Of a stretch of DNA of 64,000 nt, positions 1-64,000 are shown piece by piece. How positions within the stretch are numbered: position 1 is the stretch's first letter; the number at the start of each line of letters is the position of its first letter. The notes beneath the pieces are model-generated. The model saw only the letters and a list, made by a program, of their open reading frames with translations. It had not been told where the DNA came from and searched no databases. Where the stretch lies: assembly GCF_001050275.1 (NCBI RefSeq), contig NZ_BBYA01000002.1, positions 186,001-250,000 of the forward strand, written 5' to 3'. This stretch comes from Leptolinea tardivitalis. Its GTDB lineage: Bacteria; Chloroflexota; Anaerolineae; Anaerolineales; Anaerolineaceae. The position numbers and the translations under genes were made by a program.

Positions 1-318
1 GTTCATCGAAAACGTGATCTGGCAGGCCGATATGGAGGTGAAGAATTCATCGTAATTTTGCCGGATACTTCTTTACAGGATGCCGAACGGATTGCCAAAA
101 ACATTTTGGAAGACACTTATTCAGCTGCTATTCCGCATGCAACATCGTCTACGGCACCGGTTGTTACATTAAGTGCAGGGGTGGGGTGGGGCGAATTTAC
201 TGCCAGTGTCACCACAACGGTGCTCGTCAAGGCAGCCGATGAAGCTTTATACATGGCAAAAGCATCCGGCCGGAATAATATCCAAAGCCTGCCGATCATC
301 CCATATACGCCGGAATGA
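1..318 (+). CDS. GGDEF domain protein, C-terminal part (diguanylate cyclase)
   Basis: The reading frame enters from outside the window, so only about the last 105 residues are seen. Codons 12-16 (positions 34-48) spell GGEEF, the active-site signature of diguanylate cyclases, preceded by RY and followed by a hydrophobic strand as in the family. Further on, the usual SAGV strand and an ALYMAK-type helix followed by GRNN close the domain. The product would make cyclic di-GMP from two GTP. The signature is intact, so activity is plausible, but the upstream sensory part and any inhibitory RxxD site are outside the window. It converges on the adenosine deaminase gene with only 9 bases between the stop codons and no obvious terminator hairpin. 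Confidence 0.93.
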   Translation, partial: VHRKRDLAGRYGGEEFIVILPDTSLQDAERIAKNILEDTYSAAIPHATSSTAPVVTLSAGVGWGEFTASVTTTVLVKAADEALYMAKASGRNNIQSLPIIPYTPE

Positions 319-327
319 TCAGGCCTT

Positions 328-1356
328 TCAACTCAGTTCTTTTTGCAACTGATCCAGACCATTCTGGATGGTTTCTCTAAGACGGCTCTTTTCATTTTCT
401 GGCAGCAGGCAAACATCCACAGCATTCAATAGCAATTTCCGGATTTGTTTTTCATCCAATCCAAACGTTTCATTAACGTGTAGGTATTCATCCGTAAGTG
501 TTGTATTAAACATGGCCGGATCATCCGAATTGAGGGTGATGATCAGTCCCTCTTCGAGAAGTCGGGGCAATGGATGAGCTGCCATATTGGGGACTACCTT
601 CAGGCACACGTTGCTGGAAGGACATACCTCCAGAGGAATTTTATGCTCTCGCAAATAGACAACGAGAGAGGGATCTTCGAGGCAGCGGACTCCGTGACCA
701 ATCCGCACAGCCCGCAGGGATTTGATGGCTCCCCAGATACTTAGTGGTCCTTCTGTCTCGCCTGCATGTGGAGTGGCTGGCAGACCAGATGCCACGATGC
801 GGTTGAATGTGGATGTGAAGACTTCCGGCGGATTGCCTACTTCGGGTCCACCCAGACCCAGTGAGACAATTCCATTATTATGGTTTCTGGCTGCCCAATC
901 AGCCACCAGAAAGCTATTTTCAACAGGCCTCATCTCACGGGATATATCAGGCGCCATATTGATCTTAACACCGTATTTCTCTTCGCCCATGCGGCGGGCA
1001 CGATTGATGGCGGCAAGTTGGTCATCCATCGAAATATGAGTCAGATGAGTATAAGGTGTAAAAATGACTTCGCTGTATTTAATATTCTGATCTGCCCGAT
1101 CTTTGATAAATTCACTGGTGATCAGTTCCATATCATCGGCATTTCGAATACAGTTACAAATAGACAGATAGACTTCAACAAAATGATCAAATCCTGTAAA
1201 TTGATACCAATCTTTTAGACCATCGAGGGTTTGAACAGGCAGTGTCACATTATTCCGTTCCGCCAGTTTCAATAACGTTTGAGGATGGATGGAACCTTCT
1301 AAATGTACGTGGAGTTCCACTTTTGGCATTCGGCGTATAAATTCTTTTATGTCCAT
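328..1356 (-). CDS. add: adenosine deaminase family protein
   Basis: Predicted to deaminate adenosine (or adenine) to inosine in cytoplasmic purine salvage. From the ATG at 1356 the protein has 342 residues, normal for the family. Metal and catalytic motifs of the amidohydrolase barrel are in order: HVHLEG at residues 16-21, HAGE at 197-200, the HG pair at 221-222, SSN at 247-249 and SDDP at 277-280. A TTG further upstream (1401) overlaps the stop of the preceding gene, but the domain starts naturally at the ATG. It lies downstream of a GNAT gene on the same strand, 41 bases away, so the two may be co-transcribed. Adenosine versus adenine as substrate cannot be settled from the motifs alone. 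Confidence 0.93.
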   Translation of the reverse strand: MDIKEFIRRMPKVELHVHLEGSIHPQTLLKLAERNNVTLPVQTLDGLKDWYQFTGFDHFVEVYLSICNCIRNADDMELITSEFIKDRADQNIKYSEVIFTPYTHLTHISMDDQLAAINRARRMGEEKYGVKINMAPDISREMRPVENSFLVADWAARNHNNGIVSLGLGGPEVGNPPEVFTSTFNRIVASGLPATPHAGETEGPLSIWGAIKSLRAVRIGHGVRCLEDPSLVVYLREHKIPLEVCPSSNVCLKVVPNMAAHPLPRLLEEGLIITLNSDDPAMFNTTLTDEYLHVNETFGLDEKQIRKLLLNAVDVCLLPENEKSRLRETIQNGLDQLQKELS

Positions 1357-1397
1357 GATGGGATTTCGCTTTCTTTGAAAAAATATAGTGAGGAATA

Positions 1398-2183
1398 TCA
1401 AAAAGTAAATTCGAGGAGACGATAACGGGGAATAAAGCCGGCTTTTTCAAGGCAATGTCTCGAGGCTGTGTTTTCAATATCACATCCGGCCTGAGGCGGC
1501 CATTGATTTTGTCGACAATATTGGATCAAATGTTGAAGAATTGCACAACCATACCCCTTGTTACGAAATGCCGGAACAACCAGCATGCCAATATCTCTGG
1601 CAGGACGGCCTTCAATAATTTGCGAATAGATGCCAAAACCGATCAGATCATTTTCCTTTTCATACAGGAAAATTTGACTGGATTCTATATATTCCATCAC
1701 TTCTTTCGCGGAATCAAAAACATTTTCATTAATCGAAACAATCATTGGTTCATCTGCTGGAACGGCATGTCTGATGCTGAAAGGGAATTGTGAGACTGCC
1801 TGCCGGGGTGATTGAATTTCAGGAAAGAGAATTCCGATAGCCCGGGATTTTTTTTGATATTGATAACAAGATGAAAGTAGAAATGCATCATAGCTTTTAC
1901 ACAGGGCTTTCCTGATGGAATATTTCTCTATCAGGTTTCCAAGTAGAACATCCTCCTGATTTGCCCATTCGGGAAGCATGAAGTATTCCAGCAAGCAGCC
2001 ATCATTCGATAGGATAAAGTAACCTGTTCGTGTAGAACCAGATTTGATCAGGTACCATCGGGCTTGTTTAACCTGTAATTCAACAAAATAATCTTGTGAA
2101 TGTGGTAAACCATTCAGATATAGATTCCGAAGATCTAAAAGTGACCTGGGATTGTCTACGCACTCAAATTGATAATCACTCAT
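1398..2183 (-). CDS. GNAT family N-acetyltransferase
   Basis: A 261-residue protein with a C-terminal GNAT fold. The acetyl-CoA pyrophosphate-binding loop RNKGYG lies at residues 217-222 after a hydrophobic strand, and the later segment with N..A and a conserved C-terminal EKAGF is typical. Residues 1-130 look like a degenerate or accessory GNAT half, a layout common in two-domain GNATs. It would transfer an acetyl group from acetyl-CoA to an amine; the substrate is not predictable. ATG at 2183 is preceded by AAAAGGG. It is probably the first gene of a two-gene unit with adenosine deaminase. Confidence 0.85.
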   Translation of the reverse strand: MSDYQFECVDNPRSLLDLRNLYLNGLPHSQDYFVELQVKQARWYLIKSGSTRTGYFILSNDGCLLEYFMLPEWANQEDVLLGNLIEKYSIRKALCKSYDAFLLSSCYQYQKKSRAIGILFPEIQSPRQAVSQFPFSIRHAVPADEPMIVSINENVFDSAKEVMEYIESSQIFLYEKENDLIGFGIYSQIIEGRPARDIGMLVVPAFRNKGYGCAILQHLIQYCRQNQWPPQAGCDIENTASRHCLEKAGFIPRYRLLEFTF

Positions 2184-2402
2184 CCCTTTTCCGTGAAAAA
2201 TGGGTTTTGTAGTACATCCAACACTATTCTTTCAAACCCGTAATTTATTGAGATTATTGTAACAGGTGGATATGGGTTTCATAAAGGCGAATAGTTGTTT
2301 ATATTTTTTAAAGTTTTCGTATTGGATACTTACAGGAACTTCACAGGTTCTTCACATCTGAAAACTACCATAAGCTCAATGAAACAATATTCAGGAGCTT
2401 AT

Positions 2403-3263
2403 ATGAATACGCAAAAAGTAAATTGGTGGATTGATGCAGCAGCATTCCTCGGATTTATGGTCTCTTTTTTTACGGATATTACCGGTGTTGAGATACACCA
2501 GTGGATGGGGATTATTGTTGGTTTATTTATACTGATTCATTTCTTCCGTCATCTGGAATGGATTTCTACCGTAGTCAGCAAATTCTTCGGGAAAACCAGC
2601 CTGATTGCGAAGGTGAATTTGATTTTGGATGCATTGATTGGGCTTGGCTTTTTCAATATCCTTTTTACAGGATTGATCATCTCAACCTGGTTGAATCTGA
2701 CATTTATTGATTATTCCTTCTGGAAAAACTTACATGTTGCCTTATCGGTTATCACATTATTTGCCCTGTTGTTCAAATTGATTTTGCATAGAAAATGGAT
2801 CATCAGTGTAGCAGACAAGTATATCTTTCGTCGAACCAATGATGCCAGTCCGGTGGTTGTCGCTGGAACAATGTCAAAATCGACAGCACAGTCATCACGG
2901 CGTGAATTTCTCAAGTTGAGTGCTGTATTAGGTGCTGGTGCTGTGGTTGGTGTGGTGAATATTCATAAGCTGATTAGTGATGTTCTTACAGAACAAACAT
3001 CCCAAAACGTATCTTCAGGAAAGCTCATAACTACAGCAGAAGGGCAGAGTGTCATTGCTTCACCATCTTCAGCAACATTTGAAATTACAGAGACTCCTGT
3101 GCCGGTAGTTCAGAAACCCAGTCCAACCGAAATTACCGAAAATAGTCAGACCTCATCTGCATGTTCAATTCTTTGTCATAAAAGTTGTTCATACCCCGGC
3201 CGATGCCGCAGATATGTAGATACCAACGGAAATGGAAAATGCGATCGCGGTGAGTGTCTGTAG
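2403..3263 (+). CDS. DUF4405-like four-helix membrane protein with internal Tat-like motif and Cys-rich tail
   Basis: The start is taken at ATG 2403 because AGGAG lies just upstream; this gives 286 residues. Residues about 10-130 hold four hydrophobic helices with histidines at 32, 46, 50, 111 and 129, a layout that fits a small b-type cytochrome (DUF4405). After a cytoplasmic linker comes SRREFLK at 165-171 followed by a hydrophobic run, which looks like an internal twin-arginine signal. The tail (from about 200) is Ser/Thr/Pro-rich and ends in six cysteines (254, 258, 262, 268, 280, 285). Within it, residues 273-284 match an EF-hand loop (D273, N275, N277, D281, E284). I infer an electron-transfer membrane protein with an exported Cys-rich domain. 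The exact partner is unknown. It is followed by a strong terminator. Confidence 0.75.
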   Translation: MNTQKVNWWIDAAAFLGFMVSFFTDITGVEIHQWMGIIVGLFILIHFFRHLEWISTVVSKFFGKTSLIAKVNLILDALIGLGFFNILFTGLIISTWLNLTFIDYSFWKNLHVALSVITLFALLFKLILHRKWIISVADKYIFRRTNDASPVVVAGTMSKSTAQSSRREFLKLSAVLGAGAVVGVVNIHKLISDVLTEQTSQNVSSGKLITTAEGQSVIASPSSATFEITETPVPVVQKPSPTEITENSQTSSACSILCHKSCSYPGRCRRYVDTNGNGKCDRGECL

Positions 3264-3266
3264 TAA

Positions 3267-3304
3267 AAAGAGGATTGGTCAAGCAAAGCAGACCAATCCT
3301 CTTT
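3267..3304. terminator. bidirectional terminator hairpin
   Basis: A perfect 14-bp inverted repeat (arms 3267-3280 and 3291-3304) encloses a 10-base loop. It lies between the stop of the DUF4405-like gene and the convergent flavodoxin gene. The arms begin with AAA and end with TTT, so it can serve both strands. Confidence 0.85.
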
Positions 3305-3330
3305 CAATTTGTTCGCCTGAGAGATATTAA

Positions 3331-3858
3331 TCAGAGATTCATATGGAATAAATCCGGCAGAGAACCAGCCCAGGCTTGAATTTCCTTCCAATCGCGGGCA
3401 TCGCTGCTTTGCATTTTGTTCTGCGGAGTCGAGCGGTAAAGTTTTATCAATGAGTCCGGGAAACGGAGCTTTTTTAAATCAAGGGCTCCAGAGAAAATCT
3501 TTATGACTGTTGGCTTAAACCAGGGGAATTTTCCCAGATTGGTTGATAATTGTGCCTTAACCCCGCGCATCTCCTGGGGAGAATTTCCGAGAGGCCCGAG
3601 AATAAATAAAACGGTTGGAATAATTTCTATGGATTCTTTGAATTGTGTTAGAAATTTCCTGGTTTCCGAAAGAAAAGAGCCAGCGTAAATCGGTGTACCC
3701 AAAATGATCGCATCGTAACCATTCAAATTCGAGACTTCTTTTACCTTCATAAAATCAATCGTAAAATACTTTTCCTTCAGAATTCGGGCTATTGTTTCTG
3801 CCACTTCTTCTGTGGAACCATATTTTGTAGAATAGGTAACTAGAATCTTTCCTGGCAT
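3331..3858 (-). CDS. flavodoxin domain protein (first of two paralogs)
   Basis: A 175-residue flavodoxin-fold protein. The FMN phosphate loop TYSTKYGSTEEVA sits near residues 7-19, and the motif GTPIYAGSF near 55-63 resembles the second FMN loop of HemG/menaquinone-dependent protoporphyrinogen oxidase-type flavodoxins. It probably binds FMN and carries electrons in the cytoplasm. ATG 3858 is preceded by GGGAGAAAA; a GTG one codon upstream is the alternative. The gene at 3989-4522 is a clear paralog with the same motif order and length, on the same strand and about 130 bases upstream. A shared promoter divergent from the TetR gene is likely. Confidence 0.88.
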   Translation of the reverse strand: MPGKILVTYSTKYGSTEEVAETIARILKEKYFTIDFMKVKEVSNLNGYDAIILGTPIYAGSFLSETRKFLTQFKESIEIIPTVLFILGPLGNSPQEMRGVKAQLSTNLGKFPWFKPTVIKIFSGALDLKKLRFPDSLIKLYRSTPQNKMQSSDARDWKEIQAWAGSLPDLFHMNL

Positions 3859-3988
3859 CACATTTTCTCCCTGATCGTGATCTTGATACTATTAAGTCGA
3901 TTTTACCGGAAATTTGCGATTACCGAATCATTTCCATATCATGGAAGGCAATGCCAGGAAGAATAATTTGCTATCCTGTTCTGTTTAT

Positions 3989-4522
3989 TTATACGGGTTG
4001 CTTTTCAAAAATCTTCGGAAGAGAATCAGCCCAGGCTCTTATGGCTTCCCAATCACGACCGTCGTAGGTTTTAAACAGCGGATTATCTTTACCGACAGGC
4101 ATGATTTTTAACAGAGAATCGGGAAACCGGAATTTTTCAATATCCATAGCACCGGTGAAAATCTCCACAATCATGGGCTTGAACCAGGAAATACGGTTCA
4201 TGATATTGTCTAATTGAACCTGGACTTCCACCATGTCTCTGGGATTCTTTTCCAGTGGTCCCAGAACGAACAGGGCGCAGGGAATTCGTTCCAGATCAGA
4301 TTTGAACCGAGAGAGAAACCTGCTGGCATCGCTCAGGAATGATCCAATATATAAAGGCGATCCCAGTACAACGGCATCGTATCCGGACAACGATTTAACC
4401 TCACGGGCAGGGTAAAAGTCAATGAGAAAACCCTTTGATTGCAGTTCATCTGCAATTGCCTTCGCGACTCCCTGGGTGGAACCATATTTTGTGGCATAGG
4501 TTACTAAAATCTTTTCAGACAT
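3989..4522 (-). CDS. flavodoxin domain protein (second paralog)
   Basis: A 177-residue flavodoxin-like protein with the FMN loop TYATKYGSTQGVA near residues 7-19 and LGSPLYIGSF near 55. It shares the same C-terminal pattern (SDGRDW-like, then an AWADSLP segment) with its neighbour at 3331-3858, so the pair arose by tandem duplication. ATG 4522 has the strong site AGGAG eight bases upstream. Because it is divergent from a TetR gene whose promoter carries two palindromes, I infer that TetR controls this pair, but no matching palindrome was seen nearer to this start than those at 4646-4674. Confidence 0.88.
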   Translation of the reverse strand: MSEKILVTYATKYGSTQGVAKAIADELQSKGFLIDFYPAREVKSLSGYDAVVLGSPLYIGSFLSDASRFLSRFKSDLERIPCALFVLGPLEKNPRDMVEVQVQLDNIMNRISWFKPMIVEIFTGAMDIEKFRFPDSLLKIMPVGKDNPLFKTYDGRDWEAIRAWADSLPKIFEKQPV

Positions 4523-4618
4523 GAGAATTCTCCTGTGAATCGTTCGATCATCTCTTTTATGCTATATACGCAATTTGACCGGGTATCGATGCAAATACCT
4601 GTGAATAGATTATTCCCA

Positions 4619-4646
4619 TTGACATTATTCTGAAAATGTATATAAT
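4619..4646 (+). promoter_or_regulatory. sigma-70-type promoter of the TetR gene
   Basis: TTGACA (4619-4624) and TATAAT (4641-4646) are both perfect consensus elements with a 16-base spacer. Transcription would start near 4653, only about 25 bases before the ATG at 4680. No good ribosome-binding site is visible between, so the leader is very short. Confidence 0.85.
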
Positions 4647-4674
4647 GACTATACAGTCAATGACTACAGAGTCA
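4646..4674. promoter_or_regulatory. two tandem palindromic operator sites (probable TetR autoregulation)
   Basis: Two 14-bp dyads of the form TGACT-N4-AGTCA occupy 4646-4659 and 4661-4674, starting 15 bp apart. They begin at the last base of the -10 element and cover the expected start of transcription, the usual position for a repressor operator. The adjacent TetR-family product is the obvious candidate ligand-responsive binder. Confidence 0.8.
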
Positions 4675-4679
4675 ATATA

Positions 4680-5273
4680 ATGAAAAGGTCAATTCGACAA
4701 ATACAAAAAGATGAAACCCGCGAAAAACTGCTGTCAGCAGCACATATTGTATTTGGACAAAAAGGAATTATGGCTGCCCGAATGTCTGACATTGCCGAAG
4801 CTGCAGGGGTATCCCATGGGACTGTTTTTGTCCATTTCAAAACCCAGGAAACATTAGTGGCAGCCGTAATCGATGATTTCGGTATTCGAATGGGGCAGCG
4901 GACGCATGATATGGCTCGAAATTCTGGATCTCTTCGAGATGTTTTGAAAGCACATCTGGAAGGAATCAGGGAAGACGAGGCATTCTACACACAACTTGTA
5001 ATCGAAACTCGGTCTCTTCCACCGATTGCCCGTGAAACGATGATTTCCATTCAATCTGCGGTCTCATTTCATATCAATCAGGCAGCTCAACGAGAAATGG
5101 ATGCCGGTGTGATCAAACCTATGTCGATGGCACTTCTTTTCAATACGTGGATTGGTCTGGTCCATTATTACCTGACCAACCGTGATCTGTTTTCACCGGA
5201 AAAATCCGTTATTGAAACCTGTGGTTCCATGTTGATTGATCATTTCATGCATATGATTTCTTCTGCCAATTAA
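4680..5273 (+). CDS. TetR/AcrR family transcriptional regulator
   Basis: 197 residues, typical of TetR repressors. The N-terminal helix-turn-helix is at about residues 35-60 (MSDIAEAAGVSHGTVFVHF core), preceded by the usual LLSAA..VF helix. The C-terminal ligand-binding region is helical and has no informative motif. The gene has its own consensus promoter overlapped by two palindromes, so it most likely represses itself. Downstream in the same direction are a carboxymuconolactone-decarboxylase-like gene (28 bases away) and a small zinc-ribbon gene, which probably form one operon with it; the flavodoxin pair is divergent. The inducer is unknown. Confidence 0.93.
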   Translation: MKRSIRQIQKDETREKLLSAAHIVFGQKGIMAARMSDIAEAAGVSHGTVFVHFKTQETLVAAVIDDFGIRMGQRTHDMARNSGSLRDVLKAHLEGIREDEAFYTQLVIETRSLPPIARETMISIQSAVSFHINQAAQREMDAGVIKPMSMALLFNTWIGLVHYYLTNRDLFSPEKSVIETCGSMLIDHFMHMISSAN

Positions 5274-5301
5274 TGACAGAGAAGGAAAGAGGAGAAAAAC
5301 G

Positions 5302-5616
5302 ATGAGTGATACAGTAAATCCGATGGTTTATTTTAAGAACGAAGCTCCGGAAGTTGCACGGGCTTTTGACGGATTGATCCAGGCTATATCTGCACAACCT
5401 GGTATGGATGCCAAAACACGACAGATGATCTATATCGGGATTAAGGCATCGCAGGGAGATGTAGATGCCGTTGTTGCCCATGTGCCTATGTTGAAATCGG
5501 CCGGGGGCACTCGTGATGAGCTGCGAGATACTATTTTATTATCACTGACGGTCAGTGGGATAAAAGGTGTTGTTTCGTGCCTCCCTCGCGCCTTGGAGAT
5601 GTTTGACAGGATTTAA
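5302..5616 (+). CDS. carboxymuconolactone decarboxylase (CMD)/AhpD-like small protein
   Basis: A 104-residue all-helical protein resembling the CMD/AhpD fold: residues 36-62 match the DAKTRQMIYIGI...H core helix and residues 70-100 the following helices. The redox CxxC found in AhpD is missing; the corresponding segment reads ASQGDVDAVVAH, leaving only the histidine. It is therefore probably not an AhpD-type peroxidase partner, and its reaction is unknown. The start at 5302 has AGGAG upstream. It lies in the probable TetR operon between the regulator and a zinc-ribbon protein. Confidence 0.75.
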   Translation: MSDTVNPMVYFKNEAPEVARAFDGLIQAISAQPGMDAKTRQMIYIGIKASQGDVDAVVAHVPMLKSAGGTRDELRDTILLSLTVSGIKGVVSCLPRALEMFDRI

Positions 5617-5631
5617 AAAATGGAGCGTATC

Positions 5632-5877
5632 ATGAAGGTGTGTATTTCTTGCGGAATGCCCATGAACTCACCCGAAGACTTTCCGCTGGGTGATGTATCA
5701 AAAGATTATTGTATACATTGTGCCCGGCCGGATGGTTCCATGCAATCCTTTGATGAAAAATTGCAAGGCACGACTGAGTTTATCATCCGCACTCAAGGAT
5801 TTGATGCAAAGGTCGCAAGGGAATCTGCCCGGGCCATGTTGTCCAGACAACCAGCATGGAAATCTGTATCTCAATAA
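5632..5877 (+). CDS. small zinc-ribbon domain protein
   Basis: From ATG 5632 (GGAG at 5622-5625 lies upstream, and a weaker ATG at 5620 is in frame) the protein has 81 residues. C4-x2-C7 and C27-x2-C30 form a treble-clef or zinc-ribbon pair, with CGMPM just after the first, as in the putative zinc-ribbon family PF12674. The C-terminal half is helical, without catalytic motifs. Function is not known. It follows the CMD-like gene by 15 bases and precedes a terminator, so it is the last gene of the TetR unit. Confidence 0.75.
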   Translation: MKVCISCGMPMNSPEDFPLGDVSKDYCIHCARPDGSMQSFDEKLQGTTEFIIRTQGFDAKVARESARAMLSRQPAWKSVSQ

Positions 5878-5958
5878 ACAGAGGAAGATGATTTGCTCTT
5901 TATGGTTTTTTCTACTGGAGCAATTGTGGTTTCAAGCCGAAGAAAAGCTGCAAAGGTG

Positions 5959-5991
5959 AAAGCTGGCATTCAATTATAGAATACCAGCTTT
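5959..5991. terminator. terminator hairpin after zinc-ribbon gene
   Basis: Arms 5959-5971 and 5979-5991 pair over 12 of 13 positions with a 7-base loop, ending in TTTTT on the plus strand. Placed 80 bases after the zinc-ribbon stop and before the convergent DUF3592 gene. Confidence 0.75.
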
Positions 5992-6028
5992 TTGCAATCT
6001 TCTTGAAAATGATTATCAGATTTCCTTC

Positions 6029-6547
6029 TCAACTAATCAATTGACGGATAATCACCCAGATTGTAATCACAAGAGACACAAGACCCAGAATCAGTGAGAT
6101 CACTGTTATAGATATCAAACCACCCTGAGATTGAATATTTTTTTCCAGCACTGATTCTGATGGCTTGCGGCGGTCATAATACGCTGTGACGATTTTCCCT
6201 ACAGGATAGCGTTTGATAAATCGTTCTGCATATCCTTTTGTGCCTGAAATAGAGCCACCAGCTGTAAAGCCAATCCGTTTCCCTTCGTAATCCACACCGT
6301 TGACAGAATATTTGTAATGGATGATTGGTTCATAGGTGGTCGATCTGTCTTGATCTTCAAAACGCGATGGTGTATGTTCACCAATTTCTGAGAAGGTGAT
6401 CTCTGCCGCAATTTCAGGCCAGCCCTGGCTTTCATCCACTTCCTGTTGAGCTTTCCGGTATTGGGATAGGAGGAAAAAACCTATACCACCGAAGACCAGG
6501 GTAAACATCCCCCCAAAGACCAAAGCCAGTACAATATTTTGGACCAT
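6029..6547 (-). CDS. DUF3592-type membrane protein
   Basis: From ATG 6547 (AGGAGG just upstream; an in-frame start at 6571 is less likely) the protein has 172 residues. One transmembrane helix lies near residues 5-28 and another near 145-168. Between them is an extracytoplasmic or cytoplasmic beta-rich domain with the pattern typical of DUF3592, including YEPIIHYKYSVNG and YDRRKPSES. Function is unknown. It stands alone between convergent and divergent neighbours. Confidence 0.8.
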   Translation of the reverse strand: MVQNIVLALVFGGMFTLVFGGIGFFLLSQYRKAQQEVDESQGWPEIAAEITFSEIGEHTPSRFEDQDRSTTYEPIIHYKYSVNGVDYEGKRIGFTAGGSISGTKGYAERFIKRYPVGKIVTAYYDRRKPSESVLEKNIQSQGGLISITVISLILGLVSLVITIWVIIRQLIS

Positions 6548-6801
6548 TGTGTCCTCCTGGTTAACTATCATAATTATACGGACTGAAAGAATGAATGGAT
6601 ACAGTGATTTTTGAGTTAATTTGAGTTAACTGGTTTTTCGCCAGGAAAGAAATATTTTTGCAGACTGTCTGATGAAATGAACGTCCATTCCTTTTTTTAT
6701 AAAAAAGGGTAATTCTTTGAGAGATAATGAATGACTACCTGATGAATCAGGTTATCATTGAAATTAATTTACAAGATCATCAGGATTGCATCGGAGAAAA
6801 A

Positions 6802-7137
6802 ATGAAATATCATCATTTGGGAATTCCGGTAAAGACAGCTCTAAAAGATGAAAAATACCTTCCGAACCTGAAAATTGCTGTTAGCGGCTATGGTCGGAAC
6901 CCTTATGGCGTGGAATGGATGCGCTATGATGATGATGCTCCCTATCCTGAACTTGTAAAAACAGTGGCGCATGTGGCATTTGAAGTGGATGACCTGGCAG
7001 AAGCGATCAGGGGGAAACATGTGATCATCGAGCCGAACAGTCCCAGTGCTGGAGTGATGGTGGCATTTATTGAAGATAATGGTGCACCCATTGAACTGTT
7101 GCAAATTGATCACAGTATTGCAGAAGAAGGGGTGTAA
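6802..7137 (+). CDS. VOC/glyoxalase-like small protein
   Basis: From ATG 6802 (GGAG at 6793-6796) the product has 111 residues. HHLGIPVK near the N-terminus, HVAFEVDDL in the middle and IEDNGAPIELLQI near the end match the paired beta-alpha-beta-beta-beta units of the vicinal-oxygen-chelate superfamily, with H4/H5, a central H and the late E as possible metal ligands. Function and substrate unknown; the protein is short but the whole single module is present. Spaced from its neighbours by more than 200 bases, so it is probably a single-gene unit. Confidence 0.75.
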   Translation: MKYHHLGIPVKTALKDEKYLPNLKIAVSGYGRNPYGVEWMRYDDDAPYPELVKTVAHVAFEVDDLAEAIRGKHVIIEPNSPSAGVMVAFIEDNGAPIELLQIDHSIAEEGV

Positions 7138-7288
7138 TCAACCTTTCACCTGAAAGGATGCGACTTACCCCCAACAGGTTGAAGACCAGCTTATTGATGA
7201 ACGAAGTTGACGAGGATTCAGTATGCCTCGTGAAATGAGACGCAAGAAACAATTGCGTACTGATTATAAAAAATATTTTCTAATAACA

Positions 7289-7317
7289 TTGACATACTAA
7301 AAAATTTCCTCTACACT
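7289..7317 (+). promoter_or_regulatory. sigma-70-type promoter for the GyrI-nitroreductase gene
   Basis: TTGACA (7289-7294) and TACACT (7312-7317) with a 17-base spacer, 38 bases before the ATG at 7355, which itself has a good GGAGG site. Confidence 0.75.
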
Positions 7318-7354
7318 GAACAGGCTGGCCGGCAAATTCTTTGGAGGGATAACC

Positions 7355-8416
7355 ATGCTGAATCCTCGTTTTGTTGATAGAGAGTCATTTGTTCTTGCAG
7401 GGGTGACATCCTGCGGACAACTGGGTGAGATTGATTATGCTGGAGTGTGGAATAAGCAATTCATGCCAGTGGCTTCCCGGCTGCATGCAATAAGCTCAGA
7501 TGCAGGCAGTTATGGTGCCTCATTTGGAGAGAAGGGGAAGACAGTTTATCTGGCAGGTGTGGCTGTAACCGGCGATACGGAACTCCCGGCTGGATTCGTG
7601 AAACGAACCCTGCCAGCCGCTCATTATGCCGTTTTTGATTGCACATTGGCGACCCTGAACCTGACAGGGGAGGAAGTTTATAGTCAGTGGTTTACTGATG
7701 CCGGTATGGAATTGGATGCAGAGGCGGTGGGTTTTGAATATTACCTTCCATATAACGAGGTAGGTGATATGCTTGTTCAACTTTACATACCGGTGAAACC
7801 GAAGCAGTCTACATCGGCGGAAAAACATGGAGGAATCATGTCAGTTTTTGATGTTATTTCTGAACGGCGGAGCATCCGTAAATACAAAAATGATCCTGTT
7901 CCCGGGGAAACGTTACGGCGTATTCTTCAGGCCGGTCTGCTCGCCCCTTCAGGAGCGAACCGCCAGACCTGGAAGTTTTATGTTGTACAGGGGAAAAAGC
8001 GGGATGAGATGGTTGACGTATTGAAAAAGGCATTGGACAACCGGGAAAAGGAAGGAGAAAATGTAGCCGGTGCCCGCCATTCTTTTGAAATCATGGCACA
8101 GGCACCGGTTAATGTGTTTGTTTTCCGCCCCAACCGGAAGGCACCCTGGCTGGCGTCAACCATCAGCCAGAATTTTTCTGATATAGTGGATATCCAGTCT
8201 GTCGGAGCTGCTATTGAAAATATGCTGTTGGAAGCTCACGAATTGGGAATCGGTTCACTATGGGTCTGTGACGTATTCTCTGCCTGCAATGAAATCAGCG
8301 CATGGCTGGGTGAAGAAACCGAACTGATCGCCTCCGTCTGTCTGGGAATTGCCAATGAACATCCGGCCGCCCGCAAGCGGAAGACTTTGGATGAAGCAGT
8401 TGAATGGTTGAGTTAA
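7355..8416 (+). CDS. fusion of a GyrI-like effector-binding domain and a nitroreductase
   Basis: 353 residues in two parts. Residues 1-155 resemble the GyrI-like/AraC effector-binding domain (small-molecule binding barrel; Y-rich core, FEYYLP with its Glu, and a closing QLYIPVK strand). Residues 162-353 are a complete FMN nitroreductase: SERRSIRKYKNDPV near the start, the APSGANRQTW FMN-binding loop, and the late GIGSLWVC segment. Nitroreductases reduce nitro groups, quinones or flavins using NAD(P)H. An ATG at 7838, in frame and starting the nitroreductase exactly, has its own GGAGG (7829-7833), so a second shorter protein may also be made. The fusion suggests the first domain supplies or senses the substrate; this is inference. 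Confidence 0.85.
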   Translation: MLNPRFVDRESFVLAGVTSCGQLGEIDYAGVWNKQFMPVASRLHAISSDAGSYGASFGEKGKTVYLAGVAVTGDTELPAGFVKRTLPAAHYAVFDCTLATLNLTGEEVYSQWFTDAGMELDAEAVGFEYYLPYNEVGDMLVQLYIPVKPKQSTSAEKHGGIMSVFDVISERRSIRKYKNDPVPGETLRRILQAGLLAPSGANRQTWKFYVVQGKKRDEMVDVLKKALDNREKEGENVAGARHSFEIMAQAPVNVFVFRPNRKAPWLASTISQNFSDIVDIQSVGAAIENMLLEAHELGIGSLWVCDVFSACNEISAWLGEETELIASVCLGIANEHPAARKRKTLDEAVEWLS

Positions 8417-8442
8417 GGGATTCACAATTTTAGCAACTGTAA

Positions 8443-8471
8443 TCTCTGCCAGTCTAACAAACTGGCAGAGA
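8443..8471. terminator. hairpin after the nitroreductase fusion gene
   Basis: Perfect 11-bp arms (8443-8453 and 8461-8471) with a 7-base loop, 27 bases after the stop codon. It lacks a clear T-run, so it is a likely but not certain terminator. Confidence 0.6.
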
Positions 8472-8493
8472 AAAATAAGATGGGAAACTATTC

Positions 8494-8530
8494 AAGATAA
8501 ATTCTTCATAAATTGTGCTTAATTTATCTT
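8494..8530. repeat. AT-rich inverted repeat upstream of the histidine kinase
   Basis: Arms AAGATAAATT (8494-8503) and AATTTATCTT (8521-8530) are perfectly complementary across 17 bases, 112-148 bases before the kinase start. It may be a regulator-binding dyad or a weak RNA stem. Nothing else was recognised in 8472-8641. Confidence 0.5.
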
Positions 8531-8641
8531 AAATAATCACATGATTCACTCTTGATATGTGCATAATTAATTCATTGCTTTTCAGGATGGAAATACCGGA
8601 ATAACAAAAAAATCTGGCCAGGTAGGACAATTCAAGAATTA

Positions 8642-10576
8642 ATGGAATTGTTGAACTCCATTTATCTGCAATACAGTTTACCGGTTATCGTGCTGTTACT
8701 GGTTACTATCCTCAATATAGTGTTGTCTGTTTATATCTGGCTGCATAAAACGCCTGAAAGAGATGCTCTGGATAAAGAGCGCCGCCTTCTGCGTACTGTT
8801 ATTGATAATATCCCCGACCAGATTTTTGCCCGCGATCGTGAGTGTCGTTTCACATTGAGCAACCTGCGCGATGCGCAGATGATGGGTGTTACAGATCCAG
8901 ACGAATTACTGGGTAAAAATGACCTGGACTTTTTTCCCCGCGAATTGGCCTTGCGATACATGGCCGATGATAAACGGGTAATTGAGAGCGGTGAACCGTT
9001 GATTAATATTGTTGAACCCATGATCGATGCAGCCGGAAATGCTCGTTGGATCATGACCACCAAAGTCCCTTTGCGTGATAATCAGAATCAGGTAATCGGA
9101 CTGGTGGGTATTGCCCGTGATATCACTCAGCAGAGAAATGATGCCCGGGCTCTTGAAGAAGCTAAGAAACAGGCAGAAGAAGCCAACCTGGCAAAGAGTA
9201 AGTTCCTGGCGAATATGTCGCATGAGATCCGCACACCGCTGAATGCCATTCTGGGATTCTCTCAGCTCTTATTACGCGACACTGGTTTATCTCCCCAGCA
9301 GCATCACCAGTTGACCACCATTCAACACAGCGGTGAACATTTACTGGAACTCATCAATGACATTCTGGAAATATCCAAAATTGAAGCTGGACGGGCAACC
9401 GTCAACATATCGACTTTTGATATTTACCACCTGATGCATGATTTGCAGGCTATGTTTCAGGTGCGCATGGATGAAAAACAACTCGAATTTGAGGTGAGGA
9501 TCGACGATGACGTTCCTCAATACATCATATCTGATGAAAGCAAACTCAGGCAGATCTTAATAAACCTGATCGGGAACGCCGTAAAGTTCACCAGGCAGGG
9601 AAAAATCGGGTGCCGGCTTTATGCAAATTCTTACGGTAATAACGAATGGCATCTGATCGCCGAGGTGGAAGATAGCGGTATTGGTATTTCCACAGAGGAT
9701 CAAAAGAACCTTTTTCAGGTTTTCCAACAGGTACAGGGAAGTCAGGCTGAGGGGGGGACGGGATTGGGATTGGCTATCAGCCAGCGATTTGCCCGCATGC
9801 TTAATGGAGAAATCCATTTGACCAGCGAACCCGGGGTAGGCAGCTGTTTTAAACTGGAAATTGCCGTGCAGGCAGCTCCGAATGCTCCTCAATCGAAACA
9901 ACTATCACCTCAGAAAGTGAAGAAAATCAAAGACTCTGCGTCTGAATACCGGGTATTAATCGTTGATGATGTGCAGGAAAGCCGGGAGCTGCTTTCCTCT
10001 CTGCTTGTTCAGGTTGGATTTATTACCCGGGAAGCTGCCAACGGTCAGGAATGCCTGGATGCCTGGCAAAGCTGGTCTCCAAACCTGATCATCATGGATA
10101 TTCGTATGCCGGTAATGGACGGACTGGAAGCCACAACCCGTATCCGAGCGGCGGAAACCGGTTCACCTGTGCCCATCATTGCCGCCACGGCCAGTGCCTT
10201 TGAAGAAGAGAAACAGAAAATCCTCGATACAGGCATGAATGGATATCTGCGAAAACCAATTCGGGAAAAGGAATTGTTTGATATGATTGGCGATTGTCTC
10301 GGATTGGAGTTTGAATATTTCGCAGAAAATCCAGCGCCGGATCCGATACAACAGGGGAATACCATGAAATCACTGCTATCCGACGATATCCAATCCATCC
10401 CACCGGATTTGGTGAAACAGTTGATTTCCGCCTGTTCCAGCGCTGACCTGGACGTACTTCTGGAGTCTATTGAGCAAATCAAGAAGAATAACCTGTCTGT
10501 GGCCAGCGAAATCAACAAAATGGCGCTCAAACTTCAATATGACGATATCATCCATCTGCTTCAAGAAGGGAGTTGA
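8642..10576 (+). CDS. membrane-anchored hybrid histidine kinase (PAS-HisKA-HATPase-REC)
   Basis: 644 residues. A single transmembrane helix spans about 12-34; a PAS domain follows at 48-165, then a short coiled coil. HisKA has the phospho-accepting His194 in NMSHEIRTPLN. HATPase motifs are the N box around N308, G1 DSGIGI at 344-349 and G2 GTGLGL at 372-377. The receiver domain covers about 436-560 with acidic D442/D443, phospho-Asp D486 and the switch lysine in LRKPI. There is no obvious HPt domain; the last 75 residues are helical. The sensed signal is unknown. Its stop overlaps the start of an HD-GYP response regulator, so both act in one phosphorelay or operon controlling cyclic di-GMP. 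Confidence 0.95.
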   Translation: MELLNSIYLQYSLPVIVLLLVTILNIVLSVYIWLHKTPERDALDKERRLLRTVIDNIPDQIFARDRECRFTLSNLRDAQMMGVTDPDELLGKNDLDFFPRELALRYMADDKRVIESGEPLINIVEPMIDAAGNARWIMTTKVPLRDNQNQVIGLVGIARDITQQRNDARALEEAKKQAEEANLAKSKFLANMSHEIRTPLNAILGFSQLLLRDTGLSPQQHHQLTTIQHSGEHLLELINDILEISKIEAGRATVNISTFDIYHLMHDLQAMFQVRMDEKQLEFEVRIDDDVPQYIISDESKLRQILINLIGNAVKFTRQGKIGCRLYANSYGNNEWHLIAEVEDSGIGISTEDQKNLFQVFQQVQGSQAEGGTGLGLAISQRFARMLNGEIHLTSEPGVGSCFKLEIAVQAAPNAPQSKQLSPQKVKKIKDSASEYRVLIVDDVQESRELLSSLLVQVGFITREAANGQECLDAWQSWSPNLIIMDIRMPVMDGLEATTRIRAAETGSPVPIIAATASAFEEEKQKILDTGMNGYLRKPIREKELFDMIGDCLGLEFEYFAENPAPDPIQQGNTMKSLLSDDIQSIPPDLVKQLISACSSADLDVLLESIEQIKKNNLSVASEINKMALKLQYDDIIHLLQEGS

Positions 10577-11676
10577 CTTTGGGTAACGAAACAGAAACGC
10601 CCTCTTCTACGGCAGATATTCTTATCGTTGACGATACACTGGCAAATATACAGGTGCTGTCGGCTATGCTGAAACAACAGGGGTATAAAGTTCGGCCCGT
10701 TCTGGAAGGAAAAGTAGCCCTGAAGGCAGCGGAAAAACAGGTGCCTGATCTGATTTTGTTAGATATTTCCATGCCTGAGATGGATGGTTATGAAGTATGC
10801 ACCCGGCTTAAACAAAACCCGAACCTGAGTCAGGTGCCGGTCATCTTTATCAGCGCGCTCACCGAACCGTTGGACAAAGTGAAAGCCTTTTCCGTGGGGG
10901 GAGTGGATTACATCACCAAACCCTTCCAATTGGAAGAAGTGCGGGTGCGGGTAGAAAACCACCTGCGGTTGACCCGCCTCCAACGCCTGATGGAAGAATA
11001 TAATCACAACCTGGAAGAAAAGGTTATTGAGCAGGTAAATGAAATTTCTGATTCACAACTGGCTACCATTCTGGCGCTGGCTAAACTGGCGGAGTATCGC
11101 GACAAAGATACAGGCCGTCATATAGAGCGTATCCAACATTTCTGCCGGTTACTGGTGACATACATGGCGGGAATGCCGGGTTACAGCGGTCAAATCTCAC
11201 CCATTTATATTGATAATATCTCACATGCCAGTCCGCTGCATGATATCGGCAAGGTCGGTATCCCTGACCATATCCTGCTAAAACCGGGCCGGTTGACCCC
11301 TGATGAGTTTGCGATCATGAAGACTCACACCATGATCGGATATAACCTGCTGCAATCCGTCAATGAGCGGTATTCTCACAATAGTTTCATTAAAACAGGG
11401 ATTGAAATCTCTCGCAGTCACCATGAAAAATGGGATGGAACAGGATACCCTGACGGGTTAAAAGGGACGGAAATCCCTCTTTCGGCGCGTATTCTGGCTG
11501 TAGCCGATGTGTATGACGCGCTGCGGTCAAAACGGCCGTATAAAGAGAGCTTTTCTCATATTGCCAGCAGCAAGATCATCCTGGAAGGCGACGGCAGTCA
11601 TTTTGACCCGGATGTCATCAAGGCATTCATTGAGCTTGAGGATACCTTTGAACGGGTGTACGCCGACCTTTGTTAA
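10573..11676 (+). CDS. response regulator with HD-GYP phosphodiesterase domain
   Basis: 367 residues starting at a TTG (10573) that overlaps the kinase stop (TTGA), with AAGGGAG upstream. The receiver domain (residues 15-135) has acidic D20/D21, phospho-Asp D74 and K126. A coiled linker leads to the HD-GYP domain: the HD pair at 233-234 in LHDIGK, HHEKWDGTGYP at 293-303, then ADVYDAL. HD-GYP enzymes hydrolyse cyclic di-GMP. Overlap with the hybrid kinase indicates translational coupling and that the kinase phosphorylates this receiver. All catalytic residues I can identify are present. Confidence 0.95.
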   Translation: MTLGNETETPSSTADILIVDDTLANIQVLSAMLKQQGYKVRPVLEGKVALKAAEKQVPDLILLDISMPEMDGYEVCTRLKQNPNLSQVPVIFISALTEPLDKVKAFSVGGVDYITKPFQLEEVRVRVENHLRLTRLQRLMEEYNHNLEEKVIEQVNEISDSQLATILALAKLAEYRDKDTGRHIERIQHFCRLLVTYMAGMPGYSGQISPIYIDNISHASPLHDIGKVGIPDHILLKPGRLTPDEFAIMKTHTMIGYNLLQSVNERYSHNSFIKTGIEISRSHHEKWDGTGYPDGLKGTEIPLSARILAVADVYDALRSKRPYKESFSHIASSKIILEGDGSHFDPDVIKAFIELEDTFERVYADLC

Positions 11677-11784
11677 GGGATGACTTATATATATGCATTG
11701 TGAAAAATTGGTCTTTTAAAGATTATGTATGTGCAGGGAGAAATGGTTTTGTCAGATGGGTTGGGTCAAGTCGGATAAGGTGAT

Positions 11785-11808
11785 GGTGGGATCAAAGGCG
11801 ATTCCACC
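11785..11808. terminator. weak hairpin between convergent genes
   Basis: Nine-bp arms (11785-11793, 11800-11808) with one G-U pair and a 6-base loop, between the HD-GYP stop and the convergent zinc-ribbon gene. No clear T-run, so termination is uncertain. Confidence 0.35.
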
Positions 11809-11829
11809 CCTATTCGCTTCGTCCCCATA

Positions 11830-12972
11830 TTATTTTGCGCAATTTACGGGAACCCACCGATGAAGATATGCGCCATTGCTCCTTTCTTTGCATAAACACC
11901 ATCTATAGCCTGCCTTTGTATTTCCACCACCCTCCTGAACGGTGCAGGTTTCAATAATATATCTATCTTGCCATACTTTGCATCCATTATTAAAAATACC
12001 CGAGAAATTTACAGGTTCATTATTGGAATTGTTCCCACCGGGAAGAATGAGACCGGCCCAATATGACACAGCGAAAATAATCCCGACGAACAGCAGTAAA
12101 TACAAGAACGCTGTGGCACATCCGCCGGATTTTCGTTTTGGAGGTTCAACAGCATTGACCTTATTCGGCCTGAAAATGGACCAATCTTGTTGTAACCTTG
12201 CCGAATTGACATTTTCAAACTGAGCCGGAGAAGCCCAACTATTAACAGCTGTTGGAGCGCCATTTTGAATTTGATAAGAATTTCCGGCAATAATTTCTTT
12301 CACCCGGTTAATTTCATTATCAATTGCGTCGGATAGGGTGGAATAGTAGCAAGAAATGGAAATGACACTTAAGATAACATAAAGGATGGAACTTAATCCA
12401 CAAATGAAAAATTCTCCTTTAAACAAACTCAAAAGGGCGAACAATAAACATCCCAAAGAGATTAATGACAAGAGAAAATTCTTTTTGAATAATTTACTCT
12501 GGATTTCTTTCAGATGGGTCTTTCCGGCATATTCATTCACAAGTTTAAAAAATTTCAGCCGCTCTTTTTTAGAAATGTTCTTCAATTCCTGTAGATAATT
12601 TCGAGTTTGTTCCATCTGAAATAAATACGCCTGTTGTTTTTCGCGGCTGCAATTGATGCAGAGATAACTTGAACCATCCTGATGATTTAAACAAATTCCG
12701 GCTTTGCCGCATGCACTGCATCGGAATGTGTTTTCACGAAAATTCTGTTTTCCACAAATTGGGCATTCCATGAAATCACGGGTTTGAGTTGATTCTCCCC
12801 GTCCAAAAGATGGATCAGATTGAATATATCCGGAATTGGCAATCTGCTTAAGATTGCCGTTCACTTCAAGTATGTATTTTTTATTGCAGACCGGGCAGAT
12901 GTAATTATCTGTGAAAAGATCATAATTTAATGGGCTTCCACAGGAACAAACCTTTTTATATGAATCGGGCAT
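11830..12972 (-). CDS. multi-zinc-ribbon membrane protein of unknown function
   Basis: 380 residues. The N-terminus carries at least two Cys clusters: CSCGSPL...CPVCNKKY (residues about 9-37) and CPICGK...CSACGK...CLNH...CINC (about 70-108), which look like zinc ribbons and a small treble clef. Two adjacent hydrophobic helices follow near 165-210. After a linker, a third helix near 285-307 follows GGCAT, and the last 60 residues form an exported Cys-containing domain with four to five cysteines (pattern C-x10-C-x15-C-x1-C). I do not recognise the family. Topology suggests cytoplasmic zinc ribbons and a small disulfide-stabilised outer domain. ATG 12972 has GGGAGG. Single gene. Confidence 0.7.
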   Translation of the reverse strand: MPDSYKKVCSCGSPLNYDLFTDNYICPVCNKKYILEVNGNLKQIANSGYIQSDPSFGRGESTQTRDFMECPICGKQNFRENTFRCSACGKAGICLNHQDGSSYLCINCSREKQQAYLFQMEQTRNYLQELKNISKKERLKFFKLVNEYAGKTHLKEIQSKLFKKNFLLSLISLGCLLFALLSLFKGEFFICGLSSILYVILSVISISCYYSTLSDAIDNEINRVKEIIAGNSYQIQNGAPTAVNSWASPAQFENVNSARLQQDWSIFRPNKVNAVEPPKRKSGGCATAFLYLLLFVGIIFAVSYWAGLILPGGNNSNNEPVNFSGIFNNGCKVWQDRYIIETCTVQEGGGNTKAGYRWCLCKERSNGAYLHRWVPVNCAK

Positions 12973-13241
12973 TGCTTATTCCTCCCTTATTTGCAAAAAA
13001 TGTTGCCGTGAGATATACAAAAACTAACTAAATTATTCCTGTATGCAGATTCCCAAAGTCGATTGCCTCGCTGATTTCCAATAAATATCTTTATATAAAA
13101 TCAAAAAGTAAAAAACATTTAAATCTTAGATTTGTTCATCTTTTCATGATGTTTACCCATTATTATATGAGACAGTCAAATTTGATTCAATAGAGAGTGG
13201 TCAATTCTCTTAATCTGGCCCGAAGGTAGTTGGATCAGATT
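12973..13241. other. intergenic region without recognised gene
   Basis: AT-rich sequence between the start of the zinc-ribbon gene and the terminator of nrdJ. I see no convincing open frame, RNA gene or repeat. It presumably holds the promoter of the zinc-ribbon membrane protein on the minus strand, but I could not assign -35 and -10 elements with confidence. Confidence 0.5.
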
Positions 13242-13279
13242 AAAAAGATGTGATATTTATGTTGAATAAATACCACATC
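13242..13279 (-). terminator. terminator of the nrdR-nrdJ operon
   Basis: On the minus strand a 14-bp stem with one mismatch (arms 13266-13279 and 13247-13260, 5-base loop) is followed by TTTTT (13246-13242). It lies about 47 bases beyond the nrdJ stop. Confidence 0.8.
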
Positions 13280-13325
13280 ACAAAACCATGATTTATCCGT
13301 TTGATAACTTCTGGGTATGTATCCC

Positions 13326-15938
13326 CTAGCACTCACTATACCCGCAGGCGTAGCACTTCCTACACCCTTCCTCGTTTATCACGGCCGCCTCGCCGCACTC
13401 GGGGCACAGGTCGCCGATTTTTAACAGGGGCTGGTCTGCCACCATTGGGATGGAAATTTCGTGCACTTCAGCATGGGTATGCGGGATGCCGCTATTGGCC
13501 AGGCGTTCCTCGCGCTGTGCCAGGTATTCTTCCAGAACGTGAGCCAGACCATCAGGCATAGAGCGGATGCGGTTGGGGCCGAAGCCAAGCGACCGTCCGC
13601 CGCCAATGCCGGCCAGCTGCTTGACCACTTCTTTCAAACGTTCCTTGGGTTCGACGGTGGAACTCAGGCGCAGGATGAAGGAGATCAACCGTCCGAGTGC
13701 TTCGGAGACTGCGGCAGTCTCTGAACCGGCTTTGGCCGAGTTGATAAAGATCTCAAACGGTTGGCTGCCGCCGTTTTCGTTGATGGTGATGAAGGCTTTA
13801 CCGAGCGGAGTTTCGGTCGAGAAAGTATAACCGGGCAGGGCGCGGGGACGTGGTTTGCGTACTTCACTCCACATCATCAACTGATGGGTTTCCTCGGCTT
13901 CCGCCGGGTGCTGGCTGATGCCGTATTCCGCGGCCGGGGTGGCACCATTGCCGCCCTTCTTCTTCTCGGCGGTGGCCAGAGTTTCGAGTACAACCTGTTC
14001 GCGCGAACCGGTTACGTACACCGTGATACCCTTGCAACCCAGTTTCCAGGCCAGGCGGTAGGCGGTGGAGACATCGTCCACTGTGGCGCCGGCGTTGAAG
14101 TTGATGGTCTTGGAGAGGCTGTTATCCACAAATGCCTGCATGGCTGCCTGCATGCGCACGTGCTCTTCAGCGGTGATGTCTTGCGACACCACAAAATAGT
14201 CACGCAATTCTTCGGGGACGGCGTCTACATGCTGGCAGGAACCGTCTGCCATTACCTGCTCGATCAGGGCTTTGCGTTCGTCATCATCCAGTCCGAATTC
14301 TGTCAGAGCTTTTTCAAAAAGCGGGCTGGTATACGTAAGCTGCAAATCTTTACCGTTGTCATTAACGTGGCGGATATACGCGAGGGCAAAGACGGGTTCG
14401 CAGCCATAGCCTTCACAGCCGGCTACAGTGGCAATTGTGCCGGTAGGGGCGATGGTGGTCTGAGCGGCGTTGCGAATGCCGTGAGCTTTGATACCTTCGG
14501 AAACGGAAGTCCAATCGATGGCAGGGCGCCCCCAATCATGCGTATAGGCAAAAAGTGGTTGGGGTGGCTGCCAGGTCACGTTGTCAGGGTCATAGATGGA
14601 GCCGGCAATGGCCGGGAAGGAACCGCGTTCCTTTGCCAGGTCAATACTGGTCAGCATGGCGTTATAGCGGACAAATTCAATCACCTGGGCGGCAAATTCC
14701 TGCCCTTCAATCGAACCATAGCGGATACCGGTATGGTACATCAGGTCCGCCAGACCCATGACGCCCAGCCCAATACGACGGGCACGCAGGGCGGCTTCAC
14801 GGAGCTGTGGAACAGCCGGTACATACAGGTTGGCATCCACCACATCATCCAGGAAGCGAGTGGAAAGCACTACGCTCTGACGCAGGGATTCCCAGTCAAC
14901 GGTATGATCGGGACCGAAATGTTCGGATAGATTAACAGAGCCAAGGCAGCAATTCTCATAAGGACCAAGCCACTGTTCACCGCACGGATTGGTGGCTTCC
15001 AGTTTATAAAGGTGCGGAACAGGATTGGTGCGATTGGCGGCATCCAGGAACAACACGCCAGGTTCACCGTTATGATGCGCCTGGGTCACGATTTTGTTGA
15101 ACAGGTCGCGGGCACGAACGGTTTTATATACCCGAATGGGAATTCCGGCGGCTTCGGCTTCTTCAAGCGTACCGCTAAAGCCTTTATACTTCGGGCTGGT
15201 GACATCCGGGAAACGCAGGTCCCAATCGGTATCCTCTTCCACAGCCTGCATAAAGGCATCTGTGATACCCACAGAGATATTGAAATTGGTGATGGAATGC
15301 TCATTGGTTTTGCAGGTGACAAATTCTTCTACGTCTGGATGGTCCACCCGCAATACGGCCATGTTGGCGCCGCGGCGGCTGCCGCCCTGGGCAACCTCTC
15401 CGAAAGCATGATCATATACCCGTAGAAAACCGATGGGGCCGGTAGCCTGACCGGCTGAGGTATTGACCAGCGATCCGGCTGGACGAAGGCGTGCAAAGGA
15501 GAATCCATTGCCACCTCCGGTCTGCTGGATAAGGGCCGCATCACGCAGGGTCTGGAATATGCCGGTAGAGGCTTTGCCCATATCGTCTGTAATAGGCAGC
15601 ACAAAACAGGCGGCCAGTTGCCCCAGCGGGGTTCCGGCACCGGTGAAGGTAGGGGAGTTGGGGAAGAATTTGCGGGAGGTTAAGATGTCGTAATATTTCT
15701 CGGCAAGAGCGTTAACATCCTGCCCGTAACTCTTTTCCACACGGGCAATGTTGTAGGCAACCCGCCAGAACATCTCTTCCACGGTTTCCACTGGCTTGCC
15801 GTCATCTCCGCGGCGGACATACCGGCGCACAAGCACCTGGCGGGCATTATCGGTCAATTCGACCGAACGGAGGGGCTTTTTGGGAGCCGGTGTTGAAACG
15901 GCGGTTTTTTCCGAGCTTGCCTGAGTTTGTGTTGCCAT
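13326..15938 (-). CDS. nrdJ: class II (B12-dependent) ribonucleoside-diphosphate reductase
   Basis: Reduces ribonucleotides to deoxyribonucleotides with adenosylcobalamin as radical source, so it works with or without oxygen. ATG 15938 lies four bases after the nrdR stop with GAAGGTGAAGGA before it, giving 870 residues; an in-frame GTG at 15953 would overlap nrdR. Cys111 (LAACFVLP) and Cys330 fit the redox pair, and Cys319 within NPCGEQ (317-322) fits the thiyl radical site, with the same 11-residue offset as in class II enzymes I know. The C-terminal tail carries CPECG and [12 protein letters not shown], a zinc-binding and reducing tail. There is no N-terminal ATP cone. No cobalamin riboswitch is visible upstream; control appears to be by NrdR. 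Confidence 0.96.
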
Positions 15939-15942
15939 GGCG

Positions 15943-16398
15943 TTATCCTTCACCTTCCAATAGATGATTAATTTCGTTACGGATCTCGTGCAGGTCGTTT
16001 AACTGTAAATAGACGATGGCGTAACGGATATAGGCAATAAGGTCAAGGTTCTTCAACCGGGCGATCACCCGGTCGCCAATCACACGCGATGAAACTTCTG
16101 ACCGGCCAGCCTGCTGCAAATATGCCTCTATTTCATTGACCAGTTCTTCGATCTGGGCGGCTGTTACCGGTGTTTTAGCACAGGATATCCGAATGCCGCG
16201 GGTTAATTTGTCGCGGTCAAATTCTTCGCGTGTGCCATCGCGTTTGATGATCAACGGGGTGTTGAGGATTGGACGTTCATACGTGCTGAATCGCTGTCCG
16301 CATATTTCGCATTCCCTCCGACGCCGCACCCCGCCGCGGGCGTCATGTGTAGTATCAACAACTTTCGTTTCCGCTTTCTGACAGTACGGACAGCGCAT
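15943..16398 (-). CDS. nrdR: transcriptional repressor NrdR
   Basis: 151 residues, the usual NrdR size. The N-terminal zinc ribbon starts at C3-x2-C6 and closes with [13 protein letters not shown] near 30-42, including the Arg-rich DNA-binding strand; the ATP cone spans about 49-139. NrdR senses dATP/ATP and represses ribonucleotide reductase genes by binding tandem palindromes. It is the first gene of a two-gene operon with nrdJ (four bases between). A promoter and palindromes of the expected kind lie immediately upstream, so the operon is likely autorepressed. Confidence 0.97.
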
Positions 16399-16430
16399 CT
16401 ACCCCTCACAGATTGAAATCTCAAAAGATA

Positions 16431-16446
16431 CCCCCATATATGGGGG
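16431..16446. promoter_or_regulatory. NrdR box 1 (perfect 16-bp palindrome)
   Basis: CCCCCATATATGGGGG is a perfect palindrome with the ATATAT core of NrdR boxes, 33 bases upstream of the nrdR ATG and downstream of the -10 element. Confidence 0.75.
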
Positions 16447-16461
16447 CTCGTGACTTTAGAC

Positions 16462-16477
16462 AGGTTATATATAGTAC
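16462..16477. promoter_or_regulatory. possible NrdR box 2
   Basis: A second ATATAT core (16467-16472) lies 31 bp (three helical turns) from the first. Flanks are poorly palindromic. The spacing matches the tandem boxes known for NrdR, and the site covers the predicted transcription start. Confidence 0.55.
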
Positions 16478-16483
16478 GTGTTC

Positions 16484-16512
16484 ATTCTAGCATAGCGTTA
16501 CAGGATAATCAA
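16484..16512 (-). promoter_or_regulatory. promoter of nrdR-nrdJ
   Basis: On the minus strand TTGATT (16512-16507) and TAGAAT (16489-16484) with a 17-base spacer. The start of transcription would fall near 16477, inside the NrdR-box region. Confidence 0.7.
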
Positions 16513-16553
16513 GGCATTTTTGAGATTCTTAACATTAGAAAATTGAAAAGCGA

Positions 16554-16584
16554 CAAAAAAAGCCGGATTTATGTAATCCGGCTT
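16554..16584 (-). terminator. terminator of the dcw cluster (after ftsZ)
   Basis: On the minus strand a perfect 10-bp GC-rich stem (16584-16575 with 16569-16560, 5-base loop) is followed by seven T. It lies 35 bases after the ftsZ stop. Confidence 0.92.
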
Positions 16585-16618
16585 AGTAATTCATGGAAAT
16601 GAATGGAGGGATGAGAGA

Positions 16619-17788
16619 TCAGTAGTCGTTGTGGTTGTTATTCATACGTTTCCGCATGAACGTGGGGATATCAATGTCGCCGGTATCCATAATCACGGGT
16701 TTGAAATCGGCCGGTTGAAGCTGGCGGGTTTCACCGGCAACAGAAACACGGGCGGCCGAGTTGTTGACCAGGCGTGCTGGTTCAAGCTGAGGAGAGCTAA
16801 TGGAAGCAGCCGGCCTGCGGGGCATATTGCGGTTATTGTCAAATCCGGTGGCAATTACAGTGATGCGGACTTCGTCACCCAGGTTGGGATCAATTACAGC
16901 ACCGAAGATCAGGTTGACATCTGGATGGGCGCCTTCCTTGATGATGGCGGCTGCCTGGTTGACCTCGAAGAGGGTCAGGTTGTTGCCGCCAGTGACATTG
17001 AACAGGATACCGCGGGCGCCGTCAATGGTGATATCCAGAAGCTGGCTGGAGATGGCCTGTTCGGCGGCAATACGGGCGCGGTCTTCGCCAGATGCCCGAC
17101 CGACAGCCATAAGGGCTGCGCCGCCTTCCGACATGATGGTGCGTACATCGGCAAAATCCAGGTTAATAAGACCTGGAACTGTGATTAATTCAGAAATACC
17201 CTGAATACCCTGGCGGAGTACATCATCAGCCGTTTTAAAGGCGTCAGCGATGCTGGCGCGTTTGTCAACGATCTGCAGGAGTTTGTCATTGGGGATGACG
17301 ATCAACGTATCGGCATGTTCTTTGAGTTTAGCAATGCCTTCATCCGCTGATTTGGAGCGGTGGCTGCCTTCAAAGGTGAAGGGGCGGGTGACGACACCGA
17401 TGGTCAGGGCGCCGATTTCCTTGGCAATCTGAGCGATAATGGCTGCTGCTCCGGTGCCGGTGCCTCCGCCAAGGCCGGCCGTTACAAAGACCATATCGCT
17501 GCCTTTAAGAACTTCGTAGAGTTCTTCGGCTGATTCTTCGGCTGCCTTGCGGCCCATTTCCGGATTGCCGCCAGCACCCAGTCCACGGGTCACTTTCTCA
17601 CCGATCCGCACGCGAGTTGGAGCTTTTGAAAGCACCAGTGCCTGCGCATCGGTATTGACAGTAATAAATTCGATGCCGCTCAAACCTTCATCTATCATTC
17701 GGTTAACGGCATTACACCCGCCTCCCCCTACCCCTATAACTTTGATACGGGCAAAGGATTCGGGTTGGTTCGTATTGGTGCGTTCCAT
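16619..17788 (-). CDS. ftsZ: cell division protein FtsZ
   Basis: Tubulin-like GTPase that forms the division ring. ATG 17788 is chosen because GGAGGAG precedes it; a GTG five codons upstream would sit on that site. The product has 389 residues. Visible motifs: [13 protein letters not shown] near residue 20, the tubulin signature GGGTGTGAAA near 105-115, and the T7 loop NLDFADVRT near 205. The C-terminal linker is followed by the conserved tail [11 protein letters not shown], which binds FtsA and other partners. It is the last gene of the dcw cluster and is followed by a strong terminator. Confidence 0.98.
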
Positions 17789-17841
17789 GGTATTCTCCTC
17801 CACTCAATCCTCGATTCTTAATTTTACTTTAAGATTTAAAT

Positions 17842-17869
17842 TTGCGCCACACTCCTCTATGTGGTGCAA
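17842..17869 (-). other. hairpin in the ftsA-ftsZ spacer
   Basis: Arms 17842-17851 and 17860-17869 pair over nine of ten positions with an 8-base loop. It lies in the only sizeable gap (74 bases) of the late dcw cluster and could act as an mRNA processing or partial termination site ahead of ftsZ. It is not followed by a clean T-run. Confidence 0.45.
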
Positions 17870-17877
17870 AAGTTGCA

Positions 17878-19116
17878 TTACGGTAACAATCTGGTAAAGA
17901 ACGTTTTGATAGCCTCGAAGTCCACTTTGGGTAGATTGATGTTGATTCCTCCGCTGCCGCGCATCACTGACGTGGCATCATTCATGAGGATGGCCCAGTT
18001 CAACAGGCCGACACTTGTTGAAAAGGCCGGAGAATGCAGTTGATCGGTCAACCCGAGCAAGTTTTCAGGCCCGGCGATCCGAACCGGAATACCCAGCATA
18101 TTGCTGGCCACCGTACGGATCCCCGGCAGCAGGCTGCTTCCGCCAGTCAGCACCATACCTGCAGGGAGTAAACCGTCATACCCGGAGCGTTTTATTTCGA
18201 GCAACAGCAGTTCAAAGATTTCTTCCACGCGTGCGTTGATGATCTCCGCGAGTTCCTTGCGACTCACTGTACTGGAGCGATCTTCACCGAATTTTCTCAC
18301 GGTGAACACGTCGCTATCGGCCACATCTTCCACATTGGCGCATCCGTACAGCTTCTTGACTTCTTCTGCCTGCGAAAGAGACAGGCTCATCCCGTGGGCA
18401 ATATCTGAGGTGATATGATTTCCGCCAATGGGCATCACAATGGTGTGCCAGACGTCGCCGTTGATATAAATGGCCATATCACTGGTGCCGCCGCCAATAT
18501 CGCATACCACTACACCCATCTCACGTTCTGTGTCGGTCAAAACGACTTCACCTGATGCCAGCGGGTTGAGGACAAATTGAGAGACACCCACATCGGATGC
18601 CTGCACGCATTTACGCAGATTCTCGACAGCCGCAGAGGATGCGGTGATGACGTGTGCTTCCACCTCAAGCCGGTAACCATGCAAACCCACCGGCAGACGG
18701 ATGCCTTCCTGACCATCAATGGAGAATCCACGCTGAATGATATGAATCACTTCACGATTGTGCGGCGGTGAAACTGCCTGAGCCTGTTCCAGGGCACGGT
18801 TTACATCCGACATTTCAATCACACGGCCTGAAATGCCCACCACACCCTTGCTGTTATACGATTCGATATTGGATCCGGCCAGACTGACCAGAGCCGAGGT
18901 GATTTCGAGACCGGATGTCCGCTGGGCTTTTTCAATAGACCGCGAGATTGCCTGGGTGGCGCTGGCAAGGTCTACGATGGTTCCCTTTCGAATGCCCTGC
19001 GATGGTTCAATTCCAACTCCGAGAATCCGCAGTGTACGTTCACCTTCTACCCGGGCTACCAGAGTACAGACTTTGGTTGTGCCAATATCGATCCCAACTA
19101 CAATAGGCTCATCCAT
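17878..19116 (-). CDS. ftsA: cell division protein FtsA
   Basis: Actin-like ATPase that tethers FtsZ to the membrane. 412 residues, normal size. GIDIGTTKVCTLVA near the N-terminus is the phosphate-1 motif, VVCDIGGGTSDMAIY near 205 the phosphate-2 motif, and LTGGSSLLPGI near 330 the adenosine motif. The extreme C-terminus (KVDFEAIKTFFTRLLP) is a short amphipathic helix fitting the membrane-targeting sequence. It starts two bases after the ftsQ stop and is separated from ftsZ by 74 bases with a hairpin. Confidence 0.97.
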   Translation of the reverse strand: MDEPIVVGIDIGTTKVCTLVARVEGERTLRILGVGIEPSQGIRKGTIVDLASATQAISRSIEKAQRTSGLEITSALVSLAGSNIESYNSKGVVGISGRVIEMSDVNRALEQAQAVSPPHNREVIHIIQRGFSIDGQEGIRLPVGLHGYRLEVEAHVITASSAAVENLRKCVQASDVGVSQFVLNPLASGEVVLTDTEREMGVVVCDIGGGTSDMAIYINGDVWHTIVMPIGGNHITSDIAHGMSLSLSQAEEVKKLYGCANVEDVADSDVFTVRKFGEDRSSTVSRKELAEIINARVEEIFELLLLEIKRSGYDGLLPAGMVLTGGSSLLPGIRTVASNMLGIPVRIAGPENLLGLTDQLHSPAFSTSVGLLNWAILMNDATSVMRGSGGININLPKVDFEAIKTFFTRLLP

Positions 19117-19118
19117 GA

Positions 19119-20750
19119 TTAATGCCTCTCCAGACGATAGAATGGCGCATGCACATGTTCAAGGCTGATCAAACCGGGTTTGATTCCATCTTTTTGCAGT
19201 GCAATCATAATTGCGGAATACTCGTTCATTTTGATATCCAAATCGTTTAGATCCTGACCGATATAAACGGTCAAATTTTGAAGCTGATCATTCCAACCGA
19301 AGCCATACTTGCTGTTGTAGATTAACTGGGCTCCGATAGGCATCATCGTACTGAGCTGAATGGCTGTTGAAAGGACTGTCGGTTCCACCTGCTGCATACC
19401 GGCGAATGATGGTTCTTCTTTAGAGGATGAATCATTTTCAACCCTGGCCTGCGGTTTGAATTGCACACCGGCTGCCGCACGGGCTTTGATGATTTCCTTT
19501 TTATCTGAAATATCCACTACCGGAGGTGCCATATCTGAGAGGATCGTCAGAAGCTCACCGCCATCACCTTGAATGGGAATGATGATCCCATCTGTGTCAA
19601 TCCAGGACTGCTGTCCGTTAAAGTCCCAGACAAGGGCAGGTTTCCGTTCGCCGAGAGTGATGGAGATGGTGGCGGGCATATCAACCGAAACCCGGATATC
19701 TTTCAATTCCGGCAGCACTTGTTGAACGCGTGCTTTGATAAGGTTGGCATCCAAAAACACCACTGAACGATTGGCCAGGTCAAGAATTGGCTGAATGCGT
19801 TCCGGATCCAGCCGGTTGAGGCCTTTCACTTCCACACTGGTTACCAGAAAAGTGGGTGCATAAATCATATAGGCCATACCGGCGATACAGGCACCCGCCA
19901 ATATACCAGATACAACCCGCCAGCTTGGATTGAAAATTGGCAGGGCAGGGACCCGAATTTCAGCTCCACTGGCACCCAGGGAAAGATATAACTGCCGACG
20001 GACTTTCGTCTGTGCCTGTTTGTGGATGGGCACTCCGTATGTGCCGCGCCGGGTGACAATTGGTGTTGTATTGACAGTAGTGGAGGTTTTGAAAATTTTC
20101 GGGAGACTCAGTGAGGTAACATTAGCACGAAACGCCGCTACCCATTCTTTCAAATTCTTTGGTTTGGGAGCCGGAGTTTTAATTTCTTCTTTTACAGGTG
20201 CCGGTTTAACGAAAGTGGTGACCACAGCCTGCGAAGCAGCCTTACCGGTCAGATTGAGCTTGCCCAAGAAAGAGTTACGAGAAACCGGAGAATTAATACT
20301 GCGTACAGTACTCGGAGTGATCCGTTTGGGAACAACCACCCCACGGGCGGTATGTGTATTAATGATGGTTGCCCGCGGCGGCAGCATGGTGGTGTCTTTG
20401 GATTGGAAGATATGCATCTTCCGGAACAGACGTCTTATGCCATTTTCACCGTGCGGTTTCTCTTTTTTGATCTGGTCCTGCAAATTCTCGAGGGGTGTTT
20501 TATCGGGTTTGATCCCAAACAAACGGGAAAGACTGTCCACTCTTGATGAAGATGGGGTGGTGGGTATATCCACGCCCGCGATTGGTTTGACAACCGAATA
20601 TGGCTGCACCTGCGGCTTTTTTGCGGCCTGGGAAGGTCCAAACAACGTATCCAACAGACCGCGGCGAACTTTTTTCGCTTCGCGGGGAACAGCCTGCTGA
20701 ACAGAGGAAGACTTGGGTCTGGCGTTAAAAATGTCGCTGATTCCGGTCAT
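19119..20750 (-). CDS. ftsQ: FtsQ/DivIB-type division protein with very long N-terminus
   Basis: From ATG 20750 (AGGATC upstream, just after the ddl stop) the protein has 543 residues, about twice the length of E. coli FtsQ. A transmembrane helix lies near 279-299, followed by a POTRA domain (VTSVEVKGLNRLDPERI onward) and the beta domain with ERKPALVWDF. FtsQ links the FtsBL and FtsW/FtsI complex in the division machinery. The first ~278 residues are predicted cytoplasmic, basic, Ser/Thr/Pro-rich and mostly disordered, with several short RRLF/LSRLFG-like helices. This extension is unusual and unexplained. Position between ddl and ftsA supports the call. Confidence 0.9.
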   Translation of the reverse strand: MTGISDIFNARPKSSSVQQAVPREAKKVRRGLLDTLFGPSQAAKKPQVQPYSVVKPIAGVDIPTTPSSSRVDSLSRLFGIKPDKTPLENLQDQIKKEKPHGENGIRRLFRKMHIFQSKDTTMLPPRATIINTHTARGVVVPKRITPSTVRSINSPVSRNSFLGKLNLTGKAASQAVVTTFVKPAPVKEEIKTPAPKPKNLKEWVAAFRANVTSLSLPKIFKTSTTVNTTPIVTRRGTYGVPIHKQAQTKVRRQLYLSLGASGAEIRVPALPIFNPSWRVVSGILAGACIAGMAYMIYAPTFLVTSVEVKGLNRLDPERIQPILDLANRSVVFLDANLIKARVQQVLPELKDIRVSVDMPATISITLGERKPALVWDFNGQQSWIDTDGIIIPIQGDGGELLTILSDMAPPVVDISDKKEIIKARAAAGVQFKPQARVENDSSSKEEPSFAGMQQVEPTVLSTAIQLSTMMPIGAQLIYNSKYGFGWNDQLQNLTVYIGQDLNDLDIKMNEYSAIMIALQKDGIKPGLISLEHVHAPFYRLERH

Positions 20751-20760
20751 AAGATCCTGG

Positions 20761-21876
20761 TTATCCTTCGTAGGTGCGAACGGTGTGGTCGCGGTCAGCT
20801 TTGCGTTCAAAAGCAAGGTCAATAAGGCGATCAATCAACTGAGGGTAAGGCAGCCCGGTGGCATCCCACATTTTGGGATACATACTTATCTTTGTAAAAC
20901 CGGGCAAAGTGTTGAGTTCATTCAAGTAATATTCACCAGTTTCACGGTCCATTAAAAAGTCAACCCGGGCCATTCCGGCACAGTCAATGGCTTTATAGGC
21001 TTCCACAGCCATATTCCGCATGGCCAGAGAGACATCTTCTGGAAGATCGGCTGGAATACCCAGTTTTGAGCTGCCATCCAGATATTTAGCCGCATACGAA
21101 TAGAAATCCGCTTCGGGCATGACCTCTCCGGCTACAGAAGCCTTTGGATCCTGATTCCCCAGAACACTGATTTCAATCTCCCGCGGATTAACTAAACCGC
21201 GTTCCACCAGAATACGGCGGTCATAGCGAGCAGCATCCATCAAGCCTTCCAGAAGGTCACCCCGGCTGCGACATTTGGTGATTCCCACCGATGAACCCAG
21301 GTTGGCAGGTTTGACAAAAAAGGGATACGGGGAGAGTTTTTCTGCCCGTGTAATGACTCCATCAAGGTCCGTCTCTATTTCTTTGCGTGTAACTGTAATG
21401 GATTCCACAACAGGAATTCCATGAGTTCGCATAACGTCTTTGAATAGACTCTTGTCCATTCCCACGGATGAACCAAGCACACCGGCGCCCACGTAAGCGA
21501 TATCGGCCAATTCCAATAAACCCTGCAAGGTTCCATCCTCACCAAACGTCCCGTGAAGCACAGGGAAGATGATATCAAGTTGGGCAGCTAATTCGAGAAC
21601 GGAGCCCGAAGATGTGTCTCGAATGGAGTACAGGGAAGCTTCACCGGGAACAGGAAGTAGAATCGCTTTTTGAAGTCCGGAAAAATCCTCTTTTTCCAGT
21701 GCTGACAGAACATCTTCACCGGTATACCAGACTCCATTTTTCGTTATTCCAATCTGGGTTATGTCATATTTCGAGGTATCCATGACCGATAAGACCGACC
21801 GGGCCGACATTAACGAAACGGCATGTTCACCCGACCGTCCCCCGAAAATAACACCGATATGTATCTTTTTCGCCAT
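20761..21876 (-). CDS. ddl: D-alanine--D-alanine ligase
   Basis: ATP-grasp enzyme that makes the D-Ala-D-Ala dipeptide for peptidoglycan. 371 residues. GVIFGGRSGEHAVSLMSA at the N-terminus, HGTFGEDGTLQG near 115, the ATP-binding PYPFFVKPANLGSSVGI near 185 and the metal-binding FLMDRETGEYYLNELNTLPGFT near 315 are all present in order. Its start overlaps the murB stop by one base. It lies in the dcw cluster between murB and ftsQ, the usual position. Confidence 0.97.
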   Translation of the reverse strand: MAKKIHIGVIFGGRSGEHAVSLMSARSVLSVMDTSKYDITQIGITKNGVWYTGEDVLSALEKEDFSGLQKAILLPVPGEASLYSIRDTSSGSVLELAAQLDIIFPVLHGTFGEDGTLQGLLELADIAYVGAGVLGSSVGMDKSLFKDVMRTHGIPVVESITVTRKEIETDLDGVITRAEKLSPYPFFVKPANLGSSVGITKCRSRGDLLEGLMDAARYDRRILVERGLVNPREIEISVLGNQDPKASVAGEVMPEADFYSYAAKYLDGSSKLGIPADLPEDVSLAMRNMAVEAYKAIDCAGMARVDFLMDRETGEYYLNELNTLPGFTKISMYPKMWDATGLPYPQLIDRLIDLAFERKADRDHTVRTYEG

Positions 21877-22853
21877 TAGTTTGATTTCCTGTTGCTTTTC
21901 ATTGATTTTGAGCTGATGGAAAAGTCACCAACGAGTTCCACCTCGAGCTCAAGTGAAATGCCGAAAGCTTCAGATACTCTGGTTCTCGCCAGTTGAATGA
22001 GCGACCAGTAATCCGAAGCCGTAGCATCTTTGTCATTTATGAAGAAATTGGCGTGTTTCTCGCTAATCTGTGCGCCTCCAATGCGCGTTCCCTTTAATCC
22101 CACTGCTTCTATCAACCGGGCAGCGTAGTCACCTTCAGGATTCTTGAACATGGACCCCATACTGGCACCTTGAGGTTGGGTAGACCGGCGGCGGTTTGAA
22201 TAATCTGACAGACGAGCCTGTATGGCTTCCGGCTGGTCCACAGATAACTCAAAGCGGGCGGCAAGTACGACCACCTGTCCCGGATTGCGTTTAAGCCAGC
22301 TCGAGCGGTATCCATAATCGAGTTTTTCAACAGGCCATTCCTGTTTTCCATAGGTCGGGTGCAAGATTTCGACCATTTTTAATGAAGCCGCTGTGTTTGA
22401 ACCGAAGGCTCCGGCATTACCAAAAACCGCACCACCCACCGTACCGGGAACAGTGGTAGCCCATTCGAGACCGCTCAAATTACGCAGGGCAGCCTGACGA
22501 GCCATTCCGGCCAGATTGGCTCCACTTTCCGCCCAGACTGATGGAGTGACATGGTGCATATCGATCTTGATATTCCGGGCATGATTGACCACTACAATCC
22601 CATGAAAACCGGAATCGCTAACCAGAACATTGGCACCGCTGCCGAACAGGTACACCGGGCAGGCATATTGCCATAGTGTGGTGAATATATCTGCCAATTC
22701 CTGACTGGAAGCAGCCACAATGAGCCCATCTGCCGGGCCACCCACATGCGCTGTGGTGTAATTGGCCAGTCGAACATTTTCCTGTAGTCGTTCACCGAAC
22801 TTCTCGCGAAGGGCAGCCATTACGGCTGGAGTGATGTCCGATAAAGGATTCAT
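21876..22853 (-). CDS. murB: UDP-N-acetylenolpyruvoylglucosamine reductase
   Basis: FAD enzyme that reduces UDP-GlcNAc-enolpyruvate to UDP-MurNAc. 325 residues. N-terminal FAD domain has YTTAHVGGPADGL near 28-40 and the LSGLEWATTVPGTVGGAV segment near 120. The proton-donor serine lies in GASMGSMFKNP near 230, followed by the RLIEAVGLKGTRIGGAQISEKHANF-like closing region. ATGA overlap (22850-22853) with the murC stop shows translational coupling. Confidence 0.96.
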   Translation of the reverse strand: MNPLSDITPAVMAALREKFGERLQENVRLANYTTAHVGGPADGLIVAASSQELADIFTTLWQYACPVYLFGSGANVLVSDSGFHGIVVVNHARNIKIDMHHVTPSVWAESGANLAGMARQAALRNLSGLEWATTVPGTVGGAVFGNAGAFGSNTAASLKMVEILHPTYGKQEWPVEKLDYGYRSSWLKRNPGQVVVLAARFELSVDQPEAIQARLSDYSNRRRSTQPQGASMGSMFKNPEGDYAARLIEAVGLKGTRIGGAQISEKHANFFINDKDATASDYWSLIQLARTRVSEAFGISLELEVELVGDFSISSKSMKSNRKSN

Positions 22854-24277
22854 GATTTCACCACGGTGGAATTACTGGGAGAATTGGTCATGATGGATTG
22901 AGATAATGTCTGGTTTATCTGGATGGCATCTCCGGCAGAAAGAACAAGTACAACATCTCCTGATTCAAGATGATTTTCAAGATATGTTTCTGCATCATTC
23001 AATGTAGGAGCAAAGAATGCAGGAATATTCTTGATTTTGGGGATGATTTGAGCTGAGGAGAAACCGGTTGATTTTTCCCGGGCTGCGAAGACCTCTGTGA
23101 TCACCAGTTGGTCAGCCTGGGAAATTTCCTTCACATAGTCCTGAAGAAGGGTTTGGGTGCGGCTGAATGTATGCGGCTGCCAGACAACCCACAGACGATG
23201 GTTGGGATAAGCCATGCGGGCAGCCTGAATGGTGGCATGAATTTCCGTCGGGTGATGCGCATAGTCATCAATCAATGTGATTCCATTGAAATTACCCAGA
23301 ACATCAAAACGGCGTCCGGATCCTGAAAAAGATTCGAGAGCCAGGCTAATCACCTGTGGTTCTATACCAAGCGTTAATGCGGTAATGGCGGCGGCTGCAG
23401 CATTTTGAAGGTTATGAATCCCTGGAACGCCGGCCTTAAACGAGAGCATTTCCTTACGGACATGCAAAGCTTCTTGAGAAAAGAGTTTGAAAGAACCGTC
23501 TTCTGCCGAAAGGAGGAGATAATCGGCATTTTGCTGATTACTGTTCGGGTTTTGTTCCATCAACGAAAAAACAGAATATGTGAAAACTGGTATATTGACA
23601 GGTAACTTAAATCGGACGGACATTGCTCCTGCATGATCGGCACAGAGGATAATTAACCCTCGCGCCTGAAGATTGGCCAGGAAATTCAAGAAAGCCTGTG
23701 AGTAAACTTGAGGGGTGGGGTAGCAATCTGGATGGTCGTGCTCCACATTGGTAACCACAGCCACAAAGGGATGCAATCCGAGAAACATGGAATCATATTC
23801 ATCCGCTTCTATAACGAAAAATTCACCGGTTCCAGCATGGGCGTTTGTTCCCAGATTTTTCGATACACTCCCAATAATGAATGATGGATCAAGACCCGCC
23901 TGTGTAAGTATCCAGGCAATCATTGATGTAGTGGTGGTTTTGCCATGCGTTCCAGCTATCGCAATGCAGATCTGATCACCAATAACAGATGGAAGGAAAT
24001 CAACTCTTTTTTGAACTGGGATACCTTTAGCCTGTGCTGTGACAACTTCGATATTGTCATCAGGCACAGCGGAAGAACGCACAACCACGTCAACATCTTT
24101 GATGTTTTCGGCAGAATGACCGATAAAGAGCTGTACACCCAGTTTTCGTAATTCTTCAAGATACGGTGAAGAGCTCCGGTCTGAACCGCTAACGTGCCAG
24201 CCTTTTTCCACCAGCACTTTCGCAATAGCGGAAAGCCCCGTACCGCCGATTCCGATGAAATGCACGCGGTTGGTCAT
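22850..24277 (-). CDS. murC: UDP-N-acetylmuramate--L-alanine ligase
   Basis: First amino-acid-adding Mur ligase of peptidoglycan synthesis. 475 residues. HFIGIGGTGLSAIA at the N-terminus is the UDP-binding Rossmann motif; IAGTHGKTTTTSM near 110 is the ATP P-loop; EADEYDSMFL near 160 and DDYAHHPTEI near 315 are Mur ligase signatures. Its start overlaps the CvpA-like gene by four bases and its stop overlaps murB, so the three genes are translated as a chain. Confidence 0.97.
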   Translation of the reverse strand: MTNRVHFIGIGGTGLSAIAKVLVEKGWHVSGSDRSSSPYLEELRKLGVQLFIGHSAENIKDVDVVVRSSAVPDDNIEVVTAQAKGIPVQKRVDFLPSVIGDQICIAIAGTHGKTTTTSMIAWILTQAGLDPSFIIGSVSKNLGTNAHAGTGEFFVIEADEYDSMFLGLHPFVAVVTNVEHDHPDCYPTPQVYSQAFLNFLANLQARGLIILCADHAGAMSVRFKLPVNIPVFTYSVFSLMEQNPNSNQQNADYLLLSAEDGSFKLFSQEALHVRKEMLSFKAGVPGIHNLQNAAAAAITALTLGIEPQVISLALESFSGSGRRFDVLGNFNGITLIDDYAHHPTEIHATIQAARMAYPNHRLWVVWQPHTFSRTQTLLQDYVKEISQADQLVITEVFAAREKSTGFSSAQIIPKIKNIPAFFAPTLNDAETYLENHLESGDVVLVLSAGDAIQINQTLSQSIMTNSPSNSTVVKS

Positions 24278-24813
24278 AGGAACACCACCAAAACCAGCGC
24301 CAGAGCCAGGGCGGCTGAAAAATAAATGGCCGGTGAAACCAACCAGTGAGGCGGCAAATATGCCAACAGAGTGATGGCAGCATCTCCCAACTCTGTTCCA
24401 GATTGCGGTGCAGAGATGATAGAGAATGGGTATCCGGCAGCATCCATGAAATACCAGAGACTGCCGAAGATGAAGAATCCGTTAATGGCACCGAGCAGAA
24501 GGCCGGCCAGATGATCTACCACAGTCGAATTGATAAACCGTACATGACCTGACAGCGCAGGCAGATTGGGAGCCTGATATCCAAAGAAAACCAGACCGAC
24601 AAATACTACGGTTTGAAGCCAGAAATGGGCTGTGGGGTCTGTGAATAGTTTTCCATTCTGTGCAAAACCGGCGAAGTTTTCCAGGATAAATAAGATGAAC
24701 AGACCAAGAACAGTGCTGAAAGTCACCAGGACTTCGCTGGCCCAACCGCGTACGGCACCGATAATGGCAAAGATGATAACGAGAAGCCAGAAAATTACCT
24801 GAAGACTGATCAT
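24274..24813 (-). CDS. CvpA-like membrane protein within the dcw cluster
   Basis: 179 residues with four to five hydrophobic helices (about 5-25, 32-48, 65-82, 100-125, 155-178). The first loop reads GAVRGWASEVL, the typical CvpA pattern of an Arg-Gly after helix 1, and a later DHLAGLLLGAINGF segment fits the family. CvpA proteins are linked to colicin V production and envelope homeostasis in other bacteria; the molecular role is not settled. ATGA overlaps on both sides (murG stop upstream, murC start downstream) show tight translational coupling, implying a role in wall precursor synthesis or division. Confidence 0.7.
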   Translation of the reverse strand: MISLQVIFWLLVIIFAIIGAVRGWASEVLVTFSTVLGLFILFILENFAGFAQNGKLFTDPTAHFWLQTVVFVGLVFFGYQAPNLPALSGHVRFINSTVVDHLAGLLLGAINGFFIFGSLWYFMDAAGYPFSIISAPQSGTELGDAAITLLAYLPPHWLVSPAIYFSAALALALVLVVFL

Positions 24814-25907
24814 TGAGCGGCTCCTTTATTCGCTGTTGTAAGGTTCCGCAGAGTAGAGGCTAACACTTCTGCGGCATTCGGAGTGGCCAATGAGGTCATC
24901 TTTTGCTTCAATTCCACCAGACGATCAGGAGAATGAAACAGATCTGTAACAGTGGGGAGCAAAGCGGTATTCAACTCTTCATCTTTGAGCATAACCGCTC
25001 CGCCATTTTTTACCAGATAATCGGCATTTACTTTTTGGTAACGCCAGGCATACGGGTACGGAACCAGAATGGCTGGTAATCCGAATAACGGCAATTCTCC
25101 AAGGGTAGAAGCACCCGCCCGGCAAACAGCCAGATCGGCAGCAGCAAAGGCAGCCCCCATATCTTCGTGTAGATATGGAAAGGGGTGATACTCGTCCGAA
25201 TTTATCAGACTGGTTTTTACAGCCTGTGCTTCCGCAAAATGAGGTTGCCCGGTGATATGAACGACCTGGGCCAGATCAAGCAATTGGGGAAGAATTTGAA
25301 GAACGGCTTTGTTTATAGATAGTGCACCTTTGCTTCCGCCAAAAACGAGCAAAACCGGTTTATTGTTATGCAAATCAAGATGTTTGCGGGCTTTTTCTTT
25401 TTTCCATTCAGTAAATTCAGGACGGGTCGGATACCCGCTTACGACAAGATGGTGATTGAATTTGAAAAATGATCTAGATTCTTCTGCCGTCATGGCAATG
25501 CAATCTGAAAAATGGGCAATGGCTTTGATGGCCAAACCTGGCTCGATATCTGGTGTATATAGCAAGGAGGGGATTTTTACACCGGCTACTGCCATAGGAA
25601 CAGCCACATATCCGCCTGTGAAGAGCAGTGCATCTGGTTTGTATTCACTCAAAATCTTACGTGAAGCAAAAACCCCGCGCAGGAGCCGGAGGATGTTCGA
25701 AGGTAAAGCGCGCAGACCGACACCGTGAATACCAGCAGCAGGTATGGTTTTATACGGAATGTTCAAGCGGGTTACCATTTCAGCTTCCATTCCACCTTCT
25801 CCACCTACCCATAAGACGGAGTCTGCATCACTTCCCAGGGTTTGTAAAACGGCCAGAGCGGGATACACTCCCCCTCCGGTCCCACCCGCGCAAATTAACA
25901 ACCGCAC
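24810..25907 (-). CDS. murG: UDP-GlcNAc:undecaprenyl-PP-MurNAc-pentapeptide GlcNAc transferase
   Basis: Makes lipid II from lipid I at the inner face of the membrane. 365 residues from a GTG (25907) with AGGAG upstream; the start lies inside ftsW, overlapping it by 80 bases. The N-terminal glycine loop reads GGTGGGVYPALAV, where most MurG have GGTGGH, so the usual histidine is Gly. The donor-site GGSKGALSINKAV near 190, and CRAGASTLGELPLFGLPAILVPYP near 265-290, are typical. Call is firm from sequence and position. Confidence 0.95.
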   Translation of the reverse strand: MRLLICAGGTGGGVYPALAVLQTLGSDADSVLWVGGEGGMEAEMVTRLNIPYKTIPAAGIHGVGLRALPSNILRLLRGVFASRKILSEYKPDALLFTGGYVAVPMAVAGVKIPSLLYTPDIEPGLAIKAIAHFSDCIAMTAEESRSFFKFNHHLVVSGYPTRPEFTEWKKEKARKHLDLHNNKPVLLVFGGSKGALSINKAVLQILPQLLDLAQVVHITGQPHFAEAQAVKTSLINSDEYHPFPYLHEDMGAAFAAADLAVCRAGASTLGELPLFGLPAILVPYPYAWRYQKVNADYLVKNGGAVMLKDEELNTALLPTVTDLFHSPDRLVELKQKMTSLATPNAAEVLASTLRNLTTANKGAAQ

Positions 25908-27084
25908 TGGCAGGTCTCCTTTCAGGAATCACACCCGTATTTGTTCGGGCTACGTTCAAAATAATGCCAAAACTCATCAACGTTGTGGTCAGACTCGAAC
26001 CGCCTGCACTGATCAATGGCAAAGCATTTCCGGCGAAGGGCAGCAGGTTAACCATAACGCCCATGTTGATGACTGCTTCCATAAAAATCCATATGGTCAG
26101 GCCTGCTGCGAGAAGTCTACCTAATGGATCTGGTGCCCTGTTGGCAATGTAAAGACCACGCCACAAAATCAAAATAAACAGACCTACGACCAGAAGAGCA
26201 CCCAGAAGGCCAGTCTCTTCGATGATGACGGCAAAAATGGAATCCGTAGGTGCAACAGGCAACCCTGTAAACTTTGTGGTCGCCCGGCCGATACCCACAC
26301 CGAAAAGACCACCTTTAACCACAGCTTCCAGAGAACGTTGCACATGATAAGAAGCCTGGACCGGATTTTGAAGACCATTAAGGTAATCCATCATACGCGT
26401 GCGGCCGGTTGTACTGACCAGAACAACTATGGCACCAAAGAATGCCACACCAATGATCACAAAAACGATCTTTTTCATATCGCCGCCGGCCAGATAGAAA
26501 AGAATTCCACCCAGCACAATGATTGTGGCAGCCGCACTGATATCTGGCTGCAACAAAACCAGACCGGCATTAAGACCGATCAGGATAAGCATAGGAAAGA
26601 CACCCAGTGAAAAATTATTTAGAACTGGTTTGTGATTGTTCAACCAGAAGCTTAAGTAGAGTATGGTGACCACTTTTGCCAGTTCAGATGGCTGAACTGA
26701 GCCGAAAAGGATAGTGCGGTCAGCACCCAGACGGGTATCCCTCAAAATCAACACTGTGATGAGCATTCCGTAGGTAATGATCAAAGCTGGCAGCATCAAT
26801 TTTCCATAACGGTGGTAATCAATCCGGCTGAGTAAAACCGCCAGGAAAGTTCCCAGTATTACCCAGACAATCTGACGAATGAACATGTAAGCAGCAGGTT
26901 GCCCTAATTGAATGGAAAACTTCCAGCTGGCAGAATAGACCATCAGCAGGCCAAACAAAACCAGAGTAATGATGGCCATTACCAATGGAATATCAATACC
27001 CATACGCAGCCAGCGTTGGGTTTTTTCAGCCAGATCCTGTGTCTGGGAAATCAGGGAAGGTTTTTGACTAGAGTCCTGAAGCAC
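25828..27084 (-). CDS. ftsW: FtsW-type lipid II polymerase (SEDS family)
   Basis: 418 residues with about ten membrane helices. It starts at GTG 27084 with GAGGAG upstream, overlapping the murD end by 34 bases. SEDS hallmarks are present: QPDISAAATIIV near 190-200 (catalytic Asp region) and ISAGGSSLTTTLMSFGI near the C-terminus. SEDS proteins polymerise glycan strands with a class B PBP, here probably the product of 30845-32623. Placement between murD and murG supports FtsW rather than RodA. The last ~35 residues are basic and cytoplasmic, in the stretch shared with murG. Confidence 0.95.
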   Translation of the reverse strand: MLQDSSQKPSLISQTQDLAEKTQRWLRMGIDIPLVMAIITLVLFGLLMVYSASWKFSIQLGQPAAYMFIRQIVWVILGTFLAVLLSRIDYHRYGKLMLPALIITYGMLITVLILRDTRLGADRTILFGSVQPSELAKVVTILYLSFWLNNHKPVLNNFSLGVFPMLILIGLNAGLVLLQPDISAAATIIVLGGILFYLAGGDMKKIVFVIIGVAFFGAIVVLVSTTGRTRMMDYLNGLQNPVQASYHVQRSLEAVVKGGLFGVGIGRATTKFTGLPVAPTDSIFAVIIEETGLLGALLVVGLFILILWRGLYIANRAPDPLGRLLAAGLTIWIFMEAVINMGVMVNLLPFAGNALPLISAGGSSLTTTLMSFGIILNVARTNTGVIPERRPASAVVNLRGWDRRGSVSRSGRFTNPGK

Positions 27085-28433
27085 TCGCCACGCTCCTCAA
27101 AATCTTCGAATTCGTCGTAACTGGTTCCACCGGGAGAAAGTAGCACCACATCATCCGGTTCAGAACGTTCATAAGCCATTCTTACAGCCTCGTTCAGTCC
27201 GGCTGCATGATCTACTGTGAAACTGGCCGGATCGGTTTGTACTTTGGCAAGTGCATCCAGAATTTTCGGTGCCGCTTCACCAAAAACAACCACATGATCC
27301 ACCCGTGTTTTTATGAGTTCTGCCAGATCTTCCCAGGGTAATTTCTTATCACGCCCACCAATCATAAGCACCAATGGTTCAGAAAAAGAACGGATGGCGG
27401 CCATTGTGCGCTCGGGGGCTGTAGCGATGGAATCGTTGTACCAGGCTGCACCATTTACAGTGGCTACATATTCCAGCCTGTGGTCTACACCGGTGAATCC
27501 TTTTATCCCGGCTTCCATGGCTTCGGCTGAAAAACCTGCAGCAGCTGTTATTGCACAGGCAGCCAGAACATTCAGTACGTTATGATCACCCCGAAGGGAA
27601 ATATCTTCACGATTGAGGAGGATATGATCTTCCTTCCCATCAAAAAGTACCAGATTATCCTCTTTGATGTAAGTTCCAGGATGACGGTCCATGGGTTGAT
27701 TCCATCCGAATGTATACAAATGGCTTTTAACGAATGGGACCAGGTCAAATGAACCGGCATCATCGCGGCATAGAATGGCCGTATCCTCTGGTTTCTGAAA
27801 ATCCAGGATATGCCGTTTGGCTTCCCTATATGCTTCCATCGTTCCATGACGATCCAGATGGTTAGGTGTAATGTTTAATATGGCACCAAAATTGGGTGAT
27901 GCTGTCATTAATTCCAATTGAAAACTGGAGAGTTCCAATACAACCAGATCGGTTGGTTTTATCTCTCCAACGTAACTGATTAGAGGAGTACCAATATTGC
28001 CGCCAACCCATATTTTTTGACCGGAGACCGCTCCAGCCAGGCAAATTCGCCCAACAAGGGTTGTCGTCGTTGTTTTTCCGGCGGAGCCGGTGATTCCAAT
28101 CGTTTTACAGGGTACCGCCTCCATGAATATCTGTGCATCATTGGAAATAGGGATATTACGATTCCGGGCTTCTTTTACTATAGGAAGTTCAGGAGAAACC
28201 CCACCCGAGATACACACCAGTGTTTTACCTTCCAATGCGTCCATCGGATGGTTCCCAAAAATAAGATTGACAGGCAGTCCAGACAGGGCATCCACCGCTT
28301 TTGTCAATTGTTCCGGGGTGCGGCTGTCGTTCAATGTGACCGGGCAGCCCTGGGAACAGAAGTATTGCGATAATGCCAATCCCTGCCGGGCAGCGCCGAT
28401 AATGAGAACGTTTTCTTTACGCCAATCTTTCAT
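27051..28433 (-). CDS. murD: UDP-N-acetylmuramoylalanine--D-glutamate ligase
   Basis: Adds D-Glu to UDP-MurNAc-L-Ala. 460 residues. N-terminal Rossmann motif VLIIGAARQGLALSQ; P-loop GITGSAGKTTTTTLVG near 115; LELSSFQLE near 165; NHLDRHGTMEAY near 195; DHRLEYVATVNGAAWYNDSIAT near 315; and the C-terminal LLSPGGTSYDEFEDFEERG. All standard MurD features are seen. It starts two bases after the mraY stop and overlaps ftsW. Confidence 0.97.
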   Translation of the reverse strand: MKDWRKENVLIIGAARQGLALSQYFCSQGCPVTLNDSRTPEQLTKAVDALSGLPVNLIFGNHPMDALEGKTLVCISGGVSPELPIVKEARNRNIPISNDAQIFMEAVPCKTIGITGSAGKTTTTTLVGRICLAGAVSGQKIWVGGNIGTPLISYVGEIKPTDLVVLELSSFQLELMTASPNFGAILNITPNHLDRHGTMEAYREAKRHILDFQKPEDTAILCRDDAGSFDLVPFVKSHLYTFGWNQPMDRHPGTYIKEDNLVLFDGKEDHILLNREDISLRGDHNVLNVLAACAITAAAGFSAEAMEAGIKGFTGVDHRLEYVATVNGAAWYNDSIATAPERTMAAIRSFSEPLVLMIGGRDKKLPWEDLAELIKTRVDHVVVFGEAAPKILDALAKVQTDPASFTVDHAAGLNEAVRMAYERSEPDDVVLLSPGGTSYDEFEDFEERGECFRTLVKNLP

Positions 28434-28435
28434 CT

Positions 28436-29428
28436 TTACACCATCGCGATGGCCACACCAATCATGGCAAACATAAGGGATACCAGCCAGAAACGTTGTA
28501 CGACCTGAGTTTCACTCCATCCACATAATTCAAAATGGTGATGCAGGGGAGCCATTTTAAACAGGCGTTTCCCTTTGGTCACCTTGAAGTAAAGAATTTG
28601 TAGTACTACGCTGAGCGCTTCGCTGACAGGGATGATAGCAATGGCAGGGATCAGCAGCCATTGGCCGGTCATCAGGGCTATCACTCCCAGAGTAGCTCCT
28701 ATAGAGAGACTCCCCGAATCACCCATGAATAATTCTGCCGGGTGAACATTGAACCAGAGGAAACCGAAGAGAGCACCAACCATAGTGAAGCAGAACCGGG
28801 CTATGAAATCCTGACCCTGCATCATGGCGATACCGCCATAAGTGGCAAAGGCTGTGGCAGAAATCAGACCAGCCAATCCATCGAGACCATCTGTAAAATT
28901 GATAGCATTTGAACAGGAAACAATAATAAAAACGGCTAACGGGTAATACCAGATTCCCAGATCAAAAGCATCGTAAACACCAGGCCAGAACATCTGCGGA
29001 ACATGAATTACATCGCGCAGCAGAAAGGCTACTGGAATAGCAAAGACAATCTGGATGATCAGTTTTGTACGCGCGCGCATCCCCTGACCGATACGCTGAC
29101 CGCGAATGCCTTCCCAATCATCAATGGCACCAAGGCATCCATAACCCATAAGCACAGCCAGAGGAACAAAAACAATGGTAGAAAAAATTTTTAGTCCAAA
29201 CAGAATGGAGGCATTCATTAAAAGAGTGACGACAACCACTGGCACAATGACCATCCACCCGCCCATCGTGGGTGTCCCCATTTTGGTAATGTGACTGTTG
29301 GGACCTTCAAAACGGATCAATTTGCCGATTTTGAAATAATGAAGCATCCGGATCAACGGTCCGCCCCAAATCACGGTCATAATAAATGCCAAACCGGTTA
29401 ACGTTAATGAAAGCGATGTTTCTTTCAT
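28436..29428 (-). CDS. mraY: phospho-MurNAc-pentapeptide transferase
   Basis: Integral membrane enzyme that forms lipid I from UDP-MurNAc-pentapeptide and undecaprenyl phosphate. 330 residues with about ten helices. Signatures: GTPTMGGWM near 52, GAIDDWEGIRG near 103 (first Asp pair), NFTDGLDGLAG near 175, FMGDSGSLSIGA near 232, and the HHHFELCGWSE loop near 295. The start overlaps the murF stop (ATGA, 29425-29428). Confidence 0.97.
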   Translation of the reverse strand: MKETSLSLTLTGLAFIMTVIWGGPLIRMLHYFKIGKLIRFEGPNSHITKMGTPTMGGWMVIVPVVVVTLLMNASILFGLKIFSTIVFVPLAVLMGYGCLGAIDDWEGIRGQRIGQGMRARTKLIIQIVFAIPVAFLLRDVIHVPQMFWPGVYDAFDLGIWYYPLAVFIIVSCSNAINFTDGLDGLAGLISATAFATYGGIAMMQGQDFIARFCFTMVGALFGFLWFNVHPAELFMGDSGSLSIGATLGVIALMTGQWLLIPAIAIIPVSEALSVVLQILYFKVTKGKRLFKMAPLHHHFELCGWSETQVVQRFWLVSLMFAMIGVAIAMV

Positions 29429-30837
29429 AAAGTTGCCTCGATCTCAGTTACGATGCGGTCCATTCGCAAACCATGCGAGCCTTTAATCAAAACGACATCG
29501 CTCTCATGAAGATTTGATTTCAGAATATCAACGGCTGCGGCAGTATCATCTACACAGGTGACGGCTGTTGACGGCATACCTTTTTCGATAGCTGCTTCTG
29601 CAATAATGCGTGCCCGTTGACCGACAGTAACCAATCTGTCTGCTACATTGGCTGCTTTATATCCAACCAGTTGATGCCCTGATTTCTCATACGGACCGAG
29701 TTCCAACATATCTCCAAGAACGGCAATATGATGCCCGGGGATTTCGGATAACAGATCCAATGCTGCTGTTGTGGATTCAGGAGAAGCATTGTATGAATCA
29801 TCCAACACCAGAGCCCCCTGACCGGTGTGGATACCACATAACCGTAATTGAGTAGTGCTGGATTGCAGACCGTCAATAATCTCTTCCCATGACATACCAA
29901 ATGTGAAACCAGCGGCAGCAGCTCGAAGGACTGTATGAACGGAGTGTTTTCCTATGATTGGAATACATAACCGTTGTGAACAATTTTTGTAATGTAATGT
30001 AAATTCAATGCCTTTCAAACCCAATCCTTTTACATCACTGACGGTTAGATCGGCTTTTGATTCCGCACTGTACGTCAGAACTCTGGCTTTCGATCGACCG
30101 ATCATCCAACGCACCCATGGGTCATCCATATTGAGAATTGCTGTCCCATCGGATGGAAGGTTCTCCACCAATTCTGCTTTTCCACGGGCGATGCTCTCCT
30201 GTGATCCAGCCCGCTCGGCATGTACCGTACCGATATTCGTCACAATGCCTACTTTGGGTAATGCAAGATCACAAAGAAATTGGATTTCTCCGGGAACATA
30301 GAATCCCATTTCAAGGATGGCTATTTGTGTAGCCCGAGTCATTCGCAACATGGTAAGAGGCAGGCCGATTTCGTTGTTGTAATTTCCTGGATTTTTGATC
30401 GTGGCAAACCGCCAGGAAAGCACTTCTGAAACCAGCTCTTTTGTTGTGGATTTTCCGACAGAACCTGTGATACCCACAACTCCCACAGAAAGCTGACGAC
30501 GCCAATGTGCAGAAGCCTGTTGTAAGGCTTTGAGTGAATTTTCAACTCTCAGACAAAACGGGGGTTCTGGCAGCCTGAATCCATCTGGCAGTGGATGACG
30601 CAGGTCAATTGTGCGAAAATCATCTGATGTGTCTTTTTCCACAATGGCCGCCAACGCCCCTTTTTCGAATGCTTTTGATAAATATGCGTGCCCATCAACC
30701 CGTTCTCCGGGGATGGCTATGAAAAGCGATGAAGGCGTCACCTGACGTGAATCGATTACCGCATCTGATAGAAGCATGCGGTAAGCATCGAATTTGCGGG
30801 ATGTAAGTGCGTCAAGTAAATCGGCCAGTGTATACAT
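29425..30837 (-). CDS. murF: UDP-MurNAc-tripeptide--D-Ala-D-Ala ligase
   Basis: Adds D-Ala-D-Ala to complete the pentapeptide. 470 residues. SRQVTPSSLFIAIPGERVDGH near 32-52, P-loop GITGSVGKSTTKELV near 122-136, NNEIGLPLTML near 155, and the late DDSYNASPESTTAAL near 350 are typical MurF. It starts seven bases after the PBP gene stop and overlaps mraY. No murE is present in the cluster; the diaminopimelate (or Lys/Orn) ligase must be elsewhere. Confidence 0.96.
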   Translation of the reverse strand: MYTLADLLDALTSRKFDAYRMLLSDAVIDSRQVTPSSLFIAIPGERVDGHAYLSKAFEKGALAAIVEKDTSDDFRTIDLRHPLPDGFRLPEPPFCLRVENSLKALQQASAHWRRQLSVGVVGITGSVGKSTTKELVSEVLSWRFATIKNPGNYNNEIGLPLTMLRMTRATQIAILEMGFYVPGEIQFLCDLALPKVGIVTNIGTVHAERAGSQESIARGKAELVENLPSDGTAILNMDDPWVRWMIGRSKARVLTYSAESKADLTVSDVKGLGLKGIEFTLHYKNCSQRLCIPIIGKHSVHTVLRAAAAGFTFGMSWEEIIDGLQSSTTQLRLCGIHTGQGALVLDDSYNASPESTTAALDLLSEIPGHHIAVLGDMLELGPYEKSGHQLVGYKAANVADRLVTVGQRARIIAEAAIEKGMPSTAVTCVDDTAAAVDILKSNLHESDVVLIKGSHGLRMDRIVTEIEATL

Positions 30838-30844
30838 GTTCTGC

Positions 30845-32623
30845 CTACTTTTGAACCAGTCCCTGCCGGATTGTATCCGGAGGGAGTTTCAAGGATACCA
30901 CTAAGCTTTGGACTACCTGGCTAAAAACAGGGGCGGCGACGATGGAGCCCCACATTGAGCTTTTTGGTTTTTCCAGCCATATATATACTACAAAACGCGG
31001 ATCATCGACGGGTCCCCAACCCACAAATGAGGCATTTGTAAGGTTGCTGACGTAACCATTTGGACCAGGAATTTCTGCCGTGCCGGTTTTTCCTGCCACA
31101 CGATATCCATCCACCAGAGCGTCAGATGCTTCTTCTTCAAGAGATACTGCCAGCAATTGGGAGATGGTGCGGGCTGATTTGGCAGAAATCGGGTTGCCAA
31201 TCACCTGAGGAGTATTGTTGTACTGGCGGCCGTTTTCCACTACGGATTGCAGAATATGGGGAGCCATCATCTTGCCATCATTTGCCAGGGCTCCTACCGC
31301 TGTAATCATTTGAAGTGGTGTAGCTGCAACACCTTGACCGAATGAGTTTGTCCCAAGGTTGATTGGATACCAGTTATTATCGCCGGGCAGTGCCAGAGGG
31401 AAATTCACTTCGCCAGCGAGGTCAATATTCGTCTTTCGACCTATGCCAAATGCCTGCAGATACTGGTAAAACCGGGTGGGACCAAGCTGCTGGGCGACCC
31501 ATGTTAAGCATACATTTAATGAGTGCTGCATACAGGTGGTCATGGTTTGAGGACCCCAGGCATTGCGGTCCCAGTTATAAATGGTATAACCACCAATTTC
31601 CACTTCACCGGTATCCAGGAAGGGCGTATCTGGCGTGACCACACCGGCATCGATAGCCGCTGCCATCGTCAGTACTTTGAAAACTGAACCCGGTTCATAC
31701 GTCTGTCCGATAGCCCGATTGAATGGGGTGGGATCAGGGAATATTTCTCCATATTTCCAATATTCATTCAGGTTCAGGTTTGGCGTTGAGGCCATTGCCA
31801 GAATTTCGCCATTCTTGGGGTTCATGACCACAATCGTAACGGATGTGGCACCATTGCGTTTCATCGCATTAGCGGCGATGGATTCCATGTTGGCCTGAAT
31901 GTCTTTATCGATGGTCAATACGATACTGGCACCGGGTGCCACAGTGGGTACTTCACGGACTTTGTACGGATCCCGCGGAACTTGAACAATAATGGGAGAA
32001 CCAGCCAACAGATCGTTGTATTTCTCTTCAACACCAAAATAACCGCGACCTTGATCACGATCTTTATACGAATAAAAACCGATGATATTGGATGCCAGCG
32101 CATTTTCAGGATAACTTCTCTGGAGGTGAGGAGTCCACAGAACACCTTCAAGGCTGGGAAGTTTTTCCCCTTTGTTCAATGGGGTTAATCGCTTGTAATT
32201 TTCTTTTGTTTCGCTAATGGCGGTGATTTTTTCCAGGGGGACAAAATCAGAAAGAACAACATACTGAATATTGCTATTGACATAATCCTTGGTGATGCGG
32301 TTATAGATGGTGTCGTAATCCAACTCCAGGATTTCATGAGCCATCTGGGCAATTGTTTCAGGATTTTTTACATAACGAATGTCGACACCCACTTCGTAGA
32401 CTTCTTTATTGCCGGCCAGAAGTCGCCCCCACCGATCAAAGATACTTCCCCTTTCAGGGTAAATCTTCCGTTCTTCATAATCATAATTTTTAATAGCATC
32501 AGCACTCAGAGACCGGGCTTCCGCGCTGTTTTGGATGCGTATCACCTGAAGAATGATTAATCCTCCGACGATTGTCAGGAGGATACCCATCACCTTCAAG
32601 CGAAAGAAGGATAATGAACTCAC
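30845..32623 (-). CDS. ftsI: class B penicillin-binding protein (FtsI-type transpeptidase)
   Basis: 592 residues. One transmembrane helix near 8-28, then the dimerisation or pedestal domain with RGSIFDRWGRLLA near 57-69. The transpeptidase domain has the three penicillin-binding motifs: the SxxK serine in EPGSVFK near 310, SLN near 365 and KTG in AGKTGTAEIP near 510. No PASTA domains follow. It cross-links septal peptidoglycan with FtsW as polymerase. A GTG start overlaps the preceding FtsL-like stop (GTGA), and murF follows after seven bases. Confidence 0.94.
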   Translation of the reverse strand: MSSLSFFRLKVMGILLTIVGGLIILQVIRIQNSAEARSLSADAIKNYDYEERKIYPERGSIFDRWGRLLAGNKEVYEVGVDIRYVKNPETIAQMAHEILELDYDTIYNRITKDYVNSNIQYVVLSDFVPLEKITAISETKENYKRLTPLNKGEKLPSLEGVLWTPHLQRSYPENALASNIIGFYSYKDRDQGRGYFGVEEKYNDLLAGSPIIVQVPRDPYKVREVPTVAPGASIVLTIDKDIQANMESIAANAMKRNGATSVTIVVMNPKNGEILAMASTPNLNLNEYWKYGEIFPDPTPFNRAIGQTYEPGSVFKVLTMAAAIDAGVVTPDTPFLDTGEVEIGGYTIYNWDRNAWGPQTMTTCMQHSLNVCLTWVAQQLGPTRFYQYLQAFGIGRKTNIDLAGEVNFPLALPGDNNWYPINLGTNSFGQGVAATPLQMITAVGALANDGKMMAPHILQSVVENGRQYNNTPQVIGNPISAKSARTISQLLAVSLEEEASDALVDGYRVAGKTGTAEIPGPNGYVSNLTNASFVGWGPVDDPRFVVYIWLEKPKSSMWGSIVAAPVFSQVVQSLVVSLKLPPDTIRQGLVQK

Positions 32624-33102
32624 TGATTTGCTCCGAGACTTGGATCAGAATAGCTAAGTACTCCCTGGAAAAGCCATTCCCAGAGGGATTGTGTATATGC
32701 AGGCCGTAGAACAGGTGAGGGAATCATATCCAGACCGGGAGGGGGAGCCATGCTTGCCAATTCACGGCCGGCATAATTGGGAATGATCAAGTAAGTCGGA
32801 TCGTCAATACGATTCAATTTGAACCCTAAATCTTTGGCTCTTTTTTCCATTACCTGATCAGAGGTAAGGTATGCTAATTGGTTCCGCAGGTCAGCCATAC
32901 GCCGGGTAGTTTCATCTTTTTGCACCTGTAAATCCTGAATATCCAAACCGGCCGTGGCCGCTTGCGCAGAAATACTTAAATAGAGTCCCGCCACCATCAC
33001 AAAGCTGATCACAACCAGCAGGAACATACCGCTCCACTGAACCTGAGTTCGCCATGGAGCCTGTTTGTAAGCCTGTTCAAGTTTTTGAGTGATTGCTGTC
33101 AT
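32620..33102 (-). CDS. FtsL-like division protein
   Basis: From ATG 33102 the product has 160 residues: a ~25-residue basic cytoplasmic segment, one membrane helix near 26-48, and a coiled coil (about 55-95, QVQKDETTRRMADLRNQLAYL core) followed by an EKRAKDLGFK motif as in FtsL/DivIC proteins. The C-terminal ~60 residues are Pro-rich and contain WEWLF. Sequence identity to known FtsL is low as always; topology and position between rsmH and ftsI decide the call. It would bridge FtsQ and FtsW/FtsI. The start region overlaps nothing; longer in-frame starts lie inside rsmH. Confidence 0.75.
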   Translation of the reverse strand: MTAITQKLEQAYKQAPWRTQVQWSGMFLLVVISFVMVAGLYLSISAQAATAGLDIQDLQVQKDETTRRMADLRNQLAYLTSDQVMEKRAKDLGFKLNRIDDPTYLIIPNYAGRELASMAPPPGLDMIPSPVLRPAYTQSLWEWLFQGVLSYSDPSLGANQ

Positions 33103-33160
33103 GTTTACCGTCTCTTTTGTATTTGGATAATTTTGGTTTGCTTTGCAAAGGACGTGCCAG

Positions 33161-34102
33161 TTATAGCTTCTCAGCAATACGCAATCTGGCACTGCGTGCC
33201 CTGGGATTCTCTTTAATTTCATCGTTGGTCGGATTAACCGGCTTCCGCTGAACCAATCGGATGGATGCTTTATGTCCGCATGTGCATATTGGTTGAGAAG
33301 GAGGGCACAGGCAATCTTTGCTTTCTTTCTGAAAGAACTGTTTGACTATGCGGTCTTCCAGAGAGTGAAAAGTAATGATTGCCAGTCTGCCGCCGGGTTT
33401 CAGAATGGACAGGGCAATGGGCAGTGTGTTTTGCAGTCCTCCGAGTTCATCATTGACCGCGATCCGTATCGCCTGAAATGTCCGGGTGGCAGGGTGATGC
33501 TCTCCGCGCTGCGGACCATAAACCCGTGAGACTAAGGCAGCCAACTGGCCGGTTGTAGTGATCGGCCGGTTTTGCACGATGGCTGATGCTATGCGTCGTG
33601 ATTTGGGTTCTTCGCCGTATTCCCAGAGAATACGGGATAACTCATCTTCGCGGTATGTATTGACCAGATCAGCTGCACTCAATCCGGTTGTCGGATCGAA
33701 ACGCATATCAAGTGGATTATCGGTGCGAAATGAAAAACCACGTTCCGGTGTGTCCAGTTGCATCGAAGAGAGACCCAGATCCATCAGAATTCCATCAACT
33801 GAACTCCAACCAAGTTTTTCCACTTCGGTTTTCATTTGTACATAGGAGGAATGACGGAAAAAAGTTCGTCCTGAAAATTCCGAAAGTCTCTGTCTGGCTA
33901 TGGATAAAGCACTTTCGTCCCTGTCAAGACCCAACAATTGGCCAGTGGGGGATGAATATTGCAAAATCCCCCGGGCATGTCCTCCTGCTCCTAAGGTTGC
34001 ATCAACATAACGACCGCCATCGTGAGGTTGAAGAGCATCTATAGAAGGTTGGTAAAGTACTGGTTGGTGCGGGATCCCCGCATCCCTGCTACTATCGGAC
34101 AT
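33161..34102 (-). CDS. rsmH: 16S rRNA (cytosine-1402-N4)-methyltransferase
   Basis: Methylates C1402 of 16S rRNA with S-adenosylmethionine. ATG 34102 lies one base after the mraZ stop; 313 residues. HQPVLYQPSIDAL at the start, the SAM motif YVDATLGAGGHARGIL near 33-48, DGILMDLGLSSMQLD near 108-122, FRTDNPLDMRFD near 128 and the late TFHSLEDRIVK near 250 are family signatures. Second gene of the dcw cluster. Confidence 0.97.
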   Translation of the reverse strand: MSDSSRDAGIPHQPVLYQPSIDALQPHDGGRYVDATLGAGGHARGILQYSSPTGQLLGLDRDESALSIARQRLSEFSGRTFFRHSSYVQMKTEVEKLGWSSVDGILMDLGLSSMQLDTPERGFSFRTDNPLDMRFDPTTGLSAADLVNTYREDELSRILWEYGEEPKSRRIASAIVQNRPITTTGQLAALVSRVYGPQRGEHHPATRTFQAIRIAVNDELGGLQNTLPIALSILKPGGRLAIITFHSLEDRIVKQFFQKESKDCLCPPSQPICTCGHKASIRLVQRKPVNPTNDEIKENPRARSARLRIAEKL

Positions 34103-34103
34103 G

Positions 34104-34541
34104 TCAACGTACCGATAGGTCAAATGCCGCAAAACGCCTGGAATTGGCTTCAGAATCCGAAGTGTGCTGGTTCTGATGTTCCCAATTCTCTGATGACCAT
34201 ATTTCGAAATAATCCCCCATGCCTACTACAACGATATTTGTTTTAAGTTGAGCACTTTCCCTCAGATAAGCGGGAATAAGCATACGACCGGCTTTGTCAA
34301 TTTCAGCCTGATTTGCGCGACCGAACATCATACGTTTCAGTTCACGAACGGTAGGATCTGTCATGCTCATGCGATTTACCCGGTCTGAAATGGTAGTGAA
34401 AGCGGAAGAGGTAAGAACCATTAGATTCTGGTCAAATCCTTCGGTGATAAAGGCACCATCTGACAACAATTCACGGTATTTCGCCGGTATGGTCAGCCGT
34501 CCTTTTTCATCAATGGAGTGTTCGTACTGTCCCAGGAACAT
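34104..34541 (-). CDS. mraZ: transcriptional regulator MraZ
   Basis: 145 residues with two SpoVT-AbrB half-domains: HSIDEKGRLTIPAKYREL near 8-25 and AEIDKAGRMLIPAYLRE near 80-96. MraZ binds repeated TGGG-containing boxes upstream of its own gene and represses the dcw operon. It is the first gene of the cluster here; its promoter region carries five such boxes at 10-11-bp spacing, strongly supporting autoregulation. Confidence 0.97.
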   Translation of the reverse strand: MFLGQYEHSIDEKGRLTIPAKYRELLSDGAFITEGFDQNLMVLTSSAFTTISDRVNRMSMTDPTVRELKRMMFGRANQAEIDKAGRMLIPAYLRESAQLKTNIVVVGMGDYFEIWSSENWEHQNQHTSDSEANSRRFAAFDLSVR

Positions 34542-34566
34542 GAGTTCTACCTTTGCTTTTTAAGGG

Positions 34567-34591
34567 GGGATGCCGGTGTTCCCGGCATCCC
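34567..34591 (-). other. strong hairpin in the mraZ leader
   Basis: Perfect 10-bp GC-rich arms (34567-34576, 34582-34591) with a 5-base loop between the MraZ boxes and the start codon. On the minus strand it is followed by CCCTT rather than a T-run. It may be a leader structure or attenuator, and it partly overlaps the start-proximal MraZ box. Confidence 0.65.
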
Positions 34592-34633
34592 ACTTTCACC
34601 CACTTTGTACCATTTATACCCACATTGTACCCA
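34589..34633 (-). promoter_or_regulatory. MraZ operator: five TGGG-type boxes
   Basis: On the minus strand TGGG occurs at 34633-34630, 34622-34619, 34602-34599 and 34592-34589, with a variant TGGT at 34612-34609. Steps are 11, 10, 10 and 10 bp. Three of the boxes are preceded by AAAG and one by AATG. E. coli MraZ is known to bind TGGGN repeats with five-base spacers, the same period. Confidence 0.85.
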
Positions 34634-34652
34634 CTTTGGGGTTGAATTTCAA
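34624..34652 (-). promoter_or_regulatory. promoter of the dcw cluster (mraZ)
   Basis: On the minus strand TTGAAA (34652-34647) and TACAAT (34629-34624) with a 17-base spacer. The -10 element sits between the first two MraZ boxes, so MraZ binding would block RNA polymerase. Confidence 0.75.
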
Positions 34653-34719
34653 GTAGTTTTCCCCAAAAAATGGCACGAGTTTTAGAATTGGATTAAATCT
34701 TGCATAGGGGAGGCGAATC

Positions 34720-35145
34720 ATGAAACCTCAATTGTTTGCTCTGCTTACTGCCTTAGCCTGGGGTGTCGGAGGGTACTTTGAGAAGAAAGGATTGCATCTG
34801 GGGAATCTTTCTCCTCAGGTGGGTATTACCATCCGAACAGCAGTCGCCCTTCTCATTCTGGGCGCTGTGAGTTTTCAGGAATGGAAACAGATTCCTTCCG
34901 CCGGCAGTAGAGCCCTGATCTATATGGTGATCGGTGGAGGCGTGATTGCCGGATCGGTGGGTATGTTGTGTTATTATCTGGCCATTAAGGGGGCGCCTTT
35001 GGGGAAGGTCATGCCAATTGCCTTCACATCCCCTTTGTTCGGAGCATTAATGGGCATCTGGCTGGGTGGTGAGACACTTTCTCTAAAAACCGTCATAGGA
35101 ATGGTTATGACTGTTGGCGGCATCATCATTTTGACGATAGGGTAA
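34720..35145 (+). CDS. EamA-family single-unit membrane transporter
   Basis: 141 residues with four to five membrane helices, corresponding to one EamA (DMT) unit instead of the usual two. The LTALAWGVGGYFEKKGL N-terminus and the C-terminal GMVMTVGGIIIL helix are typical. Such half-size proteins probably work as dimers; the substrate is unknown. ATG 34720 has GGGGAGG upstream. The ProX-like gene follows after four bases on the same strand, so they are co-transcribed. Confidence 0.85.
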   Translation: MKPQLFALLTALAWGVGGYFEKKGLHLGNLSPQVGITIRTAVALLILGAVSFQEWKQIPSAGSRALIYMVIGGGVIAGSVGMLCYYLAIKGAPLGKVMPIAFTSPLFGALMGIWLGGETLSLKTVIGMVMTVGGIIILTIG

Positions 35146-35149
35146 TTTC

Positions 35150-35665
35150 TTGACTGCATCCGATATTGAACAAAAAATACTTCAAACTTTAGACGAGATG
35201 AACATACCCTATGAACGGTTTGAACATCCGCCGGTGGCGACAGTAAAAGAAGCCGAACAATACAGTGATCTTCACCCGGGAGCACACTGCAAGAACCTTT
35301 TCCTGCGTGACAAACCCGGTCGGTTGCACTACCTCGTGGTTATGCGAGTTGAAACGGAAGTAAATTTAACCAATCTCGCGCGACATTTCAAAAGCGGACG
35401 CCTGAGTTTTGCCTCGAATGAGAGACTGTACCGTTATCTTGGAGTGCAGCCTGGTGCGGTCAGTCCCTTTGGTTTGATTTTTGATACAGACCATGTCGTA
35501 CGGGTTTTACTTGACGCTTCTATCTTTAATGAAGAAACGGCCGGTTTTCACCCGAATGTAAATACTGCCACCCTGGTGGTGACAGTCAAAGACCTTCTTC
35601 GTTTTTTAGATAATACCGGGAATCCGTATCAAATATTGGATTTCAATCAAAAAGATTTTTCTTGA
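35150..35665 (+). CDS. YbaK/ProX-type aminoacyl-tRNA deacylase
   Basis: 171 residues from a TTG at 35150. The protein matches the YbaK/ProX (PrdX) fold: PYERFEHPPVATVKEAEQY near 17-35, CKNLFLRDKPG near 45-55 with the conserved Lys, and GAVSPFGLIFD near 100-110. Family members hydrolyse mischarged Ala-tRNA(Pro) and so guard translation of proline codons. A stand-alone form as seen here acts in trans. It overlaps the end of the convergent methyltransferase gene by 23 bases. Confidence 0.87.
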   Translation: MTASDIEQKILQTLDEMNIPYERFEHPPVATVKEAEQYSDLHPGAHCKNLFLRDKPGRLHYLVVMRVETEVNLTNLARHFKSGRLSFASNERLYRYLGVQPGAVSPFGLIFDTDHVVRVLLDASIFNEETAGFHPNVNTATLVVTVKDLLRFLDNTGNPYQILDFNQKDFS

Positions 35666-36359
35666 TGGTTTCTTTCTGCCCGATCCACAATCCGGTACAT
35701 TCAGGTAGAAGCGTTCCAGACTCTATGAACTGGAGCATCTCTGATCCAAAGAAAAATTCTGTCAACAAACGAGCGGATTCTGCATTATCAAACAGGTAAT
35801 CGGTTCGGATCCACTGCCGGTTGAATCCAACGTTGTCCAGGAATTGAAGATAATCAATCAGATGAGGAGGGGGCTCGGGTGCGGTTTTGCCTGTCCCCAG
35901 AGTTTCTATTAAGAGAATCCGACCATCTGGTTTTAAGACCCGTAAAAATTCTTGGAGAGCAATGATCACTTCTGGTATCCAATTTTTCCGCTGCCAGCTT
36001 ACCAGATAACAAACGCTCCATCCTGAGACGATCCAGTCAAATCTGGCCGATCCAACAGGCAAGTGACGATGGTCGGCTGAACCATATCCAAGAAAATGAG
36101 ATCTATCCATTTCGGAAATTGTGGATGCCCTGGAAACCATGGGAACAGAAATATCGAACGCCGTTAATTCAGAAGCCAGTGGAGCCAGAATTTTCGTCAC
36201 CCGTCCGGTTCCCGCACCGGATTCAAGGATGGACGAATCGGATGGGATGAGTCTTTTTATCGTGACATCCAGATTGTGCAGATAATCTTCTCTGGAAACC
36301 AGAGCATGATATGTCTCAGTCTCATTCCTGTAGACATCTTCGTGTTCTGCCATGCTCAA
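35643..36359 (-). CDS. class I SAM-dependent methyltransferase
   Basis: 238 residues. The SAM-binding motif ILESGAGTGRVTKIL lies near 44-58, followed by AFDISVPMV (motif II) and a motif III/IV region with FDWIVSGWSVCYL. LRVLKPDGRILLIETLG near 140-156 is the usual post-I/III strand. The substrate is unknown. Its start overlaps the HDOD gene stop (ATGA), so both belong to one unit. Confidence 0.85.
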   Translation of the reverse strand: MSMAEHEDVYRNETETYHALVSREDYLHNLDVTIKRLIPSDSSILESGAGTGRVTKILAPLASELTAFDISVPMVSRASTISEMDRSHFLGYGSADHRHLPVGSARFDWIVSGWSVCYLVSWQRKNWIPEVIIALQEFLRVLKPDGRILLIETLGTGKTAPEPPPHLIDYLQFLDNVGFNRQWIRTDYLFDNAESARLLTEFFFGSEMLQFIESGTLLPECTGLWIGQKETIKKNLFD

Positions 36360-37216
36360 ATTTCAGATGGTACGTTTCTGATCATGGAATTGGATGCCAG
36401 AATGAAATCAGGTATTTCTTCTGTTAATTGGTCCAGTACACTTTCGTTGAATTCATAGAACTCTACAGCCGATGGATCCAGATGGTATTGCAATCCATCG
36501 CGGCCGATGCCAATCCCCATAATCATCACGGTGTAATCAGCCAGATGAACCGCATAAGAAAGCGAACGTCCTTCACTTGATTTGGTCGGTTCATGATGAT
36601 GTTGAATGGCATCCAATAAACGGGGAGGCAAATTCCATCGGCGGGCTAATTCTGCCCCCAGTTCAGCATGGTCTATCCCAAAATATTCTTCTTCAAGGTC
36701 TGAAAAGGCCTGCCCCTGCCACTCCGGCTGGGTAAGATCAACATCACGAAGAAGAGTCTCAAAAGCCAGTTTACCGATATCCGCCAGAAGTCCAGCCGTA
36801 TACGCTTCTTCGGCGAGTTCATATCCTTTATTCTTGGCTATTTCGCGTGCAGCACCTGCCACTGCAATGGAGTGCTGCCAGAGGTCGCCTTTTTCGAGGC
36901 CATATCCTTCAACAGACCGGTCCATCATACCGGCAACAGTGGATGCCAGGATCACATTTCTCACCGCCTGCTGCCCGAGGACAATAACTGCCTGATTGAC
37001 TGTAGATACAGGGTGGCGCAGTCCGTAATAGGCTGAATTAGCCCAACGTAATACAAGCATGGCCAGGGATTGATCAAGCGAAAGGATCTGACCAATTTCG
37101 GCCATGTTCGATTTTGGATTCCTGATTAGTGCCAGAACCTTCTGGGCAACTTCAGGCATAGAAGGTAGATCACTCAATTTGGAGAGTAAATATGGAATCG
37201 ACTGCGATTTCTCCAT
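36356..37216 (-). CDS. HDOD domain protein
   Basis: 286 residues, single HDOD domain (about residues 10-210). SKLSDLPSMPEVAQKVLALI at the start, SLAMLVLRWANSAYYGL near 48-64, AVIVLGQQAVRNVIL near 75-90 and the late LLADIGKLAFE and HAELGAELARRWNLPPRLLDAIQHHHEP segments are typical. HDOD proteins are catalytically inert relatives of HD phosphohydrolases and take part in signalling. The first gene of a two-gene unit with a methyltransferase; partner unknown. Confidence 0.9.
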   Translation of the reverse strand: MEKSQSIPYLLSKLSDLPSMPEVAQKVLALIRNPKSNMAEIGQILSLDQSLAMLVLRWANSAYYGLRHPVSTVNQAVIVLGQQAVRNVILASTVAGMMDRSVEGYGLEKGDLWQHSIAVAGAAREIAKNKGYELAEEAYTAGLLADIGKLAFETLLRDVDLTQPEWQGQAFSDLEEEYFGIDHAELGAELARRWNLPPRLLDAIQHHHEPTKSSEGRSLSYAVHLADYTVMIMGIGIGRDGLQYHLDPSAVEFYEFNESVLDQLTEEIPDFILASNSMIRNVPSEI

Positions 37217-37339
37217 CTGTTTCCTTCTTATTCAAATATAAATTACCGGCATCATGAGTCGGGATATACGCAAAATCAGTATAAATCAAACAGATGCGGC
37301 ATTCAACAATCAGAGGGTTAAATAACTCGTTAATAAGGA

Positions 37340-37367
37340 TTGACAAAAGTGTAAACTGTCCTATAAT
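37340..37367 (+). promoter_or_regulatory. promoter of the csoR-copZ-copA operon
   Basis: TTGACA (37340-37345) and TATAAT (37362-37367) are both perfect consensus, spaced by 16 bases. The operator follows directly. Confidence 0.88.
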
Positions 37368-37371
37368 GAAT

Positions 37372-37399
37372 CTACCCCCCCCCCTATGGGGGGGGGTAG
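37372..37399. promoter_or_regulatory. CsoR operator (long C/G palindrome)
   Basis: CTA followed by ten C, then TAT, then nine G and TAG forms a near-perfect 28-base dyad (37372-37399) covering the expected transcription start. CsoR operators in other bacteria are GC-tract dyads of the TACCCC...GGGGTA kind, so this is a stretched version. Confidence 0.85.
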
Positions 37400-37407
37400 G
37401 AAAGAGG

Positions 37408-37680
37408 ATGATGAAAGAGGATATTAATCTAAGGTTGAAAAATGTAGAAGGTCATATCCGGGGTATTGAACGAATGGTTGATGATGGAGTTTATTGCATC
37501 GATATCATCCGTCAAATTCAGGCTGCCCAGGCTGCATTGAGCAAAATCAGTTCAGCCATTCTGGATAATCATCTAAATTCCTGTGTAATCACAGCCATTC
37601 GTGGTGATGACCCTTCTGAGCGTGAGCGCGTGATCAATGAAATCCACGAGTTATTTGATAAAACAAATCGAAGTTATTAA
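37408..37680 (+). CDS. csoR: copper-sensing repressor CsoR
   Basis: 90 residues from ATG 37408 with AGGAAAGAGG before it. The all-helical CsoR/RcnR (DUF156) family has a Cys-His-Cys copper site: here C30, H55 and C59, with the same 25- and 4-residue spacing as in characterised CsoR. VEGHIRGIERMVDDG near 13-27 is the family signature. It represses the operon until Cu(I) binds. The following genes copZ and copA, and the dyad operator upstream, support a copper rather than nickel, formaldehyde or sulfide sensor. Confidence 0.94.
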   Translation: MMKEDINLRLKNVEGHIRGIERMVDDGVYCIDIIRQIQAAQAALSKISSAILDNHLNSCVITAIRGDDPSERERVINEIHELFDKTNRSY

Positions 37681-37696
37681 TAATAAGGAGCGAGAA

Positions 37697-37909
37697 ATGA
37701 CTACAGTCAATTATTCCATTCCCAATATCAATTGCAAACATTGTGTAATGACCATAAAAAATGAATTATCAGAATTGCCAGGTGTTCAAAAAGTGGAAGG
37801 TGATCCAGAAACAAAAACAATTGAAGTTGTTTTTGATGCACCAGCTTCGGAAGACTCTATCAAATCTTTGCTGAAAGAAATTAACTATCCGGTAAAGCAG
37901 GAAAAATGA
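37697..37909 (+). CDS. copZ: copper chaperone CopZ-like heavy-metal-associated protein
   Basis: 70 residues from ATG 37697 with AAGGAG upstream. One HMA fold: [14 protein letters not shown] near 10-23 carries the Cu(I)-binding CxxC (Cys12, Cys15), preceded by Asn instead of the usual Met-Thr. It would shuttle Cu(I) to the ATPase encoded next. Its stop overlaps the copA start by four bases (ATGA), indicating coupled translation. Confidence 0.92.
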
Positions 37910-40332
37910 CGAATAATCATCAGGTCATTCTGCCAATCACAGGAATGACATGTGCCAATTGTGTAGCAACCATTGAACGGAATTTGAAGAAGGAAACAGG
38001 CGTTTCGTTTTCTTCAGTAAACCTGTCAAGTGAACGTGCCACGATTGAATTTGATCCTGAAGTAACTACACTCCCAAAATTGATTGAACGAGTCGAAAGG
38101 GCGGGTTATGGGATAGCAGCCGGTGAAGCCAGCCTGGTTATTCAAGGATTAAGTGATTCATCAGACGCAGCGCGGTTATCGAAAAAATTGTCTGATTTGG
38201 ATGGTGTGATAGATGCCAATGTTAACATAGCCACTGAAACGGCAAGAGTGAAATTTATCCCGACCATCATCAGTCAATTAGAGATAAAACAGGCGATTTC
38301 CTCCAGCGGATTCAAGGCTGTTGAAACCGGAAGTGATTTGGAAGATGTAGAAGGCCGTGCCCGCCGGATGGAAATTGAACATCAGAAAAAATTACTGATC
38401 ACTGGTCTGGTTTTTTCCATTCCGTTGTTCTTCATTTCCATGGCGGCAGATCTGGGTTTCTTCCCCATGGAAATCACCCATTCAATGTGGCTCAAGATGA
38501 TCATGCTGGTATTGGCCACTCCGGTTCAATTTTACGTAGGTTGGCAATACTATACCGGTGCATATAAATCACTTCGCAATGGCTCGGCAAACATGGATGT
38601 ATTGGTGGCGTTGGGTTCTTCAACAGCCTATTTTTATTCGCTGCCGGTAGCTTTCGGTTTGATCAATGGTCATGTTTACTTTGAAACTGCTGCGGTTATC
38701 ATCACGTTAATCCGATTGGGAAAATTCCTTGAAGCAAGAGCCAAAGGACGTACCAGTGAAGCCATTAAAAAGTTGATGAGTTTGCGTCCAAAAACGGCGC
38801 GGGTGATTCGTGATGGAAATGAGATAGAAATTGCCATCGATGATGTACGGATTGGAGATATTGTATTTGTTCGACCGGGGGAAAAACTGCCGGTCGATGG
38901 AGTCGTGGTTGAAGGGCACTCTTCTGTAGATGAATCGATGCTTACAGGCGAATCACTTCCTTCGGAGAAGGTCCCCGGTTCACAGGTTATTGGCGCAACC
39001 ATAAACAAACTCGGATCATTCAAATTTCAAGCAACAAGAATCGGGAAAGATACCGCCCTGGCTCAGATCATTCGTCTTGTTGAGGATGCGCAGGGGAGCA
39101 AAGCTCCTATTCAAAAACTGGCTGACAGAGTATCTGCAATATTTGTACCGGCGGTTATTGTTCTGGCCATCATCACCTTTACCGGATGGATGATTTTCGG
39201 ACCACCGCTTGCAGTCAATTCAGAGATTACACCGCTGACCAGAGCTTTGATCAACATGGTTGCTGTGTTGGTGATTGCCTGTCCATGTGCCATGGGGTTG
39301 GCCACTCCCACAGCTATCATGGTGGGTACTGGAAAAGGGGCTTCCAGTGGTGTGTTGATTAAAACCTCAGAAGCTCTGGAAAAAGCGGGTTCAGTCGATA
39401 TGATTGTTCTGGATAAAACCGGTACGATTACGCAAGGACAGCCTTCAGTTACCAATATTGTGACCAGGGGAAAGATCGCTGAAGATCGGCTGCTTCAACT
39501 TGTTGCCTCTTTGGAGAAAAACAGTGAACATCCTCTTGGAGAAGCAATTGTGGCAGAAGCCGGTAACCAGAATCTCTCCTTGATAGTACCCGAATCATTT
39601 ACATCGATTACCGGGCAGGGAATTAAAGGTCATGTTGATGGTTTGACTATTCTGGTTGGCAACAGACATCTGATGAATGAGCAAGAAATTTCCATCGATG
39701 AATGGGAACCAGATATCCAACGGCTTCAATCTGAAGGAAAAACCGCCATGTTGACAGCCATTAATGGTTCAATGGCAGGCATTATCTCCGTTGCCGATAC
39801 GATAAAAGAAAATTCTCTCGAAGCAGTCAAATCTCTGCATGCACTGGGTTTAAGAGTTGCCATGATAACGGGAGATAACCGCCAAACGGCAGAGGCTGTT
39901 GCTAACCAGATCGGTATTGACACTGTGTTGGCAGACGTTTTACCAGGGGACAAAGCGGCAGAAATAAAGAAATTGCAGGAAAATGGTCATCGTGTTGCCA
40001 TGGTTGGCGATGGGATAAATGACGCACCGGCACTGGCACAGGCAGACGTAGGGATTGCCATTGGCACAGGAACGGATATCGCAATTGCATCTGCGCCGAT
40101 TGTATTAATCAGTGGTGAACTGGATGGCGTCGTCAGGGCGATCATTCTATCAAGAAAGACTCTTCACACTATCAAGCAAAACTTGTTCTGGGCTTTTTTC
40201 TATAATGTCGTGCTTATCCCGGTAGCTGGTTTAGGCTTGCTGGTACCGATTCTGGCAGCAGGGGCGATGGCCTTTAGCAGTGTATTTGTGGTTAGTAACA
40301 GTCTGAGGTTAAACAGGATAAAGCTCGGCTGA
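37906..40332 (+). CDS. copA: Cu(I)-translocating P-type ATPase
   Basis: 808 residues. Exports Cu(I) across the cytoplasmic membrane using ATP. Metal-binding domain 1 has GMTCANC at 13-19. A second HMA-like fold (about 76-140) has lost its cysteines (GLSDSSDA at 81-88). Then come the P1B core: TGES at 347-350, the transmembrane CPC at 459-461, phosphorylation motif DKTGT at 503-507, the SEHPLGEAI nucleotide motif near 535, and [10 protein letters not shown] near 703. Eight membrane helices are expected. The CPC plus the C-terminal helix pattern and the csoR-copZ context identify copper as substrate. Confidence 0.96.
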
Positions 40333-40358
40333 CTATTCACAAGAAAATTGTAAATCTC

Positions 40359-40391
40359 AGTTAAATACCCGGCGTTCTCGGGTATTTAACT
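40359..40391 (+). terminator. terminator hairpin after copA
   Basis: Thirteen-bp perfect arms (40359-40371, 40379-40391) with a 7-base loop, 27 bases after the copA stop. The T content after the stem is low, so efficiency is uncertain. Confidence 0.7.
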
Positions 40392-40492
40392 CAGTATGGA
40401 ACAATTAATGCGTATAGAGACTTTTTTAAGGGCTGGAGTAAGAATCTTTCTCCCTGATGGTAAAATTGTGAAAACTGAAAATCGAGGTTAGC

Positions 40493-42493
40493 ATGTCGAA
40501 TACAATTCTTCAAGAACGCGCGATAAATACCATCCGATTTTTATCTGCTGATGGCGTTCAAAAAGCCAATTCTGGTCATCCCGGTCTTCCCATGGGCGCG
40601 GCTGCCATTGCTTACACTATCTGGACGAAACACCTGCGCCACAATCCAAAGAATCCTCAATGGTTTGACCGCGATCGTTTTGTTTTATCGGGCGGCCACG
40701 GCTCCATGCTTCTTTATAGTCTGCTTCACCTTACTGGTTATGACCTTCCTCTTGAGCAATTGAAACAATTCCGCCAGTGGGGTTCCATCACCCCCGGGCA
40801 TCCCGAAGTCGGATTGACCCCCGGTATTGAAACCACCACCGGTCCGCTGGGACAGGGTCTTGGCAATGCCATTGGTATGGCAGTCGCTGAAGCCCACCTG
40901 GCGGCAGTCTATAACAAACCTGGACACGATGTGATCAACCACACTACATATGTCATAGTGGGGGATGGCGACATGATGGAAGGTGTGGCGTCTGAAGCTG
41001 CCAGTTTCGCGGGACACCAGAAATTAGGTAAACTGATTTGCTTCTATGATGACAATAAAATTACGATTGACGGTTCCACTGACCTGGCATTTACGGAAGA
41101 CCGTGCCAAGCGGTTTGAAGCCTATGGCTGGCAGGTTCTAAGAGTGGATGATGGTAACGATGTTGCCAAAATTGACCGGGCGATCAAAAAAGCCAAAAAA
41201 GATCCTCGTCCTTCATTTATTATTTGCAAAACCATTATCGGGTATGGACTGCCTACAAAACAGGGTACGGCCAAAGCCCACGGTGAGCCTGCCGGTGAAG
41301 AAGAATTAAGGGCGGCCAAAGAAAAGATTGGCTGGCCTGTTGAGCCTTTCTATATCCCGGAAGATGCTGCTAAGGAATTCAAGAAATGTGTTTCTCGCGG
41401 CAAAAAACTGGAAGCCGACTGGAAGAAACGATTTGATGCCTATGCGGCTGAATTTCCGACTGAAGCAGCAGAGTTAAAACGGCGCATATCCGGTGAACTC
41501 CCCAAAGATTGGGAGAAAGCACTTCCTGTTTTCGATGCAGACCCCAAGGGATTGGGCAGTCGTGTAGCTTCTGGTAAGGTGATTAATGCCCTTACAGCTG
41601 CCATTCCGGAATTACTGGGCGGTTCCGCTGATCTGGCTCCAAGTAATAATACCTGGATTAACAGCAGTGTGGCTTTCCAGGCGGATCATCGTGAAGGAAA
41701 GAACTTCCATTTTGGGGTGCGCGAGCATGGCATGGCATCTATTGTCAATGGTATGAACGTTCATGGCGGTATGCGCACCTATGGCGCCACTTTTATGGTG
41801 TTTGCCGATTATTTGAGGGGTGCATTGCGTGTTTCAGCACTTTCTCACATTCCAAGCATCTGGATTTTGACTCATGACTCCATTGGTCTTGGTGAAGACG
41901 GTCCAACCCATCAACCAGTGGAGACCGTTGCTTCCCTGAGAATCATTCCGAATTTACTGGTCATCCGCCCGGCAGATGCCAATGAAACAGCCGAAGCCTG
42001 GCGTGTTGCTCTGAAAAACACCAAACGCCCCACCGCGCTGGCCTTAAGCCGTCAGAATCTACCTACTCTTGATCGAAAGACTTTAGCTCCTGCTTCCGGG
42101 TTGGAGAAAGGTGCTTATGTTTTGACCGATCTGGGTGGAAAGAAACCTGAAATTATCCTGATGGCTTCTGGTTCCGAAGTCAGCCTGGTATTGGATGCGG
42201 CCCACAAATTGGCCGCTGAAGGGAAATCTGTCAGAGTTGTCTCCTTCCCGTCCTGGGAACTCTTCAAAGAACAGTCTGCTGAGTACCGCGAATCCGTTTT
42301 CCCGTCTGATGTCAAAAAACGTGTTGCCGTAGAAGCTGGTTCCACCATGGGATGGAATCAATGGGTTGGAGATGCCGGTGTGGTCATCGGTATTGACCAT
42401 TTCGGAGCATCTGCTCCCGGTAAAGTGGTGATGGAAAAATTCGGCTTTTCAGTAGATCATGTTCTGGAAGAAGCCAAAAAACTGCTGGGCTAA
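40493..42493 (+). CDS. tkt: transketolase
   Basis: 666 residues, full length. Thiamine-diphosphate enzyme of the non-oxidative pentose phosphate pathway. [13 protein letters not shown] near 20-33, [12 protein letters not shown] near 69-80, [14 protein letters not shown] near 116-129, the ThDP/Mg motif [19 protein letters not shown] near 156-174, and [15 protein letters not shown] near 462-476 are all present. First gene of a three-gene operon with rpiB (three bases away) and a tal-pgi fusion, which gives the whole C5/C6 interconversion in one unit. The leader contains GAGG before the ATG. Confidence 0.97.
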
Positions 42494-42496
42494 AAT

Positions 42497-42949
42497 ATGA
42501 ATGTAGCCGTTTCCTGTGATCATGCCGGCTTTTCGTATAAAGCCCCGATCATGCAGTTAATAAAAGAGCTGGGTCATACTGTCATAGAAATGGGTGCCAG
42601 TTCGACTGAGCCAGTAGATTACCCTGATATTACAGAACCGGTTGCCCGGGCTATTCAGTCCGGGCAAGCCGATCGGGCGGTGATCATCTGTGGTTCTGGA
42701 GTGGGAATCACTTTTACAGCCAATAAATTTAAAGGCGTACGCGCATGCATCTGCCATGATTCATATTCAGCCCATCAGGGGGTGGAGCATGATGATCTTA
42801 ATGTTTTATGTATAGGTGCAAAAGTCGTTGGAATAGAAGTTGCCAGAGAACTGGTAACTTCTTTTCTTGCCGCTAAATTTTCTACACTCGAACGTTATCA
42901 CCGCCGGATTGAGAAGGTGGAATTGATAGAAAGAAGGATGTTCAAATGA
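42497..42949 (+). CDS. rpiB: ribose-5-phosphate isomerase B
   Basis: 150 residues. SCDHAGFSYKAPI at the N-terminus, CGSGVGITFTANK near 62-74 (catalytic Cys and phosphate loop) and HDDLNVLCIGAKVVG near 98-112 are family signatures. It interconverts ribose 5-phosphate and ribulose 5-phosphate. The start lies three bases after the transketolase stop, and the stop overlaps the start of the tal-pgi gene by four bases. Confidence 0.95.
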   Translation: MNVAVSCDHAGFSYKAPIMQLIKELGHTVIEMGASSTEPVDYPDITEPVARAIQSGQADRAVIICGSGVGITFTANKFKGVRACICHDSYSAHQGVEHDDLNVLCIGAKVVGIEVARELVTSFLAAKFSTLERYHRRIEKVELIERRMFK

Positions 42950-45726
42950 GCAAATCTAGTTTGCAGCAATTGGTGGATGCCGGTCAATCCCCCTGGTTGG
43001 ATAATATTGACCGCCGGCTTTTAAAAGATGGCGGCCTTGCCAAATTGATTGCCGATGGCGATATCACTGGTGTGACATCAAACCCGACAATTTTTAACAA
43101 TGCGATTGGCGGTTCACGCATCTATGATGAAACGATCCAGCCGATGGCACTTGCCGGGAACGACCCGGAATCGATTTTCTATCAACTTGCCATTGAGGAT
43201 ATTCGCCAGGCAGCTGATTTGTTCCGGCCTATCTACGACCAGACAAATGGCGCTGATGGCTATGTCAGTCTGGAGGTAAGCCCCAAACTGGCACGCAGTA
43301 CAAAGAAGACTGTGGAAGAAGCCAAACGGCTGTGGAAACTACTGAACCGTCCGAATGTGATGATTAAGATCCCCGCCACATTACAGGGTTTGCCGGCCAT
43401 TACAGCTGTTATTGCCGAGGGTATAAACGTCAACGTTACGTTGATCTTCTCCATCGAAAGGTACCAGGCTGTAGCCGAAGCGTATATTCGCGGTCTTGAA
43501 AAAAGAGTAAAAGCCAAGAAACCAATTGACCACATCGCGTCATGTGCCTCTTTCTTTGTTTCCCGTATTGACACCAAGGTGGATGGTCAACTCAGGAAAA
43601 TTGTTGAAGCCGGGGGCAGTAATTCCAAATTGGCTTCTGAATTGATGGGTAAGGCGGCTGTTTCGACGTGCAAGACAGTTTTTGGTATTTTTGAAGAAAC
43701 CTTTGCTTCTGAACGGTTTCAGAAACTGGCAGCCAAGGGCGGACGGATACAACGGACGTTATGGGCTTCTACCAGCATGAAAAATCCGGCGTATCGCGAT
43801 GTTTTGTATGTCGAATCTTTGATCGGTGCAAACACTATCAACACCATGCCGCCAGGAACCGTGAAAGCCTTCAAGGATCACGGGCAGGTAGGCAAGGGTG
43901 CAAATGAAGGAAAAGCAGAAGCCGCGAAAGTGCTGGCTGATTTACCCAAAGCCGGCATTGACATGATGGAGGTTTCTGCCCAATTGGAGGATGAAGGTGT
44001 TAAATCTTTTATTGCCTCCTACAAAGAATTGCTGAAGACTATCGACAAGCGTTCCAAAGAATTCCGAAAATCCATGGGCAATTTAGCTGTCCCGGTTGAA
44101 AATGCGATTAAAGCATTAAAAGAGAAAGATTTTGTTGCCCGGATGGAAAACAAGGATGCCTCTCTCTGGACGATGGATCCAGCCGGTCAAAAAGAGATCG
44201 GTATTCGATTGGGATGGCTGGCTGCACCTGCCAAAGGAGCTGCCATTATTGAATCCATCAAACCTCTTCTGGCAGAATGCAAAGAAGAAGGAATGTCACG
44301 GATTCTTCTTCTCGGTATGGGTGGCTCTTCATTGGGTGTTGAAACCATGTCATTGATCCTGGGTACCGGGGAAGCCGGTATGGAATTGAAAATTCTGGAT
44401 ATGACAAACCCGGATCAGGTTCTGGCGGCTGCTCATTGGGCCTCATTAAAGAAAACTCTCTTTTTTGTGGGATCAAAATCTGGCTCCACAAGTGAAAGTA
44501 ATGCATTCATGGATTATTTCTGGGAAAAAGCCCAGAAAACTCTTGGAAAGAAAGCCGGACGGCACTTCATTGCCATCACAGATCCGGAAACCAGCCTGAG
44601 CAAGGTGGCAGAAGAACGCGGATTCCGAAAAGTACTCTTGAGTGATCCAGAAGTTGGCGGACGGTATTCTGCCTTGACTATGTTTGGATTGGCACCTTCT
44701 GTGTTGATGGGGCAGGATACCGACAAGCTGCTGGAAACGGCATTAAGTATGAGTGAACTTTGTTCATCCTCCACTCCCATCGAACGCAATCCGGGCATCA
44801 TGCTGGGAGCATTTATCGCGGCAGGTGTTTTGAAAGGAAAAGACAAAGTCACCCTGATTACAGACCCAGAACTAGCTGCTTTTGGTCCCTGGGTTGAACA
44901 GCTCATTGCTGAAAGCTCAGGCAAAAATGGAAAAGGTATCGTTCCGGTGGATGCCGAACCAAAACTGGACTTCTATTCGACGGACCGGGTATTTGTCTAT
45001 TTGCGGCTTAATGGTAAAAATGAACGCCGCGCCGCCAAAGCTCGCCGCGCCGGACATCCCTTGCTGGTGCTGCCCTGGAATTCAGGATATGACCTGGGTG
45101 GTGCGTTTGTTCAGTGGGAAGTAGCTACAACGGCGGCATGCTGTCTGATGGGTGTTAATCCATTTGATCAGCCAGACGTGCAGGAAAGCAAGGTACGCAC
45201 AAAACAATTGACGGATGCCTACTTGAAAGACGGGAAACTCAACATGGGATCGCCTATATGGGAAAATGAAGTAGCTGCCATATATGGTGACCATTTGAAC
45301 GGTATTGATTCTGCCAAATCTTTATCAGACGTTCTGAGTGTCTTTCTCAAACAGGTTCAGATCGGGGATTATGTAGGCGTGAATGCTTATGTGCCGCGCA
45401 ACGATCGTACGATGAACGAATTTACAAAATTCCGAAGCGCCATCACAAAAAAGACCGTCACCCCAACAACTCTGGGTTACGGTCCACGCTTCCAACATTC
45501 CACCGGTCAACTTCACAAAGGCGGGGCTAATAATGGCCTGTTCATTGAAATCACGGCCGAACCTTCGGCTGATGCCGAAATCCCCGGATGGAAAATGCCT
45601 TTCAGTGTACTCGAAGCCGCACAGGCTCTGGGCGATTTTGATACCCTGCAATCGCGCAAACGCCGGGTTATTCGCATTCATTTCAAGAAACCTTTTGGAC
45701 GCGGAATGCTGCCTGAAATCAAGTAG
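42946..45726 (+). CDS. bifunctional transaldolase / glucose-6-phosphate isomerase
   Basis: 926 residues in two parts. Residues about 1-375 are a transaldolase: GVTSNPTIFNNAI near 42-54, the Schiff-base lysine in NVMIKIPAT near 140, and SFFVSRIDTKVDG near 204-216. Residues about 380-926 are a phosphoglucose isomerase: LLGMGGSSLGVE near 455, SKSGSTSESNAF near 510, and the late HKGGANNGLFIEIT near 855. The fusion would take sedoheptulose 7-phosphate plus glyceraldehyde 3-phosphate to fructose 6-phosphate and on to glucose 6-phosphate. Such Tal-Pgi fusions are known in several lineages. It ends the operon before a strong terminator. Confidence 0.95.
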   Translation: MSKSSLQQLVDAGQSPWLDNIDRRLLKDGGLAKLIADGDITGVTSNPTIFNNAIGGSRIYDETIQPMALAGNDPESIFYQLAIEDIRQAADLFRPIYDQTNGADGYVSLEVSPKLARSTKKTVEEAKRLWKLLNRPNVMIKIPATLQGLPAITAVIAEGINVNVTLIFSIERYQAVAEAYIRGLEKRVKAKKPIDHIASCASFFVSRIDTKVDGQLRKIVEAGGSNSKLASELMGKAAVSTCKTVFGIFEETFASERFQKLAAKGGRIQRTLWASTSMKNPAYRDVLYVESLIGANTINTMPPGTVKAFKDHGQVGKGANEGKAEAAKVLADLPKAGIDMMEVSAQLEDEGVKSFIASYKELLKTIDKRSKEFRKSMGNLAVPVENAIKALKEKDFVARMENKDASLWTMDPAGQKEIGIRLGWLAAPAKGAAIIESIKPLLAECKEEGMSRILLLGMGGSSLGVETMSLILGTGEAGMELKILDMTNPDQVLAAAHWASLKKTLFFVGSKSGSTSESNAFMDYFWEKAQKTLGKKAGRHFIAITDPETSLSKVAEERGFRKVLLSDPEVGGRYSALTMFGLAPSVLMGQDTDKLLETALSMSELCSSSTPIERNPGIMLGAFIAAGVLKGKDKVTLITDPELAAFGPWVEQLIAESSGKNGKGIVPVDAEPKLDFYSTDRVFVYLRLNGKNERRAAKARRAGHPLLVLPWNSGYDLGGAFVQWEVATTAACCLMGVNPFDQPDVQESKVRTKQLTDAYLKDGKLNMGSPIWENEVAAIYGDHLNGIDSAKSLSDVLSVFLKQVQIGDYVGVNAYVPRNDRTMNEFTKFRSAITKKTVTPTTLGYGPRFQHSTGQLHKGGANNGLFIEITAEPSADAEIPGWKMPFSVLEAAQALGDFDTLQSRKRRVIRIHFKKPFGRGMLPEIK

Positions 45727-45790
45727 ATATGTATTCGGTCTTAATTTGGGATTACGAGAGAGTATCGTAATCCCATAACAATAAAAAGAA

Positions 45791-45835
45791 AAAACACCTC
45801 ATTTCCTGAGTAATCTATCGGAAATGAGGTGTTTT
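45791..45835. terminator. bidirectional terminator
   Basis: A 16-bp perfect stem (45791-45806, 45820-45835) with a 13-base loop. Arms begin with AAAA and end with TTTT, so it ends the tal-pgi operon and the convergent acetyltransferase gene. Confidence 0.9.
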
Positions 45836-45867
45836 CTTTGTTATAAATGATTATGCAGAAGCAGTGG

Positions 45868-46500
45868 TTATGTAATAAGTTTATCTACTTCTCCATTCAT
45901 AATGAAGGGCAGGTTTTGTTGGATCTTGTCATAAGACCAATTCCACCATTGAATCTTCTGCAATTTCATGATGGTGTTTTCATCAAAACGCTTTTTGATT
46001 TCCTTTGCAGGAATACCACCAACAACAGAATAAGGAGGAACGTCTTTTGTCACCACTGCCCTTGTGCCTATAATGGCACCATCGCCAATATGTACTCCTG
46101 ACAGGATGACGGCTTCATATCCAATCCAGACATCATTACCAATAATGATATCGCCTTTGTTATCCCAGGCAGAAGCAACGTTTGCTTTGTCTAGATTCCA
46201 TTCCTCAAAGAAAATGGGAAATGGATAAGTGGAAAGCGATTTTTGTGTATGATTAGCGCTGTTGAAAATGAATTTTGCCCCACAGGCGATTGAACAAAAC
46301 TTGCCGATGATTAATCTGTCTTTATTAATTGGATAGTGATATAGAACATTGTTCTTTTCAAATTGTGTCGGATCAGATACAAAATCGTTGTACATTGTGA
46401 AATCACCGATACTGATACTTGGATCAGTAACCACACTTTTCAAGTAAATGGTTTCTGTATCATTTTTCCGTGGATACATTTTCATTTCTGGAATAGTCAT
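45868..46500 (-). CDS. Vat/CatB-like xenobiotic O-acetyltransferase (LbH fold)
   Basis: From ATG 46500 with AAGGAG upstream the product has 210 residues. It carries the hexapeptide-repeat left-handed beta helix and strong resemblance to streptogramin A (Vat) and type B chloramphenicol acetyltransferases: MKMYP start, [36 protein letters not shown] with the catalytic His, [13 protein letters not shown], and the terminal KWWNW-like [10 protein letters not shown]. Residues and length agree with the Vat group. True substrate is not known; many chromosomal relatives do not give resistance. The gene looks more AT-rich than its neighbours, which suggests gain by transfer, perhaps from Firmicutes. 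Confidence 0.88.
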
Positions 46501-46526
46501 AGAGTAACTCCTTGAGTTTATTTTTT

Positions 46527-46565
46527 TTATTCGACTATTCCAGCCATCACAATGCACCTTTGCAT
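46527..46565 (-). CDS. possible 12-codon leader peptide upstream of the acetyltransferase
   Basis: On the minus strand ATG 46565 opens a 12-codon frame ([12 protein letters not shown]) ending at TAA 46529-46527, 27 bases before the acetyltransferase start. AAAGGTGG lies upstream as a possible binding site. Antibiotic resistance genes are often controlled by such leaders. There is no experimental or comparative support here, so this is speculative. Confidence 0.3.
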
Positions 46566-46566
46566 A

Positions 46567-46617
46567 ATACCACCCACCTTTCTGAAAAAATGATTGGTTA
46601 ACCAACCAGGGTGGTAT
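46567..46617 (-). repeat. inverted repeat with inner palindrome upstream of the acetyltransferase
   Basis: Arms ATACCACCC (46567-46575) and GGGTGGTAT (46609-46617) are a perfect 9-bp inverted repeat. Inside lies the 12-bp palindrome TTGGTTAACCAA (46594-46605). It could be an operator, an attenuator stem or a remnant end of a mobile element. Confidence 0.6.
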
Positions 46618-46662
46618 CATACCTCAATTTTCTACTGTTGAATGGATCTTTCAGAAAAATTA

Positions 46663-46688
46663 AGGTTTCATACTAAATGGTAAAACCT
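46663..46688 (-). terminator. probable terminator after the frameshifted M23 gene
   Basis: On the minus strand AGGTTT (46688-46683) pairs with AAACCT (46668-46663) and is followed by TTAATTTTT. Short stem, moderate support. Confidence 0.45.
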
Positions 46689-46706
46689 GAACAAGATGAT
46701 CCGTGA

Positions 46707-47982
46707 TCAATCGGGTGCAGGTGAATAACCACCAACCTGGGGAAGATCCCTGTAGAAGCCGTCTGTTCCTTTAAACCGAAAATACGTGACTGCGCCAGGA
46801 TTTATGGTGATATTGTAGTGATATTTTGTCTTTTCATATTCAATTTCAACTATATAATTTCCGGCTGGAAGATCACTTAATACAAGGTTTTCACCATAAT
46901 ATGGATCGCTGTGAACAAATTTTTCGCCGTATGTACGTACGTACAAGCCAGGTTTTTTTGCGGTCTGCCTGCATTACAGTAATTTCCTGTGATGTGTAGA
47001 AAGACCCTGATGTGTTCATAATTCTACCGACCAATACTCCCCATCCTTGAGGCGGTGCCAGCCAGAGTTCGGGATTCAGGGAAGAATTGAACATATTCTG
47101 TTTCCAGCGAACTTCAAAATGAAGGTGCGGGCCTGTTGTGGCGCCAGTATCCCCGACAATTCCAAGAACATCACCGGTGTTGACCTGCTGATTGGGTTGA
47201 ACATAGACTTCGTTCATATGGGCATAGATTGTGTAGAGTTTTTCTCCCTGGAACCCAAAGGAATGTTCAAGGGTCACAGCAATGCCATAAGGGTCTTTGG
47301 ATTCATTGACTCCTGCATAAACTCCATACCCGGCCCATAGAACGCGTCCGGGTGCAGCCGCTCTAACCGGGGTTCCCATGGGGGCATCGATATCTATACC
47401 GGTGTGAACAACACCTTCCCACTTCTCATTAATTCCGCCATAACGGTAGTTCCACAATGGCCAATTGATTGTGTTGGCTGAAATAGGGCGGGCGAAATAG
47501 AAATGATCATGCTCGCTCAATGCCCAGGGGATCGGGTAAAGCGGTGGACGCCAGTTTAATTCACCAGACGGTTCTGGGGTGGGAAAAGCAATCTCAAGAG
47601 GTTCTGCTTTGGCGGGGTCTGGTGTTGGAGCAACTGTAACCAGATTCATTGTTGGTGTTGCCATTTGTATTGTTGGTACAGCAACAGTCGGTTCGACTGT
47701 TGATATATCTGTGGCAGCCATTGTTTGTATTTTAGTCGGGGTAGGCCAGGCTAATTCAATTGTGGCTGTGGGTGGAACATCTTGCCCATTTGAGGCTTCT
47801 TTTTGAGCTGGATCATCAAGTGTTGGAAGCACTTTTAAAAGTGAACTTCCATTATTGGATTCAGTGGATGGATTCGATGCCTGAACTTCCGGGATGGTTA
47901 GATACGTTGAACAGGAAGATAAACTGATGGTTATCAAAAGATTCAAAAAGAATACGTGTAAGAAACTTGCATTACATTTCAT
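46707..47982 (-). pseudogene. M23 peptidase lipoprotein interrupted by a frameshift
   Basis: Frame one (47982 to 46891) encodes a lipoprotein signal with lipobox LSSC (Cys24), a Thr/Pro-rich linker, and a full M23 endopeptidase domain with HTGID (H-x3-D) and the HLHFE motif. It then runs out of the natural sequence at about residue 340. A second frame (46946 to 46707) continues exactly where it breaks, with LYVRTYGEKF and a beta-rich tail ending in GYSPAPD. Joining at the seven-A run (T7 at 46953-46959 on the plus strand) gives KKPGLYVRTYGE and an intact gene. One base less would restore the frame. It may be a sequencing artefact, a recent mutation or slippage. The peptidase itself is complete in frame one. 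Confidence 0.85.
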
Positions 47983-48013
47983 TTCAATTCAGTTCTCAAT
48001 TTGTTCACACACA

Positions 48014-49921
48014 TCATTTACTTTTAACCGGCGTGGATGTTGCTTCCGGTGGAACGGCTGTGGGAAGCGGAGTGAGGGTATTTTTGACAGCCGGCTTAGA
48101 GAAATTTACACCAGGATACATTTGCGATAACGCGGTGTTTAAATCCAATCCATCGGTCATGGCGAATAATGTGAACCTTGCACCGGGATAATACGTGATC
48201 CAATTGGATAAAGCCGGGAACCTTTCCCATCCATATCTTGCTGCCCATTCCGTAAAGTCTATCCAGTAGCCTTCTGGCACGCCAATTTCTTTTCCGCCTT
48301 TTTCATAAACAGAAGGATCACCTGAATTACGGGAGGTTATGTCCCAGGCTTTATCTGTCATGGGACGTCCCTGCGAACCATCCTGGGTACGAGTTTTCAG
48401 GAAAATCCTCCAATATGTTTGTGTGCCCATATCTTCGCGTACGAGTGCCATCCAACCTGAATTCATGGGCAGGTCATTAATAGAAATTCCCCGGCCGGTG
48501 CTCAACCAGGAGTTTTGCATGCCTGGCTCTTCATTGGTATCTTTATCTGTGAAAGCAGCCTTCAGACTGTTGAGCAAATCCCATCCGACCAGATTACCAA
48601 TTCGAGTGCGCAAACCGACGAAGGATTCGTCTACAGAATCTAAGAGAGCCGGTGTAGGAGCAGAAACACCGTCTAGAACCGCTAACCCATCCATACCGGC
48701 CGGTACTGGATCTTTAGCCAAAATTGGAGTCCATAACGGTTCTGCTGTCGGCGAAGGCGCTTCCGCCAAACGTGAAGAAAGAGCTTGAGGCAGACCGGCT
48801 ATCTTCCAATCCATTCCCTGAATAGGACCTGGCAGACGAATTAATGGAATTCGAATCAGCCCTGTCTCTATCTCATAGGAAGCAAAGGCAGTCAGATTAG
48901 GTTGAAGAACCCGTGAGGCAATTGTCGTACCGGTTGGATCCCAGATAGGCCAATCGCCAGTACCCACTGTTTTTAATGGTTCATTGGGGTTGGTATTGTT
49001 CCAGATGACCAGTGTTTCAATTCCGTTGGTTTTCTTTGCCCAGCTCAGGAAACGCCCATCTGGTGACCAGCTTGGGTGAGTATCTTTACTTTCAGAGTCA
49101 AGGCTGATGTTGATAAAACGTTCATTGAAATTATCAAGACGGGCGATCCAGATTTCATCTTCACCAGAACGGTCGGAAACAAAAGCAATTTGACGTCCGG
49201 TTTCTCCAGGCATCCAACGAGGTGAAAAATCAGTGGATGGTTCGTTGGTCAATTCCAGTGGCGCTTTTTCAGGATGCGCAACCTCCAAAAGGTATATATC
49301 GAGATTACCTTTGGTATAAGATTCGTAGGCAATCCATTGACTGTCAGGCGACCAGGTTGGGGACCCGTCATATTCCGGGGTGGATGTCAGCTGGGAGATT
49401 TCTCCAGTCAGCAGGTCAAGTGTATACAAATCCCAATATCCGGAACGGTGAGAACTGAAGGCGATCTTTGTCCCATCCGGACTAATACTTGGATCAATAT
49501 CATCATATTCACCATCTGTCAGCCGAAGCAATGGCAAATATTGAGGATGATAGGCGAACAGGTGAAAATAAGCGCCATCTGCCAGAGAAAGGATTATTAC
49601 TCCTTGCTGTTGTAGTCCTGAAAAATTCGCACTGGGTTCTGTGGGAGTCAGTGTTGGAATTTCAGGCGTAGGAGAGGGTGATTCTGTTGGAATTTCGGTG
49701 GGGATTATTTCTGTCGGAGTACTGGTAGGTGTTTCTGTAATTGTAGGCGCAGGAGGTAAAGTTGGAGTGGTGAGAACACTACTTTCAAAAATCGGCCAGA
49801 GGAAGTAAATCGTTCCGGCAATATTGGCAATAATGAATAAAACCAATAGATATAGAACCACTTTGGAAACAGGTTTTGATTTCATAAGGCCGGCATTCTG
49901 GGTTGGAGGATGGTTTTCCAA
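48014..49921 (-). CDS. membrane-anchored PD40/TolB-like beta-propeller protein
   Basis: Up to 635 residues from a TTG at 49921; an ATG 12 codons later (49885) is an equally good start. A membrane helix lies near 20-45, followed by a Thr/Pro-rich linker (about 50-95). Next come TolB-type PD40 repeats (DPSISPDGTKIAFSSHRSG, SPTWSPDSQWIAY, HPSWSPDGRFLSW) over roughly 115-360. The C-terminal 250 residues form a separate domain without a recognised fold, containing a WRIFLKTRTQDGSQGRP segment. It ends in a second Pro/Thr-rich tail. Predicted exported and surface-anchored. It lies five bases after an M23 gene and 31 bases before another, so it belongs to an envelope operon. Confidence 0.82.
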   Translation of the reverse strand: MENHPPTQNAGLMKSKPVSKVVLYLLVLFIIANIAGTIYFLWPIFESSVLTTPTLPPAPTITETPTSTPTEIIPTEIPTESPSPTPEIPTLTPTEPSANFSGLQQQGVIILSLADGAYFHLFAYHPQYLPLLRLTDGEYDDIDPSISPDGTKIAFSSHRSGYWDLYTLDLLTGEISQLTSTPEYDGSPTWSPDSQWIAYESYTKGNLDIYLLEVAHPEKAPLELTNEPSTDFSPRWMPGETGRQIAFVSDRSGEDEIWIARLDNFNERFINISLDSESKDTHPSWSPDGRFLSWAKKTNGIETLVIWNNTNPNEPLKTVGTGDWPIWDPTGTTIASRVLQPNLTAFASYEIETGLIRIPLIRLPGPIQGMDWKIAGLPQALSSRLAEAPSPTAEPLWTPILAKDPVPAGMDGLAVLDGVSAPTPALLDSVDESFVGLRTRIGNLVGWDLLNSLKAAFTDKDTNEEPGMQNSWLSTGRGISINDLPMNSGWMALVREDMGTQTYWRIFLKTRTQDGSQGRPMTDKAWDITSRNSGDPSVYEKGGKEIGVPEGYWIDFTEWAARYGWERFPALSNWITYYPGARFTLFAMTDGLDLNTALSQMYPGVNFSKPAVKNTLTPLPTAVPPEATSTPVKSK

Positions 49922-49926
49922 ACGGT

Positions 49927-50949
49927 CTATTTGGCCGCAAGACTTGCTTTAAATAAATCCATCGGATCAAACATCTGGAAAACACCACTTACTCGCCAGT
50001 TGCAATAGTTATGCCTGTCTTCTTCGGTAGTAATTGGGTCATAATGTCCCATATTCTTGAATGTGGCACCAGATGGACCGATGCGCATTTCAAGGTGAAG
50101 ATGTGGGGCACTGGAATAACCGGAATTACCAACATAACCAATAATCTGGCCAATCTGGATGGCGTCTCCCTGTTTGAAGCCGGGAGCGGCAATCATATGT
50201 CCATAGAGGGTATACAGGGATTTACTGGATGAATTCCATTGATCTTTCGAAAGATCGGGACAGTTCAATTTATTGTTGATTACAGTTCCAATAGGCTGCG
50301 TGGGAATCTTGATGGCATGCAGAATATTTTGTGGGAGTGATTCCAACGGGGTTTCAATCATCAGTGCATACCCATATGGAGGTTTTTCCTCAGAATCAGA
50401 CATTGAGACTTTACCGGAAAAAACCGACAGAATGGGATTTCCCAGAATGGACTTGTTGCCTCTGCTCCAAAATGCAAAATCTACACCATGATGCCCAGAA
50501 TCTTCTCCAGGTGGAGGCATTTTAAATTCTTGTGAGATCAGTTCCTGCAAATCTCCAATATTAAAATCTTCCAGCGGGCTGCTGATGGTTAAAGTCTTCA
50601 CAGCTACTGGTGAAGTATTGTTTGCCATGTTATCGGGTGTAGATTGGGTTGTCGGTTGGCGTGTTGGAGTAATAAAAGGTGTGTTGACAACATCAGGGGT
50701 TTTAATTAAACGTGCACCTGACCATTCACTATTTGCTATAGCAGCATCAATCGGTGAGATCGACGGTGTAGCGCCGGGCAAGACCACTGTAGCAGCCGGC
50801 AACTGACTTACTTCTTGATTCGTTTGAGGTAAATAAATAAAAACAAATGCTGCCGTGATCATCATTACAAAAACGAATAATTTGATGATGATCAAAGTTA
50901 CGCCTGTCAGCAAAGGAATTAGGTTTGAGAAATTATCCCTATTGTTCAT
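49927..50949 (-). CDS. M23 family peptidase, membrane-anchored
   Basis: 340 residues. A membrane helix lies near 15-40, then a Thr/Pro-rich linker, then the M23 domain at about 145-320. HHGVDFAFW (H-x3-D) and the HLHLEMR motif near 285 carry the zinc ligands, and YGHM is the third conserved site. An insertion of about 60 residues sits between the first strand and the YGHM part (PPYGYALMIE to SKSLYTLYGHM). It would cut peptidoglycan cross-links or bind them outside the cell. It heads a three-gene unit with the PD40 protein and the second M23 protein. Confidence 0.9.
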   Translation of the reverse strand: MNNRDNFSNLIPLLTGVTLIIIKLFVFVMMITAAFVFIYLPQTNQEVSQLPAATVVLPGATPSISPIDAAIANSEWSGARLIKTPDVVNTPFITPTRQPTTQSTPDNMANNTSPVAVKTLTISSPLEDFNIGDLQELISQEFKMPPPGEDSGHHGVDFAFWSRGNKSILGNPILSVFSGKVSMSDSEEKPPYGYALMIETPLESLPQNILHAIKIPTQPIGTVINNKLNCPDLSKDQWNSSSKSLYTLYGHMIAAPGFKQGDAIQIGQIIGYVGNSGYSSAPHLHLEMRIGPSGATFKNMGHYDPITTEEDRHNYCNWRVSGVFQMFDPMDLFKASLAAK

Positions 50950-50984
50950 GAACCCCTGAATACCTGCAAGATTATGTTTTCGGT

Positions 50985-51023
50985 AGAAGAGAGGCTGACT
51001 TGAATTCCGTCAGCCTCTCTTCT
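50985..51023. terminator. terminator between membrane-protein gene and M23 operon
   Basis: A perfect 15-bp inverted repeat (50985-50999, 51009-51023) with a 9-base loop, 12 bases beyond the stop of the 51036-51752 gene on the minus strand. Separates it from the M23 operon downstream. Confidence 0.85.
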
Positions 51024-51035
51024 GGAATTAGTACA

Positions 51036-51752
51036 TTAGCGTTTTCTGGGAGCCGGTTCGGTAAACAGGTCTCCGGGCGTATCCAGATCATCCACAGGTG
51101 GAGGGGGTGGAGTTTCGCGATGGGGAGCTGTGGGAGCAGATTGTGAAGCCACTGGAGCTATGGGGGCTGGAGCTGTAGGTACAGGCATAATAGGAGTTGT
51201 TGAACTTACCGGGACTCCAAAAATAGCTGCACGAACCAGAGTTCCCAGTCCGGGGACATTCGCATTCTCAGGAGACCACGGTTCACCGTAGAAGACAGCT
51301 CTGACTCTGCCTGAATACAGGAAGATCAAAACGATGATATCCAGGAAGGTCATCAAGGAGTAACCGCAAATGGCGGCAACTGCAACTCCGGTAACAGCTC
51401 CTACATCCGGGAGCAGGCTATTAATTACCGGAATACCCGCTCCAAGAAGGAGGAACAGACCGCCTATTGATCCAAACAATGCCAGGAAAACGGCACCCAT
51501 GCGGGAGCTGTTTTTCAACCGGATTAGTCCTGAACCGATGGATGCATACCATATGCAGAGGACCAGACCAAAAATCGCGCCGATTACCGGCATAAACACA
51601 GCCTGTGGATTGGTAGATGCCGTAGCCAGATTGGGGATAATAGCAAAAACGACGGTTGCTGCAGCACCGAGCAAGCAGACAACAGCCAGTAGGAAGTGGT
51701 ATGATGCCACAAGAATGACACCATCCCATACTGATTTGTCGTTATTATTCAT
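51036..51752 (-). CDS. four-helix membrane protein with Pro-rich tail
   Basis: 238 residues, ATG 51752 with AGGAGG upstream. Four hydrophobic helices (about 15-35, 48-68, 80-105, 115-145) are followed by a ~75-residue cytoplasmic or outer tail rich in Pro, Ala and Thr that ends basic (PAPRKR). No family recognised; the DDL/TPGD tail has no known motif. It stands between the WD40 gene upstream and the M23 operon downstream on the same strand, with a terminator after it. Function unknown, presumably envelope. Confidence 0.7.
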   Translation of the reverse strand: MNNNDKSVWDGVILVASYHFLLAVVCLLGAAATVVFAIIPNLATASTNPQAVFMPVIGAIFGLVLCIWYASIGSGLIRLKNSSRMGAVFLALFGSIGGLFLLLGAGIPVINSLLPDVGAVTGVAVAAICGYSLMTFLDIIVLIFLYSGRVRAVFYGEPWSPENANVPGLGTLVRAAIFGVPVSSTTPIMPVPTAPAPIAPVASQSAPTAPHRETPPPPPVDDLDTPGDLFTEPAPRKR

Positions 51753-51834
51753 CCTTTATTCCTCCTGTATTGCAGAATCGAAGAATGGCGATTTCAGAAT
51801 GGCTGTATTTTAACCTGAAATCATTCCATTCCAT

Positions 51835-54066
51835 TTACTGTTTTATCCCATAGAGACGAATTGTCCCATCAGTGGAACCTGCTGCAAGAACCTTACCATC
51901 AGACGATAAGGCAAGTTTTGTAAGTGCACCAGGTGTTCCCGGAGTTTCTGTGAGCAAATTACCGCTCGTTATGTCGTAAAACTCAATCCCCTGACCGCCA
52001 ACTGCAAGGACTTTATTGTCAGATGAAAAAACCAGCGAGTTTGATCCTTTTGTTTGGAGATTGCGCACCATTGTCCACCCGTTGGTTTCCCATATATAGG
52101 TGTTGCCGTCTTCGCTTGAGGAAGCTATTTGACTGCCATCGGGACTGAACGTAATACTTCGAACTGCGCGGGAATGTTTTTCAATAGACGCGATCAATTC
52201 ACGAGTATCGAAATTCCAGATTCGAATAATGCCATCTCCACCAGCGGATGCCAGCATATTGGATCCTTTGCGGAGTGTCAGTTCTATATCACCTTTTGTA
52301 AAACCGGTGATGTTATACAAACCCGTTCCAGACGCCATTTCCCACATTTTCAGGGTTATGTCCACCCAACCGCCGGATGATGCCAGACGAGTTCCATCCG
52401 AATTGAAAGCTACCGAACGCACGCCGCCGCTGTGACCACGGAGCATATAGACTTTTTGTCCGGTTGAAATATCCCAGATAATGATGGTGTTATCTGCACC
52501 TCCAGAAGCCAGGAATCGGCCGTCGGGACTGAAATCAAGTGTGTTAACGTTGCCTACATGACCTTCGTACAAGGCTGTCTGTGTGCCAGTCTTAGGATCC
52601 CATAAAGAAATTTTGCCATCCTGATTCCCGGCAGCCAGTACGGTGGCATCTTTGTTGAAAGCCAGTGTCGTGATAGAGTTTGTAAACCCTTTAAATGGAG
52701 CTACAAGTGCATCATCCGCCGGCCGCCATAAATGCAGAGTATTCGCACCAATTGCCAACAGGGAAGAATCAGAATTGAATGAGACAGAATTAACTTCACC
52801 GGGAACTTTGCTAACAGTCTTCAATAATTTGCCTGTAGCAACATCCCATAAATTGACCGATCCATTCTGCTCACCCGAAACAAGAGAAGCACCATCCTTT
52901 GTGAAAACGAGACTGCGTACGCCTGATGTTACCGATGTCAAACGGATTTGCTTGCCGTTGGTAGTATCCCAGAGAATGAAGGTATTGTCATCACTGGCTG
53001 TGGCTACAATCTTGGAATCTGGGCTGATAACCACCGCATTGACCGGTTTATAGTGGGCTGTAATTGATATGAATCGTAAACCAGAAGCTACATTCCACAT
53101 GGACAGAGTTTTGTCTTCAGATCCGGCAACCACGAGCTGACCATCTGGACTGATTTGCATTGTGCGTATGGGATTGCCTGTCCCTTCCAGTTGTTTGATC
53201 AATGATCCGTTAGAGGAATTCCAGATGGAAATGTTCCCATCAACACCCGCCCCAAGGATGGTTGTTCCATCAGGACTGTAGGCCAAACTGGTAATACGCA
53301 CACCTTTTGTATCGATGTTTACTTGAGCTTCACCTGTTCCATACTTCCAGATAATGACGCTATTATCCAATCCGGCTGTAACCAGATGAGAGCCATCTGG
53401 ACTGATGGCTGCACCGGAGATGCCAGTATTTAGAAATACAGGGTTTACTTCTGTGCCCGTTGATGGATCTAGATAAAAGAAACCTCCGCTGGTGGATGCA
53501 AAAAGGTAAGCATTACCAACAGACGAAGGAGCCCATAAAACCTGAGTGATTTTCCCTTTTCCCAATTGACCAACCAGCCTGAGATATGCCAGATTATCCA
53601 ACCCATACGGCTGATCAGGCAATTGAATGGCTCCCTGAACGCTGACCACATTCACGTTGGCTGCCGGAGCCGGTTGCGTCGGATTTGCTGCGGCTGCCTG
53701 TGTGGGTTGAGGCTGAGCAACAGTCGGGGTGGGTTGTACCGGGGTGGGATTTTGAGGAACTGCTGTAGGCACCGGTTGTGATGGCACTGATATAGTCGGT
53801 GGTACTTCAGCCGGTTTTGTTGGAACCGGTGTAGGCACAGATGTTTTCTTCCAGAAGAGTGCCAATGGTGTCTTTATAATTTTTGTCTGAGTCGGCCGGG
53901 GAGTAACCGGCATTCTCGCTTTGCCGGAAGTTCGAGTCGTTGCGAAAACAAGCATGGCAGCGGCAGAAATGACCAGTGCAATTGAAACAAAAATTTTAAT
54001 CAGTATGGCAATTGTCAGGGTATTGCTTGAAAAATCCGGACGTTGTTGCAATGATGAGTTCCTCAT
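51835..54066 (-). CDS. WD40-repeat protein, membrane-anchored, probably two propellers
   Basis: 743 residues. A membrane helix lies near 17-45, then a Pro/Thr/Gln-rich linker to about 150. From about 160 to the end run some 13-14 WD40 repeats with the usual SPDG turns and IWD/LWD ends (for example DNSVIIWKYGTGEAQ, SEDKTLSMWNVASG, GADNTIIIWDISTGQ), enough for two seven-bladed propellers. Predicted outside the cell, anchored at its N-terminus. WD40 repeats mediate protein contact; no enzyme domain is present. Divergent from a ParA-like ATPase gene. Confidence 0.88.
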   Translation of the reverse strand: MRNSSLQQRPDFSSNTLTIAILIKIFVSIALVISAAAMLVFATTRTSGKARMPVTPRPTQTKIIKTPLALFWKKTSVPTPVPTKPAEVPPTISVPSQPVPTAVPQNPTPVQPTPTVAQPQPTQAAAANPTQPAPAANVNVVSVQGAIQLPDQPYGLDNLAYLRLVGQLGKGKITQVLWAPSSVGNAYLFASTSGGFFYLDPSTGTEVNPVFLNTGISGAAISPDGSHLVTAGLDNSVIIWKYGTGEAQVNIDTKGVRITSLAYSPDGTTILGAGVDGNISIWNSSNGSLIKQLEGTGNPIRTMQISPDGQLVVAGSEDKTLSMWNVASGLRFISITAHYKPVNAVVISPDSKIVATASDDNTFILWDTTNGKQIRLTSVTSGVRSLVFTKDGASLVSGEQNGSVNLWDVATGKLLKTVSKVPGEVNSVSFNSDSSLLAIGANTLHLWRPADDALVAPFKGFTNSITTLAFNKDATVLAAGNQDGKISLWDPKTGTQTALYEGHVGNVNTLDFSPDGRFLASGGADNTIIIWDISTGQKVYMLRGHSGGVRSVAFNSDGTRLASSGGWVDITLKMWEMASGTGLYNITGFTKGDIELTLRKGSNMLASAGGDGIIRIWNFDTRELIASIEKHSRAVRSITFSPDGSQIASSSEDGNTYIWETNGWTMVRNLQTKGSNSLVFSSDNKVLAVGGQGIEFYDITSGNLLTETPGTPGALTKLALSSDGKVLAAGSTDGTIRLYGIKQ

Positions 54067-54115
54067 ACGGAAGATGTAGGGAAACCAGACAATACAGAAA
54101 TTTTCACGTATTGAG

Positions 54116-54145
54116 ATTATAATAGCAGAAATTCTTTCAAGGCAA
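54116..54145 (-). promoter_or_regulatory. possible promoter of the WD40 gene
   Basis: On the minus strand TTGCCT (54145-54140) and TATAAT (54121-54116) with an 18-base spacer, 50 bases before the ATG at 54066. Confidence 0.5.
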
Positions 54146-54231
54146 AATTACGACACTTGCCTTTCACCCCGGCATACAGTTATTCATCAGGAAATCCGTC
54201 GGGAATTTATCTGACATGAGGTTCTAGTATT

Positions 54232-55026
54232 ATGATAACGACCTTTACATCCATGAAGGGCGGAACCGGAAAAACGACTATCACGGGGTTGCTTGCCAGC
54301 TATATGACACAATTCTACAAGAAACGTGTCATTATTGTAGATATTGATCCCCAGGGGGGAAGTACGACCCTGTTTTGCGGGGGAGAAGCTCGTACAACTA
54401 TTGATGGAAAAGGCGGTCCCACCGTTTTCAATGTTCTGGAAACCGTCCGCGAAGGCGGCGAAACCCGACAGGTTGTACAGAAATCTCTAATGCGTTCCAA
54501 ATACAATGAAAATGTCTTTGTAATACCTGCAGATTACCGGGTAACCAGTCTATTAAGTATGGGCGAATCACCGGATATCCTTAAGTATGCTCTTGAAGAA
54601 GCCTCTTTCTCAGAGGATCTGATCGTGCTGGTTGACACCGGAACTGCGCCATTCCTTGTTTCAATGGCTATTTCTGCGGCTACTGATAAAGTTTTTGTCC
54701 CGTTGATGCTTTCCATGCAAAACCGCAAGCCTACGGCAGATACAATTCAACTTGTTCTGCGTCAACGTAAGCAGCTGGCCGGTATAGTTCCTGTAGGCAT
54801 TGGCAATGCCAAGTGGGAAGAAATGACTATCGAAAGCTGGAATGAAAGTTTGAAAAATAATCCTTTGCTTTCCAATGCCAGAATTCTTTCCGGAATTCCG
54901 TACTCAAAAACACTCGTACGCAGTGAGTGGGTTGACCAGGTTTTTCCCGACCGGCTTACGCCGGTGTTCGCTGAGCTTAGTTCCATTCTTTTGAATGGAC
55001 GAGCCCATACGGATATTGAACAATAG
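54232..55026 (+). CDS. ParA/MinD-like P-loop ATPase
   Basis: 264 residues. Deviant Walker A KGGTGKTT at residues 9-16 with the signature first lysine, IVDIDPQGGSTTLF near 34-47 (switch I) and LVDTGTAP near 134-141 (switch II) put it in the ParA/MinD/SIMIBI group. No amphipathic C-terminal membrane helix like MinD was seen and no parB, parS or dnaA lies nearby, so it is not clearly a chromosome partition protein. Divergent from the WD40 gene and followed by a strong terminator, it is a single-gene unit. It may position the neighbouring envelope proteins; that is inference. Confidence 0.88.
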   Translation: MITTFTSMKGGTGKTTITGLLASYMTQFYKKRVIIVDIDPQGGSTTLFCGGEARTTIDGKGGPTVFNVLETVREGGETRQVVQKSLMRSKYNENVFVIPADYRVTSLLSMGESPDILKYALEEASFSEDLIVLVDTGTAPFLVSMAISAATDKVFVPLMLSMQNRKPTADTIQLVLRQRKQLAGIVPVGIGNAKWEEMTIESWNESLKNNPLLSNARILSGIPYSKTLVRSEWVDQVFPDRLTPVFAELSSILLNGRAHTDIEQ

Positions 55027-55050
55027 AGTATTTCAACAGGAAAATTACAC

Positions 55051-55081
55051 AAAACGTCGGGAGTACTCCCGACGTTTTTTT
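55051..55081. terminator. terminator after the ParA-like gene
   Basis: A 28-bp self-complementary stretch (55051-55078) centred on GTAC, beginning with AAAA and ending in seven T, lies 24 bases after the ParA-like stop and just before the convergent DUF1015 gene. Works on both strands. Confidence 0.92.
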
Positions 55082-55082
55082 G

Positions 55083-56405
55083 TCATTTTGTAATTTTTCT
55101 AGCCTCGAGATAAAAACGTTTTTCCCGGGCTTCACCCATGGAAAAAGTTTTTCGGGGGAGAGCGCCGTCCAGAATGACCGTGCGGAATAATTCTCCTTTA
55201 GACATTGCTGGCAAATAAAAACCCACATGAGAAGGCTGCGCACTCAGGTTTGACAGAACATCGTCGCCATGGACGTAATCAATTTTCACTGTATTTGCAG
55301 TTTTTAACCATGAGTCCAAAAAGGCTTGCAACGTTCCCACTGGCAGGTTTGACTCCGGCTGCATGACCTCAGCCACCAGGAAGTTGTCGGCAGTCAACAT
55401 CCCGAAGCATTGAGAAAAACCGCTATGTTCTTTGATTTTTGTTTTCATCGTCTGCATAGAATCCACGGTTTCTGTTTTTAACCGGGCACCATAGAACGCG
55501 TGCATTCCAGCCAATACGGTTTCAGGATTTGCCCCGGCTAGAATCCGGTGAATAGGTTCAAATACCAGAGCCGGATCATGTAAGTTTTCCAGTTCAATCA
55601 AAGCATACCGTGACGGATGGTCCATTCCAAGTTTTGCCTTATTCATTTCCCATACAGATTTTGCTGTTGCCAGAGAATGGTTCCCATCACCGACAGCATA
55701 AAGGAGGACTCCTTTTTCCGGTCCCACACGGTACTTTTTCTGGAAATTAGCCGGTTTTGCCAGGTTTTCCAATGCCGCCACCAAAGCCTCTTCTATCTGA
55801 GGATTGGTTACTTTCCATCCGCGGATATGACCGCTTTCCAACATCAAATCAAAGTCATAGACAGTTGGAGTCGATTCCACTGCTTCAATCACAGGTTCAA
55901 TCACGGTTTTTTCAGGATCGTCTATCAAAACCAGAATATGCGGCAGTTCCAGTGATGCTTTTTGACGAATTTTTATCCGAGGAGGCAGCCGGTCAAGGAT
56001 GGTGCCTTCGGTTGCCCGGATCATGGTTTGTGAACCGCGGTTGAAATCATATTTTTCGAGATCAAGGGCGAGGATCAGTCCTTTACGTTTGGCAGAACCC
56101 ACAGTCCGTTCAACAGCAATCATTCCTTCAAAACTGGCGAATACTGATTGTTGCAGATATGCCTGCATATGGTAATAGGTTGACTCTATCCGGGATTGTT
56201 CATCTTCTTTCCCCAGGAATACTTCTGGAAGGATCAGGTTTAATGTTGAGGGAGAATCTCCCACTATTTTCTTTACTTCTTCCCAGTATTCAGGTTGAGA
56301 TGTGAACTGGTCACAGGCAATAACCGCCCATTTCTGTAAGTCAATACCAGATTTCGGTATGAGAATATCCGGAATCTGTAAACCTACCGATGGGAACGTA
56401 TGCAT
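55083..56405 (-). CDS. DUF1015 family protein
   Basis: 440 residues, ATG 56405 with GGAGG upstream. The family pattern is clear: KWAVIACDQFTSQPEYWEEV near 26-45, KRKGLILALDLEKYDF near 105-120, and LLYAVGDGNHSLATAKSVW near 236-254 (the DGNHS motif). DUF1015 members are widespread and of debated function; a few are described as kinase-like. It lies 45 bases downstream of the degV gene on the same strand, so the two may be co-transcribed. Confidence 0.85.
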   Translation of the reverse strand: MHTFPSVGLQIPDILIPKSGIDLQKWAVIACDQFTSQPEYWEEVKKIVGDSPSTLNLILPEVFLGKEDEQSRIESTYYHMQAYLQQSVFASFEGMIAVERTVGSAKRKGLILALDLEKYDFNRGSQTMIRATEGTILDRLPPRIKIRQKASLELPHILVLIDDPEKTVIEPVIEAVESTPTVYDFDLMLESGHIRGWKVTNPQIEEALVAALENLAKPANFQKKYRVGPEKGVLLYAVGDGNHSLATAKSVWEMNKAKLGMDHPSRYALIELENLHDPALVFEPIHRILAGANPETVLAGMHAFYGARLKTETVDSMQTMKTKIKEHSGFSQCFGMLTADNFLVAEVMQPESNLPVGTLQAFLDSWLKTANTVKIDYVHGDDVLSNLSAQPSHVGFYLPAMSKGELFRTVILDGALPRKTFSMGEAREKRFYLEARKITK

Positions 56406-56450
56406 GAATGCGCCTCCAGGAAATATGTATTTTCCTGGATTGTAACAAAT

Positions 56451-57308
56451 TTACATACCAGCCATGTAAGCAATCCCGACAGTACCTGGCCCAGTGTGAG
56501 TTCCAATTACCGGGCTAACCTCTGAAATATAGGCTTCATCTACATCACTGATTCCAAAATGATTGCGGGCTTTTTCTAACAACATGGCAGCATTTTCAGG
56601 ATCATTTGCATGAATAGTCGCAAGGCGAATGGGTGTGCGTGAATCAATCCGCTTAATGGTTAATTCCAGCATTCTGTCCAGGGCTTTATTGATATTACGA
56701 ACGCGTTCCACAGCGTCCACCCGCCCGTTTCGTACTTCCAGAATGGGTTTCAGGTTGAGGGCAGTGCCCAGGAAGCGGGCGGCGCCGCCAATACGGCCAC
56801 CTCTATGAAGAAATTCCAGTGTGGATGCCGTAAATAAGACACCGGTGTGGTCACGAGCTTGGCCGGCTACAGCTATACATTCGTTCAATGATGCTCCCAT
56901 GGCTGCAGCGCGTGCGGCTGCTAATACCTGGAAACCCATGGCCATGGCCGTCGTGGTGGAATCGAATAATTCAATCCGAGCTCCGGGCAATTGCGCTTTC
57001 GCCTGGGTGGCAGAATCTAAAGTGCCGCTTAATTTCTGGGAGATATGGATGCTTAAAACATCATAGTTCTCGCGAATAAGATCCTCATATAATGACAGGA
57101 AAGCTGCCGGTGTCACTTGTGACGTGGATGGCATCGATTTGGATGTTGACAGACGTTGATAAAAATCCTGCGTTTTGATCTCAATACCATCGAGATAACT
57201 CTTTTCGTCCCAAATGACCTGCAGCGGAGTAATAAAAACCGGGTATTTCTTAATTAACTCATGGGGAATATTGGCGGTGCTATCTGTAACGATGGCTACT
57301 TTCGACAT
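56451..57308 (-). CDS. DegV family fatty-acid-binding protein
   Basis: 285 residues. VTDSTANIPHELI at the N-terminus, TSQVTPAAFLSLYEDL near 60-75 and LEFLHRGGRIGGAA near 163-176 are DegV hallmarks. DegV/FakB proteins bind a fatty acid and, together with a FakA kinase, feed acyl phosphate to lipid synthesis. No fakA is present in this window. ATG 57308 has AAGGAG. Divergent from ffh. Confidence 0.93.
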   Translation of the reverse strand: MSKVAIVTDSTANIPHELIKKYPVFITPLQVIWDEKSYLDGIEIKTQDFYQRLSTSKSMPSTSQVTPAAFLSLYEDLIRENYDVLSIHISQKLSGTLDSATQAKAQLPGARIELFDSTTTAMAMGFQVLAAARAAAMGASLNECIAVAGQARDHTGVLFTASTLEFLHRGGRIGGAARFLGTALNLKPILEVRNGRVDAVERVRNINKALDRMLELTIKRIDSRTPIRLATIHANDPENAAMLLEKARNHFGISDVDEAYISEVSPVIGTHTGPGTVGIAYMAGM

Positions 57309-57466
57309 ATTACGTCTCCTTGTAATACTAAAAACATATCAATATCAATTCTCATAAAGCCATAACCCTGATGATAGGTTTTCGTTGCAAAAATAACTAT
57401 TTGCAATTGAATGTAATATTTAAGGGTATACTTGTCGTTCTTTGATCTGCTACACTTGAGATTGAT

Positions 57467-58789
57467 ATGTTTGAATCGCTGACTGACCGTCTGAACCAGG
57501 TTTTCACACAGTTGCGCCGCAGAGGTAAACTCTCGGAAGCAGATGTTGATGCTGCTCTTCGCGAAGTTCGACTGGCTTTACTGGATGCGGATGTTCATTA
57601 TTCTGTGGTTAAAAAATTTACCGCTGGTGTTCGTGAACGGGCTGTGGGGGCAGAAGTCTCCCGTGCCTTGAATCCGGCCCAGCAGGTTATCAAGATCGTT
57701 CATGAGGAATTGATTTCCACCCTCGGAGAACCGGAACGGTTGAATCTGACCGGCGAGAAACCCCGGGTGATCATGCTCGTGGGTTTACAGGGTTCGGGTA
57801 AAACCACCGCAGCAGCCAAACTGGCCCGGTTATTGCGTTCACAGGGTGAACGCGTATTACTGGCAGCGGCTGATCCATACCGGCCGGCTGCGGTTCAACA
57901 ACTGGTAACACTCGGTGGGACAGTGGGAGTTGAAGTTTTTACCGATTCTCGATTAAACCCCCCCGAACTGGTTCAAAAGGCTTACGAACAGGGAATTAAG
58001 GGCGGATATTCGATTCTGATTGCCGATACAGCCGGCCGTTCTCAGATGGATGATACTCTAATGGATGAGTTGAAAGCCATCACCAGGAAGGTCAAACCAG
58101 CGGATATTCTGCTGGTGGTAGATTCGATGGTCGGCCAGGAAGCATTGCATATTGCAGAGGGTTTTCGAGACACCGTTACCCTCACGGGTCTGATTTTAAC
58201 AAAGATGGATGGTGATGCCCGGGGAGGCGCAGCCATTTCCATTCGAAGCGTCACCGGTGTCCCTATCAAATTCCTGGGTGTGGGGGAAGGAATCGATGCG
58301 CTTGAAGTGTATGATCCCCGCCGTCTCGCCTCCCGAATCCTGGGGATGGGTGATGTCATCGGGTTGATTGAAAAGGCGGAAGCCGCTTTTGATCTGGAAG
58401 GAACACAGAATCAGGCTGCCAGGATGATGTCAGGTAAATTCTCTTTGGAGGATTTTGCCGCTCAGATGAAGCAAATTCGGAAAATGGGACCCATTTCTCA
58501 GATTTTCGATATGCTTCCGGGCAATCTTGGAAAAGTTGCCCAACAAGTGTCTCCACAAGATGCAGAAAAGCAATTAAAATTGACAGAAGCGATCATCAGT
58601 TCGATGACTCGGGAAGAACGACGGGAACCGGATATTCTGAATGCCAGCCGCCGACGGCGGATAGCCAGGGGTTCTGGTGTGGATGTGCAGGATGTCAACC
58701 GGGTAATGAAGAACTTCCGTGAAGCTCAAAAATTGATGAAAACGCTGCAAAAGACAGGTGGGAGGGGACTTCCGAAAATCTTCGGATAG
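57467..58789 (+). CDS. ffh: signal recognition particle protein Ffh
   Basis: 440 residues, full length. N domain (about 1-90), G domain with P-loop GLQGSGKTTAAAKL near 105-118, DTAGR near 190 and TKMDGDARGGAA near 246-257, and the Met-rich M domain (about 300-440) with KMGPISQIFDMLPG and the SRRRRIARGSG RNA-binding turn. It binds signal sequences and 4.5S RNA to deliver ribosomes to the membrane. First gene of the ffh-rpsP-khpA-rimM series. Confidence 0.98.
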   Translation: MFESLTDRLNQVFTQLRRRGKLSEADVDAALREVRLALLDADVHYSVVKKFTAGVRERAVGAEVSRALNPAQQVIKIVHEELISTLGEPERLNLTGEKPRVIMLVGLQGSGKTTAAAKLARLLRSQGERVLLAAADPYRPAAVQQLVTLGGTVGVEVFTDSRLNPPELVQKAYEQGIKGGYSILIADTAGRSQMDDTLMDELKAITRKVKPADILLVVDSMVGQEALHIAEGFRDTVTLTGLILTKMDGDARGGAAISIRSVTGVPIKFLGVGEGIDALEVYDPRRLASRILGMGDVIGLIEKAEAAFDLEGTQNQAARMMSGKFSLEDFAAQMKQIRKMGPISQIFDMLPGNLGKVAQQVSPQDAEKQLKLTEAIISSMTREERREPDILNASRRRRIARGSGVDVQDVNRVMKNFREAQKLMKTLQKTGGRGLPKIFG

Positions 58790-58891
58790 GTATCTCCCCC
58801 GGGTAGCGCCCCTTCAGCGTTCCTCGCCCGGAAACGATACACCCGATCCCTGAAATTACTATTTACGTTCCGAAATAAGGAGATTTTTTCG

Positions 58892-59242
58892 ATGGTTCGC
58901 ATTCGTTTACGCCGTACAGGTCTTAAGGGCCAGGCCAGCTACCGGGTGATTGTTGCTGATAAAGAAGCACCCCGCGATGGACGTTTTATTGAAATTCTGG
59001 GTTCCTACAATCCCCGAACTGAACCCTTCACCCTGGATATCAAAGAAGATCGTGTCTATGATTGGATGAGCAAGGGTGCACAACCCAGCGAATCTGTCGT
59101 CAAGTTATTCAACAGCACCGGTCTGATGGCCCGGTTTGCCCGCTATAAAGCCGGTGAACCTGTTGAAACCCTGCTGGCCGAAGCCAAAGCAGCGGCAGAA
59201 TCCCGCCATATCAGCACAAAGACCACCAGGAAAGCTGCCTAG
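58892..59242 (+). CDS. rpsP: ribosomal protein S16
   Basis: 116 residues, a little long for S16 because of a basic Ala-rich tail. MVRIRLRRTGLKGQASYRVIVADKEAPRDGRFIE at the start (residues 1-34) and LGSYNPRTEPFTL near 36-48 are diagnostic. Small-subunit ribosomal protein needed for assembly. AAGGAGATTTTTTCG precedes the ATG. Lies 102 bases after ffh. Confidence 0.97.
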   Translation: MVRIRLRRTGLKGQASYRVIVADKEAPRDGRFIEILGSYNPRTEPFTLDIKEDRVYDWMSKGAQPSESVVKLFNSTGLMARFARYKAGEPVETLLAEAKAAAESRHISTKTTRKAA

Positions 59243-59250
59243 TCTTTCTA

Positions 59251-59266
59251 TCGGATTTCGATCCGA
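59251..59266 (+). other. small hairpin between rpsP and khpA
   Basis: TCGGAT (59251-59256) and ATCCGA (59261-59266) around a TTCG tetraloop. It is too short to be a certain terminator; it may stabilise the rpsP message end. Confidence 0.4.
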
Positions 59267-59293
59267 ATCTTACTAGCCTGTCATGGGGAGACC

Positions 59294-59530
59294 ATGAAAG
59301 AACTGATTGATTACATTGCCAAGTCGTTGGTAGATGATCCAGACCAGGTCAAGGTGACCCAGGAACGGGTGGGCGGCAAGATTCGCCTTGAGTTGCATGT
59401 CGCCAAAGATGATATGGGCAGGGTTATCGGAAAGAGCGGCCGCGTTGCCAATGCCATGCGTATATTATTGCGCGTGTCTGCTGCCCGTGAAGGCAAGCAG
59501 GCTTCATTGGATGTAATCGAGCCGCGATAA
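59294..59530 (+). CDS. khpA: KhpA-type RNA-binding KH-domain protein
   Basis: 78 residues, one KH domain. GRVIGKSGRVANAMRILLRV near 46-65 has the GxxG loop. Homologous to YlqC/KhpA, which binds RNA together with KhpB and lies between rpsP and rimM in many Gram-positive and related bacteria. ATG at 59294 has GGGGAG upstream. Confidence 0.93.
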   Translation: MKELIDYIAKSLVDDPDQVKVTQERVGGKIRLELHVAKDDMGRVIGKSGRVANAMRILLRVSAAREGKQASLDVIEPR

Positions 59531-59538
59531 CCTGGCAC

Positions 59539-60090
59539 ATGATGACCAGATTACAAAATCGGATGGGAAAATCAGGCTCGCCTGTCAAAGGTGAGCCTGA
59601 CTATGTTTTGATTGGGAGACTCCAACGAGCTCATGGCGTTGCCGGAGAAATCGTTCTGGGATTGTCTACAGATTTCCCAGAACGAATAAAAAGTGGAAAA
59701 GTCATTTATCTGGGACGGGACCATTGGCCGCGGAAAATATCTGGTGCCAGACAGTTTCATGAAAATTTATTGATCACCATGGAGGGGGTGTATAACCGTG
59801 AAGAGGCATCTGAATTAACCAATATGGAAGTATTTGTCAGGACGAGCGATTTACCGTCGCTGCCTGATGGACGTTTTTACCACCATCAACTAATCGGGTT
59901 GAAAGCAATTCGAGAAGATGGCACACCTATTGGTGAAATTCGGGAAATAATGGAGACAGGTGCCAATGATGTTTATGTGGTAGTCGATACGAATGGCCAT
60001 GAAACACTTCTTCCAGCTATTGATGGTGTAATTGGTCCAATTGACCTTGATAAACGAACCATGGTTGTTAACCCGCCAGAGTGGGAGTGA
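59539..60090 (+). CDS. rimM: ribosome maturation factor RimM
   Basis: 183 residues. VLIGRLQRAHGVAGEIVL near 24-41 opens the RimM N-domain; the PRC-barrel part has FYHHQLIGLKAI near 112-123 and HETLLPAIDGVI near 152-163. Needed for 30S assembly near 16S helices 31 and 33b and binds S19. It starts eight bases after the khpA stop. trmD and rplS, the usual next genes, are absent here. Confidence 0.95.
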   Translation: MMTRLQNRMGKSGSPVKGEPDYVLIGRLQRAHGVAGEIVLGLSTDFPERIKSGKVIYLGRDHWPRKISGARQFHENLLITMEGVYNREEASELTNMEVFVRTSDLPSLPDGRFYHHQLIGLKAIREDGTPIGEIREIMETGANDVYVVVDTNGHETLLPAIDGVIGPIDLDKRTMVVNPPEWE

Positions 60091-60102
60091 TATTAACCGG
60101 GT

Positions 60103-61221
60103 ATGGATGACCGGATTTTCTGGATTGGTTTCACTTATGTAAAAGGTATAGGGGCAGTCCGCTTTCGCGGGCTACTCGAGGCCTTCCAATCCATGCAAAC
60201 TGCGTGGAACGCATCTGCCAGTCAATTAATGGAAGCTGGATTGAGTCAAAAAATTGTTGAGAATTTTCAACAGGTCCGCAGACAAATTGATCTGGATTTG
60301 ATCTGGAAAAACATACAGAAAGACGGGATCAATGTGATCATCTGGGATGATGATCTGTATCCCAGACGATTGAAAGAAATTGACCAGCCGCCTCCCGTTC
60401 TCTATACTCTGGGTGATCTGACAGTTCAAGATGAATGGGCAGTTGCCATCGTGGGAACACGACGGATGACTGGATACGGCCGTCAGGTAACAGAAGAACT
60501 GGCTGAACTTCTGGCCAGGCACGGGGTAACGGTGGTGAGCGGACTGGCGCGGGGTGTGGATGCATCGGCACATCAAACCTGTTTGACTCACGGCGGTCGG
60601 ACAATTGCCGTACTGGGTAGCGGTGTAGATCGTATTTACCCACCGGAACACCGTAAACTGGCTGAAGACATTGCTAAAAATGGTGCTGTAATTAGCGACT
60701 ATCCTCCAGGTGCACCTCCAGAAAGCAATAATTTTCCACCACGTAACCGAATAATTTCCGGGCTTTCACGTGTGGTTGTTGTGATTGAAGCCGGAATCAC
60801 AAGCGGCGCCCTGATCACATCCACATTTGCTGCAGAACAGGGGCGTGATGTTTTTGCGCTGCCTGGCAGCATTTATGCCAACCAATCAAAGGGAACAAAC
60901 CGACTGATCCAACAGGGGGCTCGTCCTTTGATCGATGTGAAGGATGTTTTGGATGCTTTGAACATCGAACAGGTACAGGAATACCGGCAGGCCCGGCTTG
61001 AATTACCCGGCGATCCAAGAGAACAACAAATTATGGATAACCTGGGTTATGAGCCGGTTCATATTGACGACCTGGGTAATGCCACGGGCTGGGGGATGGA
61101 TACATTAACCGCCACACTTACCATGATGGAATTGAAAGGTTTGGTCAGACAGGTTGGCGGAATGAACTATATTCTCGTAAAAGAAAAAAGCATACTATAT
61201 CAGGTAGACAATCATGATTGA
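60103..61221 (+). CDS. dprA: DNA processing protein DprA
   Basis: 372 residues. N-terminal helical part to about 65, then the Rossmann-like DprA domain: VGTRRMTGYGRQVTEEL near 117-133, VVSGLARGVDASAHQTCL near 144-161, and FPPRNRIISGLSRVVVVIEAG near 208-228 with SGALIT after it. The C-terminal winged helix (about 310-372) is present. DprA loads RecA on incoming single-stranded DNA in natural transformation. It overlaps manC by eight bases. Confidence 0.95.
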   Translation: MDDRIFWIGFTYVKGIGAVRFRGLLEAFQSMQTAWNASASQLMEAGLSQKIVENFQQVRRQIDLDLIWKNIQKDGINVIIWDDDLYPRRLKEIDQPPPVLYTLGDLTVQDEWAVAIVGTRRMTGYGRQVTEELAELLARHGVTVVSGLARGVDASAHQTCLTHGGRTIAVLGSGVDRIYPPEHRKLAEDIAKNGAVISDYPPGAPPESNNFPPRNRIISGLSRVVVVIEAGITSGALITSTFAAEQGRDVFALPGSIYANQSKGTNRLIQQGARPLIDVKDVLDALNIEQVQEYRQARLELPGDPREQQIMDNLGYEPVHIDDLGNATGWGMDTLTATLTMMELKGLVRQVGGMNYILVKEKSILYQVDNHD

Positions 61222-62308
61222 TCATCTTTATGCCGTCATAATGGCTGGCGGTGGAGGGACGCGGTTATGGCCGCTATCTCGACGCAGTCATCCTAAACAA
61301 ATGCTGGCGATCAGCGGAGAAAAAACCCTGTTTCAGATCGCTGTAGACAGGTTGAGCGGTTTGCTTTCACCGGAGCAGATCTATATTGTTACTGTTGAGG
61401 AACAGGCAAAAGAGCTGAGCCGGCAAAAACCAGAAATTCCATGGGAAAATTTTCTTCTAGAACCTATGCCTAAAGGGACAGCTTCGGTTGTGGCATTGGC
61501 TGCGCAGGCTATCCAACTTATAGATCCAGATGCTGTTATGGTAGTTTTAACCGCCGATCATTACATTCAGAATGTGGAACATTTCCACCGGTTAATTTCC
61601 TGTGGGAATAAAGTAGCAGAAGAAGGTTTTCTTGTAACCCTCGGAATTGAACCGCAATATCCGGCAACCGGATATGGTTATATCCAGAGGGGAAATTCTC
61701 TGGGTGAATATGACGGACTCCCGTATTATCAGGTGAAAAAGTTCAAAGAAAAACCCAATGAAGATCTTGCCCGCGAATTTATCGAACGGGGAGATCATGA
61801 TTGGAATTCTGGAATGTTCTTCTGGCGAGCAGATCGGATTCTGGAAGAAATTTCCAACCTGATGCCAGAGTTGTTTTCGATCATTTCCACAATACAAAAA
61901 GCCTGGAAGACAGATAGACGAAATCTCGTATTGAAAGAATACTGGGAAAAAATTCATCCTGAAACAATTGACTATGGTATTATGGAAAAAGCTTCCCGGG
62001 TGGCCTGCATTCCGGCCCGAAATCTGGGATGGAATGATGTGGGCAGTTGGGAATCGTTGTTTGATGTTCTTCCGGTTGATGAGACGGGAAACATTAATCT
62101 GGCAAAAGATGTATTCTTAGAAGATTCTACAGGTTCATTGATTGTAAGTTCAAGTAAGGCAGACAGGTTTATCGCCGTTATTGGTATTGAAGATATTGTT
62201 GTGGTTGATACGCCTGATGCTTTACTGGTTTGTAAAAAAACTGAAACACAGAAAGTTAAACTCATTGTTGATTACCTGAAAAAGAATGGTAAACAGCAAT
62301 TATTGTGA
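61214..62308 (+). CDS. manC: mannose-1-phosphate guanylyltransferase
   Basis: 364 residues, the short form without the C-terminal phosphomannose isomerase domain. IMAGGGGTRLWPLSRRSHPKQ near 8-28 is the nucleotidyltransferase signature, FKEKPN near 178-183, and NSGMFFWRAD near 197-206. It makes GDP-mannose from mannose 1-phosphate and GTP for polysaccharide or compatible-solute synthesis. The gene starts inside dprA (eight-base overlap) and ends 15 bases before topA, so it interrupts the common dprA-topA order. Confidence 0.92.
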   Translation: MIDHLYAVIMAGGGGTRLWPLSRRSHPKQMLAISGEKTLFQIAVDRLSGLLSPEQIYIVTVEEQAKELSRQKPEIPWENFLLEPMPKGTASVVALAAQAIQLIDPDAVMVVLTADHYIQNVEHFHRLISCGNKVAEEGFLVTLGIEPQYPATGYGYIQRGNSLGEYDGLPYYQVKKFKEKPNEDLAREFIERGDHDWNSGMFFWRADRILEEISNLMPELFSIISTIQKAWKTDRRNLVLKEYWEKIHPETIDYGIMEKASRVACIPARNLGWNDVGSWESLFDVLPVDETGNINLAKDVFLEDSTGSLIVSSSKADRFIAVIGIEDIVVVDTPDALLVCKKTETQKVKLIVDYLKKNGKQQLL

Positions 62309-62323
62309 GTGGAGTTTTGTTCA

Positions 62324-64000
62324 TTGGAAGCCTATTGCGTTCGTTGTAAAGAGAAAAGAGAAATTCAAAATCCAGAAGCTGGATTTACAGTAACTGGAAC
62401 TCCCATCACGCGGGGGACATGTGCTGTATGTGGAACGAAATTAGCCCGCATGGGTGCAACTGATGCCCATACCGGGTTGGAAAAACCTGCTCCAGCTCCA
62501 CGTAAACCTCGTGTTGGAAAAGCTGTCAAATCTTCTACTGGAAAAACTGCAGGGAAGAAGAGTGGAAAGACCTCAAAACTAGAAGAAACCCGCCGTGTAG
62601 GGAAGCTGGTTATTGTTGAATCACCGGCCAAAGCAAAAACAATTGGCCGATTCCTGGGAAATGGTTATACGGTTCGAGCCTCCATTGGTCACGTACGTGA
62701 TCTTCTGCGTTCAAGCCTTTCTGTTGATGTGGAACATGATTTTGCCCCCAAGTACCGGGTGCCCAATGAGAAACGACAGATCGTTAAAGAATTGAAATCG
62801 CTGGCGAAGAATGCAGAAGCCATTTATCTGGCCACAGACCCTGACCGTGAAGGGGAAGCTATTGCCTGGCACCTGCTGGAATCGGCCGAAATGCAGCCAG
62901 AGATTTCTCACCGGGTTGTATTCCACGAAATCACCGAACCCGCTATTGCCGAGGCATTTGCCCATCCAAGATCGATAGATACCAGTCTAGTGGATGCTCA
63001 GCAGGCCCGGCGCATTCTGGACCGCCTCGTTGGCTATAGTCTGACACCACTTCTCTGGGAAAAGGTGCGCGGACGGTTGTCTGCTGGACGGGTGCAATCC
63101 GTTGCCCTGCGGTTGATTGTAGAACGAGAACGGGAAATCGAGGCATTCAAACCGGATGAATACTGGACGATTGGTGCCGAGTTTACTCCTGAAGGTATGC
63201 GAACAAAATATCTTTCACGGTTCTACAGGTTGGATGATGAAGAACCAGTCTTACCTAAGGAAGAAACCGTAAACGGCTTAATCCATGATATGGAAAAAGC
63301 TGATTATTCCATATCAAAAATCAAGAAAAGTGAACGCCGAAGAAAACCAGCCCCACCATTTACCACCAGCACCCTGCAACAGGAAGCCTCACGCAAGCTG
63401 GGTTTTACAGCACGGCGGACGATGGCAGTGGCACAGCAGTTATATGAAGGTGTGGCTATTGATGGAGCAGGCACGATCGGCCTCATCACGTATATGCGTA
63501 CCGATTCAACCAACGTTTCTGAACTGGCACAAAATGAAGTACGCAAATTCATATCCAGTCAATATGGTGCTGACTTCCTGCCGGAAACGGCACCGCAATA
63601 CAAAACACGGTCAATCGGAGCACAGGAAGCGCATGAAGCTGTCAGGCCAACTTCTGTATTACGTAGACCGGATGATGTTAAGGACCAGTTAACCCCGGAA
63701 CAATTCAAACTCTATCAGTTGGTCTGGCTGCGTTTTGTGGCTTCTCAAATGGAAGAGGCCGTCTATGATACCGTCACAGTGGATATTACTGGCAAGACAC
63801 CATCCCATGAATATACATTCCGTACGTCCGGGCAGACGGTAAAATTCCCCGGTTTTCTGGTGGTATATGAAGAATCCAGAAACGAAGATAGGGAACGAGA
63901 CGAAGATGAGAATCAAAAGGTTCCTGCCGGATTAGAAGAGGGACAGAAGCAGCACTTGAATCGGCTGATTCCAGAACAACATTTCACCCAACCGCCTCCG
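62324..64000 (+). CDS. topA: DNA topoisomerase I with N-terminal zinc-ribbon domain (partial)
   Basis: The window shows the first 559 codons, from a TTG at 62324 with GTGGAG upstream (a GTG at 62309, directly after the manC stop, is the alternative). Residues 1-50 form a zinc ribbon with CVRC and CAVCGTKL, resembling DUF5679, then a basic linker to about 90. The TOPRIM domain starts at LVIVESPAKAKTIG (95-108) and has DPDREGEAIAWHL. The active-site Tyr390 lies in TYMRTDS. It relaxes negative supercoils. The C-terminal part is outside the window. Confidence 0.95.
   Translation, partial: MEAYCVRCKEKREIQNPEAGFTVTGTPITRGTCAVCGTKLARMGATDAHTGLEKPAPAPRKPRVGKAVKSSTGKTAGKKSGKTSKLEETRRVGKLVIVESPAKAKTIGRFLGNGYTVRASIGHVRDLLRSSLSVDVEHDFAPKYRVPNEKRQIVKELKSLAKNAEAIYLATDPDREGEAIAWHLLESAEMQPEISHRVVFHEITEPAIAEAFAHPRSIDTSLVDAQQARRILDRLVGYSLTPLLWEKVRGRLSAGRVQSVALRLIVEREREIEAFKPDEYWTIGAEFTPEGMRTKYLSRFYRLDDEEPVLPKEETVNGLIHDMEKADYSISKIKKSERRRKPAPPFTTSTLQQEASRKLGFTARRTMAVAQQLYEGVAIDGAGTIGLITYMRTDSTNVSELAQNEVRKFISSQYGADFLPETAPQYKTRSIGAQEAHEAVRPTSVLRRPDDVKDQLTPEQFKLYQLVWLRFVASQMEEAVYDTVTVDITGKTPSHEYTFRTSGQTVKFPGFLVVYEESRNEDRERDEDENQKVPAGLEEGQKQHLNRLIPEQHFTQPPP

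Follow-up and report, generated by a model that had tools for sequence, protein, structure and literature searches.

ParA/MinD ATPases position their cargos through partners other than ParB in McdAB and other systems (PMC10241942, PMC12204374), with partners that bind via a charged, disordered end and neighboring genes that indicate the cargo (PMC10241942). In FtsEX, a cytosolic ATPase and a membrane protein act on an extracytoplasmic wall hydrolase or activator, namely EnvC, PcsB or RipC (PMC11627006), and in the bactofilin-M23 endopeptidase systems, a cytoplasmic self-organizing protein is reported to cooperate with an M23 endopeptidase (PMC10945521). The locus described here, from a 64,000-nucleotide stretch of the Leptolinea tardivitalis genome (the window), resembles each of these in part. 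As in the ParA/MinD positioning systems, a lone ATPase with an intact deviant Walker A motif is encoded beside the likely cargo and a candidate partner with a disordered end, but here that candidate is a membrane protein with several helices, and a peptidoglycan endopeptidase would take the role of cargo. The layers of FtsEX can be discerned as well, although the ATPase belongs to an unrelated family and there is no recognizable FtsX; compared with the bactofilin systems, a ParA-type ATPase stands in place of the bactofilin. Among the papers found to mention both ParA-like ATPases and wall endopeptidases, no title or abstract opening describes a system that joins the two.

The most far-reaching reading, with a probability of about 0.35, is that a ParA-type ATPase captured from a partition operon controls a peptidoglycan endopeptidase via a tailed four-helix membrane adaptor, which would be a spatial or switching system of the Anaerolineaceae unrelated to FtsEX. 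If this is true, wall hydrolases would join the cargos of ParA/MinD ATPases, and there would be a second route, besides FtsEX, from a cytosolic ATPase to an extracytoplasmic M23 enzyme.

Gene content of the locus

The window belongs to a genome of 3.69 Mb in 15 contigs; its locus was compared with about 20 related loci, and whole genomes were searched. All six genes of a preliminary description of this DNA are found, by ORFs and Pfam matches, where that description placed them and with the domains it assigned (Table 1). The five minus-strand genes, spaced by 5 to 86 bases, have the appearance of a single operon; the ATPase gene is divergent from them, and the gap between it and the WD40 gene is probably a shared promoter region.

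Table 1. Features of the ATPase-M23 locus in window coordinates
Feature	Position	Strand	Evidence
M23a	47982-46707	minus	Pfam M23, 1e-26
Three GTAC units, GTACGTACGTAC; frameshift point in M23a	46933..46944	minus	
PD40 protein, 635 aa	49921-48014	minus	Pfam PD40, 2e-32
PD40 C-terminal domain, aa 405-598	48128..48709	minus	model pLDDT 84, core about 95
M23b, 340 aa, membrane-anchored M23 endopeptidase	50949-49927	minus	Pfam M23, 4e-13; metal motifs HHGVD and HLHLE
Four-helix membrane protein, 238 aa, proposed adaptor	51752-51036	minus	no Pfam match
Disordered Pro-rich tail, aa 160-238 of the membrane protein	51039..51275	minus	pLDDT <50 at residues 179-238; alignment
Conserved end peptide of the membrane protein, LDTPGDLFTEPAPRKR	51039..51086	minus	kept in both genera, linker diverged
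WD40 protein, 743 aa	54066-51835	minus	Pfam WD40, 2e-89
Intergenic gap of 165 bp, ATPase and WD40 genes diverging from it	54067..54231		coordinates
ParA-type ATPase, 264 aa	54232-55026	plus	Pfam AAA_31/CbiA, 2e-13

The block had been proposed as a candidate novel machine of this composition, possibly for filament septa or sheath organization. The genes and their linkage stand, and scattering of the key genes in relatives, which had been set beforehand as a reason to drop the proposal, was looked for and is not the case, but the single machine does not survive the comparison, and nothing at the locus supports a part in septa or sheath. The block is a composite of an old pair, a rarer module and a WD40 protein, because the PD40-M23a pair has a long history apart from the ATPase, the WD40 protein is genus-restricted at the locus, and the companions of the ATPase are the membrane protein and M23b.

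The genes for DUF1015, DegV and Ffh at 55083-58789 represent the neighborhood of the block, which is conserved across the family. Below the block, a 926-aa ORF (42946-45726) reads in translation as a transaldolase fused to a glucose-6-phosphate isomerase, and a hexapeptide acetyltransferase (45868-46620) is closest to the Vat/CatB models, with scores below every NCBIfam cut-off shown; it is at most a putative resistance gene.

The PD40-M23a pair and the WD40 protein

Relatives of the PD40 protein are encoded in 97 of 121 related genomes, in 83 of these with a longer match. In genomes that encode M23a as well, there are 83 PD40 loci. At 73 of these, the two genes are adjacent and codirectional, with M23a downstream; at the other 10, which include an additional PD40 copy from a genome counted before, the M23a match is on a different contig. 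PD40 and M23a are an old pair, widespread in related genomes and independent of the ATPase. The PD40 protein consists of an N-terminal helix, a Pro/Thr linker, a TolB-like propeller and a C-terminal domain. Its propeller resembles TolB of the Tol-Pal system (E 2e-33 against the TolB model), but the protein reaches 116 bits against a curated cut-off of 343, has the additional C-terminal domain and is followed by an M23 gene, not Pal.

The two seven-bladed propellers that had been suggested to form a scaffold are recovered in part: as read from the repeat spacing, the WD40 chain alone probably holds both, with one N-terminal helix, a Pro/Thr linker and about 14 repeats spaced by ~42 aa, whereas the PD40 propeller looks TolB-sized, with about six blades. 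The scaffold itself found no support. The WD40 protein is present at this locus in the genus of the window only, and since the module loci in the other genus do without it, we rejected it as a module member.

The C-terminal domain of the PD40 protein, which goes beyond the preliminary description, belongs to no named family in Pfam or NCBIfam and occurs beyond the bacterial family of the window, both within its class and in remoter families of the phylum (34 of 350 genomes). A PDB profile search with this domain yielded only chance-level matches to other folds, and the nine genomes searched for VanY relatives, for a profile comparison, contained none. Every listed VIA match is a Hedgehog, VanX/VanXY/VanY, LdcB, endolysin or MepA protein, at Z of 5-8, where 7-8 is near the background of the aligner, and the best Foldseek match is weak (E 0.16). 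With Z values so close to the background, the argument lies in the agreement of the matches as a group, which is weak but consistent, and in the sequence at the motif position. The zinc motif of the Hedgehog/DD-peptidase proteins consists of H-X6-D and H-X-H (PMC6027127). The position of H-X6-D would fall on L-Y-T-G-R-A-I-A in the PD40 domain, with L for H in 37 and A for D in 27 of the 39 sequences, none of whose aligned columns is a conserved His; accordingly, neither part of the M15 motif is present. The likeness to M15 proteins would be one of predicted fold and of the YTGRAI stretch at the motif position, but the zinc ligands are replaced and there is no sequence-profile match. A Hedgehog/DD-peptidase-like fold is likely, albeit not proven, and the domain is probably a pseudo-peptidase. 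If the fold is right, the domain would lack the usual means of binding zinc, and its role may lie in the binding of wall peptides or in the regulation of M23a; the propeller protein as a whole is probably a peptidoglycan binder by which M23a is guided or activated. This widespread propeller with an apparently dead peptidase-like domain would be a candidate, uncharacterized M23 regulator of Anaerolineaceae and related families.

Both M23a and M23b have the M23 domain with HxxxD and HxH. In M23a, the sequence ISLSSC and a Pro/Thr linker accompany an intact M23 domain (aa 192-299; HTGID and HLHFE), and the protein is probably a lipoprotein. The third GTAC unit at 46944-46933 cuts its C-terminal beta domain, which is read in the +1 frame, leaving the catalytic domain untouched. 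Both congeners in which the gene is complete keep this frame open, and the shift seen here is either a mutation or an assembly error.

Histories of the ATPase, the membrane protein and M23b

The ATPase has the signature of the ParA/MinD superfamily, a deviant Walker A motif with signature lysine (KGG(T/V)GKT, here MKGGTGKTT with K9 and K14) and DxD (D37, D39), as well as D135; all these residues are invariant in an alignment with four relatives, and the closest solved structures are McdA and Soj (E about 1e-6). The gene had been described as a lone ParA-like ATPase without parB. This is correct within the block, where no parB lies beside it, but the genome does encode one ParB_N protein, at C2:36-38 kb, paired with its own parA. 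A pairing of the ATPase with a distant parB, named in the preliminary description as evidence against its proposal, was rejected, as this genome has no second ParB_N protein.

The nearest relatives of the ATPase outside the group are 37% and 30% identical, and a ParB_N gene lies directly downstream of each. Because these relatives precede ParB_N genes and the ParB_N protein of the home genome has its own ParA, capture of the ATPase from a partition operon is likely, though not proven. The contig of the 37% relative carries transposase-like genes, by reading of translations, and a short Anaerolineales contig (L101:101-3201) encodes a ParA-like protein followed by ParB_N, a 105-aa ORF and an ORF that reads as CpaB-like. 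No ATPase relatives were found on plasmids at 1e-5. The ATPase is present in 6 of the 121 relatives, including a distant copy in G016 that is located elsewhere in the genome. In a scan of ~85,000 species genomes, which undercounts distant relatives, at least four records among the matches listed contain close copies, including a G003 contig already seen; the closest named record among these matches is from Leptolinea sp. (88% ATPase identity).

In all nine genomes with a close ATPase, which belong to two genera, the ATPase, the membrane protein and M23b occur together, the ATPase being on a separate short contig in one of the nine (G002). The gene order is Ffh, DegV, DUF1015, ATPase, WD40, membrane protein, M23b, PD40, M23a in the genus of the window, and Ffh, M23b, membrane protein, ATPase, DegV, DUF1015, PD40, M23a in the other genus, g9 (G071, G516, G519, G523 and G525), so that the three genes stay together despite different order and orientation. 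Generally, M23b adjoins PD40 at 32 of 52 loci; in g9, there is no M23b in this old place. No ATPase is seen in further g9 members (G045 and G061).

The phylogenies of the two neighbors disagree. In the M23b tree, the ATPase-bearing loci of both genera form one clade (97/96), and the alternative in which the module loci of g9 group with their congener G045, a long branch, is marginally rejected (AU p = 0.048). In the PD40 tree, the g9 module loci join G045 and G061, of their own genus, and a tree constrained to unite the ATPase-bearing loci is rejected (AU p = 1.6e-7). M23b, as judged from these trees, tracks the ATPase and not the genus, with the marginal rejection of the by-genus grouping, and, most simply read, the genes for the ATPase, the membrane protein and M23b were relocated or retained together. 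Beside the PD40-M23a pair, these three may constitute a functional module, a tentative conclusion that falls only slightly short of probable. Against it stands the orientation of the ATPase gene in the window, divergent from the others.

These histories bear on two alternatives. The ATPase could be a partition ATPase that works on the chromosome or on some other cargo and lies among wall genes only by chance, as suggested by the ParA-ParB order in its nearest outside relatives and by the possibility that the one ParB of the genome is shared; this appears unlikely, given that the chromosomal ParB has its own adjacent ParA and that the three genes persist together through rearrangement, with a matching M23b tree. 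Alternatively, a loose set of envelope genes could be kept by synteny, without a shared mechanism, within the Ffh-DegV-DUF1015 neighborhood. The family-wide conservation of this neighborhood and the occurrence of the WD40 protein at the locus in a single genus fit such an explanation, but the module occupies two distinct positions in the neighborhood, the M23b and PD40 trees disagree, and the tail of the membrane protein co-occurs with the ATPase, so that we consider it quite improbable.

The tail of the membrane protein and the proposed mechanism

The membrane protein, found in 12 of the 147 genomes of the family, belongs to no family in Pfam or NCBIfam and has four predicted helices in a low-confidence model (mean pLDDT 55). 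It adjoins M23b even where no ATPase is clustered. The four-helix part is common to relatives without a clustered ATPase, which end near 190 aa; in genomes with a clustered ATPase, the protein is longer by about 60 residues. The added linker is Pro/Ala-rich in one genus and Lys/Pro/Gln-rich in the other, whereas the terminus LDxPG[DE]LFTEPxxRK is present in all nine ATPase-module genomes, out of frame in one of them (in G071, L079:10080-10829, the tail is out of frame with the helices). The tail is missing in two complete relatives without a clustered ATPase (L080 and L082); a third comparator is cut by the contig end, and one of the tail-free comparators, G016, is the genome with the distant ATPase elsewhere. 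A DNA pattern for PG[DE]LFTEP has exactly one exact site per genome in all five ATPase genomes searched, always in the membrane-protein gene, whereas no site occurs in three genomes that lack a clustered ATPase. Because the nine genomes represent two lineages, the co-occurrence of tail and ATPase reflects perhaps one or two events.

A fast-evolving linker with a fixed terminus looks like a docking peptide; the tail might resemble the C-terminal peptide of FtsZ. Under the positive-inside rule, the positive residues in the helix 2-3 loop and downstream of helix 4 indicate that the tail should be cytoplasmic. A ParA/MinD positioning system is defined by dynamic localization and by a partner that stimulates the ATPase; linkage and tail conservation make the membrane protein a candidate for that partner. 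Known ParA/MinD partners use the N-terminus, whereas the end peptide is C-terminal here. The contacts, topology, positioning and activation that we infer are as follows. The ParA-type ATPase would use the cytoplasmic C-terminal peptide as its docking site on the membrane protein, and the membrane protein would hold or signal to M23b, passing the place or state of M23b across the membrane; ATP-dependent patterning or switching of the ATPase would set where or when M23b opens peptidoglycan. With the short peptide and the ATPase named, this docking is directly testable with purified proteins.

The same three layers, a cytosolic ATPase, a multi-helix membrane protein and an extracytoplasmic M23 protein, also fit a gate: the ATPase and the membrane protein could gate M23b as FtsE and FtsX gate EnvC, PcsB or RipC, without spatial patterning. 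FtsEX is documented ATPase control of such hydrolases (PMC11627006), and the membrane protein and M23b remain linked. The ATPase, however, is of the ParA type, not ABC, and the membrane protein seems to lack a large outer domain. ParA dimers, moreover, usually pattern rather than pull. Gating of this kind is, in our estimate, an unlikely alternative to control by a docked ParA-type ATPase.

Further membrane-associated genes accompany the tail-free form of the membrane protein. An anchored protein of 315-318 aa with no Pfam family is encoded between M23b and the tail-free membrane protein at L080:10384-11340 and L082:10367-11314, and in G016 a 387-aa membrane protein, likewise with no Pfam family, lies beside it (L080:12024-13187).
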